Shown piece after piece: positions 1 through 57,143 of a stretch of 57,143 bases of DNA. A model generated the notes under the pieces. The model was not told the DNA's origin and made no database searches. It saw only the letters and a list, made by a program, of their open reading frames with translations. Position numbers and translations under genes: made by a program. Source of the stretch: Clostridia bacterium (GTDB taxonomy: Bacteria > Bacillota > Clostridia > UBA1381); contig JAFSXU010000022.1 of assembly GCA_017443895.1 (NCBI GenBank), positions 1-57,143 on the forward strand, written 5' to 3'. Every line of letters begins with the position of its first letter. Within the stretch, counting starts at the first letter, position 1.

Positions 1-1
1 G

Positions 2-196
2 ATATTTGAAAGGCATTCAAACTTGAAATATAAATTTGGAAACCGACATTTTTGGTCAGAAGGGTATTATGTGAGTACGGTAGGGTTGAATACGGCAACT
101 ATACAGAAATACATACGAGAGCAAGAGAAAGAAGATCAAATCAAGGACAAATTGAGTACCAAGGAATATACCGACCCTTTCAAGGGTAGCCGGTAA
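2..196 (+). CDS. tnpA: IS200/IS605-family transposase TnpA, C-terminal part (5' end outside window)
   Basis: An open frame enters from the left edge and ends at TAA 194-196. The 64 visible residues include FGNRHFWSEGYYVSTVG and then NTATIQKYIREQ, the signature C-terminal part of the small Y1 single-strand transposases of the IS200/IS605 family. The Tyr in IQKYIREQ is the expected nucleophile, and the HUH metal-binding motif would lie upstream of the window. The tail KEYTDPFKGSR is also typical of the family. A hairpin fitting the element's right end follows at once. The element is oriented opposite to the polysaccharide locus next to it. The frame appears intact here, but whether the whole gene is intact cannot be seen. 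Confidence 0.88.
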   Translation: MFERHSNLKYKFGNRHFWSEGYYVSTVGLNTATIQKYIREQEKEDQIKDKLSTKEYTDPFKGSR

Positions 197-227
197 TCCG
201 TCCACAATGGCTTGAACAAAGAGAAAG

Positions 228-246
228 CCACCCCTCTTAGGGGTGG
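228..246 (+). mobile_element. Right-end subterminal hairpin of the IS200/IS605 element
   Basis: A perfect 7-bp stem, CCACCCC / GGGGTGG, encloses a 5-nt TCTTA loop 31 nt after the transposase stop. IS200/IS605 elements lack terminal inverted repeats and instead carry subterminal hairpins that TnpA recognises, so the position and form fit the right end. The exact cleavage site cannot be fixed from sequence alone; it probably lies in the next few tens of bases. From here to 448 I see nothing else that is convincing. Confidence 0.6.
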
Positions 247-448
247 TCTTGACTGTGCCTGAGATTATTAAATATGATTGCTGTATATCACACTCAACTG
301 TACTTAATTGATTCTGCACACAATTTGTTGCAGATATCTCTCATCAGTGCAATTATGTATTCACATTAGCTGACTTTTGTTTTGTCTTTTTGCTCATCAA
401 ATACCCACTTTAACACATAAAAAACTTCAATTCGCTGTTTTGTCAATC

Positions 449-1891
449 TTAATTATTTTTCTTCAATCCTTTTACTGTATTTATAACATACTCTAAACAT
501 TCAAGCTTGAACAGTTTTGCAAGACCAAAGTACACAACAAATCCCACAATTATCTGCAAAATAAGCGTTATCCATACATTTAATCCAAAGAATTGAATTG
601 ATAAAACAACTATCATCATTACAATTGAAAGTATAAATGACGGTAATATATCTTTTATTTGTTCAAAATAGCTATAGTTTAGTAATTTCTTATTTGGTGA
701 GGCATTAATAAACGATGATAAAACCGATGAAACACAACTTCCAATCACCATCGCCTTTACACCTAATGGTATAGTTACTATAAGCATACTCATGCCTATA
801 ATCTTTTTTATTATTTCAAGTTTCAAAAAGATATCGCTACGACCTAACGCTCGAATCGCTGCCAGGTTTGTCGTATGTATCGGCCAAAGTGCATAAATAA
901 AACAACATAACTGTAAATATATAACACTTCCAAGCCACTTTTCCGTAAGGAGTATAACAGTAAATGATTTTGCAATACCAGCCATGCCTGCCATCATAGC
1001 AAAAATAACAAATGTACTTGTCATAATCGACCGTCTGGTTATTTGCTTGACTGCGTTAATATTCTCCTGTGTAGCCGCCATAACCGGAAAAAGAACACTT
1101 TGTATTGTGCTGTTAATATTTTCTACTAATAGCATCGGATAACTTTTTCCTTTGTTATATAAGCCCAAGTCCGCAGCACTATAGAATTTTCCTATTGTTA
1201 ACGAATACATATTATTATATATCGTATCAAGCAAGCCTGATACCAAAAGCCTTCCCCCGTATCCAAATAAACTTCTCATTCTTTTTATACTAAACACAAG
1301 TTTTGGCCACCACTTTGATGCTATCCACACAACTATCGTATCTATAACGGAATTTGTCATATTTTGCGCAACGAGAGCCCATACACCAAAACCTCTATAT
1401 GCCATAACAATTCCAACTACTGCTGAAATAATTGTTCCTATAGCCGTTGAGAAAAAGAATTTTTTAAATTCCAATCGTTTCTGTATATGTGCCTGCTGAA
1501 CACTTTTTATTCCACCTATAATAAGCGATAATGCCATAACTCGCAATACGCTTGTTAAATTTGGATCATGATAAAAATCAGCTATAAATGGAGATGCAAG
1601 AAACAGAACGATATACAGTATTATTCCCATACCTATATTAAAGAAAAATACTGATGAAAAATCAATATCGTCAGCATTCAGTTTCTGCACAAGTGAGTTT
1701 CCAAATCCACAGTCCACAAAAACATTTGCTATGCTAATAAAAACTGTCAATAGTGCAACTGTTCCATAATCTGAAGGAGTCAGTAACCTTGCAAGGATAA
1801 TAGATACAATCAGCTGCACACCCTGAGCGCCTGTGCGTTCTGCAAATCTCCATACCATACTTGACAGCACTCTATTTCTTTTTATTTCCAT
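449..1891 (-). CDS. Wzx-type polysaccharide flippase (oligosaccharide/lipopolysaccharide exporter family)
   Basis: A 480-residue integral membrane protein. It opens with KRNRVLSSMVWRFAERTGAQ and SIILARLLTPSDYG, the characteristic start of the flippase family that includes WzxC and TuaB, followed by about a dozen hydrophobic segments spread along the protein. The expected role is moving undecaprenyl-diphosphate-linked repeat units across the cytoplasmic membrane for outside polymerisation. It is the last gene of the 17-kb minus-strand polysaccharide locus and starts 4 nt after the stop of the preceding glycosyltransferase. Length is normal for the family. The substrate cannot be predicted. Confidence 0.9.
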   Translation of the reverse strand: MEIKRNRVLSSMVWRFAERTGAQGVQLIVSIILARLLTPSDYGTVALLTVFISIANVFVDCGFGNSLVQKLNADDIDFSSVFFFNIGMGIILYIVLFLASPFIADFYHDPNLTSVLRVMALSLIIGGIKSVQQAHIQKRLEFKKFFFSTAIGTIISAVVGIVMAYRGFGVWALVAQNMTNSVIDTIVVWIASKWWPKLVFSIKRMRSLFGYGGRLLVSGLLDTIYNNMYSLTIGKFYSAADLGLYNKGKSYPMLLVENINSTIQSVLFPVMAATQENINAVKQITRRSIMTSTFVIFAMMAGMAGIAKSFTVILLTEKWLGSVIYLQLCCFIYALWPIHTTNLAAIRALGRSDIFLKLEIIKKIIGMSMLIVTIPLGVKAMVIGSCVSSVLSSFINASPNKKLLNYSYFEQIKDILPSFILSIVMMIVVLSIQFFGLNVWITLILQIIVGFVVYFGLAKLFKLECLEYVINTVKGLKKNN

Positions 1892-1895
1892 ATAA

Positions 1896-2897
1896 TCATT
1901 GTCCTCTGATAATATTATATAGGCGTCCTATAAGCGGATAGGATCTCAACTGAAATGATACATACTGTTTTAATGAATAGTGACCTTTTAAATACCATTT
2001 AAGTTGTTTATCTTTTCTCAAATCGCTGTACTGTTTAGCCAATGTACATTTTTGTAGCTTATAAAAACATATATAGTTATTAATAATGTCATCTTCAATC
2101 GCCGGATAAAACTCTTTGAAATTTTCATATAAATCTATCCTATTATCCATTTGGTTTATTTTTTCTGCAACAGTTAGTTTTCTACTTGTCCATGCACCTT
2201 CTCTTCCCACCCTATATGCGCTCATCAAATCAGGCAAAAACAGTATATTCCCTTTCGTCAAAACAAATAGTGTTAACGGTACATCTCCTATGTTACATTC
2301 TAAAACAAATTTTGGTTTCAGCAAAACCATTTCATCAACGCATTCTTTTCTTGCAAAAAAAGACGATGTTTGAAAAGGCATTTTCCATTCTTGTCCATCA
2401 AACAAATTAGACAAATGTTCTGACAGATTTATAATAGTCTTCTCAGAATATCCACATATATTATCTTTCATATCTATCGACTCAAGATTAACCCTATATG
2501 ATGCATGCGTACACATTGAACATTCCATATGTTTTTCCATTACATCAAACTGTTTTTGCAATTTATTCTCATCCGTCCAAAAATCATCTCCCTCACACAA
2601 TGCAATGTATTTCCCTTTTGCACGAGGATACTGGTATGTTGGACTGATTTTAACACCTTTTGAATACTGATTATCTTTCTGATAAATCGGCTTTACTATA
2701 TCAGGGTACTTCTCCTCATATTCCCGAATAATATCAGTTGTCTTATCCGTTGATGCATCATCATGTACAAGTATTTCATACTTGAAATCTGTCTTCTGCA
2801 TCAGAAAGCTATCTAATGCCTGTCTTATATACTTTTCATGGTTATACGCAAGACAGCATATACTTACCATTATGTCGTCATTATTAGCCATTCTCAT
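1896..2897 (-). CDS. Glycosyltransferase family 2
   Basis: A 333-residue cytoplasmic GT-A fold glycosyltransferase. The N-terminus MVSICCLAYNHEKYIRQALDS, then EILVHDDASTDKT and ALCEGDDFW (the DXD-type metal/nucleotide-sugar site), are clear GT2 motifs. The start used overlaps the stop of the upstream GT4 gene in a TAATG arrangement, which suggests translational coupling; internal Met codons a few residues later are possible alternatives. It probably adds one sugar to the lipid-linked repeat unit. Donor and acceptor cannot be inferred. Confidence 0.9.
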   Translation of the reverse strand: MRMANNDDIMVSICCLAYNHEKYIRQALDSFLMQKTDFKYEILVHDDASTDKTTDIIREYEEKYPDIVKPIYQKDNQYSKGVKISPTYQYPRAKGKYIALCEGDDFWTDENKLQKQFDVMEKHMECSMCTHASYRVNLESIDMKDNICGYSEKTIINLSEHLSNLFDGQEWKMPFQTSSFFARKECVDEMVLLKPKFVLECNIGDVPLTLFVLTKGNILFLPDLMSAYRVGREGAWTSRKLTVAEKINQMDNRIDLYENFKEFYPAIEDDIINNYICFYKLQKCTLAKQYSDLRKDKQLKWYLKGHYSLKQYVSFQLRSYPLIGRLYNIIRGQ

Positions 2898-4054
2898 TAC
2901 CTCATCAAATTCATAAACTGCTCATACTTCATATCATTATCGAGGACCTTTTGCATTCCGGAATTATCGGATAGCTTTTTTAGCAACATAGGTTCATCAA
3001 GCAATTTTTTTAATCCTTGATAGATACCTTCTTTTGAATTTTCGACGATTATACCTGTTTTACCATTCTCTATCTGTTCTCTTATTCCACTCACCTCGGT
3101 TGCAAGCACAGGTTTATTCAGAACCTTTGCCTCTATGGTGACAGTAGGGAATCCCTCGTATAACGATGGCAAAAAGAACAAATTACAAGCTTTAATATAT
3201 GGATACGGATTGTCCTTTAAGCCTAACAGCTTGATTTGATTTTCAAGTCCATATGCTTTTATTTTTTCTTCGATAATAGTTCTTTCACCACCGTCCCCTA
3301 TGATATACCATGCAAAACCATAGCCTTCAGCATTCAGTCTCTTTAGCACATCTATCGCTCTGGAATAGCCTTTTAACTCAACCATTCTACCTATCGAAAC
3401 AATCGTAAATCCATCGGTTTTAAAGTCATTTTTTTCTTCAGCTTTTCTCTTGATAGCATCAATATCAAAAAAATTATATATCACATGAGTTTTGCTGATT
3501 AGCGAAGGATATAGTTCGCACATTGATTCATACGCTGTTTCTGATACACATATAATATAATCCATTTTTTCATACATAGCCACAAACATATCCAGTTCAC
3601 CAAGAGTAAGTTTTTTTACATCGGTGTGTATCCATTGAAAATACTTATTTGCATTTATATTGCTCAATATAAACTTTGGATTCTCAATTTCAAGATAATT
3701 TATTGCTACATCATAGCGTTTGTTCTTGTAATACTTTGCTGAAAGTCTCTCTGCAAATCGTCTATAGCCTACAATCTTACTAAACACAAGCTTTCCTGCT
3801 TTAACTATCTTTCCTGTCAGCCTTCTGTCTGCTTTTATATCTGCAAGTGAAGCATAATACTTTTTTGTATATTCCTTGCTGCAAATAACATTAAATCTAA
3901 CTCTTTTATCAAACTGAGGCTTTAACAACCCACAATCATATGTTTCAAGAATTTCAACCTCATGTCCTTTTTTGACCAAATAATTTGCAAAATCAACAAG
4001 TACCTTCTCCGCACCACCATAAATAAGTTGTGGTATATGTATTAAGAATCTCAT
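2897..4054 (-). CDS. Glycosyltransferase family 4
   Basis: A 385-residue GT-B fold retaining glycosyltransferase. The N-terminal LIYGGAEKVLVDFANYL is the acceptor-domain glycine-rich start. GRMVELKGYSRA near residue 222 opens the donor domain, and EGFPTVTIEA near residue 300 is the E-x7-E motif that binds the nucleotide sugar. It overlaps the RmlC-like gene upstream by 4 nt and the GT2 gene downstream by 1 nt, so it sits in a tightly coupled operon. The closest relative in this window is the GT4 gene at 11401-12507: both share YGGAEKVLV and a WIH motif before the linker, so they look like old paralogues. Confidence 0.9.
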   Translation of the reverse strand: MRFLIHIPQLIYGGAEKVLVDFANYLVKKGHEVEILETYDCGLLKPQFDKRVRFNVICSKEYTKKYYASLADIKADRRLTGKIVKAGKLVFSKIVGYRRFAERLSAKYYKNKRYDVAINYLEIENPKFILSNINANKYFQWIHTDVKKLTLGELDMFVAMYEKMDYIICVSETAYESMCELYPSLISKTHVIYNFFDIDAIKRKAEEKNDFKTDGFTIVSIGRMVELKGYSRAIDVLKRLNAEGYGFAWYIIGDGGERTIIEEKIKAYGLENQIKLLGLKDNPYPYIKACNLFFLPSLYEGFPTVTIEAKVLNKPVLATEVSGIREQIENGKTGIIVENSKEGIYQGLKKLLDEPMLLKKLSDNSGMQKVLDNDMKYEQFMNLMR

Positions 4055-4617
4055 AATTTAGCTTCAAACTCCTTAAAGCTCTGCAAATTCTTATCCTTTT
4101 CCGATATTATAAGATTATCAATTCCACCAATCCTGTCTATCGGCCAATCTATCGCCATATCAGGATCGTTCCACTTTATGCCTGTGTCGTATTCACCATA
4201 AAATACCTCTCCACATTTATAGCTTACAACTGAATCCTCTATAACAAGATATCCATGCCCAAAATGTTGCGGCACATACAGACAATATTGATTTTCACCT
4301 GTAAGATCAAATCCAAGCCATTTTTTGAATGTATCTGAGTCTTTTCTAAGGTCTATTATGACATCATACACATGTCCGCTTATACATCGCACAAGCTTTG
4401 CCTGCTCCTTGACTTCTTGGAAATGTTCTGCACGAATAACTCCACGCTTTGAGATTGTGTAGAAAACTTCCTTAAGTTCATGATTGATACCGTTTGTTTT
4501 GAATGCATCTATGTTGTAATCCTTTACAAATCCTCCCCGTTCATCAGTCGCATAAAACGGAGTTATTAAATATGCACCCTTTAGTTCAAGTTCTTTAAAT
4601 TCAAATTTCCGGATCAT
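4051..4617 (-). CDS. RmlC-like sugar 3,5-epimerase (cupin)
   Basis: At 188 residues this has the usual length of dTDP-4-dehydrorhamnose 3,5-epimerases. DERGGFVKDYN matches the substrate-binding start and HFQ with His65 matches the catalytic RGLHFQ region, although the first part reads RAEHFQ. KLVRCISGHVYDVIIDLRKDS and VPQHFGHGYLV are the jelly-roll core. Its neighbours make a CDP-linked, not dTDP-linked, sugar, so I infer that it epimerises CDP-4-keto-6-deoxyglucose or the next intermediate. It overlaps the SDR gene upstream by 4 nt. The family is certain; the exact substrate is not. Confidence 0.82.
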   Translation of the reverse strand: MIRKFEFKELELKGAYLITPFYATDERGGFVKDYNIDAFKTNGINHELKEVFYTISKRGVIRAEHFQEVKEQAKLVRCISGHVYDVIIDLRKDSDTFKKWLGFDLTGENQYCLYVPQHFGHGYLVIEDSVVSYKCGEVFYGEYDTGIKWNDPDMAIDWPIDRIGGIDNLIISEKDKNLQSFKEFEAKL

Positions 4618-5531
4618 ATTTCCTGCTCCTTAAGCCAATCCATTGTTCTTCTAACTCCTTCTGTAAATGATATTTGTGCCTTAAAGCCACAATCATCCTC
4701 TGTATGTTTTGTCGAAAATGTTTCAAGCGACATATCTATTCCTGTAAATGGAATATCACCAAATATCAACTCCTTTTCAGGTGCTAAAGCATTTCTCAGT
4801 TCTATTATAAAGTTCTTCAATGGTTTTGCTTCGCCACTACCTATAACATACTCACAGAACGGCTTTCCGTTTTCTCCTATGAGTCGGAAAGCTCTTGCAA
4901 CATCCTCTATATGCACAAAATCATATCCCTGTGTTGCAGCCGTAAACTGCAACGGTTCTCCGCTTATAATCTTTCTTATTGTAGTATTTACAAATCTCGG
5001 TGATAACTCACCCTCACCGTATGCATTTGTAATTATCGCCCATATGAGGTCAATCCCCTCTGCCGCTGCAACAGACTTACTCAGGCAATGAGCCATAAGC
5101 TTGCCCATTCCATACACATAACCAATTCCAGGCTTATTACCCTGTGCCTCTAATGCTGCTATTACTTCTTTCTCCATGATACTTCCGGCACACACAAATC
5201 GAATACATCCTAATTGTTTTGCTATTTTTACGCACTCTACCGTACATCTCGCATTTTTCATCTGCAAATCGTAGTCAACTCTTGCAGGACCCGCAGAACC
5301 AACCCACGCAAAGTGATAAAAAGTGTCATATCTGTCTTTCTTTATTTTGTCAACTTCCTTTGCCAAATCGAAAACATCTACACCCATAAATTTGACAAGA
5401 CTGCTTTCCGGAATATTTAAATTATTACCCGGCAGATCTAACGCAAGAACCTCTATACCATTGTTTATAAGCTCACGAACCACGCTTCCGCCTACAAATC
5501 CATTTGCGCCTGTTACTATTACCTTTTTCAT
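4614..5531 (-). CDS. NAD(P)-dependent nucleotide-sugar epimerase/reductase (extended SDR)
   Basis: A 305-residue Rossmann-fold enzyme. VTGANGFVG gives the GxxGxxG dinucleotide motif at Gly8-Gly11-Gly14, and YGMGK (Tyr140, Lys144) is the catalytic YxxxK. It lies between rfbG and the RmlC-like gene and overlaps both by 4 nt, so it most likely reduces or epimerises the 4-keto-6-deoxy sugar made by RfbG. No 3-dehydrase of the RfbH/DdhC type is present in the window, which points to a 6-deoxyhexose and not a 3,6-dideoxyhexose as product (inference). Confidence 0.85.
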   Translation of the reverse strand: MKKVIVTGANGFVGGSVVRELINNGIEVLALDLPGNNLNIPESSLVKFMGVDVFDLAKEVDKIKKDRYDTFYHFAWVGSAGPARVDYDLQMKNARCTVECVKIAKQLGCIRFVCAGSIMEKEVIAALEAQGNKPGIGYVYGMGKLMAHCLSKSVAAAEGIDLIWAIITNAYGEGELSPRFVNTTIRKIISGEPLQFTAATQGYDFVHIEDVARAFRLIGENGKPFCEYVIGSGEAKPLKNFIIELRNALAPEKELIFGDIPFTGIDMSLETFSTKHTEDDCGFKAQISFTEGVRRTMDWLKEQEI

Positions 5532-6577
5532 TTACTTAAAAACTCCCTGATTTCTCTATCCATACACTCCGATACATTTCCGTTGGAAAAATATACCTTT
5601 GTCCATTCTACGACCTTTTCTATTGCCTCTTCAATATGCCAATGTGCATGCCAACCAAACACGCTCTTGATCTTTGAACAGTCCAGTTTCAAAAAACTTG
5701 CTTCATGTGGTGCGTTTTCTTCAGAAATGTTCATCCACTGCGCCCCATTGCCCCACTCGTTGCAGAACATACTAACCAACTCACCGGTTGTCACACAGTC
5801 ACAGTCATCCGGTCCTACATTATAGCAGTCTGCATACTCTATATTTGTATACTGCTTTTGTGCTATTGTAAGATACATATACAGTGGCTCAAGAACATGC
5901 TGATACGGTCTTGTTGAATAAGGGTTCCTTACTGCAATGTTCTCACCCTTTTCAACAGCCCTTATGCAGTCAGGAATTATCCTATCATTTGCGAAATCTC
6001 CACCACCTATAACATTCCCGGCTCTTGCAGTAGAAATCGCACATCTGCCATCATAAAAAAATGACTTTTTATAGCTGTGTGTAACAAGTTCTGAGCACGA
6101 CTTTGAATTGGAATAGGGATCATATCCGTCCAAAGGCTCATTTTCCCTGTAACCCCATTCCCACTCCTTGTTCTCATATACTTTGTCAGTGGTAATATTT
6201 AAAAATGACCTTACACATTTATGTTTCCTTACACACTCCAAAATATTTACCGTACCCATTACATTCGTCTCGTATGTATATCTTGGCTCCTTATATGATT
6301 CTCTGACTATAGGCTGAGCCGCAAGATGAAATACTATTTCGGGTTGAAACTCACTGAACATCTTATCCAACTTTTTGATATCCCGTATATCTCCGATTAC
6401 AGAATACATTTTTTCAGCTTGATTACATAATTCAAAAATACTTGGCTCTGTAGGCGGTTCGAGTGAATATCCTACCACCTCTGCTCCGGCATTCGCCAAC
6501 ATTCTGCACAGCCATGTGCCTTTAAATCCGGTATGTCCTGTTACCAGAACTTTTTTATTTTTATAAAAATCAAACAT
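5528..6577 (-). CDS. rfbG: CDP-glucose 4,6-dehydratase
   Basis: Converts CDP-glucose to CDP-4-keto-6-deoxyglucose in the cytoplasm. The N-terminus MFDFYKNKKVLVTGHTGFKG is the family hallmark (GxxGxxG at residues 14-20). NITTDKVYEN (Thr130, Asp131, Lys132) and YSNSK (Tyr155, Lys159) are the catalytic residues. The reading frame stays open 18 nt further upstream, but I chose the start at 6577: it gives the standard N-terminus, has GGAAGG about 11 nt before it, and overlaps the rfbF stop as TAATG. It forms an enzyme pair with the cytidylyltransferase directly upstream. Confidence 0.93.
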   Translation of the reverse strand: MFDFYKNKKVLVTGHTGFKGTWLCRMLANAGAEVVGYSLEPPTEPSIFELCNQAEKMYSVIGDIRDIKKLDKMFSEFQPEIVFHLAAQPIVRESYKEPRYTYETNVMGTVNILECVRKHKCVRSFLNITTDKVYENKEWEWGYRENEPLDGYDPYSNSKSCSELVTHSYKKSFFYDGRCAISTARAGNVIGGGDFANDRIIPDCIRAVEKGENIAVRNPYSTRPYQHVLEPLYMYLTIAQKQYTNIEYADCYNVGPDDCDCVTTGELVSMFCNEWGNGAQWMNISEENAPHEASFLKLDCSKIKSVFGWHAHWHIEEAIEKVVEWTKVYFSNGNVSECMDREIREFLSK

Positions 6578-7353
6578 TATTTCCATACCTTCCATGGTGC
6601 TTTACCGCTTTCCCAAAGCTGTTCAAGCTTTTGCTTTTCTCTGAGTGTATCCATACACTGCCAATACCCCTTATGTAAATATGACATAAGCTCTCCATCT
6701 TCAACCAGACCATTCATAGGTTCCTTTTCAAATACTGTTGTATCGTCTTTGATATAGTCAAACAACTTAGGACTGAACACCATAAATCCAATATTTATCA
6801 AATCTCCGTCAAAATCCGATTTTTCGCGAAAAGCCTTTACCTGCCCATTCTTTGAAATATCAAGAACGCCTTTGTTCTGTCCAAAGTTATACACAGAAAC
6901 CGTGCCTACTTTACCATGTGATTTGTGATATTCAAGTAATTCCTTTATATTCACATTCCCAACAGCATCACCATATGTAAGCATAAAGGTCTCATCACCT
7001 ACATAGTCCCTTACACGCTTTACCCTGCCACCTGTTTGGGTGTTAAGCCCTGTGTCTACCACTGTCACTTTCCACGGTTCAACATGCCTGTTATGCACTA
7101 TAACCTCATTTCCATTTGTAAAATCAAACGTCACATCAGATGTGTGGAGAAAATAATCAGCAAACCACTCTTTTATTACATGCTGTTTATAACCGGCGCA
7201 AACGATAAATTCGTTAAAGCCATAGAATGAATACTCCTTCATAATATGCCACAATATAGGCATGCTTCCGATTTCTATCATTGGCTTAGGTTTGAACTGG
7301 CTTTCTTCAGATATTCTTGTTCCAAAGCCTCCTGCCAAAATCACTACTTTCAT
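6577..7353 (-). CDS. rfbF: Glucose-1-phosphate cytidylyltransferase
   Basis: At 258 residues, the normal length for the family. It makes CDP-glucose from CTP and glucose-1-phosphate, the first step of the CDP-6-deoxyhexose branch. MKVVILAGGFGTRISEES is the nucleotide-binding loop, KPKPMIEIGSMPILWHIM the sugar-phosphate region, and FMLTYGDAVGNV carries the metal-binding Asp. It lies 4 nt after the LicD gene and is coupled to rfbG by a 1-nt overlap. Confidence 0.94.
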   Translation of the reverse strand: MKVVILAGGFGTRISEESQFKPKPMIEIGSMPILWHIMKEYSFYGFNEFIVCAGYKQHVIKEWFADYFLHTSDVTFDFTNGNEVIVHNRHVEPWKVTVVDTGLNTQTGGRVKRVRDYVGDETFMLTYGDAVGNVNIKELLEYHKSHGKVGTVSVYNFGQNKGVLDISKNGQVKAFREKSDFDGDLINIGFMVFSPKLFDYIKDDTTVFEKEPMNGLVEDGELMSYLHKGYWQCMDTLREKQKLEQLWESGKAPWKVWK

Positions 7354-7357
7354 ATAT

Positions 7358-8164
7358 TTAATGCTCCTCTGCTTTCATCCCATGCTTATTTTGCCGTTTA
7401 CTTTCTTCCGGCGGTGTCATATAATCTCCATACATTTGTGTAAGATATTCATTCCAATGTTTTGTTATTCTAAATTTCTTACCACAAAATTCTGTCAGCT
7501 CCGTTTCCTCAAAAAAGGACTTAGGCCAAAGATCCATTGCATATCCTGTACACTCCAAATAATTTGCAGTTGCAACTATATCCACATATTTTGACCTAAA
7601 GTGTGGAAAATACTTTATTACACATTCGATTATATCTCCTAAAAATCTGCGTGGCAATTTAGAAAGCGTTCCAAACACAACTTTTGAAGCAATTGATTGA
7701 AGTTCTATATAACCTATTTTTGCATATACCACATTGTTAAGGAAAATGACAAGCTTATTCTGTATACTTTGTCCTACCTTAGAATTTGGCACATCACTCA
7801 TAGGAAAAATATCTAAAAATGCTTTATTGTTATCTGTCCCATCATCATTCAAAAATTTGCAATTGTTTATCCTGATTTTCATTACATTGGTAAGCATCTT
7901 TTTCTCTGTCTTATAAGTCTGAACCGTATACTTATTTCCAAATTCCTTTGGAGCAATTTTGATAAATTTATCATAATCCTTTCTTAGCATTACGATATCA
8001 ACATCATCATCCCACGGAATAAACCCCTTATGCCGAATTGCTCCCAGTGCCGTACCTCCATGAATACAATATTTTAAATCATACTTCCTACAGACTGCAT
8101 CATAATCTACCATTGCTTCAAGAAATGATTTATGCAATTCAAAATTACCGTAACCGTTTATCAT
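7358..8164 (-). CDS. LicD-family phosphotransferase
   Basis: A 268-residue protein. Residues 37-57 contain GTALGAIRHKGFIPWDDDVD, the nucleotidyltransferase-like core of the LicD family, with the DDD metal-binding cluster. Family members transfer phosphocholine or another phospho-substituent, or a sugar phosphate, from a nucleotide-activated donor onto cell-surface glycans. It presumably decorates the repeat unit made by this locus. No choline uptake or licABC genes are visible, so phosphocholine is only one option. It sits 14 nt downstream of a GT2 gene in the same operon. Confidence 0.85.
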   Translation of the reverse strand: MINGYGNFELHKSFLEAMVDYDAVCRKYDLKYCIHGGTALGAIRHKGFIPWDDDVDIVMLRKDYDKFIKIAPKEFGNKYTVQTYKTEKKMLTNVMKIRINNCKFLNDDGTDNNKAFLDIFPMSDVPNSKVGQSIQNKLVIFLNNVVYAKIGYIELQSIASKVVFGTLSKLPRRFLGDIIECVIKYFPHFRSKYVDIVATANYLECTGYAMDLWPKSFFEETELTEFCGKKFRITKHWNEYLTQMYGDYMTPPEESKRQNKHGMKAEEH

Positions 8165-8178
8165 GATACCTCCAATAA

Positions 8179-9150
8179 TTATGTATAATGCTTACCTAAA
8201 ATTTTAACCAATAATGCATACGGATAATAAAAATACGCAAGTAACCAACCTCTTAATTCTTCCTTATTTATAAAATATTTCATTTTAAATTTTGGCTTAT
8301 ACTTTTGCTTCATAGTAACACGCAATCGTTTTATATCATCCTTAAAAACCTTTGTATCAGCTGTCATATTATTTAAACACCATTGAGTACCTTTAAACAA
8401 TTTTTCTTTTGCTAAATCTGATAATTCTGGATAATTTATATCAATAAATTCACAGTTGTTAACATAGTTCTTATATCTTAAAAGTTTGTTCTTGTTAAAC
8501 TTAACCGAGGTTATGCTGTCCTTCCTATATCTGTATCTATATATGACTCGACTTGTTTTTATCACAGTCCTACATCTGTCAAGTATGCGCAAAACTATTG
8601 CCTCATCTTCATTAATCTCGCCAAATGGGAACTCTATCCCTTCATGCACATCACGTCTATACAATCTTGCCCATGCCGCCCAGTCTGACTTAAAATAATC
8701 TTCCATTGCTTCTGTTTTGGTCATTATTTTTATTTTATCGCTATCAGAAGTTGAAGTGTACATTATCTGTCCATTCTCATCGATGAATTTTTCCACACCA
8801 CCTATTACAATAGAAATATTGTCGTCTGTTACCATACTCATAAGGTAGTTCAATGCATCATTTGTTATGTAGTCATCACTGTCAACAAAGAATAGATAAC
8901 TTCCTGTCGCTATTTTCATTCCTGCATTTCTGGCATCCGACAACCCACCATTTTCTTTATGTATAACTTTTATGCGACTATCTTTTTGCGCATACTCATC
9001 ACATATTAATCCACATTTATCCGGCGAGCCATCATCTACAAGTATAATCTCAAGATTTTTATATGTTTGATTAACTATAGAATCTATACACTCTCTCAGA
9101 TACTTTTCAACCTTATATATAGGTACTATAACACTTATCAGTGGTTCCAT
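8179..9150 (-). CDS. Glycosyltransferase family 2
   Basis: A GT-A fold glycosyltransferase of 323 residues from the chosen start. MEPLISVIVPIYKVEKYLREC, ILVDDGSPDKC and FFVDSDDY are textbook GT2 motifs, the last being the DXD equivalent. The frame extends upstream for seven codons, but the ATG at 9150 lies directly after the stop of the previous gene with GGGGAG just before it, and it gives the usual N-terminus. The C-terminal third is basic and ends with an amphipathic or hydrophobic stretch (LLAYFYYPYALLVKIL) that may touch the membrane. Confidence 0.9.
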   Translation of the reverse strand: MEPLISVIVPIYKVEKYLRECIDSIVNQTYKNLEIILVDDGSPDKCGLICDEYAQKDSRIKVIHKENGGLSDARNAGMKIATGSYLFFVDSDDYITNDALNYLMSMVTDDNISIVIGGVEKFIDENGQIMYTSTSDSDKIKIMTKTEAMEDYFKSDWAAWARLYRRDVHEGIEFPFGEINEDEAIVLRILDRCRTVIKTSRVIYRYRYRKDSITSVKFNKNKLLRYKNYVNNCEFIDINYPELSDLAKEKLFKGTQWCLNNMTADTKVFKDDIKRLRVTMKQKYKPKFKMKYFINKEELRGWLLAYFYYPYALLVKILGKHYT

Positions 9151-9151
9151 T

Positions 9152-10228
9152 TTACTCCCCAACAACCTCAATCCATTTCTTCATAATCTTATCAATATCG
9201 AATTTTTCTATACCGATATAAGCATTATCCGAAAAACTTTGCCGAAGCTCATCATTTTCAATAAGTCTGCATATTTTATCAGACATTTCCTTAGTGTCAT
9301 ATGGCTTTATGAGATAACCATTTATGCTGTCATTTATTATCTCACTTGGTCCTGTTTCCATATCGAATGAAACAATCGGCAACCTATAACTTTTCGCCTC
9401 CAACAATGTCATAGGCAGGCCTTCCGTTCTTGATGTCATTACCATAATGGCTGCTTTTTTATAACATTCTTTTATATCCTTTGTACTACCCTTCAAAAAT
9501 AACCGTTTTTCAAGACCATATTTCTTAATTTTACTTACTATGCTTTTGTAATATTCATCTTCAGTATCATAGCTTCCATATATTTCCCATATCCAGTCAC
9601 CGTGTTTGTCCAAAACGTTCTTTGCTACCTCAACAAGCATATCAAAGCCCTTAATATGTCTTACAAGCCCCACGGACAGTAGTATTTTACTTTTTGCATT
9701 ATACTTTGTCACTTTACTCGGTATCTCAATCGGATTATATATATAATCTATTTTACACTTACCTTGGAAGTTTTTCTCAAAATTCTGCTTATCTTTTTCT
9801 GTAAGAGTTACATACCTGTCACACAACTTGATTTCCAAAGCTCTGACTATATCTATTGAATTGCATTGCTTCTGAAAAAAATTACCATGCTCCCATACAA
9901 TATTCTTTATCTTTGTAAATATAGTTGCAGGAACAGAATATATTCCAAGCATTGCTTCAACATTTATCACTACATCTATATTGTATTGTTTTATTATTTG
10001 ACGGAATTTTATTATTCCGTTGGGCACATTTTTTATGTTAAGATGCACTATCTTTACAGCCGGCAACATTTCGAAATAACAGCTTTTATACTTATTAGAT
10101 ATATCTACCACTATTATTTTATCGGAAGTTCGTTTACTAAGCTCATTTGCAAGTATGGCGGTGCAACGCTCTGTACCTCCATTTCTTGACATATCACCGT
10201 TTAATATGCATATGTTTCTATTTGCCAT
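9152..10228 (-). CDS. Glycosyltransferase family 4
   Basis: A 358-residue GT-B glycosyltransferase. NICILNGDMSRNGGTERCTA is the glycine-containing start of the acceptor domain, LSVGLVRHIKGFDMLVEVA opens the donor domain and EGLPMTLLEAK is the E-x7-E motif. It overlaps the upstream GT4 gene by 11 nt. A diverged copy of its first 20 or so codons survives at 11333-11404, upstream of the neighbouring GT4 gene, so this gene or a close relative once lay in that position. Confidence 0.9.
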   Translation of the reverse strand: MANRNICILNGDMSRNGGTERCTAILANELSKRTSDKIIVVDISNKYKSCYFEMLPAVKIVHLNIKNVPNGIIKFRQIIKQYNIDVVINVEAMLGIYSVPATIFTKIKNIVWEHGNFFQKQCNSIDIVRALEIKLCDRYVTLTEKDKQNFEKNFQGKCKIDYIYNPIEIPSKVTKYNAKSKILLSVGLVRHIKGFDMLVEVAKNVLDKHGDWIWEIYGSYDTEDEYYKSIVSKIKKYGLEKRLFLKGSTKDIKECYKKAAIMVMTSRTEGLPMTLLEAKSYRLPIVSFDMETGPSEIINDSINGYLIKPYDTKEMSDKICRLIENDELRQSFSDNAYIGIEKFDIDKIMKKWIEVVGE

Positions 10229-11297
10229 AATAAAATCTTTTTACCTGTTCTACCCATGCTTCTAATGAATACTTTTTTTCTATGATACATCTATTATAAT
10301 TAATATCTTCCAACGAAATTCTGTTGTCTTTTTCTTTTATCATTTTAGCTAAGCCTTTACTGTCATTCACTGTTACAAACGATACACCTCTAAATTCCTT
10401 TGCAAATTCATTTTCCGGTATGTCACTGACTATAGCGTCAATTCCACTGTATACTGCTTCTAGAAGCGCATATGACAACCCTTCTGCTTTTGAAATATGT
10501 AAGAAACAACTATGAGTTTGATATAATGCACTAACATCATCGTTTGCAGGAATTACTCGTACATATTTATTTATATCCTCTTTATACTTTAGTGCTTGTA
10601 TTTTTCGAGATACATCATCTCCTGCAACTATATCCAAAACTAATGATTTCCTATCCATATGTGCAAGTACAAATGCATCAATGGCTGTTTTTACTCCTTT
10701 TCGCTCATAATCCCATCCGAACAATAAATACTGATTTAAGTATGTATCTTTATATGCAAATTTAATTCTTGATAAGTCTATACCATTCGGTAAATAATAT
10801 GTGTTGCTTTGTTTCATTCCTAATCGTTCTACAAATGCCTTGTGTTTCAACGACACAGACAAAAGTTTCGCTTTTTTACCTAAATACCCATATTGGAAAC
10901 GAGTCAATAATTTATGTAACAGCGAAAAACCATTATAACTATCTTCTAATGGATCATGCAAGTGCCAAAACACCTTAATATGTTTCGGTGCGACGAGCGA
11001 AACTGGGATATCATATAACTCGAAATGGGAATGAATTATATCAATTTTGTTTTGCTTGATAATTGTTTTAAGTTTCTTATATACAGTCGGTTTTATTCTT
11101 GCATGTGCTACCGGCAGATAGTAGACTCTATTTGTTTTTTGTAACGAAATACACCAGTCTTTATATCTTGCATTTTCGGGTAATACATATACAACATTGT
11201 TTCCATCTTTTTTTATTTCTATCTCTAAGTGTTTTAATGAGTTAACAAAATTTCCTCCATATGGTGCTGCATATGCACAAACTTGTAATACATTCAT
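10218..11297 (-). CDS. Glycosyltransferase family 4, divergent
   Basis: A 359-residue GT-B protein. The N-terminus MNVLQVCAYAAPYGGNFVNSL, YLLFGWDYERKGVKTAIDAF at the domain junction and AEGLSYALLEAV near residue 272 place it in GT4. It has a strong ribosome-binding site (GGAGGAAAACTAG before the ATG). It is flanked upstream by a broken copy of the gene that follows it, which suggests it entered the locus by recombination. Specificity is unknown. Confidence 0.86.
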   Translation of the reverse strand: MNVLQVCAYAAPYGGNFVNSLKHLEIEIKKDGNNVVYVLPENARYKDWCISLQKTNRVYYLPVAHARIKPTVYKKLKTIIKQNKIDIIHSHFELYDIPVSLVAPKHIKVFWHLHDPLEDSYNGFSLLHKLLTRFQYGYLGKKAKLLSVSLKHKAFVERLGMKQSNTYYLPNGIDLSRIKFAYKDTYLNQYLLFGWDYERKGVKTAIDAFVLAHMDRKSLVLDIVAGDDVSRKIQALKYKEDINKYVRVIPANDDVSALYQTHSCFLHISKAEGLSYALLEAVYSGIDAIVSDIPENEFAKEFRGVSFVTVNDSKGLAKMIKEKDNRISLEDINYNRCIIEKKYSLEAWVEQVKRFYYGK

Positions 11298-11332
11298 CTA
11301 GTTTTCCTCCAAAACATACAGCTTAACTGTGT

Positions 11333-11404
11333 TCAACCAACGGTGCAATGCTCTGTGCCTTTATTTCTTGACATATCACCGTTTAATATGCATATGTTTT
11401 TCAT
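11333..11404 (-). pseudogene. Truncated 5' remnant of a GT4 gene
   Basis: A 23-codon frame starts at an ATG that overlaps the stop of the GT4 gene upstream (ATGA) and ends at TGA 11335-11333. Its product MKNICILNGDMSRNKGTEHC is nearly identical to the N-terminus of the GT4 gene at 9152-10228 (NICILNGDMSRNGGTERC). The DNA match runs over about 60 bp (11341-11400 against roughly 10160-10219) with only a few changes. The homology then stops, and 36 nt later an unrelated GT4 gene begins. It reads as a leftover from gene duplication or replacement in the locus. Confidence 0.85.
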
Positions 11405-12507
11405 TCTAAGACTACATCAATCAATTCTTCCACCGCCTTAACTGTAGCAGTGGTATCAAATTGTCTGCCGCGTTCTATTGCCTTTTGTTTATATCTGTTC
11501 AATAGTGTTCTATCTTTTATAAGAGCCAGAATTCCATTATAAAGTGATCCCTCATCATTCTGTGTTATAAGCCCATACTCACTATCACCCAAAAGCTCCT
11601 TCATACCGGAGCATAAAGTCGTAACTACGGGTGTTCCCACAATCAACGACTCTGTAACAGCTGTACTAAACCCCTCTTTCAATGATGAGCATATAAACAA
11701 GTCTGCCTTTGATACATACTTCCACGGATTATCACAAAAGCCAAGTAGTTTTGCAGTATCATTCAAATTATTTGTATCTATATATTTTTGCAACATGCCA
11801 TGCTGTCCACCCTCACCGATAATATAAAGCTTATGAGGATAACCGCTGTTAATGAGTCTTTTATGTATTCTCAACAATCTGCTGTATGACTTTTGTTCTA
11901 TTAGCCTGCCTACACTTACTGCACAGAAATCACTGTTATCTATGTAACCGGCTTTTTCTGCTGCACATTTTTTTATATACTCAGTATCTACAGTGTTATA
12001 TCTAACTCTAAGGTTACTCCATTCTCCAAGATGCTCTTTAAATGAGTCTATAACACTTTCTGACACACCCACTATCTTATCATACTTTTTATAGCACGCC
12101 ACACACTCTTTTAAACTCCTATATGGATAAAGCCTTGTTTTCATATCCATTTCCACATGTATCCATGCCAGTTTTTTTGTGTCGCTATACGGGCAACCGG
12201 ATAAAATTCTCGTTGTATTACCTTCGAGATATGCAATGACCATATCATATTTTTCTTTTATATACTTTTTGTACAAATATTCCGGTTGAAATAACTTAAA
12301 AAAAGCTACATTTCCTCTAAAAACTCTTTTAAAAATATATCTGTATTTTATGCTTTCTTGAAGGTACTGTCTGTTTGATCCACTATCAAAAATAGTCATC
12401 AATGTGATATCATATTTCGACTTGTCCATATTATTTATCAGGTTAACAAGCACCTTTTCAGCACCGCCATAACCCAATGTGTCTATAAAAAACAGTATTT
12501 TTTTCAT
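11401..12507 (-). CDS. Glycosyltransferase family 4
   Basis: A 368-residue GT-B glycosyltransferase. MKKILFFIDTLGYGGAEKVLV is the acceptor-domain start, SVGRLIEQKSYSRLLRIHKRL opens the donor domain and EGFSTAVTESL is the E-x7-E motif. It resembles the GT4 gene at 2897-4054 in the same locus (GYGGAEKVLV, LAWIHVEMD, PWKYVSKADLFI). It follows the EpsG-like polymerase gene by 24 nt. Donor and acceptor are not predictable from sequence. Confidence 0.9.
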   Translation of the reverse strand: MKKILFFIDTLGYGGAEKVLVNLINNMDKSKYDITLMTIFDSGSNRQYLQESIKYRYIFKRVFRGNVAFFKLFQPEYLYKKYIKEKYDMVIAYLEGNTTRILSGCPYSDTKKLAWIHVEMDMKTRLYPYRSLKECVACYKKYDKIVGVSESVIDSFKEHLGEWSNLRVRYNTVDTEYIKKCAAEKAGYIDNSDFCAVSVGRLIEQKSYSRLLRIHKRLINSGYPHKLYIIGEGGQHGMLQKYIDTNNLNDTAKLLGFCDNPWKYVSKADLFICSSLKEGFSTAVTESLIVGTPVVTTLCSGMKELLGDSEYGLITQNDEGSLYNGILALIKDRTLLNRYKQKAIERGRQFDTTATVKAVEELIDVVLE

Positions 12508-12531
12508 CTACAATGCCTACCCCGACTATTT

Positions 12532-13650
12532 CTATTTAAACAATGACATTATGGATGTGTGATTAAAAATATTACTGTTGAAATTCATACCACACAAATC
12601 ATACGCAAACACTATAAAATATAATACAAAGAACATGGTTACAGTAATATCTCTTCGCTTATCATGTTGCATGCACTCCGTCAGCATCCAAGGTATTACT
12701 ATTGCATTCATAAAGCAAAAGTAATTGCCCATTCTGTATATGTAAATCGGATTTCCAAATAGTGACGCAAAGGTAAATAAAAATGAAATTACCATCATAT
12801 TTACCCCTAAGTTCATAACTCTGTCATGTTTCGCATTAATTATATGGCGCAGCATGAATGACAGTATTACCGGGCATGCTTCTACAATAACTCTTAGCGG
12901 ATTGATTGTATGATCCAATAATTCTTCAGCTGTATATGTTTTAGACATTCCTTCGGTAATATTTAGCAAAAATCCCAGCACTTGCGAAAGCGATACAGAC
13001 GCCATCAATGCAAAAATTACAATAGTCCACATTTTTCCATCCCAGACCTTATCACTAATCAGAAACGGCATTACACCCAAAACTATTATATACGGATGAA
13101 ATGTATACGCAAACACTAAAGATATATATAAAGCTTTCTTGTCGCCTTGCAAAAATTTGTTAACACCTATAAGTGCAATTGCCATTGCTATAACCTGTTT
13201 TAGGGCCGCACAAGTAAGTAAAAACGGTCCAACTAATATAAAACTTAAAACGGTAAATGCAAAAGTTCTCGAATGCCTTCTATAAAATATTAAAAACGCC
13301 AAATTAGTTATTATTGAACTTAGCATAAGCAACCATTGCGCATTATTGATATACTTTTTTATAAGGGTTATATATACGGTGAACCCAAAATAGGCATCAC
13401 GAAAAACATTATCAAAACTCCAGTCAATTGTCGTTTTGGTGAATTGCCATGCCTCCTTAGTGTAAAGGGTTGTATCGTTATACCATGTTCTTAAACCCAC
13501 AAACAATATAAAACACAAACACACAATGAACATACATAGTTTTTCAGTTCTTACTATATGCATTGTTTTTACCATACCGGGAGCATCATGCTTCTGTATA
13601 TATCCCGCCACTGATGTCACAAGCATAGCAAAAAATATTATATTCCACAT
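12532..13650 (-). CDS. EpsG-family polysaccharide polymerase (Wzy-like)
   Basis: A 372-residue polytopic membrane protein with roughly ten hydrophobic segments. FVGLRTWYNDTTLYTK after the second segment is the typical EpsG-family motif, and FILVGPFLLTCAALKQVIAMAI follows mid-protein. In Wzx/Wzy-type systems this protein polymerises repeat units at the outer face of the membrane. It is the only polymerase candidate in the locus and pairs logically with the flippase at 449-1891. No separate chain-length regulator is visible in the window. Confidence 0.83.
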   Translation of the reverse strand: MWNIIFFAMLVTSVAGYIQKHDAPGMVKTMHIVRTEKLCMFIVCLCFILFVGLRTWYNDTTLYTKEAWQFTKTTIDWSFDNVFRDAYFGFTVYITLIKKYINNAQWLLMLSSIITNLAFLIFYRRHSRTFAFTVLSFILVGPFLLTCAALKQVIAMAIALIGVNKFLQGDKKALYISLVFAYTFHPYIIVLGVMPFLISDKVWDGKMWTIVIFALMASVSLSQVLGFLLNITEGMSKTYTAEELLDHTINPLRVIVEACPVILSFMLRHIINAKHDRVMNLGVNMMVISFLFTFASLFGNPIYIYRMGNYFCFMNAIVIPWMLTECMQHDKRRDITVTMFFVLYFIVFAYDLCGMNFNSNIFNHTSIMSLFK

Positions 13651-13660
13651 AATATCCTCT

Positions 13661-14470
13661 TTATTTCTGTTTTAGTCTCTCTCTATGTAATATATTATAT
13701 AAACTGACAGGCATTAACCCCACTATTACAGGTTTTATGGCATATAATATATTATACTTTTTCAGTTCTAATATCTTTATTGCCCGCACCCTTACATATG
13801 CCTCATTCAGTCTGTATTTAAATTTTCGTCTTCCTGTCGCATTTCTATCATCACGCATTGAATACAATGTTTCACTTAGGTTATATCCTCTATATCCCTT
13901 AGCATACATTTTTATCCACAAATCATAATCTTCTGCACGCAACAGTCTTCTATCCACCGAATACCCGCCAACAGCATCATATGCCTCCCTTCTAACCATG
14001 CACGGCGCATGGCAGTGCGGAGTACCCTTAACTATGTCCTTTGCTTGCGGGTATTCCTTTAAATAGCTCCTGCCGAACACTCCATGTTCATCAAAATATA
14101 CCATATTGGAACTTACGATTGCAAATTCCGGATGTTGATTTAGCATCTCAATTTCTTTTTCAAACCTATTGGGACTACATAAATCATCGCCATCCATACG
14201 CGCAATAAACTCGCCATGAGACTCTTGCAAACAGTTATTTAATGTCTCATTGAGACCAAGATTTTTCTTGTTTCTTATAAGCATTATCTTGTCCGGATAT
14301 TTATCCATATATTTTTTGGCAACATTATATGTATCATCAGTTGAACCGTCATCACACATAATAAGTTCCCAATTAGTATAGGTTTGATTTAGTATACACT
14401 CTATCGCCTCCGGCAATGTATCTGCACAATTATATATACCCATTATTACTGAAACAAGATTTTTTACCAT
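13661..14470 (-). CDS. Glycosyltransferase family 2
   Basis: A 269-residue GT-A enzyme. LVSVIMGIYNCADTLPEAI, LIMCDDGSTDDTYNVA and FIARMDGDDLCSPNRFE are standard GT2 motifs, with DGDD as the metal/nucleotide-sugar site. GGYSVDRRLLRAEDYDLWIK near the middle carries the ED motif seen in the acceptor region. It lies 10 nt upstream of the EpsG-like gene and 4 nt downstream of the acetyltransferase gene. Confidence 0.9.
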   Translation of the reverse strand: MVKNLVSVIMGIYNCADTLPEAIECILNQTYTNWELIMCDDGSTDDTYNVAKKYMDKYPDKIMLIRNKKNLGLNETLNNCLQESHGEFIARMDGDDLCSPNRFEKEIEMLNQHPEFAIVSSNMVYFDEHGVFGRSYLKEYPQAKDIVKGTPHCHAPCMVRREAYDAVGGYSVDRRLLRAEDYDLWIKMYAKGYRGYNLSETLYSMRDDRNATGRRKFKYRLNEAYVRVRAIKILELKKYNILYAIKPVIVGLMPVSLYNILHRERLKQK

Positions 14471-14474
14471 ACAA

Positions 14475-14963
14475 TCACCCTTTATTTATAACTCTTGGCT
14501 TAGGCAATACAACGGTACAATTATCCGGGACATCAAAATACACACAGCAATTAGCTCCTATCCTGACATTATCTCCTATTTTTATATTTCCTATGACCTT
14601 TGCACCGGCTGCAATAAATACATTATCTCCTATAATCGGCGCACCACCGTTACCTTCGCCTATAGTAACCTGATGATATATGCGCGCATTTTTCCCTATA
14701 ATAGCGTTATGCGAAACATATATACCCCGTATACCATGCGGCAATTGCGGTTGGGATTTAAATATAGCGCCAAACCCAAAATGTGTTCCTAGTGAGGCGC
14801 CGTTAAATGCGTCCATTGATTTTATCCTAAACAGATAAAATAATTTCAGTAAACTTATGCCACCTTCACGAACAACATAATTTCTCATTTTCCAATACTT
14901 ATCATGATTATAATGCTGCACCAAATTTGACATAGCTGAGATAAGACGATTATTTTCATTCAT
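14475..14963 (-). CDS. Serine-acetyltransferase-like left-handed beta-helix acyltransferase
   Basis: A 162-residue protein. From about residue 75 the hexapeptide repeats of a left-handed beta-helix are plain: IIGKNARIYHQVTIGEGNGG, PIIGDNVFIAAGAKVIGNI, KIGDNVRIGANC. The layout, including the His in YHQVTIG, matches CysE-like O-acetyltransferases found in polysaccharide loci. It probably O-acetylates a sugar of the repeat unit and is unlikely to serve cysteine synthesis, given the context. It overlaps the upstream GT4 gene by 4 nt. Confidence 0.83.
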   Translation of the reverse strand: MNENNRLISAMSNLVQHYNHDKYWKMRNYVVREGGISLLKLFYLFRIKSMDAFNGASLGTHFGFGAIFKSQPQLPHGIRGIYVSHNAIIGKNARIYHQVTIGEGNGGAPIIGDNVFIAAGAKVIGNIKIGDNVRIGANCCVYFDVPDNCTVVLPKPRVINKG

Positions 14964-16042
14964 CCCATTATCACTCCAATTGTTTCTTCAACTACTTTTC
15001 GCTTATCAAATACATTTGACACATGGCCATGTGACAATCTGCCCATTTGTTTTTTTTGTTCATACGGTAGTTTAATAAATTGTTTCATTTTCTCATACAA
15101 ATCATCGGCATCTTTAACCTTGCACAAATACCCGGTTTTACCATCCTGCACAGCTTCAAGACAGCCGTGGATATTACTTGTAATAAGTGGCCTGCCCATA
15201 GCGCCGCATTCAAGCAAGGTGTTCGCCATACCCTCGTGGTAGCTTGGCAAGACAAAGCAATGCGCCTCTTGTATAAAGGGTTTGACATTTTGCTGATAAC
15301 CGTAGTAGCTTATAATACCATTTCTATCAAGTGTCTCAACAACATCTTTATAATCGTCCTCAAACGGGCCTATTATATCTATAACTATATCCTCACCGTC
15401 ATTTTTTAGGTGCTTTGCTGCCTCAAACAATTCATCTATACCTTTTTCCCGCATCACTCGACCTATAAACAAAAATTTTATTGTGCCATTCACAGGGTAT
15501 TTACAAAAACTATACTCTTCAATATTCACTCCCGCACCATGCAAACAGTGCGCCTGCTTGTTTGATACAATCCCCCTGCTTACAATAATATTCCTGTTTT
15601 CAATATTTTCAAAAAAAACTGTTTTTGCCTTCTTTAATGCGACTTTGTACATAGCAGTCACAAGTTTAGTCAATATTCCGTTACTTTGAAACGCAGTTCC
15701 TAAACCTGTAATATTTGCATACATGGGTATGCCTTTTATTCTGCACACCAACCCACCGTATATATTGGGTTTTATTGTATATGTAATTACCTTATCCGGC
15801 TTTACCTTATCAATTATTTTAAAGTACTTATTTACAAGCTTTACATCTGTAAGAGGATTGATACCCCTTCTGTCAAGTGCGGTATTGATAAATTTGCACC
15901 CCATCGATTTGAGTTGCTCAACCATTTCACCATAAGGCAATGAAATATATACTTCATGCCCCATATCCATAAGTTTCTTGAGCAATTCCTTTCTGAAATT
16001 ATACAATCCCAAATCAAAGTTTGCCAAAACCAAAATACGCAC
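14960..16042 (-). CDS. Glycosyltransferase family 4 (PglA/CapM-like)
   Basis: A 360-residue GT-B enzyme. MRILVLANFDLGLYNFRKEL, then ITYTIKPNIYGGL and ANITGLGTAF, are typical of the subgroup that adds the second sugar to undecaprenyl-linked HexNAc or bacillosamine (PglA, CapM). FIGRVMREKGIDELFEAA opens the donor domain and EGMANTLLECG is the E-x7-E motif. It directly follows the PglD-like gene with no gap, in the order pglC-pglD-pglA. I infer that it acts second in building the repeat unit. Confidence 0.87.
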   Translation of the reverse strand: MRILVLANFDLGLYNFRKELLKKLMDMGHEVYISLPYGEMVEQLKSMGCKFINTALDRRGINPLTDVKLVNKYFKIIDKVKPDKVITYTIKPNIYGGLVCRIKGIPMYANITGLGTAFQSNGILTKLVTAMYKVALKKAKTVFFENIENRNIIVSRGIVSNKQAHCLHGAGVNIEEYSFCKYPVNGTIKFLFIGRVMREKGIDELFEAAKHLKNDGEDIVIDIIGPFEDDYKDVVETLDRNGIISYYGYQQNVKPFIQEAHCFVLPSYHEGMANTLLECGAMGRPLITSNIHGCLEAVQDGKTGYLCKVKDADDLYEKMKQFIKLPYEQKKQMGRLSHGHVSNVFDKRKVVEETIGVIMG

Positions 16043-16633
16043 TTACTTTAACTCCCTTGTCGGAACACCAACATAAACTCCAGGTTTATCTATATTCTTA
16101 ACAACCGTTGCGCCTGCACCGATTGTTATATTACTTCCTATTTCTATATTATGATTTACCACAGCGCCCGCACCAATATGAGTTCCTTCTCCAACCGTTA
16201 CGGTACCGCAAAGTGTAGCATTTGGAGAAACATGGACATAATCCGCTATTTGGTTACCATGCTCAACTATTGCTCCTGTATTTATTATGCAATGTCTTCC
16301 TATTTTTGCCGATGGATTTATTACAGCATTTGCCATAACAACTGTGCCATCATCAATTATTACATCCTCTGCTATCACTGCCGTAGGATGTATTGCGGTA
16401 TAATACTTAATTATGTATTTTTCAGCAATCATTTTACGAGTTTTGTTATCGCCAATGGCTACTATAAAATACACATCTTTATGTTTTATGCAATCGTCAA
16501 TCTTGCCTATCACACCGTTTTTTGACAAGTCATCATCTAAAAATCCTATAACCTTATCACTCGATTTTTTTACAATGTCGGCAATGACCTTACCATGACC
16601 GCTTGCACCTATTATTATTACATCCTTATTCAT
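16043..16633 (-). CDS. PglD/NeuD-family sugar acetyltransferase
   Basis: At 196 residues, the normal length. The N-terminal IIGASGHGKVIADIV is the small Rossmann-like substrate-binding domain of the PglD/EpsM/NeuD family. From about residue 85 a left-handed beta-helix follows, with HPTAVIAEDVIIDDGTVVM, GAIVEHGNQIADYVHV (catalytic His region) and IGAGATVVKNI. It would acetylate an amino sugar or sialic-acid-like sugar. The aminotransferase and 4,6-dehydratase that usually make the bacillosamine precursor are not in this window, so they may be elsewhere or the substrate may differ. It overlaps the pglC-like gene by 4 nt. Confidence 0.87.
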   Translation of the reverse strand: MNKDVIIIGASGHGKVIADIVKKSSDKVIGFLDDDLSKNGVIGKIDDCIKHKDVYFIVAIGDNKTRKMIAEKYIIKYYTAIHPTAVIAEDVIIDDGTVVMANAVINPSAKIGRHCIINTGAIVEHGNQIADYVHVSPNATLCGTVTVGEGTHIGAGAVVNHNIEIGSNITIGAGATVVKNIDKPGVYVGVPTRELK

Positions 16634-17256
16634 TTACTTACCACCTTTTTTTCTGTCCCCACAAACTCAGACATAGTTGCCTCACCTTTGGCGGATATGC
16701 CATCTTCTCTGACAAATGCCTTCCACACGGTCAACGCAATTATTTTTACATCTCCTAAAAATGTGATATTATCAACATATGTAACATCCCAATCAAATTT
16801 TTCTTCCCAGCTTATTGAATTTCTGCCGTTAATTTGGGCAAGCCCCGAAAGTCCGGGACGCACCTCATGCCGTCGTCTTTGATGCTCATTATATAGCGGA
16901 AGATATCGAACAAGCAGCGGTCTGGGGCCGACTATGCTCATATCACCCTTTAATATGCAGAATGCTTCAGGGATCTCATCAAGGCTCGTCTTGCGGAGCA
17001 GTCTGCCAAATTTAGTAAGTCGTGCCTCATCCGGCAAAAGTTCTCCCACTTCATTCCTTGCATCAGTCATTGTCCGGAATTTGTACATATTAAAAATTTT
17101 TTCATCCTTACCCGGTCTTGGTTGTTTAAATATCACAGGGCTACCCAGTTTTATTCTCACCAAAACCGCAACCAATGCATACAACCACCAAAACACAATT
17201 ATTGCCAATAGTGCAAGTGTAAAATCCATCGGACGCTTTATGTATTTTCTATACAT
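16630..17256 (-). CDS. PglC/WcaJ-type phosphoglycosyl transferase (priming enzyme)
   Basis: A 208-residue monotopic enzyme. A re-entrant hydrophobic helix (residues 12-37) is followed by PVIFKQPRPGKDEKIF, MYKFRTM, LRKTSLDEIPEAFCILKGDM and SIVGPRPLL, all hallmarks of the bacterial sugar transferase family; Asp-Glu of SLDEIP is the catalytic dyad. It transfers a sugar-1-phosphate to undecaprenyl phosphate and starts the repeat unit. It is the first gene of the locus, with GAGG 9 nt before ATG and about 125 nt of leader below a consensus promoter. Confidence 0.94.
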   Translation of the reverse strand: MYRKYIKRPMDFTLALLAIIVFWWLYALVAVLVRIKLGSPVIFKQPRPGKDEKIFNMYKFRTMTDARNEVGELLPDEARLTKFGRLLRKTSLDEIPEAFCILKGDMSIVGPRPLLVRYLPLYNEHQRRRHEVRPGLSGLAQINGRNSISWEEKFDWDVTYVDNITFLGDVKIIALTVWKAFVREDGISAKGEATMSEFVGTEKKVVSK

Positions 17257-17386
17257 CAGAATAATCCTCTTATTGTATAATTTTATTCACTGTTCCACCG
17301 CTGTCTTATTACAGCTTACAGTAATATACCTCAATTAAAAAAATTCACATCGACTAACATCAATAAACTACATAATACCATAATAA

Positions 17387-17415
17387 ATTATATCATAATT
17401 AAGTGCACAGTTCAA
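17387..17415 (-). promoter_or_regulatory. Sigma-A promoter of the polysaccharide locus
   Basis: On the minus strand TTGAAC (-35) and TATAAT (-10) are separated by exactly 17 bp, with a TGA extended -10 element. It lies about 130 nt upstream of the first gene of the locus and is the only strong promoter I see driving the 16.8-kb run of minus-strand genes. Confidence 0.82.
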
Positions 17416-17589
17416 GCCTTTTAACTGAAATTGTTTTTTTACGCGTCTAAAAATATTGATTTGAGTTAAATGGATTATACGGTTTTTGTATATTAACCCA
17501 TACAAACGATTTATATACAATCATACAACATTTGATACAATAAATCCTGTTAGAAAAAAAAACAAATGATGAATATTAAATAATGCAAA

Positions 17590-17626
17590 ACAAAAAATCC
17601 TATCTTTCGACAGGATTTTTGTTTTG
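17590..17626. terminator. Bidirectional intrinsic terminator upstream of the polysaccharide locus
   Basis: The arms ACAAAAAATCCT and AGGATTTTTGT form an A/T-flanked stem with a loop containing TCTTTCGA, and T-runs follow on both strands. It insulates the polysaccharide promoter from transcription coming from the tRNA side. Between here and the promoter (17416-17589) I see only AT-rich sequence. Confidence 0.75.
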
Positions 17627-17652
17627 GAAAAGCCGAACGGTTTAGATGCATA

Positions 17653-17749
17653 GCGCCGCAGGCGCAAATCGCAAAAAGTTGGTAGCGAAGTGGAGGCGTT
17701 ATGCCTGCGTTTACAAAGGCATAGCCGCAGCAAGCGTGACTTTTTGCGA
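17653..17749. repeat. Hairpin-rich intergenic element, unidentified
   Basis: This stretch has more G+C than its surroundings and holds nested inverted repeats: GCGCC/GGCGC at 17653-17665, an 11-bp perfect outer stem TCGCAAAAAGT (17669-17679) with ACTTTTTGCGA (17739-17749), and inside it TATGCCT (17700-17706) with AGGCATA (17717-17723). No convincing coding frame or ribosome-binding site accompanies it. It could be a dispersed repeat or a structured RNA; I do not recognise it. Confidence 0.5.
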
Positions 17750-17789
17750 AAGAGGAGGAACAGCGGTTAGGGTGAGTTCCGATTTTTGC

Positions 17790-17825
17790 AAAAAAATCGG
17801 AACGAGCGATTTTCCGCTTGTTCCG
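17790..17825 (-). terminator. Intrinsic terminator of the tRNA-Arg transcript
   Basis: On the minus strand, just after the tRNA, CGGAACAAGCG pairs with CGCTCGTTCCG (one A.C mismatch) around a GAAAAT loop and is followed by ATTTTTTT. A second overlapping hairpin in this region (GTTCCGATTTTT with its complement, 17776-17803) could serve the other strand. Confidence 0.8.
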
Positions 17826-17828
17826 ACG

Positions 17829-17905
17829 TGGCGTTCCCGAGAGGATTCGAACCTCCGGCCTGTCGCTTAGGAGGCGACCGCTCTATCCTGCTGAGCTACG
17901 AGAAC
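17829..17905 (-). tRNA. tRNA-Arg (anticodon CCT)
   Basis: The minus strand folds as a full cloverleaf. The acceptor stem GTTCTCG pairs with CGGGAAC; there is a D-arm with GCTC/GAGC, an anticodon stem GTCGC/GCGAC with loop CTCCTAA (anticodon CCT, reading AGG), and a T-arm with GGTTCGAATCC. The discriminator is G and the 3' CCA is encoded. It has its own consensus promoter upstream and a terminator downstream, so it is a single-gene unit. Confidence 0.96.
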
Positions 17906-17918
17906 ATCTGCAAAACTT

Positions 17919-17947
17919 ATTATACTACATTAGCGCAAAAATTTCAA
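17919..17947 (-). promoter_or_regulatory. Sigma-A promoter of tRNA-Arg
   Basis: On the minus strand TTGAAA and TATAAT are spaced by 17 bp. The -10 ends 14 nt before the mature 5' end of the tRNA, as expected for a stable-RNA promoter. Confidence 0.85.
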
Positions 17948-17965
17948 CCCTTAATTTAAACAACG

Positions 17966-18005
17966 CAAAAAATCGGACAGCTTCATTAAAAGCTATCCGA
18001 TTTTG
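17966..18005 (-). terminator. Intrinsic terminator after lysA
   Basis: On the minus strand a 15-bp stem (AAAATCGGATAGCTT with AAGCTGTCCGATTTT, one G-T pair) has a TTAATG loop and ends in a T-run. It starts 9 nt after the lysA stop and ends just before the tRNA promoter. Confidence 0.88.
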
Positions 18006-18013
18006 CTCATTAT

Positions 18014-19312
18014 TCAGACATCGTATCTAATTAAATCCTCATAAGTTTCACGCCTGACAACTATTTTAGATTTACCATCCGAGACTGCAACAACTGCAGG
18101 TCGGGGTATTCTGTTATAATTGCTTGACATGGAATAGTTATACGCGCCCGTTGCCAAAACTGCAAGTGTATCGCCCACATTTATCTGTGGCAGCATTATA
18201 TCCTTTATCAACAAATCTCCCGATTCACAACACTTGCCTGCAACGGTTACTTTCTCTTGCGGCTTTGCCGATGCATTATTTGCAACAACTGCACTGTACT
18301 CTGACTGATACAAAATATATCTTGGATTATCTCCCATACCACCGTCTACGGAAACATATTTTCTTACATTCTTTATATCCTTAACCCCGCCGACGGTATA
18401 GAGAGTTATGCCTGCAGGCGCCACTATTGACCTACCCGGCTCCATTATAATCATCGGAATATCAAGACCACGCTCATTTGCGGTTTCCTTTACTACTTTT
18501 GATACTGTTTTGATATATTCATCATACGGAACAGGATCATCGTTTTCGGTATACATTATACCGTAACCACCGCCAAGGTTTAGCTTATCAAGTTTAAGTC
18601 CCAGTTTATCCTTCAAATCACCCATAAAGTTTAACATAATCTGCGCAGCTTTACAAAACGGCTCAATATCAAATATCTGTGAGCCGATATGGCAGTGCAG
18701 ACCGTCAACTCTTACATTTGACAGCTTCATTGCCTGCTTGATTATTTCAAAGGCTTCACCGTTTTCAAGAGCAACACCGAATTTTGAGTCAATTTGTCCT
18801 GTCTGAATAAAGCTGTGTGTATGAGCGTCAACACCGGGCTTTATTCTAAACATAATGTCTTGAACAATTCCGTGTTTTTTTGCAATTTCGTTAAGGTTTA
18901 AAAGCTCATAAATATTATCAACGATAATATGCCCTACACCGTTTGAAACCGCAAGCTCCAACTCATCCACGGTTTTATTATTGCCATGGAAGAACACCTT
19001 ATCCATAGGAAAATCTGCCTTTATTGCGGTATATAATTCTCCGCCCGATACAACATCACAGCCCAGTCCTTCCTCTTTTGCAATATTACATGTATATTTG
19101 GTACAAAAAGCCTTATTTGCATATAAAATCAAACCGTTGCCGTTATAGTATTTATCCATTGCGTCTTTGTATACACGCATATTTTTTCTTAATAAATCCT
19201 CGTCAAGAACATATAACGGTGTTCCGTATTCTTTTGCAAGCTCCACGGTGTCGTTTTTGCCAATTACAAGATGATTTTTTTCGTTGATTGATAAATCCTC
19301 TGAAACAAACAT
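18014..19312 (-). CDS. lysA: Diaminopimelate decarboxylase
   Basis: A 432-residue PLP enzyme of the alanine racemase-like fold III family. It decarboxylates meso-diaminopimelate to lysine, the last step of lysine synthesis. YANKAF carries the PLP Lys67. HCHIGSQ, the LNLGGGYG phosphate-binding glycines, EPGRSIVAPAG and KCCESGD are all present. Length is normal. AAGG precedes the ATG by a few bases. It stands alone between two terminators, so it may have a weak promoter of its own in the 89-nt gap upstream or depend on read-through from clpX. Confidence 0.96.
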   Translation of the reverse strand: MFVSEDLSINEKNHLVIGKNDTVELAKEYGTPLYVLDEDLLRKNMRVYKDAMDKYYNGNGLILYANKAFCTKYTCNIAKEEGLGCDVVSGGELYTAIKADFPMDKVFFHGNNKTVDELELAVSNGVGHIIVDNIYELLNLNEIAKKHGIVQDIMFRIKPGVDAHTHSFIQTGQIDSKFGVALENGEAFEIIKQAMKLSNVRVDGLHCHIGSQIFDIEPFCKAAQIMLNFMGDLKDKLGLKLDKLNLGGGYGIMYTENDDPVPYDEYIKTVSKVVKETANERGLDIPMIIMEPGRSIVAPAGITLYTVGGVKDIKNVRKYVSVDGGMGDNPRYILYQSEYSAVVANNASAKPQEKVTVAGKCCESGDLLIKDIMLPQINVGDTLAVLATGAYNYSMSSNYNRIPRPAVVAVSDGKSKIVVRRETYEDLIRYDV

Positions 19313-19343
19313 TTTTTACCCTTCCTTTGTTTATGTATTAAAC

Positions 19344-19376
19344 AAAAATACTATCGTTGCCGATAGTATTTTTTTT
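19344..19376. terminator. Bidirectional intrinsic terminator after clpX
   Basis: A perfect stem of AAATACTATCG with CGATAGTATTT has a four-base loop, and T-runs follow on both strands. It lies 26 nt after the clpX stop and separates it from lysA. Confidence 0.85.
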
Positions 19377-19401
19377 AATCAGTTATACTTCCGGCCCATA
19401 T

Positions 19402-20685
19402 TTAACCATTGGAAGCAATACCCAATGTATTATCATCAGAGCTTTGCTTAACAGCCTTTATTTCCTGCTCTTTATAGATAATATCGGGTTTTGCACCGTC
19501 TGTTATACACGCCTTTGTGATAACAACCTTTTTTATATTTTCGTCTGACGGAGTTTCATACATTACATCCGATAATGTTTCCTCCACAATTGCTCTTAAA
19601 CCTCTTGCGCCTGTGTTTCGCTTTATCGCCTTATCCGCTATTGCCGAAATCGCATCGTCCATAAACTCAAGCTCAACATCGTCAAATCCAAACATTGCCT
19701 TATACTGCTTTATCAAAGCATTCTTAGGCTCTGTAAGTATTGTTATAAGCGCCTCTCTATCCAATAAATCAAGCTTTGCATATACCGGCAATCTTCCGAC
19801 AAATTCTGGTATTAAACCGAATTTGATTAAATCCTGCGGTATTAGACTATCTAAAAGCTCGTTTGTGTCCATATCACGCTTTGATGATATTTCAGCACCA
19901 AATCCCAGAGATTTTTTACCGACACGGTTTGCAATAATCTTCTCAATACCTGCAAATGCTCCGCCACAGATGAACAAGATATTTGTTGTATCTATGTGGA
20001 TAAACTCCTGCTGCGGGTGCTTTCTGCCACCCTGTGGCGGAACGGACGCCTCCGTTCCCTCAAGTACCTTTAAAAGCGCTTGCTGTACACCCTCGCCCGA
20101 TACATCTCGGGTAATTGACGGATTTTCCGACTTTCTTGCAATCTTATCAATCTCATCAATATAGATAATTCCACGCTCAGCCGCCTCAATATCATAATCA
20201 GCCGCCTGAATAAGCTTTAAAAGAATATTTTCAACATCTTCGCCCACATAACCTGCCTCTGTTAATGATGTGGCGTCTGCAATAGCAAACGGAACATTTA
20301 AAATCCGCGCAAGGTTCTGAACAATAAATGTCTTTCCCGAACCTGTAGGTCCTACCATTAAAATATTGCTCTTTTGAAGCTCCACATCGTCTGCTACGCT
20401 ATCATGCTCAATTCTTTTATAATGGTTATAAACAGCTACAGAAAGTATCCGCTTTGCTTTTTCCTGACCGATTACATACTGATCGAGAAATTCTTTTATC
20501 TCACGGGGTTTCGGTAACTCTCTGTCTTTTGAAAACTCTTCTCTTTTCATTTCATCTGCCAGGATGTTATTACATATCTCAACACAGTTATTGCAGATAT
20601 AAACCCTTGGTCCCGATAAGAGCTTTAAAACCTCATTCTCCGACTTTCCGCAAAACGAACACCTGAGTAATGATTTTTCGTCCAT
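19402..20685 (-). CDS. clpX: ATP-dependent Clp protease ATP-binding subunit ClpX
   Basis: An AAA+ unfoldase that feeds substrates to ClpP. The N-terminal zinc-binding domain has Cys9, Cys12, Cys31 and Cys34. The Walker A motif is GPTGSGKT, Walker B is IIYIDEIDK, and the sensor and IGF-type ClpP-docking region follow (KKSLGFGAE is in this part of the chain). From the chosen start it has 427 residues, as expected. The frame is open five codons further up, but the ATG at 20685 has GGGAG just upstream and gives the standard [14 protein letters not shown] start. It follows clpP by 43 nt. Confidence 0.96.
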
Positions 20686-20728
20686 TATTACTCCCTTCAA
20701 TACTGCACAAAAATTTCATACAGCTAAA

Positions 20729-21322
20729 TTATTTTCTTGAAACAATGACCTCATCAATAAGACCGTATTCCTTAGCCTCCTCGGCAGTCATAAAGTTATC
20801 ACGCTCTGTATCCTCACAAAGCTGTTCATAAGTTTTACCTGTACGCTCGGCTAAAATCTCATTCATTTTTTTCTTTGTTTCAACCAAATGGTCTGTATAA
20901 ATCTTTATATCAGTTGTCTGACCGCTAAGTCCGCCACCCGATATTAAGGGCTGATGAATCATAACCTCGGAATTTGGCAATGCCATACGCTTTCCTTTTG
21001 TACCTGCCGCAAGCAAGAATGCACCCATACTTGCCGCCATACCTATACAAATGGTTGATACATCGCACTTTATATACTGCATTGTATCATATATAGCCAT
21101 ACCTGCTGTTATTGAGCCTCCGGGGCTGTCAATATAAAACTGGATATCCTTATCGGGGTCCTTTGCCTCAAGGTAAAGCATCTGCGCAACAACAAGGCTT
21201 GCCGTTGTATCGTTTACCTGATCGGATAAGAAAATAATTCTATCCTCTAATAATCTTGAATAAATATCGTATGAGCGCTCACCTCTGTTGGTTTGCTCTA
21301 CGACCATAGGTACTAATGCCAC
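20729..21322 (-). CDS. clpP: ATP-dependent Clp protease proteolytic subunit
   Basis: A 197-residue serine protease of the cytoplasmic Clp complex. The catalytic triad is visible as Ser98 in GMAASMGA, His123 in MIHQP and Asp171 in [24 protein letters not shown] is the oxyanion/handle region. Family-normal length and N-terminus. It lies between tig and clpX, in the common Firmicute order tig-clpP-clpX, so folding and degradation are co-expressed. Confidence 0.97.
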
Positions 21323-21347
21323 TAAAAATCAGTCCCTTCTTAAAAAT

Positions 21348-22634
21348 TTATTTTATAACTGCATTATCAACAATCATTGCAACAGTCTTTGCTAAAGTTG
21401 CATCCTTCTTGATGTTTTCAAGCTCACTATCGCCTAAAAGCTCCTTGATTTTGTCAACTTCCATATTGTACTGCTTTGCCATCTCGGCGATCTGAGCCTC
21501 TACCTCTTCCTCGGTAGCCTCAATGCCCTCTTTCTTTGCAATAGCCTCAACTGCAAGAGAAGTTAAAATCTGCTTATTGGCTCTGTCCTTAAACTGCTCA
21601 CGCATTTGCTCCATTGTCTGACCTGTGTACTGCAAATAAGTATCCAAGTTCATACCCTGGTACTGCAAGCGCTGTGCCATATCGTTTACAAAGTTATCAA
21701 TATTTGCCTCTACCATTGCATCGGGAACATCAACCTTTATTCCCTCTACAACCTTTTCAAGGATTGCGTTCTCTGTTTCTGTCTTTGCCTTTTCGGTAGC
21801 CTTTTCCTCAAGCTTCTTTCTTACATCGGCTCTGAACTCGTCCATTGTGTCAAATTCACTTACCTCTGATGCAAAATCATCATCAAGCTCAGGCAACTCA
21901 CGAACTTTTATCTCGTGTACAACGCACTTAAATACTGCGTCCTTGCCTGCAAGGTTTTCTGCATGATACTCTGTCGGGAAGGTTACCTTAACATCAACAT
22001 TTTCGTCAATCTTAACGCCGACAAGCTGTTCCTCAAAGCCCGGGATAAATGTGTTTGAGCCAATCTCAAGCTCATAGCCCTCGCCCTTACCGCCTTCAAA
22101 CGGCACATCATCAACATATCCGTCAAAGTCAAGAACAACTATATCTCCGTTTTCAACTGCTCTGTCATCAACGCTTATAAGTCTTGCGTTCTTCTGCTGG
22201 CTTGCTTTAATATCAGCCTCTACATCTTCGTCTGTTACAGTATCGTCAATTTTTGAAACTTCTATACCCTTATACTCGCCAAGCTCTACCTCAGGCTTTG
22301 TTGTAACAAGAGCTGTAAATACTACAGGCTCGCCCTTTTTGATTTCCTCAACATCAATTTCAGGCTTTGCAACTACATCAAGACCCGATTCCTTAACTGC
22401 GCTCTCATAAGCCTCAGGTAAAACATCGTTAATAGCCTCGTCATAGAAAACTGCCTCTGTATAATACTTTTCAACAACAGCCTTTGGAGCCTTACCCTTT
22501 CTAAAGCCCGGGATGTTGAAATTCTTAGCATTCTTTTTAAATACCTTATTGATTGCTTTTTCAAAATCCTCTCTGCTTACCTCAAAGGTAATCTTTGAAA
22601 GATTTTTTTCAATTGCTTCTGTCTTCACTGCCAT
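21348..22634 (-). CDS. tig: Trigger factor (ribosome-associated chaperone/PPIase)
   Basis: A 428-residue protein with all three trigger-factor domains. The N-terminal ribosome-binding domain contains GFRKGKAPKAVVEKYY (signature loop at about residues 43-58). The FKBP-like domain is around 150-245 (GDIVVLDFDGYVDDVPFEGG). The helical C-terminal chaperone domain ends in LAKTVAMIVDNAVIK. AGGAGG lies 8-10 nt before the ATG. It is the first gene of the tig-clpP-clpX operon and has a consensus promoter about 75 nt upstream. Confidence 0.96.
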   Translation of the reverse strand: MAVKTEAIEKNLSKITFEVSREDFEKAINKVFKKNAKNFNIPGFRKGKAPKAVVEKYYTEAVFYDEAINDVLPEAYESAVKESGLDVVAKPEIDVEEIKKGEPVVFTALVTTKPEVELGEYKGIEVSKIDDTVTDEDVEADIKASQQKNARLISVDDRAVENGDIVVLDFDGYVDDVPFEGGKGEGYELEIGSNTFIPGFEEQLVGVKIDENVDVKVTFPTEYHAENLAGKDAVFKCVVHEIKVRELPELDDDFASEVSEFDTMDEFRADVRKKLEEKATEKAKTETENAILEKVVEGIKVDVPDAMVEANIDNFVNDMAQRLQYQGMNLDTYLQYTGQTMEQMREQFKDRANKQILTSLAVEAIAKKEGIEATEEEVEAQIAEMAKQYNMEVDKIKELLGDSELENIKKDATLAKTVAMIVDNAVIK

Positions 22635-22707
22635 AGTGATTTATCCTCCTTATATCCCCGTTTTGTTTTTATAAAGCTATATCGGGGCATTTTTTAACAT
22701 CTGCTTG

Positions 22708-22736
22708 ATTATATCATTAAATACAGCTTTTTTCAA
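22708..22736 (-). promoter_or_regulatory. Sigma-A promoter of tig-clpP-clpX
   Basis: On the minus strand TTGAAA and TATAAT are separated by 17 bp with a TGA extended -10. The leader down to tig contains a weak CCCCG/CGGGG stem close to the ribosome-binding site. I see no CIRCE or CtsR-type direct repeat. Confidence 0.82.
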
Positions 22737-22810
22737 TCTTTTTTTGAAATATTTACACTTTTTTCATATTTTAACCATTGCCATAGTGTTTTATTATAAT
22801 ATTTATACAA

Positions 22811-22840
22811 GAAAAGACAGCTTACTGCTGTCTTTTCGGG
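22811..22840 (-). terminator. Intrinsic terminator after the acyl-CoA synthetase gene
   Basis: On the minus strand AAAAGACAGC pairs with GCTGTCTTTT around an AGTAA loop, followed by CTTGT. It starts a few bases after the stop of the gene at 22844 and lies in front of the tig promoter. Confidence 0.8.
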
Positions 22841-22843
22841 ATT

Positions 22844-24481
22844 TTAAACTATTTCGTTTTGTTTTGCAACAACGCTCTCACCGCAGTATATTTTCCTTAA
22901 CAGCGGTTTTTCAATCTTGCCTGTAGGATTTCTCGGAACATCAGCAAAGATAATCTTTCGCGGGCGTTTATAACGGGGCAGGTCTTTACAAAATTCCATA
23001 ATTTCTTCCTCTGTTGCGCTCTCGCCCTCTTTTAGCTGAATTATTGCCGCCGCAATCTCGCCAAGTCTTTGGTCAGGTAAGCCTATTACCGCAACATCGC
23101 TTATTTTTGAATTTGCCCTTAAATAATCCTCGATCTGAACGGGATATAAATTCTCACCGCCTGAAATGATTACATCCTTTGCACGGTCAACAAGGTAGAT
23201 AAATCCGTCACTATCCTCCTGCGCCATATCACCTGTAAGAAGCCAGCCGTCTTTTAATACCTCGTCGGTACCTTTTTTATCGTTATAGTAGCAGGTCATT
23301 ACACCGTCGCCCTTTACTGCAAGCTCGCCAACCTCGCCTTGCTTTACGGTATTCCCATCTGTATCTACTATTTTTACCTCCCAACCATAGCCTGCTTTAC
23401 CTATGGCGCCTACCTTGTGTATATTTTCAACGCCAAGGTGTACACAGCCCGGGCCTATGGATTCGGATAAACCATAGTTTGTATCATACTGATGATTGGG
23501 GAATTTTGCTTTCCAACGCTTTATAAGACTCGGCGGAACAGGCTGAGCGCCGATGTGCATAAGCCTCCACTGGTCCGTTTTATAGTTCTCAAGATTTATC
23601 TCGCCACGGTCAATAGCGTCTAAAATATCCTGTGCCCACGGAACAAGAAGCCATACAATAGTACACTCCTCCTCCGATACCGCTCTTAAAATCCATTCGG
23701 GCTTGATACCCTTTAACAATACCGCCTTACTTCCAGATATTAACGAGCCAAACCAGTGCATCTTTGCCCCTGTATGATATAGGGGTGGTATGCACAAAAA
23801 TACATCATCTCTTGTCTGCCCGTGATGAGCCTGCTCAACCTTTGCACTGTGCATAAGGCTTTTATGTTTGTGCAAAATTGCTTTCGGGAAACCTGTTGTA
23901 CCGGACGAGAAATATATCGCTCCAAAGTCCTCGTCTGAAATCTCAACATCGGGTGCAATGCTTCGCATAAACTTAACATAGTAGTCATAGCTATCGGCAA
24001 ATGTAGGGCAATTAGCACCAACATAGAACATTTCCTTTACCTTTGGCATATTATCGCAAATTTCCTCGACTCTGCCGATAAATTCAGGCCCGAATACAAG
24101 CATATCGGAGTCGGATAACTCAACACAGTATTTAATTTCATCAGCCGTATAGCGATAGTTAAGCGGTACGGCAATAGCGCCTGCCTTTAAGATACCGAAA
24201 TATATCGGCAACCATTCAAGGCAGTTCATCAAAAGAATTGATACCTTATCACCTTTTTTTATTCCACGGCTGAGCAGTAAATTTGCAAAGCGGTTTGCTT
24301 TTTTATCAAATTCAGACCATGTTATTTCCTGTCTGCCCGGCTCCATCGGATTTGCCTCAATAAGCGAGTATTCCTTCCATGTAACTCGGGCATGCTCCAT
24401 AACCTGCGGGTTAATCTCAACAAGAGCAATCTCATCACCGTATAATTGTGCGTTCTTTTCAAGTAGTTTGGTAATAGGCAT
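22844..24481 (-). CDS. Acyl-CoA synthetase (class I adenylate-forming enzyme)
   Basis: A 545-residue ANL-superfamily ligase. IYFSSGTTGFPKA is the P-loop-like A3 motif, DTNYGLSESIG the A5 motif, GWLLTGD the A7 motif, DRAKDVIISGGENLYP the A8 hinge and PTGKIEKPLLRK contains the catalytic A10 lysine. It would activate a carboxylic acid as acyl-AMP and transfer it to CoA. The overall form resembles medium-chain or aryl acyl-CoA ligases (FadD/AcsM type); the substrate is unknown. It lies 22 nt downstream of a sodium:solute symporter gene, so import and activation of the same organic acid is a fair inference. Confidence 0.88.
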   Translation of the reverse strand: MPITKLLEKNAQLYGDEIALVEINPQVMEHARVTWKEYSLIEANPMEPGRQEITWSEFDKKANRFANLLLSRGIKKGDKVSILLMNCLEWLPIYFGILKAGAIAVPLNYRYTADEIKYCVELSDSDMLVFGPEFIGRVEEICDNMPKVKEMFYVGANCPTFADSYDYYVKFMRSIAPDVEISDEDFGAIYFSSGTTGFPKAILHKHKSLMHSAKVEQAHHGQTRDDVFLCIPPLYHTGAKMHWFGSLISGSKAVLLKGIKPEWILRAVSEEECTIVWLLVPWAQDILDAIDRGEINLENYKTDQWRLMHIGAQPVPPSLIKRWKAKFPNHQYDTNYGLSESIGPGCVHLGVENIHKVGAIGKAGYGWEVKIVDTDGNTVKQGEVGELAVKGDGVMTCYYNDKKGTDEVLKDGWLLTGDMAQEDSDGFIYLVDRAKDVIISGGENLYPVQIEDYLRANSKISDVAVIGLPDQRLGEIAAAIIQLKEGESATEEEIMEFCKDLPRYKRPRKIIFADVPRNPTGKIEKPLLRKIYCGESVVAKQNEIV

Positions 24482-24503
24482 TTTCTTTTTCTCCTAACAA
24501 TGT

Positions 24504-26057
24504 TTATTCATCTTCCTTAACAAGGAACACCCCGTCAAGGAATTTGTTGTCAAATTTTTTCGTAAAAGCTGATACAACAGGCGTTACAAGCATGGATATT
24601 GCCATTGCCAAAACGCCCATCTCAGGTGCAAGCTTTGCGGCTGCCGAAACAGAGCCTAATGTCACAGTAAACACAACCGTTCCTATTGCAACCGTTAAAA
24701 ATCCGCACAGCATTCCTGCCCATGCGCCTGCTTTTGTAATCTTCTTTGAATGTACGCCCCACAGGTATGGACCTATGAACGCACCCGATACTATGCCCCA
24801 GCTAAACGACATAATATTTACAATAATCGTTATCTTCATCGTTGCAAACACATACGACAGTGCAACAAATATAAGACAAAGTACCCTTGTTATGATAACC
24901 TGGTTTTCGTCCTTTGTATTTTTCTTTATCTCCGGGATAAGGTCAACGCTTATTGCCGATGATGATGTAAGAACGATTGATGATAGGGTTGACATTGACG
25001 CTGATAACAACAAAATAAGCAATACTGCCAGTATAATAGTTGTGAACATATTAGAGTCACCAAACGCCGTAAGCAAAGTTGTAGGTATTACATTGTCAAC
25101 ACCGCCCTCGGGCAAGGTGTTATTGAGCACAAGTCTTGACAATGAGCCCACAAAGTATGCACCACAGCCGATAATCATTGCAAACACGGTTGAAATAATG
25201 GTTGCCTGCTTGATTGATCTTACATCTTTTATTGCATAGTATTTTTGCACCATTTGAGGCAGTCCCCATGTGCCAAACGATGTAAGCATAATATTGGTAC
25301 ATAAGAATTTAAAGCTTGTTCCTCCGTACCAGCTTGTAATCTGCGCACCTGTTATACCGTCACCGTTGTCGGGGATTGCCTTTAAGTTTGAAAGCATATT
25401 TGAAAATCCGCCCACAGCATCGGTTTTAACCATTGCAATAACCATTGCAAATACGCCGACAATCATAACCAAGCCCTGCACAAAATCGGTATATGCCGTA
25501 GCTACATATCCGCCAAGTACAAGATAAATTCCCGTTAATACCGCAATTACAAGCATCCATGTGTTTACTGAAACATTTGGGAATATTGCAAGGAACATAT
25601 TTCCAAGACCTTTATAAACAGCGGCACTGTACGGAACCAGGAACACAAAAATTATAACAGCGGCAAATATTTTCATTGCCCTTGAATTATATCTTGACGC
25701 AAAAAATTCCGGCATGGTTCTTGTGTTTAGGGTATGCGTCATAGTTCTTGTACGCTTTGCAAGCAATATCCATGCCAAAAGACAGCCTATAATTGCATTG
25801 CCTATACCTATCCAGATACTGCCAAGCCCGATATTCCAACCGAACTGACCTGCATATCCTACAAAAATAACAGCCGAAAAATACGATGTTCCGTAAGCAA
25901 AAGCACTTACCCACGGTCCGATATTCCTGTTGCCCAATAAAAATCCGTCAACAGTCTTTGTTTTTAAACTTGAAAATACTCCTATGCACACCATAATAAG
26001 TGCAAAGAGTGACAGTGCGATAATCGTCACTGTTTGTGTTTGAGCTAAATTAGTCAT
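24504..26057 (-). CDS. Sodium:solute symporter family transporter
   Basis: A 517-residue inner-membrane protein with about 13 hydrophobic segments. The start (LSLFALIMVCIGVFSSLKTKTVDGFLLGNRNIGP) and AYGTSYFSAVIFVGYAGQFGWNIG are typical of the SSS family (PutP, PanF, acetate and related carriers). LTGIYLVLGGYVATAYTDFVQG is the conserved segment around transmembrane helix 5. LSASMSTLSSIVLTSSSAISVDL contains the serine-rich sodium-site segment. It is co-transcribed with the acyl-CoA synthetase, which suggests a carboxylate substrate. Confidence 0.9.
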   Translation of the reverse strand: MTNLAQTQTVTIIALSLFALIMVCIGVFSSLKTKTVDGFLLGNRNIGPWVSAFAYGTSYFSAVIFVGYAGQFGWNIGLGSIWIGIGNAIIGCLLAWILLAKRTRTMTHTLNTRTMPEFFASRYNSRAMKIFAAVIIFVFLVPYSAAVYKGLGNMFLAIFPNVSVNTWMLVIAVLTGIYLVLGGYVATAYTDFVQGLVMIVGVFAMVIAMVKTDAVGGFSNMLSNLKAIPDNGDGITGAQITSWYGGTSFKFLCTNIMLTSFGTWGLPQMVQKYYAIKDVRSIKQATIISTVFAMIIGCGAYFVGSLSRLVLNNTLPEGGVDNVIPTTLLTAFGDSNMFTTIILAVLLILLLSASMSTLSSIVLTSSSAISVDLIPEIKKNTKDENQVIITRVLCLIFVALSYVFATMKITIIVNIMSFSWGIVSGAFIGPYLWGVHSKKITKAGAWAGMLCGFLTVAIGTVVFTVTLGSVSAAAKLAPEMGVLAMAISMLVTPVVSAFTKKFDNKFLDGVFLVKEDE

Positions 26058-26094
26058 AACTCATACCATCCTTCCATATTACTATTTTTTGCAC

Positions 26095-26146
26095 TTGTAC
26101 CAAATTGATACAACTACCATATTACTTTTTTGCAGTTACCCTGCAA
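26095..26146. promoter_or_regulatory. Two adjacent inverted repeats upstream of the symporter gene
   Basis: TTGTACC-AAATT-GATACAA (26095-26113, one mismatch) and TTGCAG-TTACC-CTGCAA (26130-26146, perfect) lie 38-90 nt upstream of the symporter start. They may be binding sites for a regulator or parts of a structured leader. The AT-rich gap up to 26270 shows no clear consensus promoter. Confidence 0.35.
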
Positions 26147-26271
26147 TGCTACATAAAGTATTTTAACATATTCTTTTCAAAAAATAAAGTATATTTATCT
26201 TTTTTGTTTACTTTATACAATCCCACATCAAAACTTTTGGTTATTGTGTAAGCCGCAAAAATACCGAAAGC

Positions 26272-26310
26272 AAAAAAATCAACATTGCCATACTGCAATG
26301 TTGATTTTTT
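26272..26310 (-). terminator. Intrinsic terminator after the leuA-araC fusion
   Basis: On the minus strand AATCAACATTGC pairs with GCAATGTTGATT around AGTATG and is followed by a seven-T run. It begins 2-3 nt after the stop codon. Confidence 0.9.
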
Positions 26311-26312
26311 GG

Positions 26313-28298
26313 TTATCTGTTTTCTTTTCTGTACTGTGTAGGTGTTATACCGTACTTTTTCTTAAACAGCCTGTTAAAGTTTTCGACATTGTTATAGCCC
26401 ACATCCTCGGCAATTTTCTCGACGGATTTGTTGCCGTGCCTTAGCATTGTTCTTGCCTTTTTCATTCGGATTTCCTTTACATTTTCCTGGAAAGTCTTGC
26501 CGGTATGCTGTTTTATGTACTTTGACAAATATTGCGGGGACAGGAAAAACACCTTTGCCGTTTCTTCAAGAGTTACACTTGTATAGTTATTCTGGATATA
26601 ATTTATAATGTCAATAATCCTCTGCTCTCTTGCAGAATCCGACTGCCTTATCTTTGCAAGCTTATTTGTTGCCGACACAAGTGCGTTAATTGATGCCTTT
26701 ATAATATCCTCATCAATGCCGACACCCCAATACAGCTCTTTATTATGCGTAATTCCCACATATGCAACAGCCTTTGATGACGAGCCTCGGGTTAAGGAGT
26801 GTTCCTCGTATTCGGACAGCTCATATGATATGCCGAAGCATTGCTTGATTGCATTGCTTACAGCATCCAACCTGCCGTTTCCGTTAGCCTCAACTGTCCT
26901 TGTTTCACTGCCGTAGCTTATTGTAACGGTTGCGCTTATTCCGTTTTCCTGCCTGAAATGTACCTCGCTTATGTCAAATACCTTGGAATTATGGATATAT
27001 TTATCCTCAAATATCTCATACACAAGCTTTGGCTTTAATTCCATATGCTCCTTATCCGATACGCCTTTTACTGTATATCCCACATCTTCACGCATTTTTA
27101 AAGGCAATGACAGCCCGTAATTCTGCTTTAGAATATATGCAACTCCGCCCTTACCCGACTGTGAGTTTATACGGATTACATCTGAATCATATTCCCTGCC
27201 CACATCTCTTGGATCAATCGGCAGATACGGAACGCACCATTCTCCGTTTGTCTTGCCCTCTTCCCAGAAAGCAAGACCTTTTGCAATAGCGTCCTGGTGT
27301 GAGCCTGAAAATGCGGTAAATACCAAATCTCCCGAATACGGCGTTCTCTCATGCACCTGCATTCTTGTAAGGCGCTCATAAACCTCACGGATTTTTGAAA
27401 TATTACTAAAATCAAGTCCGCTATCAACCCCGTGCGTATACATATTCATTGCAAGCGTTACAATATCGACATTTCCCGTTCTTTCACCGTTTCCAAACAG
27501 CGTACCCTCTACCCTGTCCGCACCTGCCAAAACCGCAAGCTCTGCATCCGAAATTCCGCATCCACGGTCATTGTGCGGATGCACACAAAGTATGATACCA
27601 TCACGGTATTTTATATTCTTATTAAGATACTCAATCTGTGTAGCAAACACATGTGGCATTGCAATCTGAACGGTAGTCGGAATATTTATAATTGCCTTGT
27701 TTTTCTTTGTGGGCTTCCAAACATCTAACACCGCATTACAAACCTCTAATGCATATTCAATCTCCGTTCCCGGAAAGCTCTCGGGGCTATACTGGAACGA
27801 GAAATTACCGTCCGTTTCGTCCGCAAGCCTTTTTAATAGCTTTGCACCGTCAACGGCTATTTTTTTAATCTCGTCCTTTCCCTTTTTAAACACCTGCTCC
27901 CTCTGTGCTACAGATGTAGAGTTATACAAATGAATAACAGCATGGGGCGCACCCTTTATTGCTTCAAAGGTTTTCTTTATAATATGCTCCCTTGCCTGCG
28001 TTAACACCTGTATCGTTACATCATCGGGAATTAAATTCTCATCAATTAACCGCCTTATAAATGTATATTCGGTATCAGATGCGGCAGGAAATCCGACCTC
28101 TATTTCCTTAAACCCAATATCAACAAGCAATTTAAAAAACTCTATCTTTTCATCTATACTCATAGGCTCAATTAAAGCCTGGTTACCGTCTCTTAAATCC
28201 ACACTGCACCAAATGGGCGCTTTTTCTATATGGTCTTTTTTTACCCAGTCATATGTAGGGTTTTTCGGCATAAAATATTGTATTTTGTATTTTCCCAT
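26313..28298 (-). CDS. leuA: 2-isopropylmalate synthase fused to a C-terminal AraC-type DNA-binding domain
   Basis: One uninterrupted 661-residue frame. Residues 1-550 are a complete 2-isopropylmalate synthase of the longer (type 2) form. The TIM-barrel has CSVDLRDGNQ (34-40), HPHNDRGCGISDAELA (240-255) and GTLFGNGERTGN, and is followed by the linker and the leucine-sensing dimer domain (about 430-550, VHFRQENGISATVTI). Residues about 556-661 are a full AraC-type double helix-turn-helix: LEETAKVFFLSPQYLSKYIKQ, then IAEDVGYNNVENFNRLFKKK and the closing GITPTQYRKENR. GGGAGG lies 8 nt before the ATG. The enzyme commits to leucine synthesis (acetyl-CoA + 2-oxoisovalerate). The fusion suggests that it may also regulate transcription. 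No other leu genes are adjacent. Confidence 0.93.
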   Translation of the reverse strand: MGKYKIQYFMPKNPTYDWVKKDHIEKAPIWCSVDLRDGNQALIEPMSIDEKIEFFKLLVDIGFKEIEVGFPAASDTEYTFIRRLIDENLIPDDVTIQVLTQAREHIIKKTFEAIKGAPHAVIHLYNSTSVAQREQVFKKGKDEIKKIAVDGAKLLKRLADETDGNFSFQYSPESFPGTEIEYALEVCNAVLDVWKPTKKNKAIINIPTTVQIAMPHVFATQIEYLNKNIKYRDGIILCVHPHNDRGCGISDAELAVLAGADRVEGTLFGNGERTGNVDIVTLAMNMYTHGVDSGLDFSNISKIREVYERLTRMQVHERTPYSGDLVFTAFSGSHQDAIAKGLAFWEEGKTNGEWCVPYLPIDPRDVGREYDSDVIRINSQSGKGGVAYILKQNYGLSLPLKMREDVGYTVKGVSDKEHMELKPKLVYEIFEDKYIHNSKVFDISEVHFRQENGISATVTISYGSETRTVEANGNGRLDAVSNAIKQCFGISYELSEYEEHSLTRGSSSKAVAYVGITHNKELYWGVGIDEDIIKASINALVSATNKLAKIRQSDSAREQRIIDIINYIQNNYTSVTLEETAKVFFLSPQYLSKYIKQHTGKTFQENVKEIRMKKARTMLRHGNKSVEKIAEDVGYNNVENFNRLFKKKYGITPTQYRKENR

Positions 28299-28316
28299 AA
28301 CTCGTACCTCCCATAC

Positions 28317-28346
28317 AAAAAGTCGTCATACTTGATGTATAACGAC
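28317..28346 (-). promoter_or_regulatory. Terminator-like hairpin directly before the leuA ribosome-binding site
   Basis: On the minus strand GTCGTTATAC pairs with GTATGACGAC (nine Watson-Crick pairs and one G-T) around ATCAA, then TTTTT. The ribosome-binding site GGGAGG begins 4 nt after the T-run. It could be the terminator of the AEC transporter gene, whose stop is 80 nt upstream, or a leuA attenuator. Position alone does not decide this. Confidence 0.6.
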
Positions 28347-28376
28347 ACTTTACCATAAAACTTAAACTTTATCCAT

Positions 28377-28390
28377 TGTTAAATTTAACA
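28377..28390. promoter_or_regulatory. Perfect 14-bp palindrome upstream of leuA-araC
   Basis: TGTTAAATTTAACA is a perfect palindrome 80-92 nt upstream of the leuA start. It could be an operator. It is AT-only except for its outer G/C pair, so chance is not excluded. Confidence 0.4.
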
Positions 28391-28426
28391 TATTTTCTTG
28401 ATTTATTTTAATCTAATTTATTTTAT

Positions 28427-29341
28427 CTATATGTACTGTGCAATACCAACTATTACAGGCATGGTAATTATTGATATTATTGTGCTCAAGGATGTCATCG
28501 TAGCAGACAATTTAACATCGGCATCATATTTATTTGCAAACATTGTAACACCTGCCGCAACAGGCGCAGATGCAGCGATTGCACAAACAATTAAGACATC
28601 TCCGTGAATTTTAAAGAGGACTAAGCCCAATATCATAATTGCAGGCGATACAATAAGCCTTAAAAACATTGCAAGAACCTCGTTTGCACCCTTTATCCTA
28701 AAACTTGCATTTGCAAGGTGAAAGCCTACAATAAGCATCGCAACAGGGGTATTTAGGCTTGCAAGGTACTCAATCGGCTTTGCGATAATGACAGGGATAT
28801 GAAATGATGTAAAAAATATTATAATACCTATAACACTTCCCAAAATTCCCGGGTTTAGTATAATTTTTTTAGGCGTTATCTTTCCGCCGCCGTTCATCAT
28901 CCATTCGCCGAAGGTCCAAAGCATTATATTAAATACCGCAACATATGCGGCACCGAAAAATACTCCGTCACTCCCTAAAATTGCCTCCTGCAACGGAAAG
29001 GACATATATCCGCAGTTTGAAAAAACGACGGACATACGAAGCACCTTTTCCCTCGCCTTATCCGCATCATGAATAAATGTATAGCAACAGATTATATTTA
29101 TTATATGTATAGCTATTGCACCGACAAATACTATTAGAAGACCTTTTAGCATATTCATATCAAGGTCACGGTGAAACGAATTTATTATAACCGCAGGTGT
29201 TACAACATAGAGCATTAAATCCGTAACCTTCTTTATTGAAAACTCGTCAAATATTTTTGTTTTATTTGTTATTGCGCCTATACCGATTAACACAAACAGG
29301 ATTGCAACCTGCTGTGCAACGGTCAATATGTTTGAAATCAT
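28427..29341 (-). CDS. AEC-family transporter (auxin efflux carrier-like permease)
   Basis: About 304 residues from the chosen start, with roughly ten hydrophobic segments. LFVLIGIGAITNKTKIFDE is the usual first helix and loop, and VVFSNCGYMSFPLQEAILG carries the conserved Asn-Cys-Gly-Tyr/Phe-Pro segment of the family. NTPVAMLIVGFHLA and ASAPVAAGVTMFANKYDAD are the second-half counterparts. Members export or exchange small organic acids such as malate or malonate. The frame extends 13 codons upstream, but the ATG at 29341 has AAGGGA before it and fits the family start. It follows the stalk-domain gene by 14 nt. Confidence 0.87.
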   Translation of the reverse strand: MISNILTVAQQVAILFVLIGIGAITNKTKIFDEFSIKKVTDLMLYVVTPAVIINSFHRDLDMNMLKGLLIVFVGAIAIHIINIICCYTFIHDADKAREKVLRMSVVFSNCGYMSFPLQEAILGSDGVFFGAAYVAVFNIMLWTFGEWMMNGGGKITPKKIILNPGILGSVIGIIIFFTSFHIPVIIAKPIEYLASLNTPVAMLIVGFHLANASFRIKGANEVLAMFLRLIVSPAIMILGLVLFKIHGDVLIVCAIAASAPVAAGVTMFANKYDADVKLSATMTSLSTIISIITMPVIVGIAQYI

Positions 29342-29355
29342 TTTTATTTCCCTTT

Positions 29356-30858
29356 TTAATGTATTATATCCGTATCCCACGAATACGCAATGTCATTTGT
29401 AAGATATATGCAGTTTCCGCTATAGTCTGATTTTATGATATTTTTATACGAACTGTCCTTTGCATATACAAAACCCTCATGAGCAAAAAACTCGCTTACC
29501 TTATCATATATCTGCCTTTGATGCTGTCCGTCAAGATTGGAAACATACAATCCGTCATAAATTATAAACAGCTTATCATCAAATAAATTCAGAGTATCGC
29601 CATAGCCTATATATCGGCTGTTTTTGGTTTTGATATTTGCACGGTAAATTTCTTTACGGTACATATTTTTATAATATATTTCATCTCCGTTTTGAGCTAA
29701 AACATCAACAAAAATCGTATCTGACGGCATATGTACAACTTCCTCATTAACTGATTTATCCGTCTTTACATAATAAATATTCTGACCGTTATCCCCGTTT
29801 ATGTATATAATATTATCATCATACTGCTGGTTTTTACAAATCCTTGATACGGAATTATTTAACGCTCTCTTATTCGCTCCGTCAGAATCAAATGCATAAA
29901 TATTGTTAAAATATTCGCCGTCCTCGACCAATATCATATCACCGTAAAACATACAGTTATAGGTATAAAGCGTTTGATTATCATACATTGTAACATCGGA
30001 AGCTTTCCCTGTTTCTATGTTAAGCGCACGCATTGACGCACTTTTGGGCACATTATAATAGATATATCCGTTATTTATTACAGGGTACATTACATACCCC
30101 AAATCATCGTCAAATCCGTTTATGATATGCAAATTCCCCTTGTGCTTTTCATTCGCCTCAAGGCAATATACAACCTCGTTTTCAATTTTTATTACCTCTG
30201 TTTTATAATCGGTAAGCTGTATCTGATTATTGCCGTTTACATCTACACGGTATAGCATATCATCAGCAGATATAAAATATACATATCCGTCATCATAATA
30301 GACATCTTTTGCAGAAATATCGGATAATTTTACCCTGCTTACGCCGTTTGTGTCAACCTTATACACCTTATTATAGTCAGACACCGAGCTATAAAACACA
30401 TTGTTATAGCCATTTTGTCTTGAATTTACAACTACGGTTTTTGTGCCGTCATGCCATGACACATCTGCGCCTACTCCCTCGGATACCGCGCGAACAGGCA
30501 CATAGGTACGGTCATTTATTATCATCGGTGCTACATCAATATCACGCTTTAAAGTAAAAACAGGCGCATTATCGCTGTTTATTATGCCGTATTCTACGGT
30601 TTTATTTCCGATACTTAATCTTAGCGCCTTTGTATCGTTTATTGCAGTTACAGAGTAAGTTGCCTCGTCCCACTCCACTCTTACGCCAAGGCTTTCAAAT
30701 ATGGCACGCATGGGAACTAAAACCCTATCGTCTATATTTACAGGCATTGTATCGGGGTTTAGCACCGTATCGTTTACAATAATATTTATATCATCGGCAT
30801 AAGCCGTTACGGAAAATATGGTTATAACAAGCATAACGCATATTAACATTTTTTTCAT
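29356..30858 (-). CDS. Secreted stalk-domain (copper amine oxidase N-terminal-like) protein with beta-propeller-like repeats
   Basis: A 500-residue protein with a signal peptide (residues 1-21, cleavage after AYA). Residues about 25-145 form two halves of the stalk domain found in Clostridial surface proteins: RVLVPMRAIFESLGVRVEWDE and RTYVPVRAVSEGVGADVSWHDGTKTV. The rest has repeated units such as NKVYKVDTNGVSRVKLSD, DDGYVYFISADDMLYRVDVNG and DDNIIYINGDNGQNIYYVKTD, as in DUF5050-type propellers. No catalytic residues are recognisable. It overlaps thymidylate kinase by 4 nt, which implies co-translation but not shared function. Confidence 0.82.
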   Translation of the reverse strand: MKKMLICVMLVITIFSVTAYADDINIIVNDTVLNPDTMPVNIDDRVLVPMRAIFESLGVRVEWDEATYSVTAINDTKALRLSIGNKTVEYGIINSDNAPVFTLKRDIDVAPMIINDRTYVPVRAVSEGVGADVSWHDGTKTVVVNSRQNGYNNVFYSSVSDYNKVYKVDTNGVSRVKLSDISAKDVYYDDGYVYFISADDMLYRVDVNGNNQIQLTDYKTEVIKIENEVVYCLEANEKHKGNLHIINGFDDDLGYVMYPVINNGYIYYNVPKSASMRALNIETGKASDVTMYDNQTLYTYNCMFYGDMILVEDGEYFNNIYAFDSDGANKRALNNSVSRICKNQQYDDNIIYINGDNGQNIYYVKTDKSVNEEVVHMPSDTIFVDVLAQNGDEIYYKNMYRKEIYRANIKTKNSRYIGYGDTLNLFDDKLFIIYDGLYVSNLDGQHQRQIYDKVSEFFAHEGFVYAKDSSYKNIIKSDYSGNCIYLTNDIAYSWDTDIIH

Positions 30859-31538
30859 TCAATTTCACCCAACCGTTTTATTACCAAATCATATATTTCA
30901 TTATGAATATCCTCTTGTGTTCTTACACCGTTATCATTTGCACATTTTACAGTTTCCCAGTTATATTTTTTCGCAACAAAAACAGCATTGTCATAGCTTT
31001 TTTGAAGGTAATCGGTATTTCTTTCGTGAATATCCAAGGTTTTTGTTCCGTCTATCTTATTTGCCCTGTTTTCCATAAGCCTTTTTGCCCAAAAAACAGG
31101 CATATCCAAAAATATGGTTATATCGGGCTTTGGCAAGGAGCAGATATTATATTCATAATTATATATCCAGTCAAGACATTCTTCTTTTTTTGCCGTATCT
31201 AAAATTTTGCTTGCCTGATGTATCATATTTGACGATACATACCTATCAGCCAAAATTATGGTATTATCATTATAATCCGCTCCCCAGTCTGTTTTATAGG
31301 TTGCAAATCTGTCAAGCGCAAATAATGACGATGCAACATAGGCGTTTACATCGCCCGGATTTGTTCCGAACTTACCTTCAAGATACATCTTTACAAGTGT
31401 TGACGACGGGTTATCATATGCAGGAAACGATACTAACTTAGTTTGACGATTATCAGCCTTTAATCTGTCATAAAGCATCTGTGTCTGCGTCTGCTTACCG
31501 CTTGAATCAACACCGTCAATGGCTATTAAAAATCCCAT
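30855..31538 (-). CDS. tmk: Thymidylate kinase family protein
   Basis: A 227-residue P-loop kinase that phosphorylates dTMP to dTDP. MGFLIAIDGVDSSGKQTQTQM contains the P-loop (GVDSSGK), LADRYVSSNMIHQA is the DR(Y/H) substrate motif and FLDMPVFWAKRLMENR covers the lid approach. It is slightly longer than the usual 205-215 residues, with an insertion around residues 88-105 (TYKTDWGADYNDNT). AGGAG precedes the ATG. It is the first gene of a tmk-stalk protein-AEC transporter run. Confidence 0.87.
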   Translation of the reverse strand: MGFLIAIDGVDSSGKQTQTQMLYDRLKADNRQTKLVSFPAYDNPSSTLVKMYLEGKFGTNPGDVNAYVASSLFALDRFATYKTDWGADYNDNTIILADRYVSSNMIHQASKILDTAKKEECLDWIYNYEYNICSLPKPDITIFLDMPVFWAKRLMENRANKIDGTKTLDIHERNTDYLQKSYDNAVFVAKKYNWETVKCANDNGVRTQEDIHNEIYDLVIKRLGEIE

Positions 31539-31557
31539 TTTATATTTCTCCTACCGA

Positions 31558-31698
31558 AAATTATCTGCACCCCAAATTTACGGATGCAATCTTGTCAACC
31601 TAAGTGAATAAAACTCGTCAGCCGCCACGAGTGGCGTCAGCCGAGTTACCGTAAACATACAATAGATTGACAACATCACACAAAGGTGCAGACAATTT
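31558..31698. repeat. 141-bp imperfect palindromic element with 14-bp terminal inverted repeats
   Basis: AAATTATCTGCACC (31558-31571) is repeated inverted as GGTGCAGACAATTT (31685-31698) with one mismatch. A second inverted pair lies inside, TTGTCAA (31592-31598) with TTGACAA (31667-31673), and the hairpin at 31613-31646 forms the middle. The element nearly fills the gap between tmk and tagA. It looks like a MITE-type insertion or a large cruciform terminator. No clear target duplication is visible. Confidence 0.55.
31606..31646 (-). terminator. Intrinsic terminator after the topoisomerase-citrate synthase-tagA operon
   Basis: On the minus strand ACTCG/CGAGT and CGCCA/TGGCG stems stack on either side of a symmetrical GCTGA/GCTGA internal loop, with a CTCG tetraloop and a TTTTATT tail. 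It lies 56 nt after the tagA stop. Confidence 0.75.
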
Positions 31699-31701
31699 AA
31701 T

Positions 31702-32439
31702 TTAGTTCTGCTTATATTTCCTGCCGTGAAGCATAACGGTAACGGCAAATTTGGGTAAATCCATCATTCTGCCGATACGCCACGGCTCTTTTTTAAGTCT
31801 GTAAAACCATTCAAGACCATGCTTGCAATAAAAATCAGGTGCTCTTAATGCCGTACCTGCAAAAACATCCAAGCTTCCGCCGATACCCATTGCAACACGG
31901 GGCTTTAATTCATCCTTATGCTTTGCAATCCACTTTTCCTGCTTCGGTGCGCCCAAGCACACAAAAACTATATCGGCTCCGCTTTTGTTTATCTCATCAA
32001 CTATCCCTGCTTCTTCATCCTCTTTAAAGTAGCCGTTTCGGGTACCGACAATTTTTATGCCCTTATATTTTTCTTCCAGCTTTTCCTTTGCAATTTCTGA
32101 AACTCCGGGCTTTCCGCCGAAAAGGAACAGTTTATGGTCGGTATCTTTTATCTTGTCAAGCACCTTGCATGCAATATCATAGCCTGCCGCACGCTCACTT
32201 ATTGGCTTACCAAGCATTTTGGACGCATAAACAACGCCTATTCCGTCAGCGGTTAAGAGGTCGGAGGAATTTAAGATTTCTGCAAAATCCCTGTCCCTGT
32301 ACGCTGCCATAATTATTTCTGAATTTGGCGTAAACACGCTATGGAGCTTATCCTCATCAAAAAATGTTAATATCTTATCCGCCGCCTCGTCAATAGTTAC
32401 CATATCGACATTGACGCCTAAAATATTTACTTTATCCAT
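31702..32439 (-). CDS. tagA: WecG/TagA/CpsF-family glycosyltransferase (GT26)
   Basis: At 245 residues, the normal length. VFTPNSEIIMAAYRD, LLTADGIGVVYASKML and VCLGAPKQEKWIAKH are the three family motifs, with Asp of ADGIG as the proposed base. In Firmicutes this enzyme adds ManNAc to GlcNAc-PP-undecaprenol, the second step of wall teichoic acid or a related glycan. The basic C-terminus (LKKEPWRIGRMMDLPKF) anchors it at the membrane. It follows citrate synthase by only 3 nt, far from other wall-glycan genes. The gene symbol is by family, not proven function. Confidence 0.9.
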   Translation of the reverse strand: MDKVNILGVNVDMVTIDEAADKILTFFDEDKLHSVFTPNSEIIMAAYRDRDFAEILNSSDLLTADGIGVVYASKMLGKPISERAAGYDIACKVLDKIKDTDHKLFLFGGKPGVSEIAKEKLEEKYKGIKIVGTRNGYFKEDEEAGIVDEINKSGADIVFVCLGAPKQEKWIAKHKDELKPRVAMGIGGSLDVFAGTALRAPDFYCKHGLEWFYRLKKEPWRIGRMMDLPKFAVTVMLHGRKYKQN

Positions 32440-32442
32440 AAG

Positions 32443-33822
32443 TTATCTTTCCTTAATGCCAACATATTTTTTGTTTGTTACTATCCACTGATATGCGGGT
32501 CGTATAATTCTTGAACAGCCCAAGACCTCCTCAAGCCTATGCGCACTCCAGCCTACAACTCTTGAAATTGCAAACAAAGGTGTGTACATCTCCTCAGGGA
32601 TACCGAGCATTTTATATACAAATCCCGAATACATATCGACATTTGCACACATTGGTTTATCCGAGCCTTTGATTTTTGCAAATATTCCCGGTGTGAGCTC
32701 CTCGATAAGGTTATACAGTTTGTATTCCTTACTGAAGGTCTTTTTCTTTGCAACGAGCTTTGACGCCTGTTCTTTTAACAGCACCGCTCTTGGGTCGGAC
32801 TTTGTATAAATAGCATGTCCCATACCATAGACAAGTCCCGAGCCGTCAAACGCCTCACGCCTTAAAATCTTTTCAAGGTATGCGCTTACCTCGTCCCTGT
32901 CCTCCCAATCGGATACATTTTCCTTTATATTTTCCATCATTGCCATAACCTTGGCATTGGCACCGCCGTGCTTGGGACCCTTTAGGGAACAAATTGCGGC
33001 AGCTATTGCCGAATATGTGTCCGTACCTGATGATGATACAACTCTTGTTGTAAATGCACTGTTATTACCGCCGCCATGCTCTGCATGTATCATAAGCATA
33101 ACATCAAGCATTTGCGCCTCTTCCCTTGTATATTTATTATCAGGTCTTAGCATATACAAAAGATTTTCGGCAGTTGACAAATGCTCCTGCGGAGTATGGA
33201 GTATAAGGCTTTGTCCGTCGTAATAGTGGTGCTTTGCCTGATAGCCGTATGCCGCCATTACGGGGAGTCTTGAAATAAGCTCTATCGTCTGTCTTAGCAT
33301 ATTGCCCGCACTTATATCGTCGGGATCATCGTCATATGAATATGATGCCAGCACCGCACGGGAAAGCTTATTCATAATATTGGCACTTGGCGCCTTTAAA
33401 ATCATATCCTCCGCAAAACCGTACGGCAAAGGTCTTAACATTCCCAGCAAATGCGTAAAGCTCTTTAATGTATTCTTGTCAGGCAGTTGCCCGAACAAAA
33501 GAAGATACGCTACCTCTTCAAAGCCAAAGCGCTTTTCCTTTTCGCACGACCTTACAATGTCTGCAAGACTGTAGCCACGGTAGCTGAGTTTTCCCTCTAC
33601 AGGTGTTTTTTTGCCGTCAACCATTTCATAACCGATAACCGAACCGATTGAGGTAAGTCCCGCAATGACGCCTGTTCCGTCCTCATTACGAAGGCCACGC
33701 TTTACCCTGTAATTTTTAAATGTTTCATCAGAAAACGGCAGATATAAGCCCTCCGCCTTTCTCTGCAACATATCAGCAAATTTTTCTTTTGCTGCGTCTT
33801 GATAATTTATACTTTCAAACAT
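32443..33822 (-). CDS. gltA: Citrate synthase
   Basis: A 459-residue enzyme condensing oxaloacetate and acetyl-CoA to citrate. HAEHGGGNNSAF and GMGHAIYTKSDPR carry the two active-site histidines, CANVDMYSGFVY the catalytic Asp and KGPKHGGAN the substrate loop. An extra N-terminal stretch of about 60 residues (to VIAGLTSIGSVIGYE) is usual in the Clostridial form. It lies 22 nt after parC and 3 nt before tagA, so it is probably transcribed from the parE promoter. Confidence 0.94.
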   Translation of the reverse strand: MFESINYQDAAKEKFADMLQRKAEGLYLPFSDETFKNYRVKRGLRNEDGTGVIAGLTSIGSVIGYEMVDGKKTPVEGKLSYRGYSLADIVRSCEKEKRFGFEEVAYLLLFGQLPDKNTLKSFTHLLGMLRPLPYGFAEDMILKAPSANIMNKLSRAVLASYSYDDDPDDISAGNMLRQTIELISRLPVMAAYGYQAKHHYYDGQSLILHTPQEHLSTAENLLYMLRPDNKYTREEAQMLDVMLMIHAEHGGGNNSAFTTRVVSSSGTDTYSAIAAAICSLKGPKHGGANAKVMAMMENIKENVSDWEDRDEVSAYLEKILRREAFDGSGLVYGMGHAIYTKSDPRAVLLKEQASKLVAKKKTFSKEYKLYNLIEELTPGIFAKIKGSDKPMCANVDMYSGFVYKMLGIPEEMYTPLFAISRVVGWSAHRLEEVLGCSRIIRPAYQWIVTNKKYVGIKER

Positions 33823-33844
33823 AAGTTTATCACTTCCCTGTCGG

Positions 33845-36067
33845 CTATATTAAGCTAATCTGTACATCCTCTTTCTTTAGTATTGAGCCTGCTGACGGGA
33901 TATTTCTTATTGCATATTTCTTAGGCTCCAAAAATCCACTCTCAGACGCTAATTTTGCCTGTGTAAGCTTTGCGCCTTTTTTCTTGAGGCTTACAACCTG
34001 AACGCCCTGCGTATTCTTTGTGGCTTTTAGAGGAATTTTAGCTGTGTTTACACATACCACTCTGTTATTATCGCTCATGGCTATTACATCGCTGTCCTCC
34101 ATCATATGGATAATGCCAACAATCGGCGATTTGTCCGAGTATGCGCCGATAAGCTTTTTACGGTTTGATTTTGTTTCATAATTTGAAAGCTCCACCTTTG
34201 CCATCTTTCCGTTTTCAAAGGCAAAGAGCATATATCCCTCAAACTTATCGGTAATAACAGTATACAATATTTTTTCGTTTTGTTCAATACCCAATATTCC
34301 CGGCATATATTCGCCCATTGCACTAACCTTTGAATCGGGTATGTCATAGAGCTTCATCTTATAAACCGTTGATTTATCTGTAAAGAACAGGCACTCTGTT
34401 TTATTTGAGGTTTCAATTGTCTGTATGATTTCATCGTCTTCCTTTAGTCTGTGCTCTGATGTCGTTGAACGCAGGGATATTGCAGATACTTTCTTTAAAT
34501 ATCCGTCCCTTGTAACAAATACGGTGCAAGCAAAATCCTCAATGTTACGCACCTCAACATAGGTTTCAATGTCGTCATTTGAAATAAGCTGTGTGCGTCT
34601 TTGCTGTCCGTATTTTTTGATTATATCCTTTAGCTGGCCTATAATTACCTTCTTTACCTCTTTATCATCGGACAGGATATGATTAAGATTTTCAAGCTCT
34701 TCCATGAGCTTTTCTATCTCTGAAATACGGTTTAGGATATACTCACGGTTTAAGCTCCGCAATTTTATTTCCGCTACATATTCCGCCTGGATTTTATCAA
34801 TTCCAAAGCCCTCCATTAAATTCGGAACAACATCCGCATCAAGCTCTGTATGACGAATAATTGAAATTGCTTTGTCAATATCAAGTAAAATCTTTTTTAG
34901 ACCTGTCAAAAGATGCAGTTTTGCGCTCTTCTTTTCAATATCGTATCTTATGCCGTTTTTGATACAGTCCATTCTGAACTCTATCCAGTGCTCTAATATC
35001 TCCTTAACGCCCATAACATACGGACGATTTTTAATAAGGACATTGAAGTTACAGCCAAAGGAGTCCTCAAGCGGAGTAAGCTTATAAAGCTTATTCATAA
35101 GTGCGTCGGGATCAACGCCACGCTTTAAGTCAAATGTAAGTTTAAATCCGTTAAGACCCGTTTCGTCCCTTGCGTCGGTTATCTCCTTTAGCTTATTTGC
35201 CTTAATAAGCTCCATAATCTTTGAAACTATCGCCTCACAGGTTGTAGAATACGGGATTTGGGTGACCTCAATACAGTTATTTTTCTTATCGTACTGGTAA
35301 ACGGCACGCATTTTAAAGCTGCCACGGCCTGTTTTATAGATATTTGCCATTTCCTCCCTTGAATAGATAATGGACGCACCGAGCGGAAAATCAGGCGCAG
35401 GCATAATATCAAGTATTTCATCAACCGTGGTGCTCTTTTTCTTCATTATCGCAATGGCGCTCTCGCACACCTCTTTTAAATTAAACGAGCATATATTTGA
35501 TGCCATACCTACCGCAATACCCTGATTCGGGTTTACCAAAATATTGGGAAATGCTGACGGGAGCATCAGAGGCTCTTTCATTTCGCCGTCATAGCTGTCA
35601 ACAAACTCAACCGTATTCTTATTTATATCCCTAAACAGTTCCTCACAAATAGGCTCTAACCTTACCTCGGTATAACGGGAGGCGGCATATGCCATATCCC
35701 TTGAATACTGCTTACCAAAGTTACCCTGTGACTCTACAAGCGGATGCAAAAGAGATTCGTTGCCCCTTGTCAAACGAACCATGGTTTCATATATAGATGC
35801 ATCTCCGTGAGGATTAAGCTTCATTGTCTGCCCGACAACATTTGCGGATTTTGTCATTTTACCGCCCAAAAGCCCCATTTTATACATCGTATACAAAAGC
35901 TTTCTGTGCGCAGGCTTTAATCCGTCAATCTCGGGGATTGCTCTTGAAATTATAACGCTCATAGCATAGGGCATATAGTTTTTTTCAAGCGTTGAAGTTA
36001 TTGCCTCCTCCGCTATTGGAGCTGATATAATTTCTACTTCCTCATCAGTTTTTTTCTTTCTTGCCAT
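33845..36067 (-). CDS. Type IIA DNA topoisomerase subunit A, divergent (ParC-like)
   Basis: A 740-residue cleavage subunit. SRAIPEIDGLKPAHRKLLYTM is the winged-helix start and the catalytic Tyr132 sits in ASRYTEVRLEP. The C-terminal half carries beta-pinwheel repeats, although a clear gyrase box is not seen. The quinolone-resistance region reads VVGQTMKLNPHGDASIYET, one residue shorter than the usual VVG..GKYHPHGD form. It pairs with the ParE-like subunit directly upstream (21-nt gap). It looks like a second, Clostridia-type topoisomerase IV and is distinct from canonical gyrase. Confidence 0.87.
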   Translation of the reverse strand: MARKKKTDEEVEIISAPIAEEAITSTLEKNYMPYAMSVIISRAIPEIDGLKPAHRKLLYTMYKMGLLGGKMTKSANVVGQTMKLNPHGDASIYETMVRLTRGNESLLHPLVESQGNFGKQYSRDMAYAASRYTEVRLEPICEELFRDINKNTVEFVDSYDGEMKEPLMLPSAFPNILVNPNQGIAVGMASNICSFNLKEVCESAIAIMKKKSTTVDEILDIMPAPDFPLGASIIYSREEMANIYKTGRGSFKMRAVYQYDKKNNCIEVTQIPYSTTCEAIVSKIMELIKANKLKEITDARDETGLNGFKLTFDLKRGVDPDALMNKLYKLTPLEDSFGCNFNVLIKNRPYVMGVKEILEHWIEFRMDCIKNGIRYDIEKKSAKLHLLTGLKKILLDIDKAISIIRHTELDADVVPNLMEGFGIDKIQAEYVAEIKLRSLNREYILNRISEIEKLMEELENLNHILSDDKEVKKVIIGQLKDIIKKYGQQRRTQLISNDDIETYVEVRNIEDFACTVFVTRDGYLKKVSAISLRSTTSEHRLKEDDEIIQTIETSNKTECLFFTDKSTVYKMKLYDIPDSKVSAMGEYMPGILGIEQNEKILYTVITDKFEGYMLFAFENGKMAKVELSNYETKSNRKKLIGAYSDKSPIVGIIHMMEDSDVIAMSDNNRVVCVNTAKIPLKATKNTQGVQVVSLKKKGAKLTQAKLASESGFLEPKKYAIRNIPSAGSILKKEDVQISLI

Positions 36068-36088
36068 ATTGTTTTCCCCTTGTGTTAT

Positions 36089-38107
36089 TTATGATAAGTC
36101 AACCATTTCCATGTACTGACTGCCGTTTTCGGCAATGTAGTCTTTACGGCTTTGTAAATTATCGCCCAATAAAATATCAAACATCTTAGCCGTTTTTTCC
36201 ATACTCTCCGGAGTTACCCTTATAAGCCGTCTTGTTGCAGGGTGCATGGTTGTAAGCGACATCATCTCAGGCTGGTTTTCGCCAAGACCTTTAGAGCGCT
36301 TAATATCGTAATCATCATGATCCTTTGTAAGACCGTCATCGTTTAATTCTTTTATAATCTTATCTCTTTCGGCGTCGGTATAAGCAAAATGCTTTTCGCC
36401 CTTTCGCTTTGATTTGGTTATTGTTATCTCATATAAGGGTGATTCTGCAATATACACCTTGCCCATATCAATAAGAGTTGGTGTAAGCCTATAAATCATG
36501 GTAAGCACCAGGGTTCTTATCTGAAATCCGTCAACATCGGCATCGGTACAGATTATTACCTTATCCCAACGAAGATTATCTATGTCAAAGCCGTCTAATT
36601 TATTGTTATGCTTTGATTTTATTTCAACACCACAGCCCAAAACTCTTAAAAGGTCAACTATAATGTCGCTTTTAAAAATCCTCGGATAATCAGCCTTTAA
36701 GCAGTTTAGTATCTTACCCCTTATCGGCATTATCGCCTGGAACGACGGATCACGGGCAAGCTTACAAGAGCCCAGAGCCGAATCACCCTCAACGATGTAG
36801 AGTTCACGCTTGCTTACATCTTTCGTTCTGCAATCAACAAACTTTTCAACCCTGTTTGTTACATCCATTGTGCCTGTGAGCTTTTTCTTAATGTCAATCC
36901 TTGCTTTTTCCGCATTTTCACGGCTTCGCTTATTTACAAGCACCTGATTTGCAATTTTTTCGGCATCTGTTTTGTTCTCAACAAAATACGCTTCAAGCTG
37001 CTGTCTTAAAAACTCGGTCATGGCGTCCTGTATAAACTTATTGTTTATCGCCTTTTTTGTCTGGTTTTCATAGCTTGTCTGCGTTGAGAATGAGTTTATA
37101 ACAAGAATAAGACAATCCTCAACATCATTGAAATTTATCTTTGACTCATTTTTATTATATTTGTTATTGTTCTTTAAATACTTGTCAATTGCATAAACAA
37201 ACGCATTTTTAACCGCTTTATCGGGGGATCCGCCATGCTCCAAAAAACTTGAATTATGGTAGTATTCGAGCATATTTACAGTATTTGAAAAGCAGAAGGC
37301 AACCTGCATCTTCATTCTGTAATTTTCCTTATCCTCTCTATCCTTACCCTCTCTTTCCATTTCCCATGTTTCAACAGTTGTAAACGCACTCTCGCCTGCT
37401 GTTTCGGATACATAGTCAACAATGCCGTTTTCATAATAGTATTCAAACATTTCCATGCCTGTATCCGTTTCGTTATATAAAACAAATCTGATACCTGCAT
37501 TTACCATTGCCTGCTTATTTAAAACATCCTTGTAAAAATCCAAAGGTATATCAATATCTGTAAATACCTCTGTATCCGGTTTCCAGTGCTGTGTACTTCC
37601 CGTCTGATTGGAGCGTACACTTTCTTTTGTCAGTCCGCCTATATTTTCGCCCTTTTCAAAGTGCAGGGTGTACCTTGTCTTATCCCTTACAACCGATACA
37701 TCCATATACTCAGAGCTGTACTGCGTAGCACAAGCGCCCAGTCCGTTAAGACCGAGACTGTATTCATACATTCCGTTCTTGTTATTATCGTATTTTCCGC
37801 CTGCATAAAGCTCGCAGTATACAAGCTCCCAGTTAAACCTGCCCTCGTTCTCGTTATAGTCAAGAGGTATACCTCTGCCGTGGTCGCAAACCTCAATGGA
37901 TTTATCCAAAAAACGGGTTACCTCAATTAAGTCGCCAAAGCCTTCTCTTGCCTCGTCTATAGAATTTGAAAGAATTTCAAAAAACGAATGCTCGCAACCT
38001 TCCAGTCCGTCTGAACCGAAAATTACGGCAGGTCTTTTTCTTACCCTGTCGGCTCCCTTTAAACTTGTTATGCTGTCATTGCCATAATCAGGTTTCTTTC
38101 TTGCCAT
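36089..38107 (-). CDS. Type IIA DNA topoisomerase subunit B, divergent (ParE-like)
   Basis: A 672-residue ATPase subunit. The GHKL ATP site is EILSNSIDEA, DHGRGIPLDYNE and GLNGLGACA. The TOPRIM domain has IVEGDSALGSCK near residue 439 (usually EGDSAGGSA), IRGKILNC and DADVDGFQIRTL near 523 (usually DADVDGAHIRTL). KRSKGLGENQPEMM is the conserved C-terminal motif. Metal-binding Glu and Asp residues are intact, so it should be active. It is the first gene of the parE-parC-gltA-tagA operon and has a consensus promoter 65-95 nt upstream. Confidence 0.88.
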   Translation of the reverse strand: MARKKPDYGNDSITSLKGADRVRKRPAVIFGSDGLEGCEHSFFEILSNSIDEAREGFGDLIEVTRFLDKSIEVCDHGRGIPLDYNENEGRFNWELVYCELYAGGKYDNNKNGMYEYSLGLNGLGACATQYSSEYMDVSVVRDKTRYTLHFEKGENIGGLTKESVRSNQTGSTQHWKPDTEVFTDIDIPLDFYKDVLNKQAMVNAGIRFVLYNETDTGMEMFEYYYENGIVDYVSETAGESAFTTVETWEMEREGKDREDKENYRMKMQVAFCFSNTVNMLEYYHNSSFLEHGGSPDKAVKNAFVYAIDKYLKNNNKYNKNESKINFNDVEDCLILVINSFSTQTSYENQTKKAINNKFIQDAMTEFLRQQLEAYFVENKTDAEKIANQVLVNKRSRENAEKARIDIKKKLTGTMDVTNRVEKFVDCRTKDVSKRELYIVEGDSALGSCKLARDPSFQAIMPIRGKILNCLKADYPRIFKSDIIVDLLRVLGCGVEIKSKHNNKLDGFDIDNLRWDKVIICTDADVDGFQIRTLVLTMIYRLTPTLIDMGKVYIAESPLYEITITKSKRKGEKHFAYTDAERDKIIKELNDDGLTKDHDDYDIKRSKGLGENQPEMMSLTTMHPATRRLIRVTPESMEKTAKMFDILLGDNLQSRKDYIAENGSQYMEMVDLS

Positions 38108-38171
38108 AAATCTGTTCTCCTGTCTATATTAAAAATATACTTTATATTGTATTTGTTACTATATTTTATAA

Positions 38172-38201
38172 ATTATACAACCATATATATGGTTTTGTCA
38201 A
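38172..38201 (-). promoter_or_regulatory. Sigma-A promoter of the parE-parC operon, with a palindrome in the spacer
   Basis: On the minus strand a perfect TTGACA and a perfect TATAAT are separated by 18 bp. A perfect 16-bp palindrome, AACCATATATATGGTT (38179-38194), fills the spacer. This position is typical of repressor operators or of sites where a regulator distorts the spacer. Confidence 0.78.
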
Positions 38202-38324
38202 ATTTATGCGTTTTTTTTAAAATATTTGAAATAATAAAGTAATATTCAATACTTATTTTCTTCATATTTCATCTAAAAAATAAGTTTTTCAGCTTGTTTT
38301 TTAGTTGTATTTTGGCATTTTATA

Positions 38325-38353
38325 TTGTCTACATATTTCTTTTGTGTTAGAAT
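38325..38353 (+). promoter_or_regulatory. Sigma-A promoter of the cysteine-cluster/VanW/AsnRS-like operon
   Basis: TTGTCT and TAGAAT are separated by 17 bp with a TGTG sequence before the -10. It lies 38 nt upstream of the chosen ATG. It diverges from the parE promoter, with an AT-rich stretch of 123 nt between the two. Confidence 0.7.
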
Positions 38354-38390
38354 ATATGTTATAGTGTAACGATTTTTGGAGAGTTTTAAT

Positions 38391-38912
38391 ATGAATGCAG
38401 CTTATATATATCTACAATTATATAAATTATTCGATAATACCACCCCCACAAAGGTAGACTGCGGAAAATTGTGTGACAGTGCCTGCTGTAAGGGTGATTC
38501 TGAGTCGGGTATGTTTTTATTCCCGGGCGAGTATGAGGTATACAAGCTTTTAGAGCCCGGGTGGGCAAAAATTGAAAAAACGGATATGACATATAAGCTT
38601 GATGACAGGACTTATACAGTACCTATCCTGCTTTGTAACGGCAGCTGTGACAGATACCAACGACCGCTCTCGTGCAGGATTTTTCCGCTGACACCATATC
38701 TTAACAAGGATAACAAATTGGAAATAATAACCGATCCTCGTGCAAAGGGAATTTGCCCTCTTGCAAAAGCATTTTTCAAAGAGGATTATGACGAACAGTT
38801 TTTGAAAAACCTAAACCGAACATTTAATTTATTACTGAAAAATGATAAATTCAAGGCGTTTATGTCGGTATACAGTGAATATCTTGATACATTCAGAAAG
38901 TTCACAGACTGA
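38391..38912 (+). CDS. YkgJ-like cysteine-cluster protein
   Basis: A 173-residue cytoplasmic protein from the ATG at 38391, which has GGAGAG 7 nt upstream; an in-frame TTG 15 nt earlier is unlikely because it overlaps that site. Eight cysteines lie in a pattern of putative metal or Fe-S ligands: CGKLCDSACCKGD near the start, LLCNGSCDRYQRPLSCRIFP in the middle and GICPLAK later. This resembles the YkgJ family of presumed zinc or Fe-S proteins of unknown function. It is followed by the VanW gene after 20 nt. Confidence 0.72.
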   Translation: MNAAYIYLQLYKLFDNTTPTKVDCGKLCDSACCKGDSESGMFLFPGEYEVYKLLEPGWAKIEKTDMTYKLDDRTYTVPILLCNGSCDRYQRPLSCRIFPLTPYLNKDNKLEIITDPRAKGICPLAKAFFKEDYDEQFLKNLNRTFNLLLKNDKFKAFMSVYSEYLDTFRKFTD

Positions 38913-38932
38913 CACCACGGGAGGATTTTATT

Positions 38933-40795
38933 ATGAATGATAATAACGAAAAGAATATAAATGAAACAGAAGATAATATCGAAATTGAGAATGTTGATAC
39001 AAATACCGAAGAAATTAAATCCGATATTGAATTAAATCAAGCGGAAGCAGTATCAGATACAGAAAATACGGAAACTGATGATACAGAAGAACCTGTAGCC
39101 GAGCCTGAAAGTTCAGACGATGCAGATGCGGACGATTTTGAAAATGACGATGCGGACGATGCAGATGCAGACGATTTTGAAATTGACGATGCGCCCGATA
39201 CAACAACAGATGCCGAAACTGAAAATTCAGACAGCAAATTAAATGAGTTTATGAAAAATGCAAAAACAAACGCCAAAGAGTTTTTTATAAATGCAAAAAA
39301 ACCGATTATTGTTTCTGTGCTGATAATTGTGGGAATATTGTCTTTATCTACAATAATAGGTATTGCAACTCTGCCCCATGACCGTGTAATGCACAATGTA
39401 TATGTAGAAGATACCAATCTTTCGGGTATGACATACGAGGAAGCATTAAAGGTTGTAAACGGCACTCTGCTTCTTGAAAATCAGACCATAACCCTAAGGT
39501 GCGGTACAAACACATACACTATTGACGGTGCGGATATAGGCATAACCGCAAAGCCCGAGGATACTGCAAAAAAAGCATTCAATTACGGCAAGTCCGGCAA
39601 TAAGATTGCAGACGGTTTCAGGAATGCAAAAAATTTCTTGTTTAAAAAAGTTCTCATTCCCGTTGCAGAAATTGACAACGCTCTGCTTGATGAGAAAATA
39701 AATGAGTTCGGAAATCAGATATACGGAGAAATGATAGGTCATTATGTTGAGATAAACCAACAGGACCAGACAGCAACCGTATGGCCCGGGCATTCGGGAT
39801 ATGATGCAAGTGTTGAGAGCTCATACCTGCCGTCAAGAGAAATAATACTTGACTCAATAAAGCACGATGAGTATAAAAATATTTCCGTACCTTTAAAGAT
39901 TTCCTCACCGCCCGAGCTTACTTTGGAAAAGTTTGACAGCTTGGTATATACAGATCCCATTGACTCATATTACAAAATTGAAAACAACAATGTTGAGGTT
40001 ATACCTGAGCAGACAGGCAGGTATATAAACAAAGACGAGGCCGCAGAGTTTTTGCCTCTTGTAAGAGAAGGCGGAGATGTTGTAAAAATACCTTACTATG
40101 TTTCATATGCGGAGATTACGGCAGATGTATTGACCGAAAAATTGTTTAATACAACTCTTGGCTCGTATTCAACCAATTACGGCGGTTCAACCTCAAACAG
40201 AAAAGCAAATGTTGCAAGAGCCTCACAGCTTATAAATGAAAAGGTTGTAGCGCCCGGCGAGGTGTTCTCCTTTAATGATACTGTAGGCGACAGAACAACA
40301 TCAAACGGTTTCTATACCGCAACCGAGTATATAAACGGAAAATCTGTTCAGGGCATCGGCGGCGGAACATGTCAGGTAAGTACAACTCTATATTCGGCGG
40401 CACTGTATGCCGATATGCAAATTGTACACCGTGAAAACCATGTTATGACCGTTGGATATGTACCGTTAGGGCAGGATGCAACCGTTGCATACGGAAGCGT
40501 TGACTTTAAGTTCAGAAATTCAAGCGACTATCCGATAAAAATTGTAAGCTCCGCAGACGGCGGTACAATATATGTATCAATTATCGGCACTGCATGGGAG
40601 CCTGAAAGAACAGTTGAAATAAAGCACTCAACTTCATATATCGGCGCAGACACTCTTGTACACTCTACAAGATATGTTTACTCAAACGGTGAGCTTATTT
40701 CTACAGATGCTCTAAGCTCAAGCTACTATAAACCGCATACAACCGAGCCACCTGCAGAGCCTGCTGTTTCTACAGAAACCGATACCGAGGAATAA
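38933..40795 (+). CDS. VanW-family membrane-anchored surface protein with acidic N-terminal tail
   Basis: A 620-residue protein. Residues 1-100 are very acidic and repetitive (DADADDFEND and DADADDFEIDD), a single membrane helix spans about 124-146, and the rest is outside the cell. Residues about 150-400 hold two putative peptidoglycan-binding-like domains and 410-540 the VanW domain with NVARASQLINEKVVAPGEVF and GIGGGTCQVSTTLYSAAL. The C-terminus is Thr/Pro/Glu-rich. VanW proteins are linked to cell-wall biology but their biochemistry is not settled. GGGAGG lies 8 nt before the ATG. The acidic tail is encoded by a short tandem DNA duplication around 39118-39195. Confidence 0.88.
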   Translation: MNDNNEKNINETEDNIEIENVDTNTEEIKSDIELNQAEAVSDTENTETDDTEEPVAEPESSDDADADDFENDDADDADADDFEIDDAPDTTTDAETENSDSKLNEFMKNAKTNAKEFFINAKKPIIVSVLIIVGILSLSTIIGIATLPHDRVMHNVYVEDTNLSGMTYEEALKVVNGTLLLENQTITLRCGTNTYTIDGADIGITAKPEDTAKKAFNYGKSGNKIADGFRNAKNFLFKKVLIPVAEIDNALLDEKINEFGNQIYGEMIGHYVEINQQDQTATVWPGHSGYDASVESSYLPSREIILDSIKHDEYKNISVPLKISSPPELTLEKFDSLVYTDPIDSYYKIENNNVEVIPEQTGRYINKDEAAEFLPLVREGGDVVKIPYYVSYAEITADVLTEKLFNTTLGSYSTNYGGSTSNRKANVARASQLINEKVVAPGEVFSFNDTVGDRTTSNGFYTATEYINGKSVQGIGGGTCQVSTTLYSAALYADMQIVHRENHVMTVGYVPLGQDATVAYGSVDFKFRNSSDYPIKIVSSADGGTIYVSIIGTAWEPERTVEIKHSTSYIGADTLVHSTRYVYSNGELISTDALSSSYYKPHTTEPPAEPAVSTETDTEE

Positions 40796-40813
40796 ATATT
40801 ACAGGAGATAAGC

Positions 40814-42022
40814 GTGGAACTCAATTCATTAAAAGACGGCGATACACCGGTCTTATACGGCTGTGTATCAAAATTAAAAAAAGTTCATAAATTCGCATAT
40901 GTTTATTTAGCGATTGATGATAAGATAGTCGAAACTCTGTATAAAGCAGAGTTTTGTTCTGTGCCGTTTGATAATTTATGCGAGGGTGCTTTTATAAAAA
41001 TAAACGCAACAGTAAAAAATCAACCGCGCTCACAGTACGGAAAAGATATTCTGATAACGGATTTTTCCGTACTTACAAAGCCGTATACCGACACACCCTT
41101 CCCTGTATATGACAAGGATTTGAGAGTTTCACTCGAGGATTGTATGGAGAATAAAATCTCCGCCATACGGCATATGGAAATAAAAAAAATATACAAAGCC
41201 GTATCTGCAATCCAAAGAGCATTTTCCGATTTCTTTGAGGATAGAGGCTATACCTTTATAAATACACCTGTTATAGTACCGATGGAAAACGATGCGTTTA
41301 GTCTTAGTTACTTTAACGATACCGCATCACTTATAACCTCGGCACAACCGTATCTGACTCCGTGTACTGCGGCATTTGGCAAGGTTTATTCAATATCGCA
41401 TATATTTATGAACAAGCGCTACAATTCAACACGGCACTTAAATGAGTATATAACCTTAAACGCACAATCGGGATATGTAAATTCAATTAACGATATTATT
41501 GACCTTATAACTGATTGTATAGCATATATAATAACTAACTTAGATAAAAAGAAAATACTAAAGGACATTCCTTTAAACTATAAAAAACCGCAAATCATCG
41601 AATTTTATGATGCGCTTAAAATTCTTGGCAAGGAAAATCAGACGGATTTAGATCCTACAGATATTAAAAAGCTATGCGCGCATTTTGAGGATAAATCTGA
41701 TTTTGTTATAGTTACACATTTCCCTGCATCAACACGGGAGTTTTACATTGAAGAAAATAGAGACTCTACCCTAAACTGCTTTGACTTATATTTTAGAGGT
41801 TTAAAGATAGGCACAGGGTCAAAAAATATTACCGATTATAATTTGGCAAAGAATAAAAACAACAATTCAGACAATATATATACAGAAGCACTAAAATACG
41901 GTATTATGCCATTTGGCGGATTTACAATAGGGCTTGAGAGATTTTGTACAAAGCTTTTAGACCTTTCAAATATCCGTGAAGCGTCCGTATTCCCCCGTGA
42001 TGTACACCACACAATGCCCTGA
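40814..42022 (+). CDS. Asparaginyl/aspartyl-tRNA synthetase-like paralogue with altered motif 2
   Basis: 402 residues, starting at GTG 40814 with AGGAGA 5 nt upstream. The N-terminal OB-fold (VLYGCVSKLKKVHKFAYVYL) and class IIb catalytic core are recognisable, ending in motif 3 GGFTIGLERFCTKLLDLSNI and the usual FPRD close. Motif 2 reads VYSISHIFMNKRYNSTRHLNEY; in active AsnRS/AspRS this is FRAE..(N/T)SRHL.EF, so the invariant Arg is Met and the Glu is Lys. It is also shorter than AsnRS (about 430-465). I infer a paralogue that may not charge tRNA. It lies 18 nt after vanW. Confidence 0.8.
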   Translation: MELNSLKDGDTPVLYGCVSKLKKVHKFAYVYLAIDDKIVETLYKAEFCSVPFDNLCEGAFIKINATVKNQPRSQYGKDILITDFSVLTKPYTDTPFPVYDKDLRVSLEDCMENKISAIRHMEIKKIYKAVSAIQRAFSDFFEDRGYTFINTPVIVPMENDAFSLSYFNDTASLITSAQPYLTPCTAAFGKVYSISHIFMNKRYNSTRHLNEYITLNAQSGYVNSINDIIDLITDCIAYIITNLDKKKILKDIPLNYKKPQIIEFYDALKILGKENQTDLDPTDIKKLCAHFEDKSDFVIVTHFPASTREFYIEENRDSTLNCFDLYFRGLKIGTGSKNITDYNLAKNKNNNSDNIYTEALKYGIMPFGGFTIGLERFCTKLLDLSNIREASVFPRDVHHTMP

Positions 42023-42033
42023 TTAGCATTGTG
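42010..42033 (+). terminator. Possible terminator at the end of the AsnRS-like gene
   Basis: CACAATGC and GCATTGTG form a perfect 8-bp stem that includes the stop codon. The tail CATAATTTCTC has few T residues, so termination may be weak. Confidence 0.45.
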
Positions 42034-42079
42034 CATAATTTCTCAAAAAGAAAAATATTTTATTTCGACAATATGTATA

Positions 42080-42108
42080 TTGACAAAACAGTGGTTATAT
42101 GGTAATAT
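42080..42108 (+). promoter_or_regulatory. Sigma-A promoter of glnN
   Basis: TTGACA and TAATAT are separated by 17 bp. An inverted repeat CAATAT-GT-ATATTG (42069-42082) overlaps the -35 box and may be an operator. I could not fit the classic GlnR box here. Confidence 0.72.
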
Positions 42109-42153
42109 TTCAGTGTGCTAAAACGATTAGAAATTTTAATGTGTAAAGATAAA

Positions 42154-42200
42154 GGCGTTTTATATCCTGAATATCGGATATAATACGCCGTTTTTACTTT
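42154..42200 (+). promoter_or_regulatory. Terminator-like hairpin in the glnN leader (candidate attenuator)
   Basis: GGCGT-TT-TATATCC pairs with GGATATA-AT-ACGCC (one mismatch) around an 8-nt loop and is followed by GTTTTTAC. It lies between the glnN promoter and its ribosome-binding site, so it would stop transcription before the gene unless relieved. Confidence 0.65.
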
Positions 42201-42240
42201 AAAATCTATTTTAGCCAAAATTTCAGGAGGTAATTTGCAA

Positions 42241-44322
42241 ATGTCAAATGTTGCAGAGTATTTCGGCTCTAAGGTGTTTAACCTGCCTACTATGAAGGCG
42301 AGATTGCCGAAGGAAACTTACAAATCTTTATTAAAAACAATCAACGAGGGTACAGCTCTTGACCCGTCTGTAGCAGAGGTTGTCGCCAATGCCATGAAGG
42401 ACTGGGCAATTGAGAACGGATGTACACACTATACTCACTGGTTCCAGCCAATGACAGGTACAACAGCAGAAAAGCACGATTCTTTCATTGAGCCTATTGA
42501 TGACGGTACGGTTATTATGGAATTTTCAGGCAAAAACCTTGTAGTCGGTGAGCCTGATGCGTCAAGCTTCCCGTCGGGTGGTTTGCGTGCAACTTTTGAA
42601 GCTCGCGGATATACCGCATGGGACCCTACCTCCTATGCATTTATAAAAGATGATTCATTATGTATTCCAACATCATTTATTTCATACACAGGCGAGGTGC
42701 TTGATAAAAAGACTCCGCTTTTAAGGTCAATGAATGCAATTGACAGAGAAACAAAGAAGATACTTAAATTATTCGGAAAAGAGCCTACTAAGGTTATCGC
42801 CTATGTAGGTCCTGAGCAGGAATATTTCCTTGTTGACAAGGAGCTTTATTCCATGCGTAAAGACCTTATGCTTACAGGAAGAACTCTCTTTGGCGCAATG
42901 CCTGCAAAAGGTCAGGAGCTTGAGGATCACTATTTCGGTCAGATAAAAGAGCGTGTTTCGGCATTTATGAAGGATGTTGACGAGGAGCTTTGGAAGTTGG
43001 GCGTATACTCAAAAACAAAGCATAACGAGGTTGCGCCCGCACAGCACGAGGTTGCGCCTATTTTCTCAACCTGCAACATTTCCGCAGACCAAAACCAGCT
43101 TACAATGGAGCTTTTAAAGAAAATTGCAAACCGTCATAACCTTGTTTGTCTTCTGCACGAAAAGCCATACGAGGGTATTAACGGTTCGGGTAAGCACAAT
43201 AACTGGTCAATAGGAACATCGGACGGTGAAAACTTATTAAAGCCGGGAAAAAATCCTAAGGATAATGTTCAGTTTTTATTATTCCTTGCAGCTATTGTAA
43301 AGGCTGTTGATGATTATTCGGATTTATTAAGAGTATCCGTTGCAACTGCCGGTAATGATCACAGATTGGGTGCAAACGAGGCGCCTCCTGCAATCGTTTC
43401 TATCTATCTTGGCGACCAGCTCACAAAAATAGTAAATGATCTTATTTCAGGCAAGAAAACAAAGGAAGAACGACTTGGTATCTTAGACACCGGTGTTGAT
43501 TCACTCCCTACCCTTCAAAGAGATGCTACAGACCGTAACAGAACATCGCCGTTTGCCTTTACAGGTAACAGATTTGAGTTCAGAATGCCCGGTTCTTCAC
43601 AGTCAGTTTCGGGTATAAACATAATTATAAACACAATTGTTGCAGAGGCTCTTTCTCAGTTCTATGACGAGCTTGAAAAAGAGGAGGATATTCGTCACGC
43701 TGCTATGGATGTTGCCGTAAGAGCATTCAAAAAGCACAACAGAGTAATATTTAACGGCAACGGTTATTCAGACGAATGGGTTAAAGAGGCTGAAAAGAGA
43801 GGTTTGTTGAACTTAAAAACAACTCCCGAAGCTCTGCCATGCTTTGCTTCAAAGAAATCGGTTAGTTTGTTTGAAAAACACGGTGTCTTTACAAAGGTTG
43901 AAACAGTAACAAGAACAGAAATTTTACTTGAGGATTATTATAAGGCACTCAATATTGAAGTCCTTACAATGCTTCAGATGGCTAAGCAGGAAATTTTACC
44001 TGCGTGTCTTGAATATGCAAACTTTATAGTTTCTGATATTGCCTCAAAAGAAGCGATAGGTATTAAGGTCCCAAAAGAAAAAGCGCTTGCAACTAAGATT
44101 TCAAAGCTCACAGAAACACTTATTGCAAACATCAACACTCTGGAAGGTATTTCAGACAAAGCGCCTACGACAGATAATGCCCTAAGACTGGCTACATACT
44201 ATAAAGACAAGGCAATCCCTGCAATGGATAAGCTAAGACAAACAGCTGATACGCTTGAAACCTTGGTTGCGGAAGAATATTGGCCGTTCCCAACATATAC
44301 AGACTTATTATACAGAGTATAA
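42241..44322 (+). CDS. glnN: Glutamine synthetase type III
   Basis: A 693-residue GSIII-type enzyme making glutamine from glutamate, ammonia and ATP. THYTHWFQPMTG and EKHDSFIEP open the catalytic region. FPSGGLRATFEARGYTAWDP is the GSIII signature, KHNEVAPAQHEVAPIF the metal/glutamate site, and NGSGKHNNWSIGT, RLGANEAPPAIVSIY and NRTSPFAFTGNRFEFRMPGS follow. Length is typical (about 690-730). An in-frame TTG lies 6 nt upstream, but the ATG at 42241 with AGGAGG 10 nt before it gives a standard start. It is a single-gene unit with an attenuator-like leader and a shared terminator downstream. Confidence 0.95.
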   Translation: MSNVAEYFGSKVFNLPTMKARLPKETYKSLLKTINEGTALDPSVAEVVANAMKDWAIENGCTHYTHWFQPMTGTTAEKHDSFIEPIDDGTVIMEFSGKNLVVGEPDASSFPSGGLRATFEARGYTAWDPTSYAFIKDDSLCIPTSFISYTGEVLDKKTPLLRSMNAIDRETKKILKLFGKEPTKVIAYVGPEQEYFLVDKELYSMRKDLMLTGRTLFGAMPAKGQELEDHYFGQIKERVSAFMKDVDEELWKLGVYSKTKHNEVAPAQHEVAPIFSTCNISADQNQLTMELLKKIANRHNLVCLLHEKPYEGINGSGKHNNWSIGTSDGENLLKPGKNPKDNVQFLLFLAAIVKAVDDYSDLLRVSVATAGNDHRLGANEAPPAIVSIYLGDQLTKIVNDLISGKKTKEERLGILDTGVDSLPTLQRDATDRNRTSPFAFTGNRFEFRMPGSSQSVSGINIIINTIVAEALSQFYDELEKEEDIRHAAMDVAVRAFKKHNRVIFNGNGYSDEWVKEAEKRGLLNLKTTPEALPCFASKKSVSLFEKHGVFTKVETVTRTEILLEDYYKALNIEVLTMLQMAKQEILPACLEYANFIVSDIASKEAIGIKVPKEKALATKISKLTETLIANINTLEGISDKAPTTDNALRLATYYKDKAIPAMDKLRQTADTLETLVAEEYWPFPTYTDLLYRV

Positions 44323-44344
44323 TATCTGTCATAAGCTGACATTC

Positions 44345-44376
44345 AAAAAGAGCTGTTATAAAGACAGCTCTTTTTT
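44345..44376. terminator. Bidirectional terminator between glnN and the deacetylase gene
   Basis: AAAAAGAGCTGT pairs with ACAGCTCTTTTT around TATAAAG, with T-runs on both strands. The two genes converge on it. Confidence 0.92.
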
Positions 44377-44378
44377 GT

Positions 44379-45317
44379 TTATTGCGCAGAATTTTCCTGC
44401 ACAGGATTATACGGGATTTCGGCAAGAGTTTTAAAATCCCAGCCGTTAGCTTGCAAATATTCTATTATTCTTGGCAATGCGTCAACAGTTGACTGCTTTG
44501 TTGCGGCATCGTGCATAAGAACCACTATATTATTGGTGGATATGGAATTAACAAAATAATCAAATAATTGGTCTGCATCCTTTTTTGCACCCTCGGCATC
44601 GCCGTTTAATGAGTTCCAGTCCGCATAATAATAACCCATACTCTTTAAAGTCTCTTTATATAGCTGTTTCTCCGTCGCATGGTCACCTGCATTATAGCCA
44701 CCGCCCGGAAAGCGGATAAGTTTCATAGGTATTGTATTTTTCGGATAATATCGGCTTATTATATCGTATGTCCTTGTTATTTCATCAACAAAAGACTCCT
44801 CGCTTTGATACAGCGCATCATAATCATGCGAATATGAATGTCCTGCAACCAAATGCCCTTCATTTATTACCCTTTGCGTAATTTCAGGGTTTTTTTCAAT
44901 CATTTTCCCGACCTCGAAAAATGTTGCATGAATACCGTACCGTGATAAAATATCAAGTATTTGCGGTGTGATGTTATCCGTCGGCCCGTCATCAAAGGTT
45001 AAATATGCCGTGTGGCTGCCGCCACCCTCCATTATAATATCAAGAAGATTATTACTGCTTGCAACGCTCGCATCCGGAATACCCGATTGAGCCGATACGG
45101 GAGCTTGCTCCACAGTTTCAATTACATCTTCTTTTTCATCGGTATCTGTATTTGATGAGAGCTCGTTAGTCATAAAATGATAACTTACAAGTATTGCACA
45201 CAAACTAAGCCCTGCTATAAGCGCCGTAAATAATATAAATCTCCGTATTTTCCGTATGCGCATCCGACGCATTTTTCTGCGTGTACGCCTCTGCATAAAT
45301 TCGTTACTTCCGCCCAT
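44379..45317 (-). CDS. Membrane-anchored polysaccharide deacetylase (NodB domain, CE4)
   Basis: A 312-residue protein. A very basic N-terminus (residues 8-26) precedes one membrane helix (about 27-47), a flexible linker, and then the NodB domain from about residue 100. TFDDGPT (catalytic Asp and first metal Asp), GHSYSHDYD (HxxxH metal motif), RFPGGGYN (motif 3), WNS and MHDA are all present, so it should be active on N-acetylglucosamine-containing glycans such as peptidoglycan. The start used is the first ATG; a second ATG seven codons later is an alternative. Confidence 0.9.
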   Translation of the reverse strand: MGGSNEFMQRRTRRKMRRMRIRKIRRFILFTALIAGLSLCAILVSYHFMTNELSSNTDTDEKEDVIETVEQAPVSAQSGIPDASVASSNNLLDIIMEGGGSHTAYLTFDDGPTDNITPQILDILSRYGIHATFFEVGKMIEKNPEITQRVINEGHLVAGHSYSHDYDALYQSEESFVDEITRTYDIISRYYPKNTIPMKLIRFPGGGYNAGDHATEKQLYKETLKSMGYYYADWNSLNGDAEGAKKDADQLFDYFVNSISTNNIVVLMHDAATKQSTVDALPRIIEYLQANGWDFKTLAEIPYNPVQENSAQ

Positions 45318-45394
45318 TATATTCTACCCCATATACGAAAATGTCCTATATACTTTTGATGCCCAAAAAATCTAAATCATATACCAAAGCGTAA

Positions 45395-45416
45395 GGGTGT
45401 TGAATACACAACACCC
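45395..45416 (-). terminator. Hairpin after the rhamnogalacturonan lyase gene
   Basis: GGGTGTTG and CAACACCC form a perfect 8-bp stem 33 nt after the stop codon. The tail on the minus strand (TTACGCTTT) has few T residues, so it may be a weak terminator or an mRNA-stabilising end. Confidence 0.55.
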
Positions 45417-45448
45417 CTTGCTTATTTAATTTTTGAAAGTTCAGAATA

Positions 45449-48400
45449 TTATCTGACTACAGGACACAAAATCTTTTGTGTATTCTTATCCCATACATAA
45501 CCCCGTACAGAATTACCTGCATTTGTAAGTGCATTTGTAGTAACTGATGTATTGCCATTTGCTGCAGTGGCATTTGATACCTTTGCTTCAACCAATTTAC
45601 CGTTTTCATCATAGCTTGCAATAACCGCAATTACATCTACTGTTTCGCCTGTTGTATTTGTAATATCGGCACTCAATACATTATCCTTGATAGTTGCATT
45701 AACGCTAAGCTCTGCCTCTTCTTCTTTGGCATCTGATATTACCATTAAATCGTCAAAGTATACCTTTGCAGATGTGTTATCCGCCTCTGTGCCCCAGAAT
45801 ACAGGGAACGCCGCACCGTTATCCGATGCGACCTCTACATCGTCAACATATATTTTACGCTCGGTAATATTACCTGATTTTTTAAGTGTAATGTCAATCT
45901 TATTCCAACTATCTGCTGTAACAGGCAATGCGCTCGTTGCTTGTGTTGATGTGCTGTCATTATAATATAGCTTTGCATCTCCACCGCTGCCGTTTACAGG
46001 CTTTGCGTATATTGTTGCGGTATAAGTTACACCGTCCTCCAATGTATCAGGTGTGTTTATCTTAAATCTCGGTCCTCTGTTTGCACTTGTATAGTTTGAT
46101 GAATTCATAACAAGTGCATTGCCACCTCTTCCGCCGCTCTCTATTGAGAAATTGGTTTCTGCTTTAGAGCCTGTGCTTCTTGCACCGATATACAGTGTAA
46201 CTCCTGCAAGGTCTGTATACGGAGCGGTTTCAGTTGTATTTAAGAATATCAACCTCTGTGATGCAATATTAAAGCTATCACTTACAAGAGGCATTGTATC
46301 CATAGGGATTTGCTTTTTATAGCTTACATTGCTCATTTGAGGCGATGCAACAATTGTTCCCGTCCCGTCAAGAGTAGTTGAAAATCTGAGCTTGCCAAAC
46401 TTCAAATCTCCGATATCAAACTCTCTTGTATACTGACCTGCCACCGTCTCCCATGTAGAATCGGTACCTGTTACGGTTGCCAATGCCGTCTTATTGTCAT
46501 AATCAAACTCAACCTCTACAATCCAGCGCTTTGCACTACCCTGAATATTGCCTAAGCCGTCAACCACTGTTACCCAGTCATTTGCAAAGTTCTGTACACC
46601 GTCAGAGGTAAGCTTTGATGTTAAAGCTCCTGCAGATGCTGCATAAGGCTGTGTAAGAGTCAGGATATTACTATCGTTTTCGTCAAGAAGTTCTACGCTC
46701 ATTGAATATTCATGACCTGTCCAGTTCCAGTTACTGCCATCAATCTTTTGACCGCCTGTTACATAGTGGAACTTCAATACCGCATGGTTATCATCAATCC
46801 TGTCAAATGTCTTATACGCATATGCGCCCTCAGTCGCTTCTGACTGTGTAATTGTTGCACTTGTTGCGGTTACATTTGAATATGTTGTTCCTGTCTTTAC
46901 ACTATCGGTTACAAACTTATTGCTGCCTGTTACATCTATAATCTCCATAGGTGTTACCATAACCTTACAGCTTGCACTGTATCCGCCGTCAAGCGCTGTT
47001 GCGGTTATGGTTGCAACACCTGCATCAAGTCCCTCAATGTTACCTTCCTCATCAACATATGCAATAGTCGGTGCCGATGATGTCCATTTAACCGTTTTTA
47101 CCGTTGCATTAGCAGGAGTTACGGTTGCGGTAAGCTTTTTAGTCGTTCCCGAACCCATGCGAAGGGTTGTGTCCGATAATGAAATTCCATCAACAGGGAT
47201 TGACCATACATTAACATTACAGGTAGCGGTGAAATTACCGTCCTTAGTTGTTACGGTAACGGTTGCATCTCCGTTATTTTTAGCTGTTAATATACCGTTT
47301 GATACGGTTACAACATTCTCATTTGATGATGTCCATGTAACGCCTCGTGTTGTAGCATTCAAAGGCTCAAGAATTGCAGATATTGATGCTGTCTGTGTTT
47401 TCTCAAGCACAATATTGGTTTCTGACAGGCTTACACCTGTTACGGGAACCTCCTTAAACTCCGTTGTTACATTAGTAAACGGTGTTGCAGGTGCAAGGTA
47501 GCTTAGAGTCTTTCCTGCATCGTCCGTTGCCAAAGCTGCACTGCCGATATAGTAGCTTGTATGCGGTGGTTGGTTATAACCGACATTCTGGATTGCAACA
47601 TTAGTTCTGTACTGGCTGTCATGCATAAGTGTTGTTAATCTGTATTCGGTAGGAATAGATGTTGTGAACACTCTTAAATACGCCTGATCGGTATTTGAGC
47701 CTTTATTTATAGGCATTACTATTTCCTCTCGCCAATCGCCCCAAATATCGGCAACCAATGTAGGTGTACGCTTTGTAAAGTTATTTGATGTACCCGGAAT
47801 AAATCCGTCTCCGTCACTGTAGAAACGGCCTGTAGAGCCCGTATCTGCATAGTATTTTGCAATCTGGTTATCGTCTAAGAGCTCGCGTCCCAAATCTCCG
47901 TCCCAGTAAACAAGGAAGTTATCCATACCACGGGAAGATGTCTGTGGTTTGGTTGCAATGTTATCTCCATTAAAGTCATGAGCATATGCAAAACCCGATG
48001 ACCAGCCGATTGATAACGCATTCGGATGAGTTTTTGCATACGCATCATCAACATTTGCCATTACGCCTCGTCCGTTATCGCCCGAAGCCGCCAACTTACC
48101 CGATGACCAGAAATGCCGACCTGTTGCCGTTTCTCTCAAATCCTCTGCATAATACTTATATCCTTCACCATCCTCCTTTACAGAGAATGTTTCCTGCATA
48201 CCGTCATTATTAAAGTCACTGGTATGGATTGCATCGCCATGTCCTAAGAGGGTGTTTCCCAAAACCGTCTTTCCGTCATCGTCCAATGTAGCAGAACCGT
48301 ATACAATCTCGTCCTTGCCGTCATTGTCTACATCTGCAATGGATAGGTTATGGTTACCCTGCCCGTACATTGATGACGCTGTTTTCTTATCGCCACTGTT

Positions 48401-49642
48401 ATACTCCCACTGCATTGTAAAGCTTTCGCCGTCCCATGAGTAGGCACGAATCACTATTCTGTTATAATAACCACGACATTCTATAAGGCTTGGTGTAACA
48501 CCGTCAAGGTATCCTACGCCTGCCAAAAATCTTGATGAACGGTTATACTTACTGTCGCCCCAGTAGCCTGATGATACAAGTGGAATAGCGTCAGTTGTTG
48601 CAAGAGCGGCACCTGTTTCACCGTCAAAAATGGTGTAGTACTCAGGGCCCATATTCTTACCCTTTGTTCTTCCCGACATACCAATATTTAATGCCGTATT
48701 ATCTGCATTTCTTATTGCCTCGGTATCGCCAACCTCTGTTACATAATGACCTGTACCGTCAATTGTTCCCGGTGCGGTCTGACAAGCAATTTCGGATTTT
48801 CCGTTACCGTCAAAGTCATATACCATAAACTGTGAGTAGTGGGCGCCGGCTGTGATATTCTGACCTAAGTCAATTCTCCACATTTTGCCCTTGTTATTGG
48901 GATTTAGCTCATATCCGTCAAGATACACTCTACCCGTAAAATCAGCACCTGCAGAGTCCTTTGAATCCGTAGGATCCCATTTTAAGACAAGCTCATAATC
49001 GCCGTCACCGTCAAGGTCGCCGATTGAACCGTCATTTGCTCCGCCCTCGTGTGATGAATCATACGAATAATATTTTGATGTCTTCCCGTCTCCGTCTCTT
49101 TGAATATCTGCGGGACGCTCTATAGGAATATCAACATATGAATATGAGTTTGGCAAGCTCGTTCCGTTTAATACATATGAGCCTCTTGCAGTCTTATTGG
49201 TTTCTGTAAAAGGCTTAACGCCTACTGTTGCCTTTAACGCCTTTGACTTTTCCGTTGCTTTTTTGTATGTTGGTATAACCTTATACCAGTTTGATGCAGT
49301 ACCTGCGGTATCTGTATAGTTTGTAGCACCGGACAGACCCGTCGCAATCGCTGTATATGAACCTGTCTGTGATGTACTTCTGTAAACATCAAAAGTCTGT
49401 GTCGCCAAATCTTCCGTACCTAAAAGACGCCAGCTTAAATATACACCGTTTGTTATACCGTTATATGCATCATTTGCATTATTATTTATAATAGCAACAA
49501 GACCGCGGTTTAATTTTTCCATTAACCGCACATTCTCTCTGTACTGTGGCACATTTGCCGCTGATGCGCTTATGGAAAATCCCGAAAATGCACCTGCCGT
49601 AATCGCTATGCTTGCTATAGTGCTTATGATTTTTCTTCTCAT
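45449..49642 (-). CDS. Secreted rhamnogalacturonan lyase (PL11-type) with two Big2 domains
   Basis: 1397 residues with a signal peptide (1-28, ending SASA). After an N-terminal Fn3-like region (about 40-140), residues about 150-725 form the PL11 beta-propeller, with calcium-loop motifs DLDGDGDYELVLKWDPTD, YDFDGNGKSEIAC, DVDNDGKDEIVYG and DFNNDGMQETF, and ADIWGDWREEIVMP near the end. Two bacterial Ig-like (Big2) domains follow (about 730-812 and 813-893). Two lectin- or CBM-like modules (about 900-1110 and 1115-1310) and a short C-terminal beta-domain come last. No LPXTG, SLH or dockerin is visible. It cleaves the rhamnogalacturonan I backbone of pectin. It has its own promoter. Confidence 0.9.
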   Translation of the reverse strand: MRRKIISTIASIAITAGAFSGFSISASAANVPQYRENVRLMEKLNRGLVAIINNNANDAYNGITNGVYLSWRLLGTEDLATQTFDVYRSTSQTGSYTAIATGLSGATNYTDTAGTASNWYKVIPTYKKATEKSKALKATVGVKPFTETNKTARGSYVLNGTSLPNSYSYVDIPIERPADIQRDGDGKTSKYYSYDSSHEGGANDGSIGDLDGDGDYELVLKWDPTDSKDSAGADFTGRVYLDGYELNPNNKGKMWRIDLGQNITAGAHYSQFMVYDFDGNGKSEIACQTAPGTIDGTGHYVTEVGDTEAIRNADNTALNIGMSGRTKGKNMGPEYYTIFDGETGAALATTDAIPLVSSGYWGDSKYNRSSRFLAGVGYLDGVTPSLIECRGYYNRIVIRAYSWDGESFTMQWEYNSGDKKTASSMYGQGNHNLSIADVDNDGKDEIVYGSATLDDDGKTVLGNTLLGHGDAIHTSDFNNDGMQETFSVKEDGEGYKYYAEDLRETATGRHFWSSGKLAASGDNGRGVMANVDDAYAKTHPNALSIGWSSGFAYAHDFNGDNIATKPQTSSRGMDNFLVYWDGDLGRELLDDNQIAKYYADTGSTGRFYSDGDGFIPGTSNNFTKRTPTLVADIWGDWREEIVMPINKGSNTDQAYLRVFTTSIPTEYRLTTLMHDSQYRTNVAIQNVGYNQPPHTSYYIGSAALATDDAGKTLSYLAPATPFTNVTTEFKEVPVTGVSLSETNIVLEKTQTASISAILEPLNATTRGVTWTSSNENVVTVSNGILTAKNNGDATVTVTTKDGNFTATCNVNVWSIPVDGISLSDTTLRMGSGTTKKLTATVTPANATVKTVKWTSSAPTIAYVDEEGNIEGLDAGVATITATALDGGYSASCKVMVTPMEIIDVTGSNKFVTDSVKTGTTYSNVTATSATITQSEATEGAYAYKTFDRIDDNHAVLKFHYVTGGQKIDGSNWNWTGHEYSMSVELLDENDSNILTLTQPYAASAGALTSKLTSDGVQNFANDWVTVVDGLGNIQGSAKRWIVEVEFDYDNKTALATVTGTDSTWETVAGQYTREFDIGDLKFGKLRFSTTLDGTGTIVASPQMSNVSYKKQIPMDTMPLVSDSFNIASQRLIFLNTTETAPYTDLAGVTLYIGARSTGSKAETNFSIESGGRGGNALVMNSSNYTSANRGPRFKINTPDTLEDGVTYTATIYAKPVNGSGGDAKLYYNDSTSTQATSALPVTADSWNKIDITLKKSGNITERKIYVDDVEVASDNGAAFPVFWGTEADNTSAKVYFDDLMVISDAKEEEAELSVNATIKDNVLSADITNTTGETVDVIAVIASYDENGKLVEAKVSNATAANGNTSVTTNALTNAGNSVRGYVWDKNTQKILCPVVR

Positions 49643-49687
49643 AAACTACCTCCCTCTTGTAAAAAAACAATAAAAATACTCATAATA

Positions 49688-49716
49688 ATTTTACTACACA
49701 TGTCGGTTTTTTACAA
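49688..49716 (-). promoter_or_regulatory. Sigma-A-like promoter of the rhamnogalacturonan lyase gene
   Basis: On the minus strand TTGTAA and TAAAAT are separated by 17 bp. The ribosome-binding site GGGAGG sits in front of the ATG. No obvious catabolite-response element is seen. Confidence 0.65.
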
Positions 49717-49793
49717 TAGGCAAACAAGTTTTTTATTAGTCAATTTTTTTCTTTTTATGAACATTTTTAGTCTTATAATTCCGTTTTAAATTA

Positions 49794-50423
49794 TTAGTGC
49801 TCAGGCTCCATATCCATATCGCCCATACCGTAGTATTGCGGTACTTCGCCCACGATTACGGTATCTGTTATAGGTACATTCACCGTCACTGTTTCTGTTG
49901 TATCAAACATATATCCGCTATAGCCAATATCAATCTGTGCCTTTAAATATATGCTGTGCCTTACCTGGTTTATGCCACAGCTTGTAAAGGTTTCATGAAC
50001 ATCCGTACCTACACAGCTTATAGGGTATATTTTAACAGGCACACCAAAGCCAATTCCCGAAAACAGAGCAATTCCCGTAACCGAGCCTATGGGAATATGC
50101 ACAATTTTATACTCGTCTTTAAACACATAATCCTGGAGGTTGTCTGCAAGGTATGAGTTTATGACATTTATTTTTGCGGTATCGGTTTCAAAAATCATGG
50201 CACGGTCGGTATTTTGAGTGCTTGAAAAGTCCGTTTCCATATCTTTAAAAATTTCATAAACGGATTTACTTATTGCCGTTGTTGCAACGCCGTTTGCATA
50301 TGAATGTGCGATTTTTATAAGAGCATTTTCCATTCTGTTTGCACAAAAAACAAGTAGTGCAAGTATTGTCAGCACAAACACAAATACTCCAAAGCCATGC
50401 CCTTTCCTCATACCCAATCGCAT
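49794..50423 (-). CDS. yunB: Sporulation protein YunB
   Basis: A 209-residue protein from the chosen start. It has one N-terminal membrane helix (FGVFVFVLTILALLVFCANR) and then the YunB domain, with HIPIGSVTGIALFSGIGFGVPVKI, TSCGINQVRHSIYL and the closing TVIVGEVPQYYG. YunB is a sigma-E-dependent protein needed for efficient spore formation in Bacillus subtilis, so this gene argues that the organism sporulates. The frame is open ten codons further up, but that stretch lies inside a terminator hairpin; GGGGGTG precedes the ATG at 50423. Confidence 0.85.
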   Translation of the reverse strand: MRLGMRKGHGFGVFVFVLTILALLVFCANRMENALIKIAHSYANGVATTAISKSVYEIFKDMETDFSSTQNTDRAMIFETDTAKINVINSYLADNLQDYVFKDEYKIVHIPIGSVTGIALFSGIGFGVPVKIYPISCVGTDVHETFTSCGINQVRHSIYLKAQIDIGYSGYMFDTTETVTVNVPITDTVIVGEVPQYYGMGDMDMEPEH

Positions 50424-50429
50424 AAAAAC

Positions 50430-50467
50430 ACCCCCAAACACACTGTTATACAATATGTTTTGGGGGT
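50430..50467 (-). terminator. Terminator after thrS, overlapping the yunB ribosome-binding site
   Basis: On the minus strand ACCCCCAAA pairs with TTTGGGGGT, followed by GTTTTTATG. The stem begins 14 nt after the thrS stop. Its 3' arm supplies the only purine-rich site in front of yunB. Confidence 0.75.
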
Positions 50468-50480
50468 ATAAATTGTTATT

Positions 50481-52253
50481 TTATCTTGCTTTTGTTTCGA
50501 TTTCCTCTGTAATCATCTTTATAAACTCATCGATACTCATCTGACCCATATCGCCCTGTTTTCTTGAACGAACCGAAATAACACCGTTTTCTATATCCTT
50601 ATCACCTGCTACAAGCATATACGGTACTTTTTCAAGCTGTGCCTCACGGAGCTTATAACCCAATTTTTCGGATCTGTCATCAATCTCGACTCTTACAATG
50701 CCGTTATCTGCAAGCTTTTTCTTTATGTCATACATATAGTCAAGATGTCTGTCGGCAATCGGTAAGAGCTTAATCTGAACAGGAGCAAGCCATGTCGGGA
50801 ACGCACCTGCATACTTTTCAATAAGCAATGCAAGCGTTCTTTCATAACAGCCGATTGAAGTTCTGTGAATGATATACGGATTTTTCTTTGTTCCGTCCTT
50901 ATCAACATATTCCATACCAAACTTTTCTGCTATCATCTGGTCAATCTGGATAGTTATAAGGGTATCCTCCTTACCGTGAACATTCTTAATCTGAATATCA
51001 AGCTTCGGTCCGTAGAACGCAGCCTCGCCGATACCGATATAATAAGGAATATCCAAATCGTCAAGGATTTTCTTCATTGTGCCCTGAGCCTCGTCCCACT
51101 GCTCCTCGGTTCCGATGTATTTTTCACGGTTTTGAGGATCCCACTGTGAAAATCTGTAGGATACATCTTCTTTAAGGCCTAAGGTCTCAAGCATATAGTT
51201 TGTAAGCTCCAAACAGCCCTTAAATTCGCTCTCAAGCTGTTCGGGAGTACACATAAGATGTCCCTCCGAAATCGTGAACTGACGCACACGGATAAGTCCG
51301 TGCATCTCGCCCGACGCCTCATTTCTGAAAAGCGTTGAGGTTTCGTTAAATCGCATCGGCAAATCTCTGTACGATCTGCCTCTGTTTAAATATGCCTGGT
51401 ACTGGAACGGACAAGTCATAGGACGCAGTGCATATACTTCTTTATCCTTTTCCTCATCACCTAAAACAAACATTCCGTCTTTATAATGATCCCAGTGACC
51501 GGAAATCTTATATAAATCACTCTTTGCCATAAACGGAGTCTTTGTAAGCTGCCAGCCACGGCGTTGTTCCTCGTCCTCAACAAATCGCTGTAATAACTGA
51601 ATAACTCTTGCGCCCTTAGGTAACATTATCGGCAAGCCCTGACCGATAACATCCGATGTTGTAAAGAGTTCAAGTTCTCTGCCAAGCTTGTTATGGTCAC
51701 GCTTTTTAGCCTCCTCAAGCTGTTCTAAGTGTGCATTTAATTCGTCCTTTGTCTTAAATGCGGTACCGTAAATTCTCTGGAGCATCTTATTCTTTTCATC
51801 ACCTCTCCAGTACGCACCCGTAGCGGACAACAGCTTAAATGCTTTTACCTTGCTCGTATACGCCACATGAGGACCTGCGCACAAATCCGTAAAATCACCC
51901 TGCTTATAGAACGATATTTCCTCATCCTCAGGTAACTCGTTTATAAGCTCTGTTTTATACGGCTCATCCTTCATAAGTTCAAGCGCATCTGCCCTTGATA
52001 AAGTAAACCGCTCTACTTTAAGGTTTTCCTTTGCAATTTTTTTCATTTCAGCTTCAATCTTTTCAAGATCCTCTGTTGTAAATGAATGCTCCGAATCAAA
52101 GTCATAATAAAATCCGTTGTCAATAGCCGGACCTATTGCAAGCTTTGTACCCGGGAACAACCTCTTTACCGCCTGCGCCATTACATGCGATGCAGTATGG
52201 CGGAGCATTTTAAGCTCTTCATCTTCTTGCGAAATTCTTTCTACTTCTGCCAT
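50481..52253 (-). CDS. thrS: Threonyl-tRNA synthetase lacking the N-terminal TGS domain
   Basis: 590 residues, against about 640 for the usual enzyme. The protein starts almost directly with the editing domain: LRHTASHVMAQAVKRLFPG (HxxxH) and DLCAGPHVAYT (CxxxH) are both present. The catalytic core has motif 2 FRNEASGEMHGLIRVRQF, zinc ligand MTCPFQY and motif 3 region IHRTSIGCYERTLALLIE. The C-terminal anticodon-binding domain begins near PTWLAPVQIKLLPI. No TGS sequence exists upstream, because the T-box leader and its terminator begin right before the ribosome-binding site. Expression is controlled by that T-box. Confidence 0.95.
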   Translation of the reverse strand: MAEVERISQEDEELKMLRHTASHVMAQAVKRLFPGTKLAIGPAIDNGFYYDFDSEHSFTTEDLEKIEAEMKKIAKENLKVERFTLSRADALELMKDEPYKTELINELPEDEEISFYKQGDFTDLCAGPHVAYTSKVKAFKLLSATGAYWRGDEKNKMLQRIYGTAFKTKDELNAHLEQLEEAKKRDHNKLGRELELFTTSDVIGQGLPIMLPKGARVIQLLQRFVEDEEQRRGWQLTKTPFMAKSDLYKISGHWDHYKDGMFVLGDEEKDKEVYALRPMTCPFQYQAYLNRGRSYRDLPMRFNETSTLFRNEASGEMHGLIRVRQFTISEGHLMCTPEQLESEFKGCLELTNYMLETLGLKEDVSYRFSQWDPQNREKYIGTEEQWDEAQGTMKKILDDLDIPYYIGIGEAAFYGPKLDIQIKNVHGKEDTLITIQIDQMIAEKFGMEYVDKDGTKKNPYIIHRTSIGCYERTLALLIEKYAGAFPTWLAPVQIKLLPIADRHLDYMYDIKKKLADNGIVRVEIDDRSEKLGYKLREAQLEKVPYMLVAGDKDIENGVISVRSRKQGDMGQMSIDEFIKMITEEIETKAR

Positions 52254-52289
52254 TTTCTTTTTCTCCTTTTCTTCGTTCTCTTCAAGGGA

Positions 52290-52554
52290 TAAAAAAAAGC
52301 ACCACTGAAGAAAACGGATTTTAATCCTTATTCTTCAGGGGTGCATTATACACGCACGGTTCCACCCTGATTATCTCGCAGATCACTTAATTTGTTTCCT
52401 GTGTCGTAGGAATACGGTACGCTTAATTAGATTGCTCCGTTCAGCATACTGCTCAAAAGTGGTATTCACCGCCTGCCACCGTAAGAATGCTTACAGCCAC
52501 GACATTCTCTCTCTTTACGGATTTTGCAAGCGACTACTGTCTTTATCATCGCTA
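52290..52554 (-). promoter_or_regulatory. T-box riboswitch (Thr) upstream of thrS
   Basis: On the minus strand the leader carries the T-box sequence AGGGTGGAACCGTGCG (52368-52353). It is followed by a terminator in which GCACCCCTGAAGAA pairs with TTCTTCAGTGGTGC ahead of a run of eight Ts. The probable specifier codon is ACC (52463-52461, in GAATACCACT of Stem I), a Thr codon, which agrees with thrS downstream. Uncharged tRNA-Thr should bind, stabilise the antiterminator and allow transcription. Confidence 0.92.
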
Positions 52555-52560
52555 TAGTGT

Positions 52561-52590
52561 ATTATACACACAAAAGTCTGCACTTGTCAA
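52561..52590 (-). promoter_or_regulatory. Sigma-A promoter of the thrS T-box leader
   Basis: On the minus strand a perfect TTGACA and a perfect TATAAT are separated by 18 bp. Transcription would begin near 52554. Confidence 0.85.
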
Positions 52591-52624
52591 GACCTAATTT
52601 TATTTTTAATCTTGATGTAATATT

Positions 52625-54301
52625 TTACACATTGTATGCTTGCGCATTCTTTAGCATTTCCTTTGCATGGGACAGGGCAATATCTGTAATGTTTATTCCG
52701 TCTATTATCCTTGCAAGCTCCTGTTCCCTCTCGGTTTTAGAAAGCTCCTTTAATGATGTTGATGCCATATCGCCGCTTACATCTTTTACAATAAGATAAT
52801 GCGTAGCTGCCGCCGCGGCAAGCTGCGGAAGATGAGTAATACAAATAACCTGCTTATTCTTGCCAATAGAGACAAGCTTTTGCGTAATTTTTGCCGCCGC
52901 CGCGCCCGATACACCCGTGTCAATTTCATCAAATATCATGGTATCAACGCTGTCGGTATTTGCAAGGATTGATTTTATTGCAAGAATAACTCTTGAAAGT
53001 TCTCCGCCCGATGCAATCTTTGCAAGCGGTTTTAACGGCTCGCCAGGATTTGTCCGTATCATAAACTCAACCGTGTCCATACCGTTATCATAAAATTCGC
53101 CGTTATTTATAACGGAAATACTTACAACGGCTTTTTCCATATTGAGCTCTGATAATGCCGTGGTTATTTTTTTGCTTAATTCCTCCGCCTTATAGTAACG
53201 GCGCATTGAAAGCTCCTCGCCTATTTTTTTAAGCGCATTTTCGGTATCAGTGAGCTTTTTATTAAGCTCTGATAAAAGTTCATCACCTTTTTCAAATTGC
53301 GAAAGCTCGGCTTTTGCCTTGTCTAAAAACTCTAAAATCTCGGGGATTGTGCCACCGTATTTACGCTTTAGCTTTGATATTAAATCAAGTCTTTCCTCAA
53401 TATCGTTAAGCTCCGCCTCGCTAAATTCCACACTGTCGCCAAAATTCTTTATTATGTGCGAAACATCCTCCGTTGTATACATGGCACTGCACAAGGCATC
53501 ATAAGCATCTTTTAGTTCTTGGTTAATGTCGGATATTCCCTCTAAGCTTGATACTGCGATACTCAAGCTGTCGTATGCACTCTGGGCGTTTGGGTTATCG
53601 TATAAATTTGTATATGCTATTTCTACTGCTGTGTTGATTTTTTCGGCATTTGAGATTATTTCACGCTGTTCCTCTAAGTCATTGTCCTCGCCTGCGGTTA
53701 GCTTTGCCTGTTCTATCTCGTTTATCTGATAGCTTAACAAATCCATACGGCGCTCCTTGTCCGCCTCGTTTGTCAAAAGCTTATTTATCTGTGATTTTAG
53801 CTCCTTCATATCCGAGTATATTTTTTTATACTCTGCGATTAACTCATCACAGTCTGCATATGCGTCTAAAAAATCAATATGCTTTTTCGGGGTTAAAAGT
53901 GCCTGATTATCATGCTGACCGTGTATGTTTATAAGAGCGTTTGAAATTTCACGGAGCACACTAATTGGAACGATAACTCCGTTAATTCTTGCCGTACTTT
54001 TACCCTCTTTAGTTACGGTTCTTGATATTATTATATCGTCTTCACATTCAATGTCATATTCTAAAAGCGTATCCAAAACATTTTTGGGTATATTTGTAAA
54101 TACAGCCTGCACCGTTGCGCGGTCGGTACCGTATCTTACAATGTCCTTATTTGTACGCTCGCCCAAAATCATATTGATTGAGTCGATAATAATAGACTTA
54201 CCTGCGCCTGTTTCTCCTGTTAATACTGTCACTCCGTTATTTATATCAACATCGAGCTTATCAATAACAGCCACATTTTTTATTGATAATTGACTTAACA
54301 T
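52625..54301 (-). CDS. recN: DNA repair protein RecN
   Basis: A 558-residue SMC-like ATPase in double-strand break repair. It has Walker A GETGAGKS (about residues 29-36), a long central coiled coil (about 150-370), the ABC signature region IASGGELSRVILAIKS, Walker B TMIFDEIDTGVSG and the QVICITHLPQLAA motif. Length is normal. It directly follows argR (2-nt gap), in the conserved nadK-argR-recN order of Firmicutes. Confidence 0.96.
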   Translation of the reverse strand: MLSQLSIKNVAVIDKLDVDINNGVTVLTGETGAGKSIIIDSINMILGERTNKDIVRYGTDRATVQAVFTNIPKNVLDTLLEYDIECEDDIIISRTVTKEGKSTARINGVIVPISVLREISNALINIHGQHDNQALLTPKKHIDFLDAYADCDELIAEYKKIYSDMKELKSQINKLLTNEADKERRMDLLSYQINEIEQAKLTAGEDNDLEEQREIISNAEKINTAVEIAYTNLYDNPNAQSAYDSLSIAVSSLEGISDINQELKDAYDALCSAMYTTEDVSHIIKNFGDSVEFSEAELNDIEERLDLISKLKRKYGGTIPEILEFLDKAKAELSQFEKGDELLSELNKKLTDTENALKKIGEELSMRRYYKAEELSKKITTALSELNMEKAVVSISVINNGEFYDNGMDTVEFMIRTNPGEPLKPLAKIASGGELSRVILAIKSILANTDSVDTMIFDEIDTGVSGAAAAKITQKLVSIGKNKQVICITHLPQLAAAAATHYLIVKDVSGDMASTSLKELSKTEREQELARIIDGINITDIALSHAKEMLKNAQAYNV

Positions 54302-54303
54302 AA

Positions 54304-54750
54304 TTATACTCCCTTGTAATCAAAGAGCATCCTAACCCTTTCCGTAATTTGCATTGCTTCCGTTTCACTTGCTGTTATGATTAAAAGTGTGTCATCACCT
54401 GCGATTGAGCCTAAAATTTTATCGCCGAGTGCATTGTCAACCGTTGCGGCAACTCCGCCTGCCATGCCGGGGTATGTCCTTACAACAACGGTATTAAGCG
54501 CACGGCTTATAGCCTTTACGGAGTTTTTAAATGCTCCGCCACTGACATTGTCCTCAGTTTGCGACGCAACATAAACAGACCCGTCCTTTGACGGGATTTT
54601 TACAAGCCTTAATTCCTTTATATCCCTTGACACCGTTGCCTGTGTTACCTTAATTCCGACCTTTCCCAGTGCGTCAATCAATTCCTCATGAGTTTTGATT
54701 GATTGCTCCTTTATAATTCTTAAAATTTCTGTTTGTCTGTTAAGTTTCAT
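54304..54750 (-). CDS. argR: Arginine repressor ArgR
   Basis: A 148-residue protein. The N-terminal winged helix (residues 1-70, with VTQATVSRDIKELRLVKI) binds ARG boxes. The C-terminal hexamerisation and arginine-binding domain contains GMAGGVAATVDNA and GSIAGDDTLLIIT, with the double Asp that binds arginine. It lies between nadK and recN, as in many Firmicutes. No arginine genes are in the window. Confidence 0.96.
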   Translation of the reverse strand: MKLNRQTEILRIIKEQSIKTHEELIDALGKVGIKVTQATVSRDIKELRLVKIPSKDGSVYVASQTEDNVSGGAFKNSVKAISRALNTVVVRTYPGMAGGVAATVDNALGDKILGSIAGDDTLLIITASETEAMQITERVRMLFDYKGV

Positions 54751-54765
54751 AATGTATACCTCTTT

Positions 54766-55611
54766 TTAGGATAATTTCTTTAATAATGTGTCATAGAATG
54801 ACTGATTGCCTATCTTAATAAGCTCTAAGCTGTATTGTGAACGGCTTATTATAACCTCATCACTGTTACCTATCTCGCTTTGCACCTCGCCATCGGCAGA
54901 TACAAGCGCCTTGTTATCGGCATACTCCCGTGTTAGCTTTATTACTATATCCTTATCCGCCGATAGGATTGCGCTTCTTACCGAGAGCATATGCGCGCAA
55001 ACAGGCGTTGCAACATACAAATTCATCATCGGGTCAACCACAGGTCCGCCTGCCGAGATAGAATAACCTGTAGAGCCTGTCGGCGTTGCAATTATAATTC
55101 CGTCTGCTATGTATCTGTTTACAAGCTCGTCATTTGTGTATAAATCAATACCTACAAGCTTAACGCCGGCGCTTTTTGATACAACAATATCATTTAAGGC
55201 ATGACAGGTCGATATTGCCTTACCGTCTTTTTTAATTTGTGCTTTCATCATCATACGGCGCTCGGTTTTATAGTTACCCGACAGCAGTGCATCTATAGCA
55301 TCGTCAATCGCATCACATTCAACCTCGGTCATAAACCCAATTCTGCCAAGGTTTATACCCATAACGGGGACTTTGTTCCTTGCACACATACTTGCCGCAC
55401 CGATAATTGTTCCGTCTCCGCCCAAAACTATCATATACTCCACAGTTTTTGCAAGGTCGCTGTTACTAAGCTTTGTAATTTCGGGACTGCTTACATTTGC
55501 ACTGTCGCTTATATAAACCTCAGCTCTACCGGACAGTGCAGTAAGAACTCTGTTTAAATATTTATCGTTATCATCTTTTTGCGTATTTACAATTATACCT
55601 ATCTTTTTCAT
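54766..55611 (-). CDS. nadK: NAD kinase
   Basis: A 281-residue cytoplasmic enzyme making NADP from NAD and ATP. LGGDGTIIGAA is the GGDGT motif, MGINLGRIGFMTE and TPTGSTGYSISAGGPVVDP are the other signature regions. Family-normal length. It is the first gene of nadK-argR-recN, transcribed from a promoter about 80 nt upstream, divergent from azlC. Confidence 0.96.
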   Translation of the reverse strand: MKKIGIIVNTQKDDNDKYLNRVLTALSGRAEVYISDSANVSSPEITKLSNSDLAKTVEYMIVLGGDGTIIGAASMCARNKVPVMGINLGRIGFMTEVECDAIDDAIDALLSGNYKTERRMMMKAQIKKDGKAISTCHALNDIVVSKSAGVKLVGIDLYTNDELVNRYIADGIIIATPTGSTGYSISAGGPVVDPMMNLYVATPVCAHMLSVRSAILSADKDIVIKLTREYADNKALVSADGEVQSEIGNSDEVIISRSQYSLELIKIGNQSFYDTLLKKLS

Positions 55612-55691
55612 TTATAAAACACTAAACCTTTCAAAATAATCCTTTCACAAAAGCGTTTGAATAAAACTAAAATGAATGAATATTTATACAT

Positions 55692-55720
55692 AGTATACAC
55701 CATAATAACAATTTTTGCAA
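55692..55720 (-). promoter_or_regulatory. Sigma-A promoter of nadK-argR-recN
   Basis: On the minus strand TTGCAA and TATACT are separated by 17 bp with a TG one base before the -10. No strong ARG-box palindrome is obvious around it. Confidence 0.72.
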
Positions 55721-55759
55721 CAGGATAAATAAAATTGTAATATTTCAAACAAAACAGCC

Positions 55760-55788
55760 TTGAATATAACGGTATAAAATGTTATAAT
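55760..55788 (+). promoter_or_regulatory. Sigma-A promoter of azlCD
   Basis: TTGAAT and a perfect TATAAT are separated by 17 bp with TGT before the -10. The predicted transcription start is near 55795, so the leader would be only about 13 nt long, with the ribosome-binding site at its very 5' end. Confidence 0.75.
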
Positions 55789-55807
55789 AGCGGTCGAGGT
55801 GATTTTT

Positions 55808-56515
55808 TTGGGTAAAAAGACAAAGGCTCTGAAGGCTGCATTTCCAAAAACCATACCGATACTTGCAGGATATGGATTTTTAGGCACTGCCTACGGAATA
55901 TATATGGCAACCTCAGGGTTTGGAGTTTTATATGTTATAACAATGTGCATTGTGATATTCGGCGGCGCTATGCAATTTGTGGGTGTTCCGATTTTGCTTG
56001 CACCGTTTGCGCCGATACAGACGCTTATTATAACATTACTTGTTCAGGCACGGCATATTTTTTACGGGATTGCAATGCTGGACAAGCTAAAGGATATAGG
56101 CTTAAAAAAGCTATACATAATATACGGCGTGGTTGATGAAACATTTTCCATTAACTATACCGCCCAAATCCCCGATGATGTGGATAAGGGTTGGTTTATG
56201 TTTTTTGTAACATTGCTTGACCATATTTACTGGATTTTAGGCTCGGTATTCGGTGCGGTTGCAGGATCACTGATAAAATTCAGTACAGAGGGCATTGACT
56301 TTGTTATGACGGCGATGTTTGTTGTAATATTTATGGAGCAGTGGAAAAAGGAAAAACAGCACTACAGCGCCATTATAGGACTTATTTCGGCAATTGGCTG
56401 TCTTTTGATATTCGGTGCGGACTCGTTTATGGTACCTACAATGATTTGTATATTGGTACTGCTTGCGGTCTTTAAAAAGCCTATAGAAAAGGAGGGCGGA
56501 TACCTTGACGACTAA
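55808..56515 (+). CDS. azlC: Branched-chain amino acid export protein AzlC
   Basis: A 235-residue membrane protein with about seven helices. AGYGFLGTAYGIYMATSGF, IFGGAMQFVGVPILLAPF and LVQARHIFYGIAMLDKLK are the family motifs. With AzlD it exports branched-chain amino acids or analogues. I chose the TTG at 55808 because GAGGTGAT lies 5 nt before it; the GTG at 55799 overlaps that site. It overlaps azlD by 11 nt. Confidence 0.92.
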   Translation: MGKKTKALKAAFPKTIPILAGYGFLGTAYGIYMATSGFGVLYVITMCIVIFGGAMQFVGVPILLAPFAPIQTLIITLLVQARHIFYGIAMLDKLKDIGLKKLYIIYGVVDETFSINYTAQIPDDVDKGWFMFFVTLLDHIYWILGSVFGAVAGSLIKFSTEGIDFVMTAMFVVIFMEQWKKEKQHYSAIIGLISAIGCLLIFGADSFMVPTMICILVLLAVFKKPIEKEGGYLDD

Positions 56516-56831
56516 TCAATATATTATAACGATTGCAATTATAAGTATCGGCTCAATAATCACAAGGTTTTTACCGTTTGTGATATTCTCCGAAAAAAAG
56601 CCCACGCCAAAATTTATAACATATCTTGGTAAGGCTTTGCCTGCAACAATATTCAGTATGCTTATAGTATACTGCCTAAAAAATGTAAGTATTTTAGGTG
56701 GCTCACACGGCTTACCTGAGCTTATTGCAATATGTGCGGTGGTTTTAATACATCTTTGGAAAAAGCAAATGCTCCTCTCCATTTCAGTGGGTACGGTATT
56801 TTATATGTTTTTGGTACAGGTAATATTTTAA
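56505..56831 (+). CDS. azlD: Branched-chain amino acid export protein AzlD
   Basis: A 108-residue small membrane protein with four helices. IGSIITRFLPFVIF is the conserved start and YLGKALPATIFSMLIVYCLKN the second helix region. It starts at TTG with GGAGGG 9 nt upstream, and its first codons overlap the end of azlC. It is the partner subunit of AzlC. Confidence 0.92.
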   Translation: MTTNQYIITIAIISIGSIITRFLPFVIFSEKKPTPKFITYLGKALPATIFSMLIVYCLKNVSILGGSHGLPELIAICAVVLIHLWKKQMLLSISVGTVFYMFLVQVIF

Positions 56832-56842
56832 GGCAAAAAAAT

Positions 56843-56887
56843 TGCGGAGGGCGTACATTTAAAATGTGCGTATCCTCCGCTATTTTT
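56843..56887. terminator. Bidirectional terminator between azlD and the small peptide gene
   Basis: GCGGAGG pairs with CCTCCGC, with an inner CGTACAT/ATGTGCG stem, and T-runs lie on both sides. The two genes converge on it. Confidence 0.9.
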
Positions 56888-56911
56888 ATGTTGGGGTTTG
56901 CTTAAATTAAA

Positions 56912-57112
56912 TCAGTTAAAAAATACTCCTGTTTCCCAGTCTGCAACATAAGCGCTGTTAGCGTTATAGTTTGCACCTGCGGTATTAGCCGCACTGTTTA
57001 CTGCACTTCTTACCGCTTCAACAGAATTTGTATTCATAGTAGCTGTGCTTGCGGTTAATATATTTTCGTCACCGAAGCTTAATACTTCTATATTAGCTCT
57101 TATATATTCCAT
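56912..57112 (-). CDS. Small peptide of unknown function (66 residues), possible peptide precursor
   Basis: An ORF with a good ribosome-binding site (GGAGG about 8 nt before ATG) and a bidirectional terminator 25 nt after its stop, both of which support a real gene. The sequence starts MEYIRANIEVLSFGDENILTA, like the leader of many short Clostridial peptides with an acidic (D/E)-(N/D)-(I/V)-(L/I) segment. The middle is rich in Ala, Asn, Ser and Thr, and it ends in DWETGVFFN. There is no Cys. No modifying enzyme is visible in the window, so a precursor role is only a possibility. Confidence 0.6.
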   Translation of the reverse strand: MEYIRANIEVLSFGDENILTASTATMNTNSVEAVRSAVNSAANTAGANYNANSAYVADWETGVFFN

Positions 57113-57143
57113 TTTTCCTGCCTCCGTTAGTTTATTCTCATCA

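Follow-up and report, generated by a model that had tools for sequence, protein, structure and literature searches.

We analysed a window of 57,143 nucleotides, the whole stretch of DNA, in which a gene of the synthetase kind lies at the end of a presumed operon. The genes and features that matter here are as follows, all on the forward strand.

38376..38912, +: cysteine-cluster protein, 178 aa; first gene of the presumed operon, VanW-linked in relatives
38933..40795, +: VanW-domain envelope protein with a peptidoglycan-binding-like domain (Pfam VanW E=5.3e-49, PG_binding_4 E=2e-12)
40814..42022, +: dismantled archaeal-type (non-discriminating) AspRS, here called orphan AspRS2, 402 aa (ORF, Pfam, NCBIfam, PDB, alignment)
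41351..41359, +: former amino-acid site QSPQxxK (residues 175-182, TSAQPYLT); motif Lys (residue 181) replaced by Leu (alignment)
41408..41416, +: motif 2, M199-N200-K201 instead of Arg-Ala-Glu (alignment)
41459..41467, +: second strand of motif 2, N216-A217-Q218 instead of Asp-x-Glu (alignment)
41804..41827, +: Mg/ATP Glu replaced by K331, and Gly-Gln-Arg by S336-K337-N338 (alignment)
41939..41941, +: motif 3 Arg (R376), kept in all ten altered copies (alignment)
42010..42033, +: terminator-like hairpin with a T-rich tail at the end of the orphan AspRS2 gene; weak
42235..44322, +: glutamine synthetase type III (glnN), which neighbours AspRS2 in the genus and in many relatives with an active AspRS2

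The open reading frame of orphan AspRS2 occupies exactly 40814-42022 (+), with 402 codons and a GTG start; a good ribosome site (AGGAGataagcGTG) precedes it, and 18 nt separate it from the VanW stop. Its position behind the cysteine-cluster and VanW genes is as the original prediction had described it. The cysteine-cluster protein had no match in Pfam or NCBIfam profile searches; the protein (CGKLCDSACCKG...) is kept beside VanW across the family. Terminator-like sites are no commoner in the real sequence than in shuffles. Placement of glnN in the same operon is doubtful, because a promoter-like site follows the terminator-like site, and the AspRS2 copies of genus g9, which no glnN adjoins, also speak against it; glnN is probably its own transcription unit.

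Judged by its sequence, the window protein is beyond chance a class II synthetase of the Asp/Asn/Lys group (Pfam tRNA-synt_2, E=7.7e-41). A PDB sequence search matched it to 3nel, 1b8a and 1n9w, the best match being an archaeal AspRS (E=5.9e-39). The NCBIfam model for aspartate--tRNA(Asn) ligase, NF003483, was matched with E=2.3e-71 and 241 bits, below its curated cut-off of 353, and the AsnRS model TIGR00457 with E=1.8e-36 and about 121-126 bits, against an asnS cut-off of 342.6. The predicted fold matched 1b8a, 3nel and 3kfu (E 1e-20 to 1e-22), with the AspRS chains of the Thermus transamidosome 3kfu among the best fold matches, in an AlphaFold model that was built from five sequences, has a mean pLDDT of 61 and values below 50 in active-site parts, and confirms the fold only. 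The protein shows the overall homology and domain order of archaeal-type, non-discriminating AspRS (AspRS2), and to judge from these matches it is closest to that enzyme rather than to AsnRS, which the original prediction had taken it to resemble. A region of about 90 residues at the N terminus is modelled with fair confidence as a beta-barrel. Pfam found no anticodon OB-fold in the window protein, unlike in its intact relatives, and the OB-fold Gln of the anticodon-binding region (ILQSVY in intact relatives) is Glu here (IVETLY) and Glu or Lys in the other genus copies that cover it. No relative of the window protein was found on viral contigs.

We defined 84 constant positions as those that do not vary among 30 intact relatives, the Thermococcus-type AspRS and the Thermus AspRS, and the window protein keeps 43 of the 80 that it covers. 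Motif 2 reads IF-M-N-K-RYNSTRHLNE, compared with V(Y/F)-R-A-E-KHNSTRHLNE in the relatives, and motif 3 reads GGFTIGLERF, so that the reported loss of the motif 2 Arg (FMNK versus FRAE) beside a well-kept motif 3 is confirmed. Both Asp-binding residues are replaced (Lys of QSPQxxK by Leu181, Arg of GGQR by Asn338), as is the Glu of the metal-binding acidic pair (Lys331; Asp324 is kept), and the His of PPHGG is now Phe367; the flexible loop is partly deleted. The protein retains the RH..E motif, Asp324 and motif 3 Arg376. In AspRS, it is at these positions that Asp, ATP and Mg are bound, and we take their E. coli counterparts, by motif, to be K198, R217, E219, E482, R489 and R537. All five genus members have lost the QSPQxxK Lys, the Arg and Glu of motif 2, the Asp/Glu of LDxE, the Mg Glu, the GGQR Arg and the PPHGG His, and all five keep the motif 3 Arg and the RH-E motif. 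It had been proposed to look for conservation of the Met/Lys pair in motif 2. The Glu-to-Lys change is indeed conserved in the genus, but the Met is not, and neither is Met-Asn as a unit (M-N, L-A and S-A occur). Loss of adenylation in the window protein is well supported by these substitutions; the earlier doubt about normal adenylation was justified and, with nearly the whole active site altered, understated.

Gene order identifies the origin of the gene. No genome of the family has more than one AspRS2 gene. In the relatives the order is cysteine-cluster gene, VanW, gatC, gatA, gatB and aspS2, with glnN downstream in many; intact aspS2 is directly adjoined by gatB, and gatA/gatC and VanW lie beyond where the contig reaches that far (for example, G013, G031 and G037). 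In the window's genus, the cysteine-cluster-VanW pair and glnN flank aspS2 as they do in the relatives, and gatCAB is absent from between them. Because the flanking genes are the same and gatCAB is missing, the window gene is, on this comparison, the AspRS2 of the family, from beside which the three upstream partner genes have been lost. It is thus a single syntenic orthologue of active AspRS2, one copy per genome, and not the paralogue that had been proposed. The remark that it does not sit with translation genes holds for the present locus but not for the ancestral one, as gatC, gatA and gatB stand between VanW and the gene in relatives.

The route of tRNA-dependent Asn formation by AspRS2 and GatCAB is established for Thermus and Deinococcus (PMC4206432). 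The Deinococcus/Thermus AspRS2 (PRK05159; PDB 1n9w and the 3kfu transamidosome) is a direct homologue with the same order of OB-fold and class II core, and the intact relatives of the window protein are encoded beside gatCAB. Compared with this enzyme, the window protein has the Lys, the motif 2 Arg/Glu, the Mg Glu and the GGQR Arg replaced, its locus lacks gatCAB and the OB-fold Gln has become Glu or Lys.

We therefore asked how the host supplies Asn-tRNA. Its genome (99.5% complete) lacks a canonical AsnRS, the best match to the AsnRS model being the window gene itself at 121 bits; GlnRS and AsnB are present. The original prediction had depended on another asnS or aspS gene in this genome, and two bacterial-type AspRS were found besides orphan AspRS2. 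The main AspRS carries RDMGN. The second, which has a GAD domain, belongs to an aspS-gatC-gatA-gatB operon on contig C46 (L100 4044-9203) and carries RDHGG, with the His that is typical of non-discriminating enzymes (H31 in Pseudomonas aeruginosa). GatA and GatB of this operon are only 51% and 43% identical, respectively, to the family's own (ancestral) proteins, and this low identity points to a foreign origin of the operon. Given the lack of AsnRS and the presence of an RDHGG AspRS in a gatCAB operon, Asn-tRNA is predicted to be made by the C46 operon, through a bacterial AspRS of the non-discriminating type. An aspS-gatCAB operon of this sort is also found in three further genus members; in G004 (86% complete) neither gatB nor a second AspRS was seen. 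Genomes G010 (L106, L107 and L109) and G039 (L104, L105 and L108) have three bacterial AspRS genes each, some of them in aspS-gatCAB operons of different kinds.

Dismantled AspRS2 is present in all five genomes of the window's genus, and altered copies also occur in G033, G038, G039 and G034 of genus g9, directly behind VanW and without gatCAB at the locus. Outside the genus, every altered copy lies at a locus that has lost gatCAB. In the AspRS2 gene tree the altered copies cluster, but on very long branches, and we used a marker tree instead, built from the main AspRS and assuming vertical inheritance of this marker. A single clade of hosts with altered copies was rejected on the marker tree (p-AU 4.6e-44), and the fewest changes on the 41-genome tree are three, consistent with dismantling having arisen about three times in related gut bacteria, in at least two lineages beyond the genus. 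The AspRS2 of G046 (L121 7081-8400) lies behind VanW at a locus from which gatCAB has gone; it has FCAE instead of FRAE and keeps the QSPQxxK Lys, the motif 2 Glu, the metal Glu and the GGQR Arg. G046 is the sister of the far more altered G034 (support 100/96) and looks like an early stage of disarming, and, as its Arg has become Cys with little else lost, it suggests that the motif 2 Arg was the first residue to go. In G049, the whole aspS2-gatCAB block is absent and VanW directly precedes glnN; the gene is thus dispensable in that genome. In G039 a family-type gatCAB persists at another place, so dismantling does not require that the whole genome be without GatCAB. The 19 AspRS2 from other families of the class all have their sites intact, some of them without gat genes in 1.5-kb flanks, showing that separation alone is insufficient for decay. 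A rule by which unlinking from gat means dismantling fails outside the family, where many copies with no gat gene in their short flanks are intact.

We compared selection on altered and intact copies. For altered AspRS2, dN/dS (NG86) was about 0.19 (G000/G002) and 0.15 (G003/G004), values that are rough because dS is near saturation, and for intact AspRS2 and GSIII it was 0.02-0.08. In neutral simulations, 0 of 300 runs kept the frame open at 0.2 substitutions per site. Some lost columns have acquired a new consensus: one new residue is unanimous among the five genus proteins in 12 of 40 lost columns, compared with 3 of 65 variable columns (Fisher p=0.0009; the compared sites differ in intrinsic rate). 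Together, dN/dS below 1, open frames and reconserved residues favour a protein with a job over a relic. A functionless relic that is carried along by co-transcription behind VanW and slowly decays would be in keeping with the fast evolution of AspRS2 relative to its neighbours (61% identity when GSIII has 96%), with its shortening to 376 aa in G034 and with its absence from G049. We consider this unlikely, as nine altered copies in three lineages have kept their frames open over hundreds of codons when, at 0.2 substitutions per site, neutral drift would give about nine stops; dN/dS also lies far under 1, and the good ribosome site has been kept.

If the protein has a job, this could be catalytic. 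The rebuilt pocket, which has Lys at two once-acidic positions, might support new ATP-dependent or other chemistry, for example, that of an amino acid ligase: K201, Q218, K331, S336 and N338 are identical in all five genus members at about 40% identity overall, and the motif 3 Arg is retained. Class II adenylation depends on the ligands of the ATP alpha-phosphate and the metal, and these disappeared with the combined loss of Arg and Glu from motif 2 and of the Mg-binding Glu; moreover, parallel lineages have rebuilt the site otherwise (GGEH versus GSKN), which leaves new chemistry distinctly improbable. Continued function as an AspRS or AsnRS with divergent residues and relaxed tRNA charging would fit the kept fold and a genome without canonical AsnRS, but seven catalytic positions are gone, the anticodon OB-fold escapes recognition by Pfam, unlike that of intact relatives, and a complete alternative route to Asn-tRNA is encoded elsewhere in the genome; we regard this as highly improbable.

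The reading that we favour, with a probability of roughly 0.7, is that the window gene encodes an orphan pseudoenzyme that has lost aminoacyl-adenylation and is retained for a binding or regulatory role. In the ancestor, a gatC-gatA-gatB-aspS2 unit for tRNA-dependent Asn formation would have been inserted after the cysteine-cluster and VanW genes; AspRS2 would have put Asp on tRNA-Asn, and GatCAB would have amidated the resulting Asp-tRNA-Asn. Then gatCAB was presumably lost from the locus, and the foreign-looking aspS-gatCAB operon elsewhere may have taken over Asn-tRNA formation. This would have made AspRS2 redundant and, in the absence of its partner, potentially harmful, as it would release uncorrected Asp-tRNA-Asn; loss of adenylation may thus have been favoured, with toxicity as the driver. 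The adenylation site would then have been destroyed, probably beginning with the motif 2 Arg, and the folded body kept under selection for a role that needs no adenylation.

By analogy, that role is most likely non-catalytic, in binding or regulation, as in HisZ, a HisRS-like regulator of HisG that lacks adenylation activity (PMC9437257). Both would be class II synthetase bodies that serve as binding or regulatory subunits without adenylation, and it is possible that the window protein works like HisZ. HisZ differs in its HisRS lineage, its known partner HisG and its origin by an old duplication, whereas the window protein appears to have arisen by loss in place; its best matches are AspRS rather than HisRS, and its neighbours are the cysteine-cluster gene, VanW and glnN and not hisG. 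HisZ is a better analogue than AsnA (asparagine synthetase A) and EpmA/PoxA, the repurposed relatives of the Asp/Asn/Lys synthetase group that the original prediction had offered as models. Both AsnA and EpmA/PoxA are active enzymes that still adenylate and lack an anticodon domain. The window protein, by contrast, has lost the adenylation residues and keeps its N-terminal domain, the predicted barrel of about 90 residues, albeit one without a Pfam OB-fold match. The co-transcribed VanW and cysteine-cluster genes are the first candidates for partners; as part of their linkage goes back to the ancestral locus, it is weak evidence.

Dead synthetases that have taken on new roles are already a known kind, and the usual explanation for such pseudoenzymes is that a working gene was duplicated. 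In this case the route appears to run in place: a partner is deleted, a foreign pathway arrives and the stranded synthetase is disarmed yet retained, with G046 as an intermediate and about three parallels. We propose, tentatively, that loss of GatCAB beside a non-discriminating AspRS has repeatedly led to a selected dead protein with a rebuilt pocket and a new role, perhaps one linked to VanW. In the openly accessible literature that we searched, we found no description of recurrent in-place disarming of archaeal-type AspRS after GatCAB loss. The case allows a clear test of whether a mischarging enzyme has to be disarmed once it lacks its partner, and a new synthetase-derived function can be sought in a small and defined group of proteins.

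Further along the window (45449-49642), we noted a gene for a large secreted protein of 1397 aa with Ig-like repeats. Its N-terminal region resembles rhamnogalacturonan lyases by eye, which suggests that the host is a plant-fibre-degrading gut bacterium.
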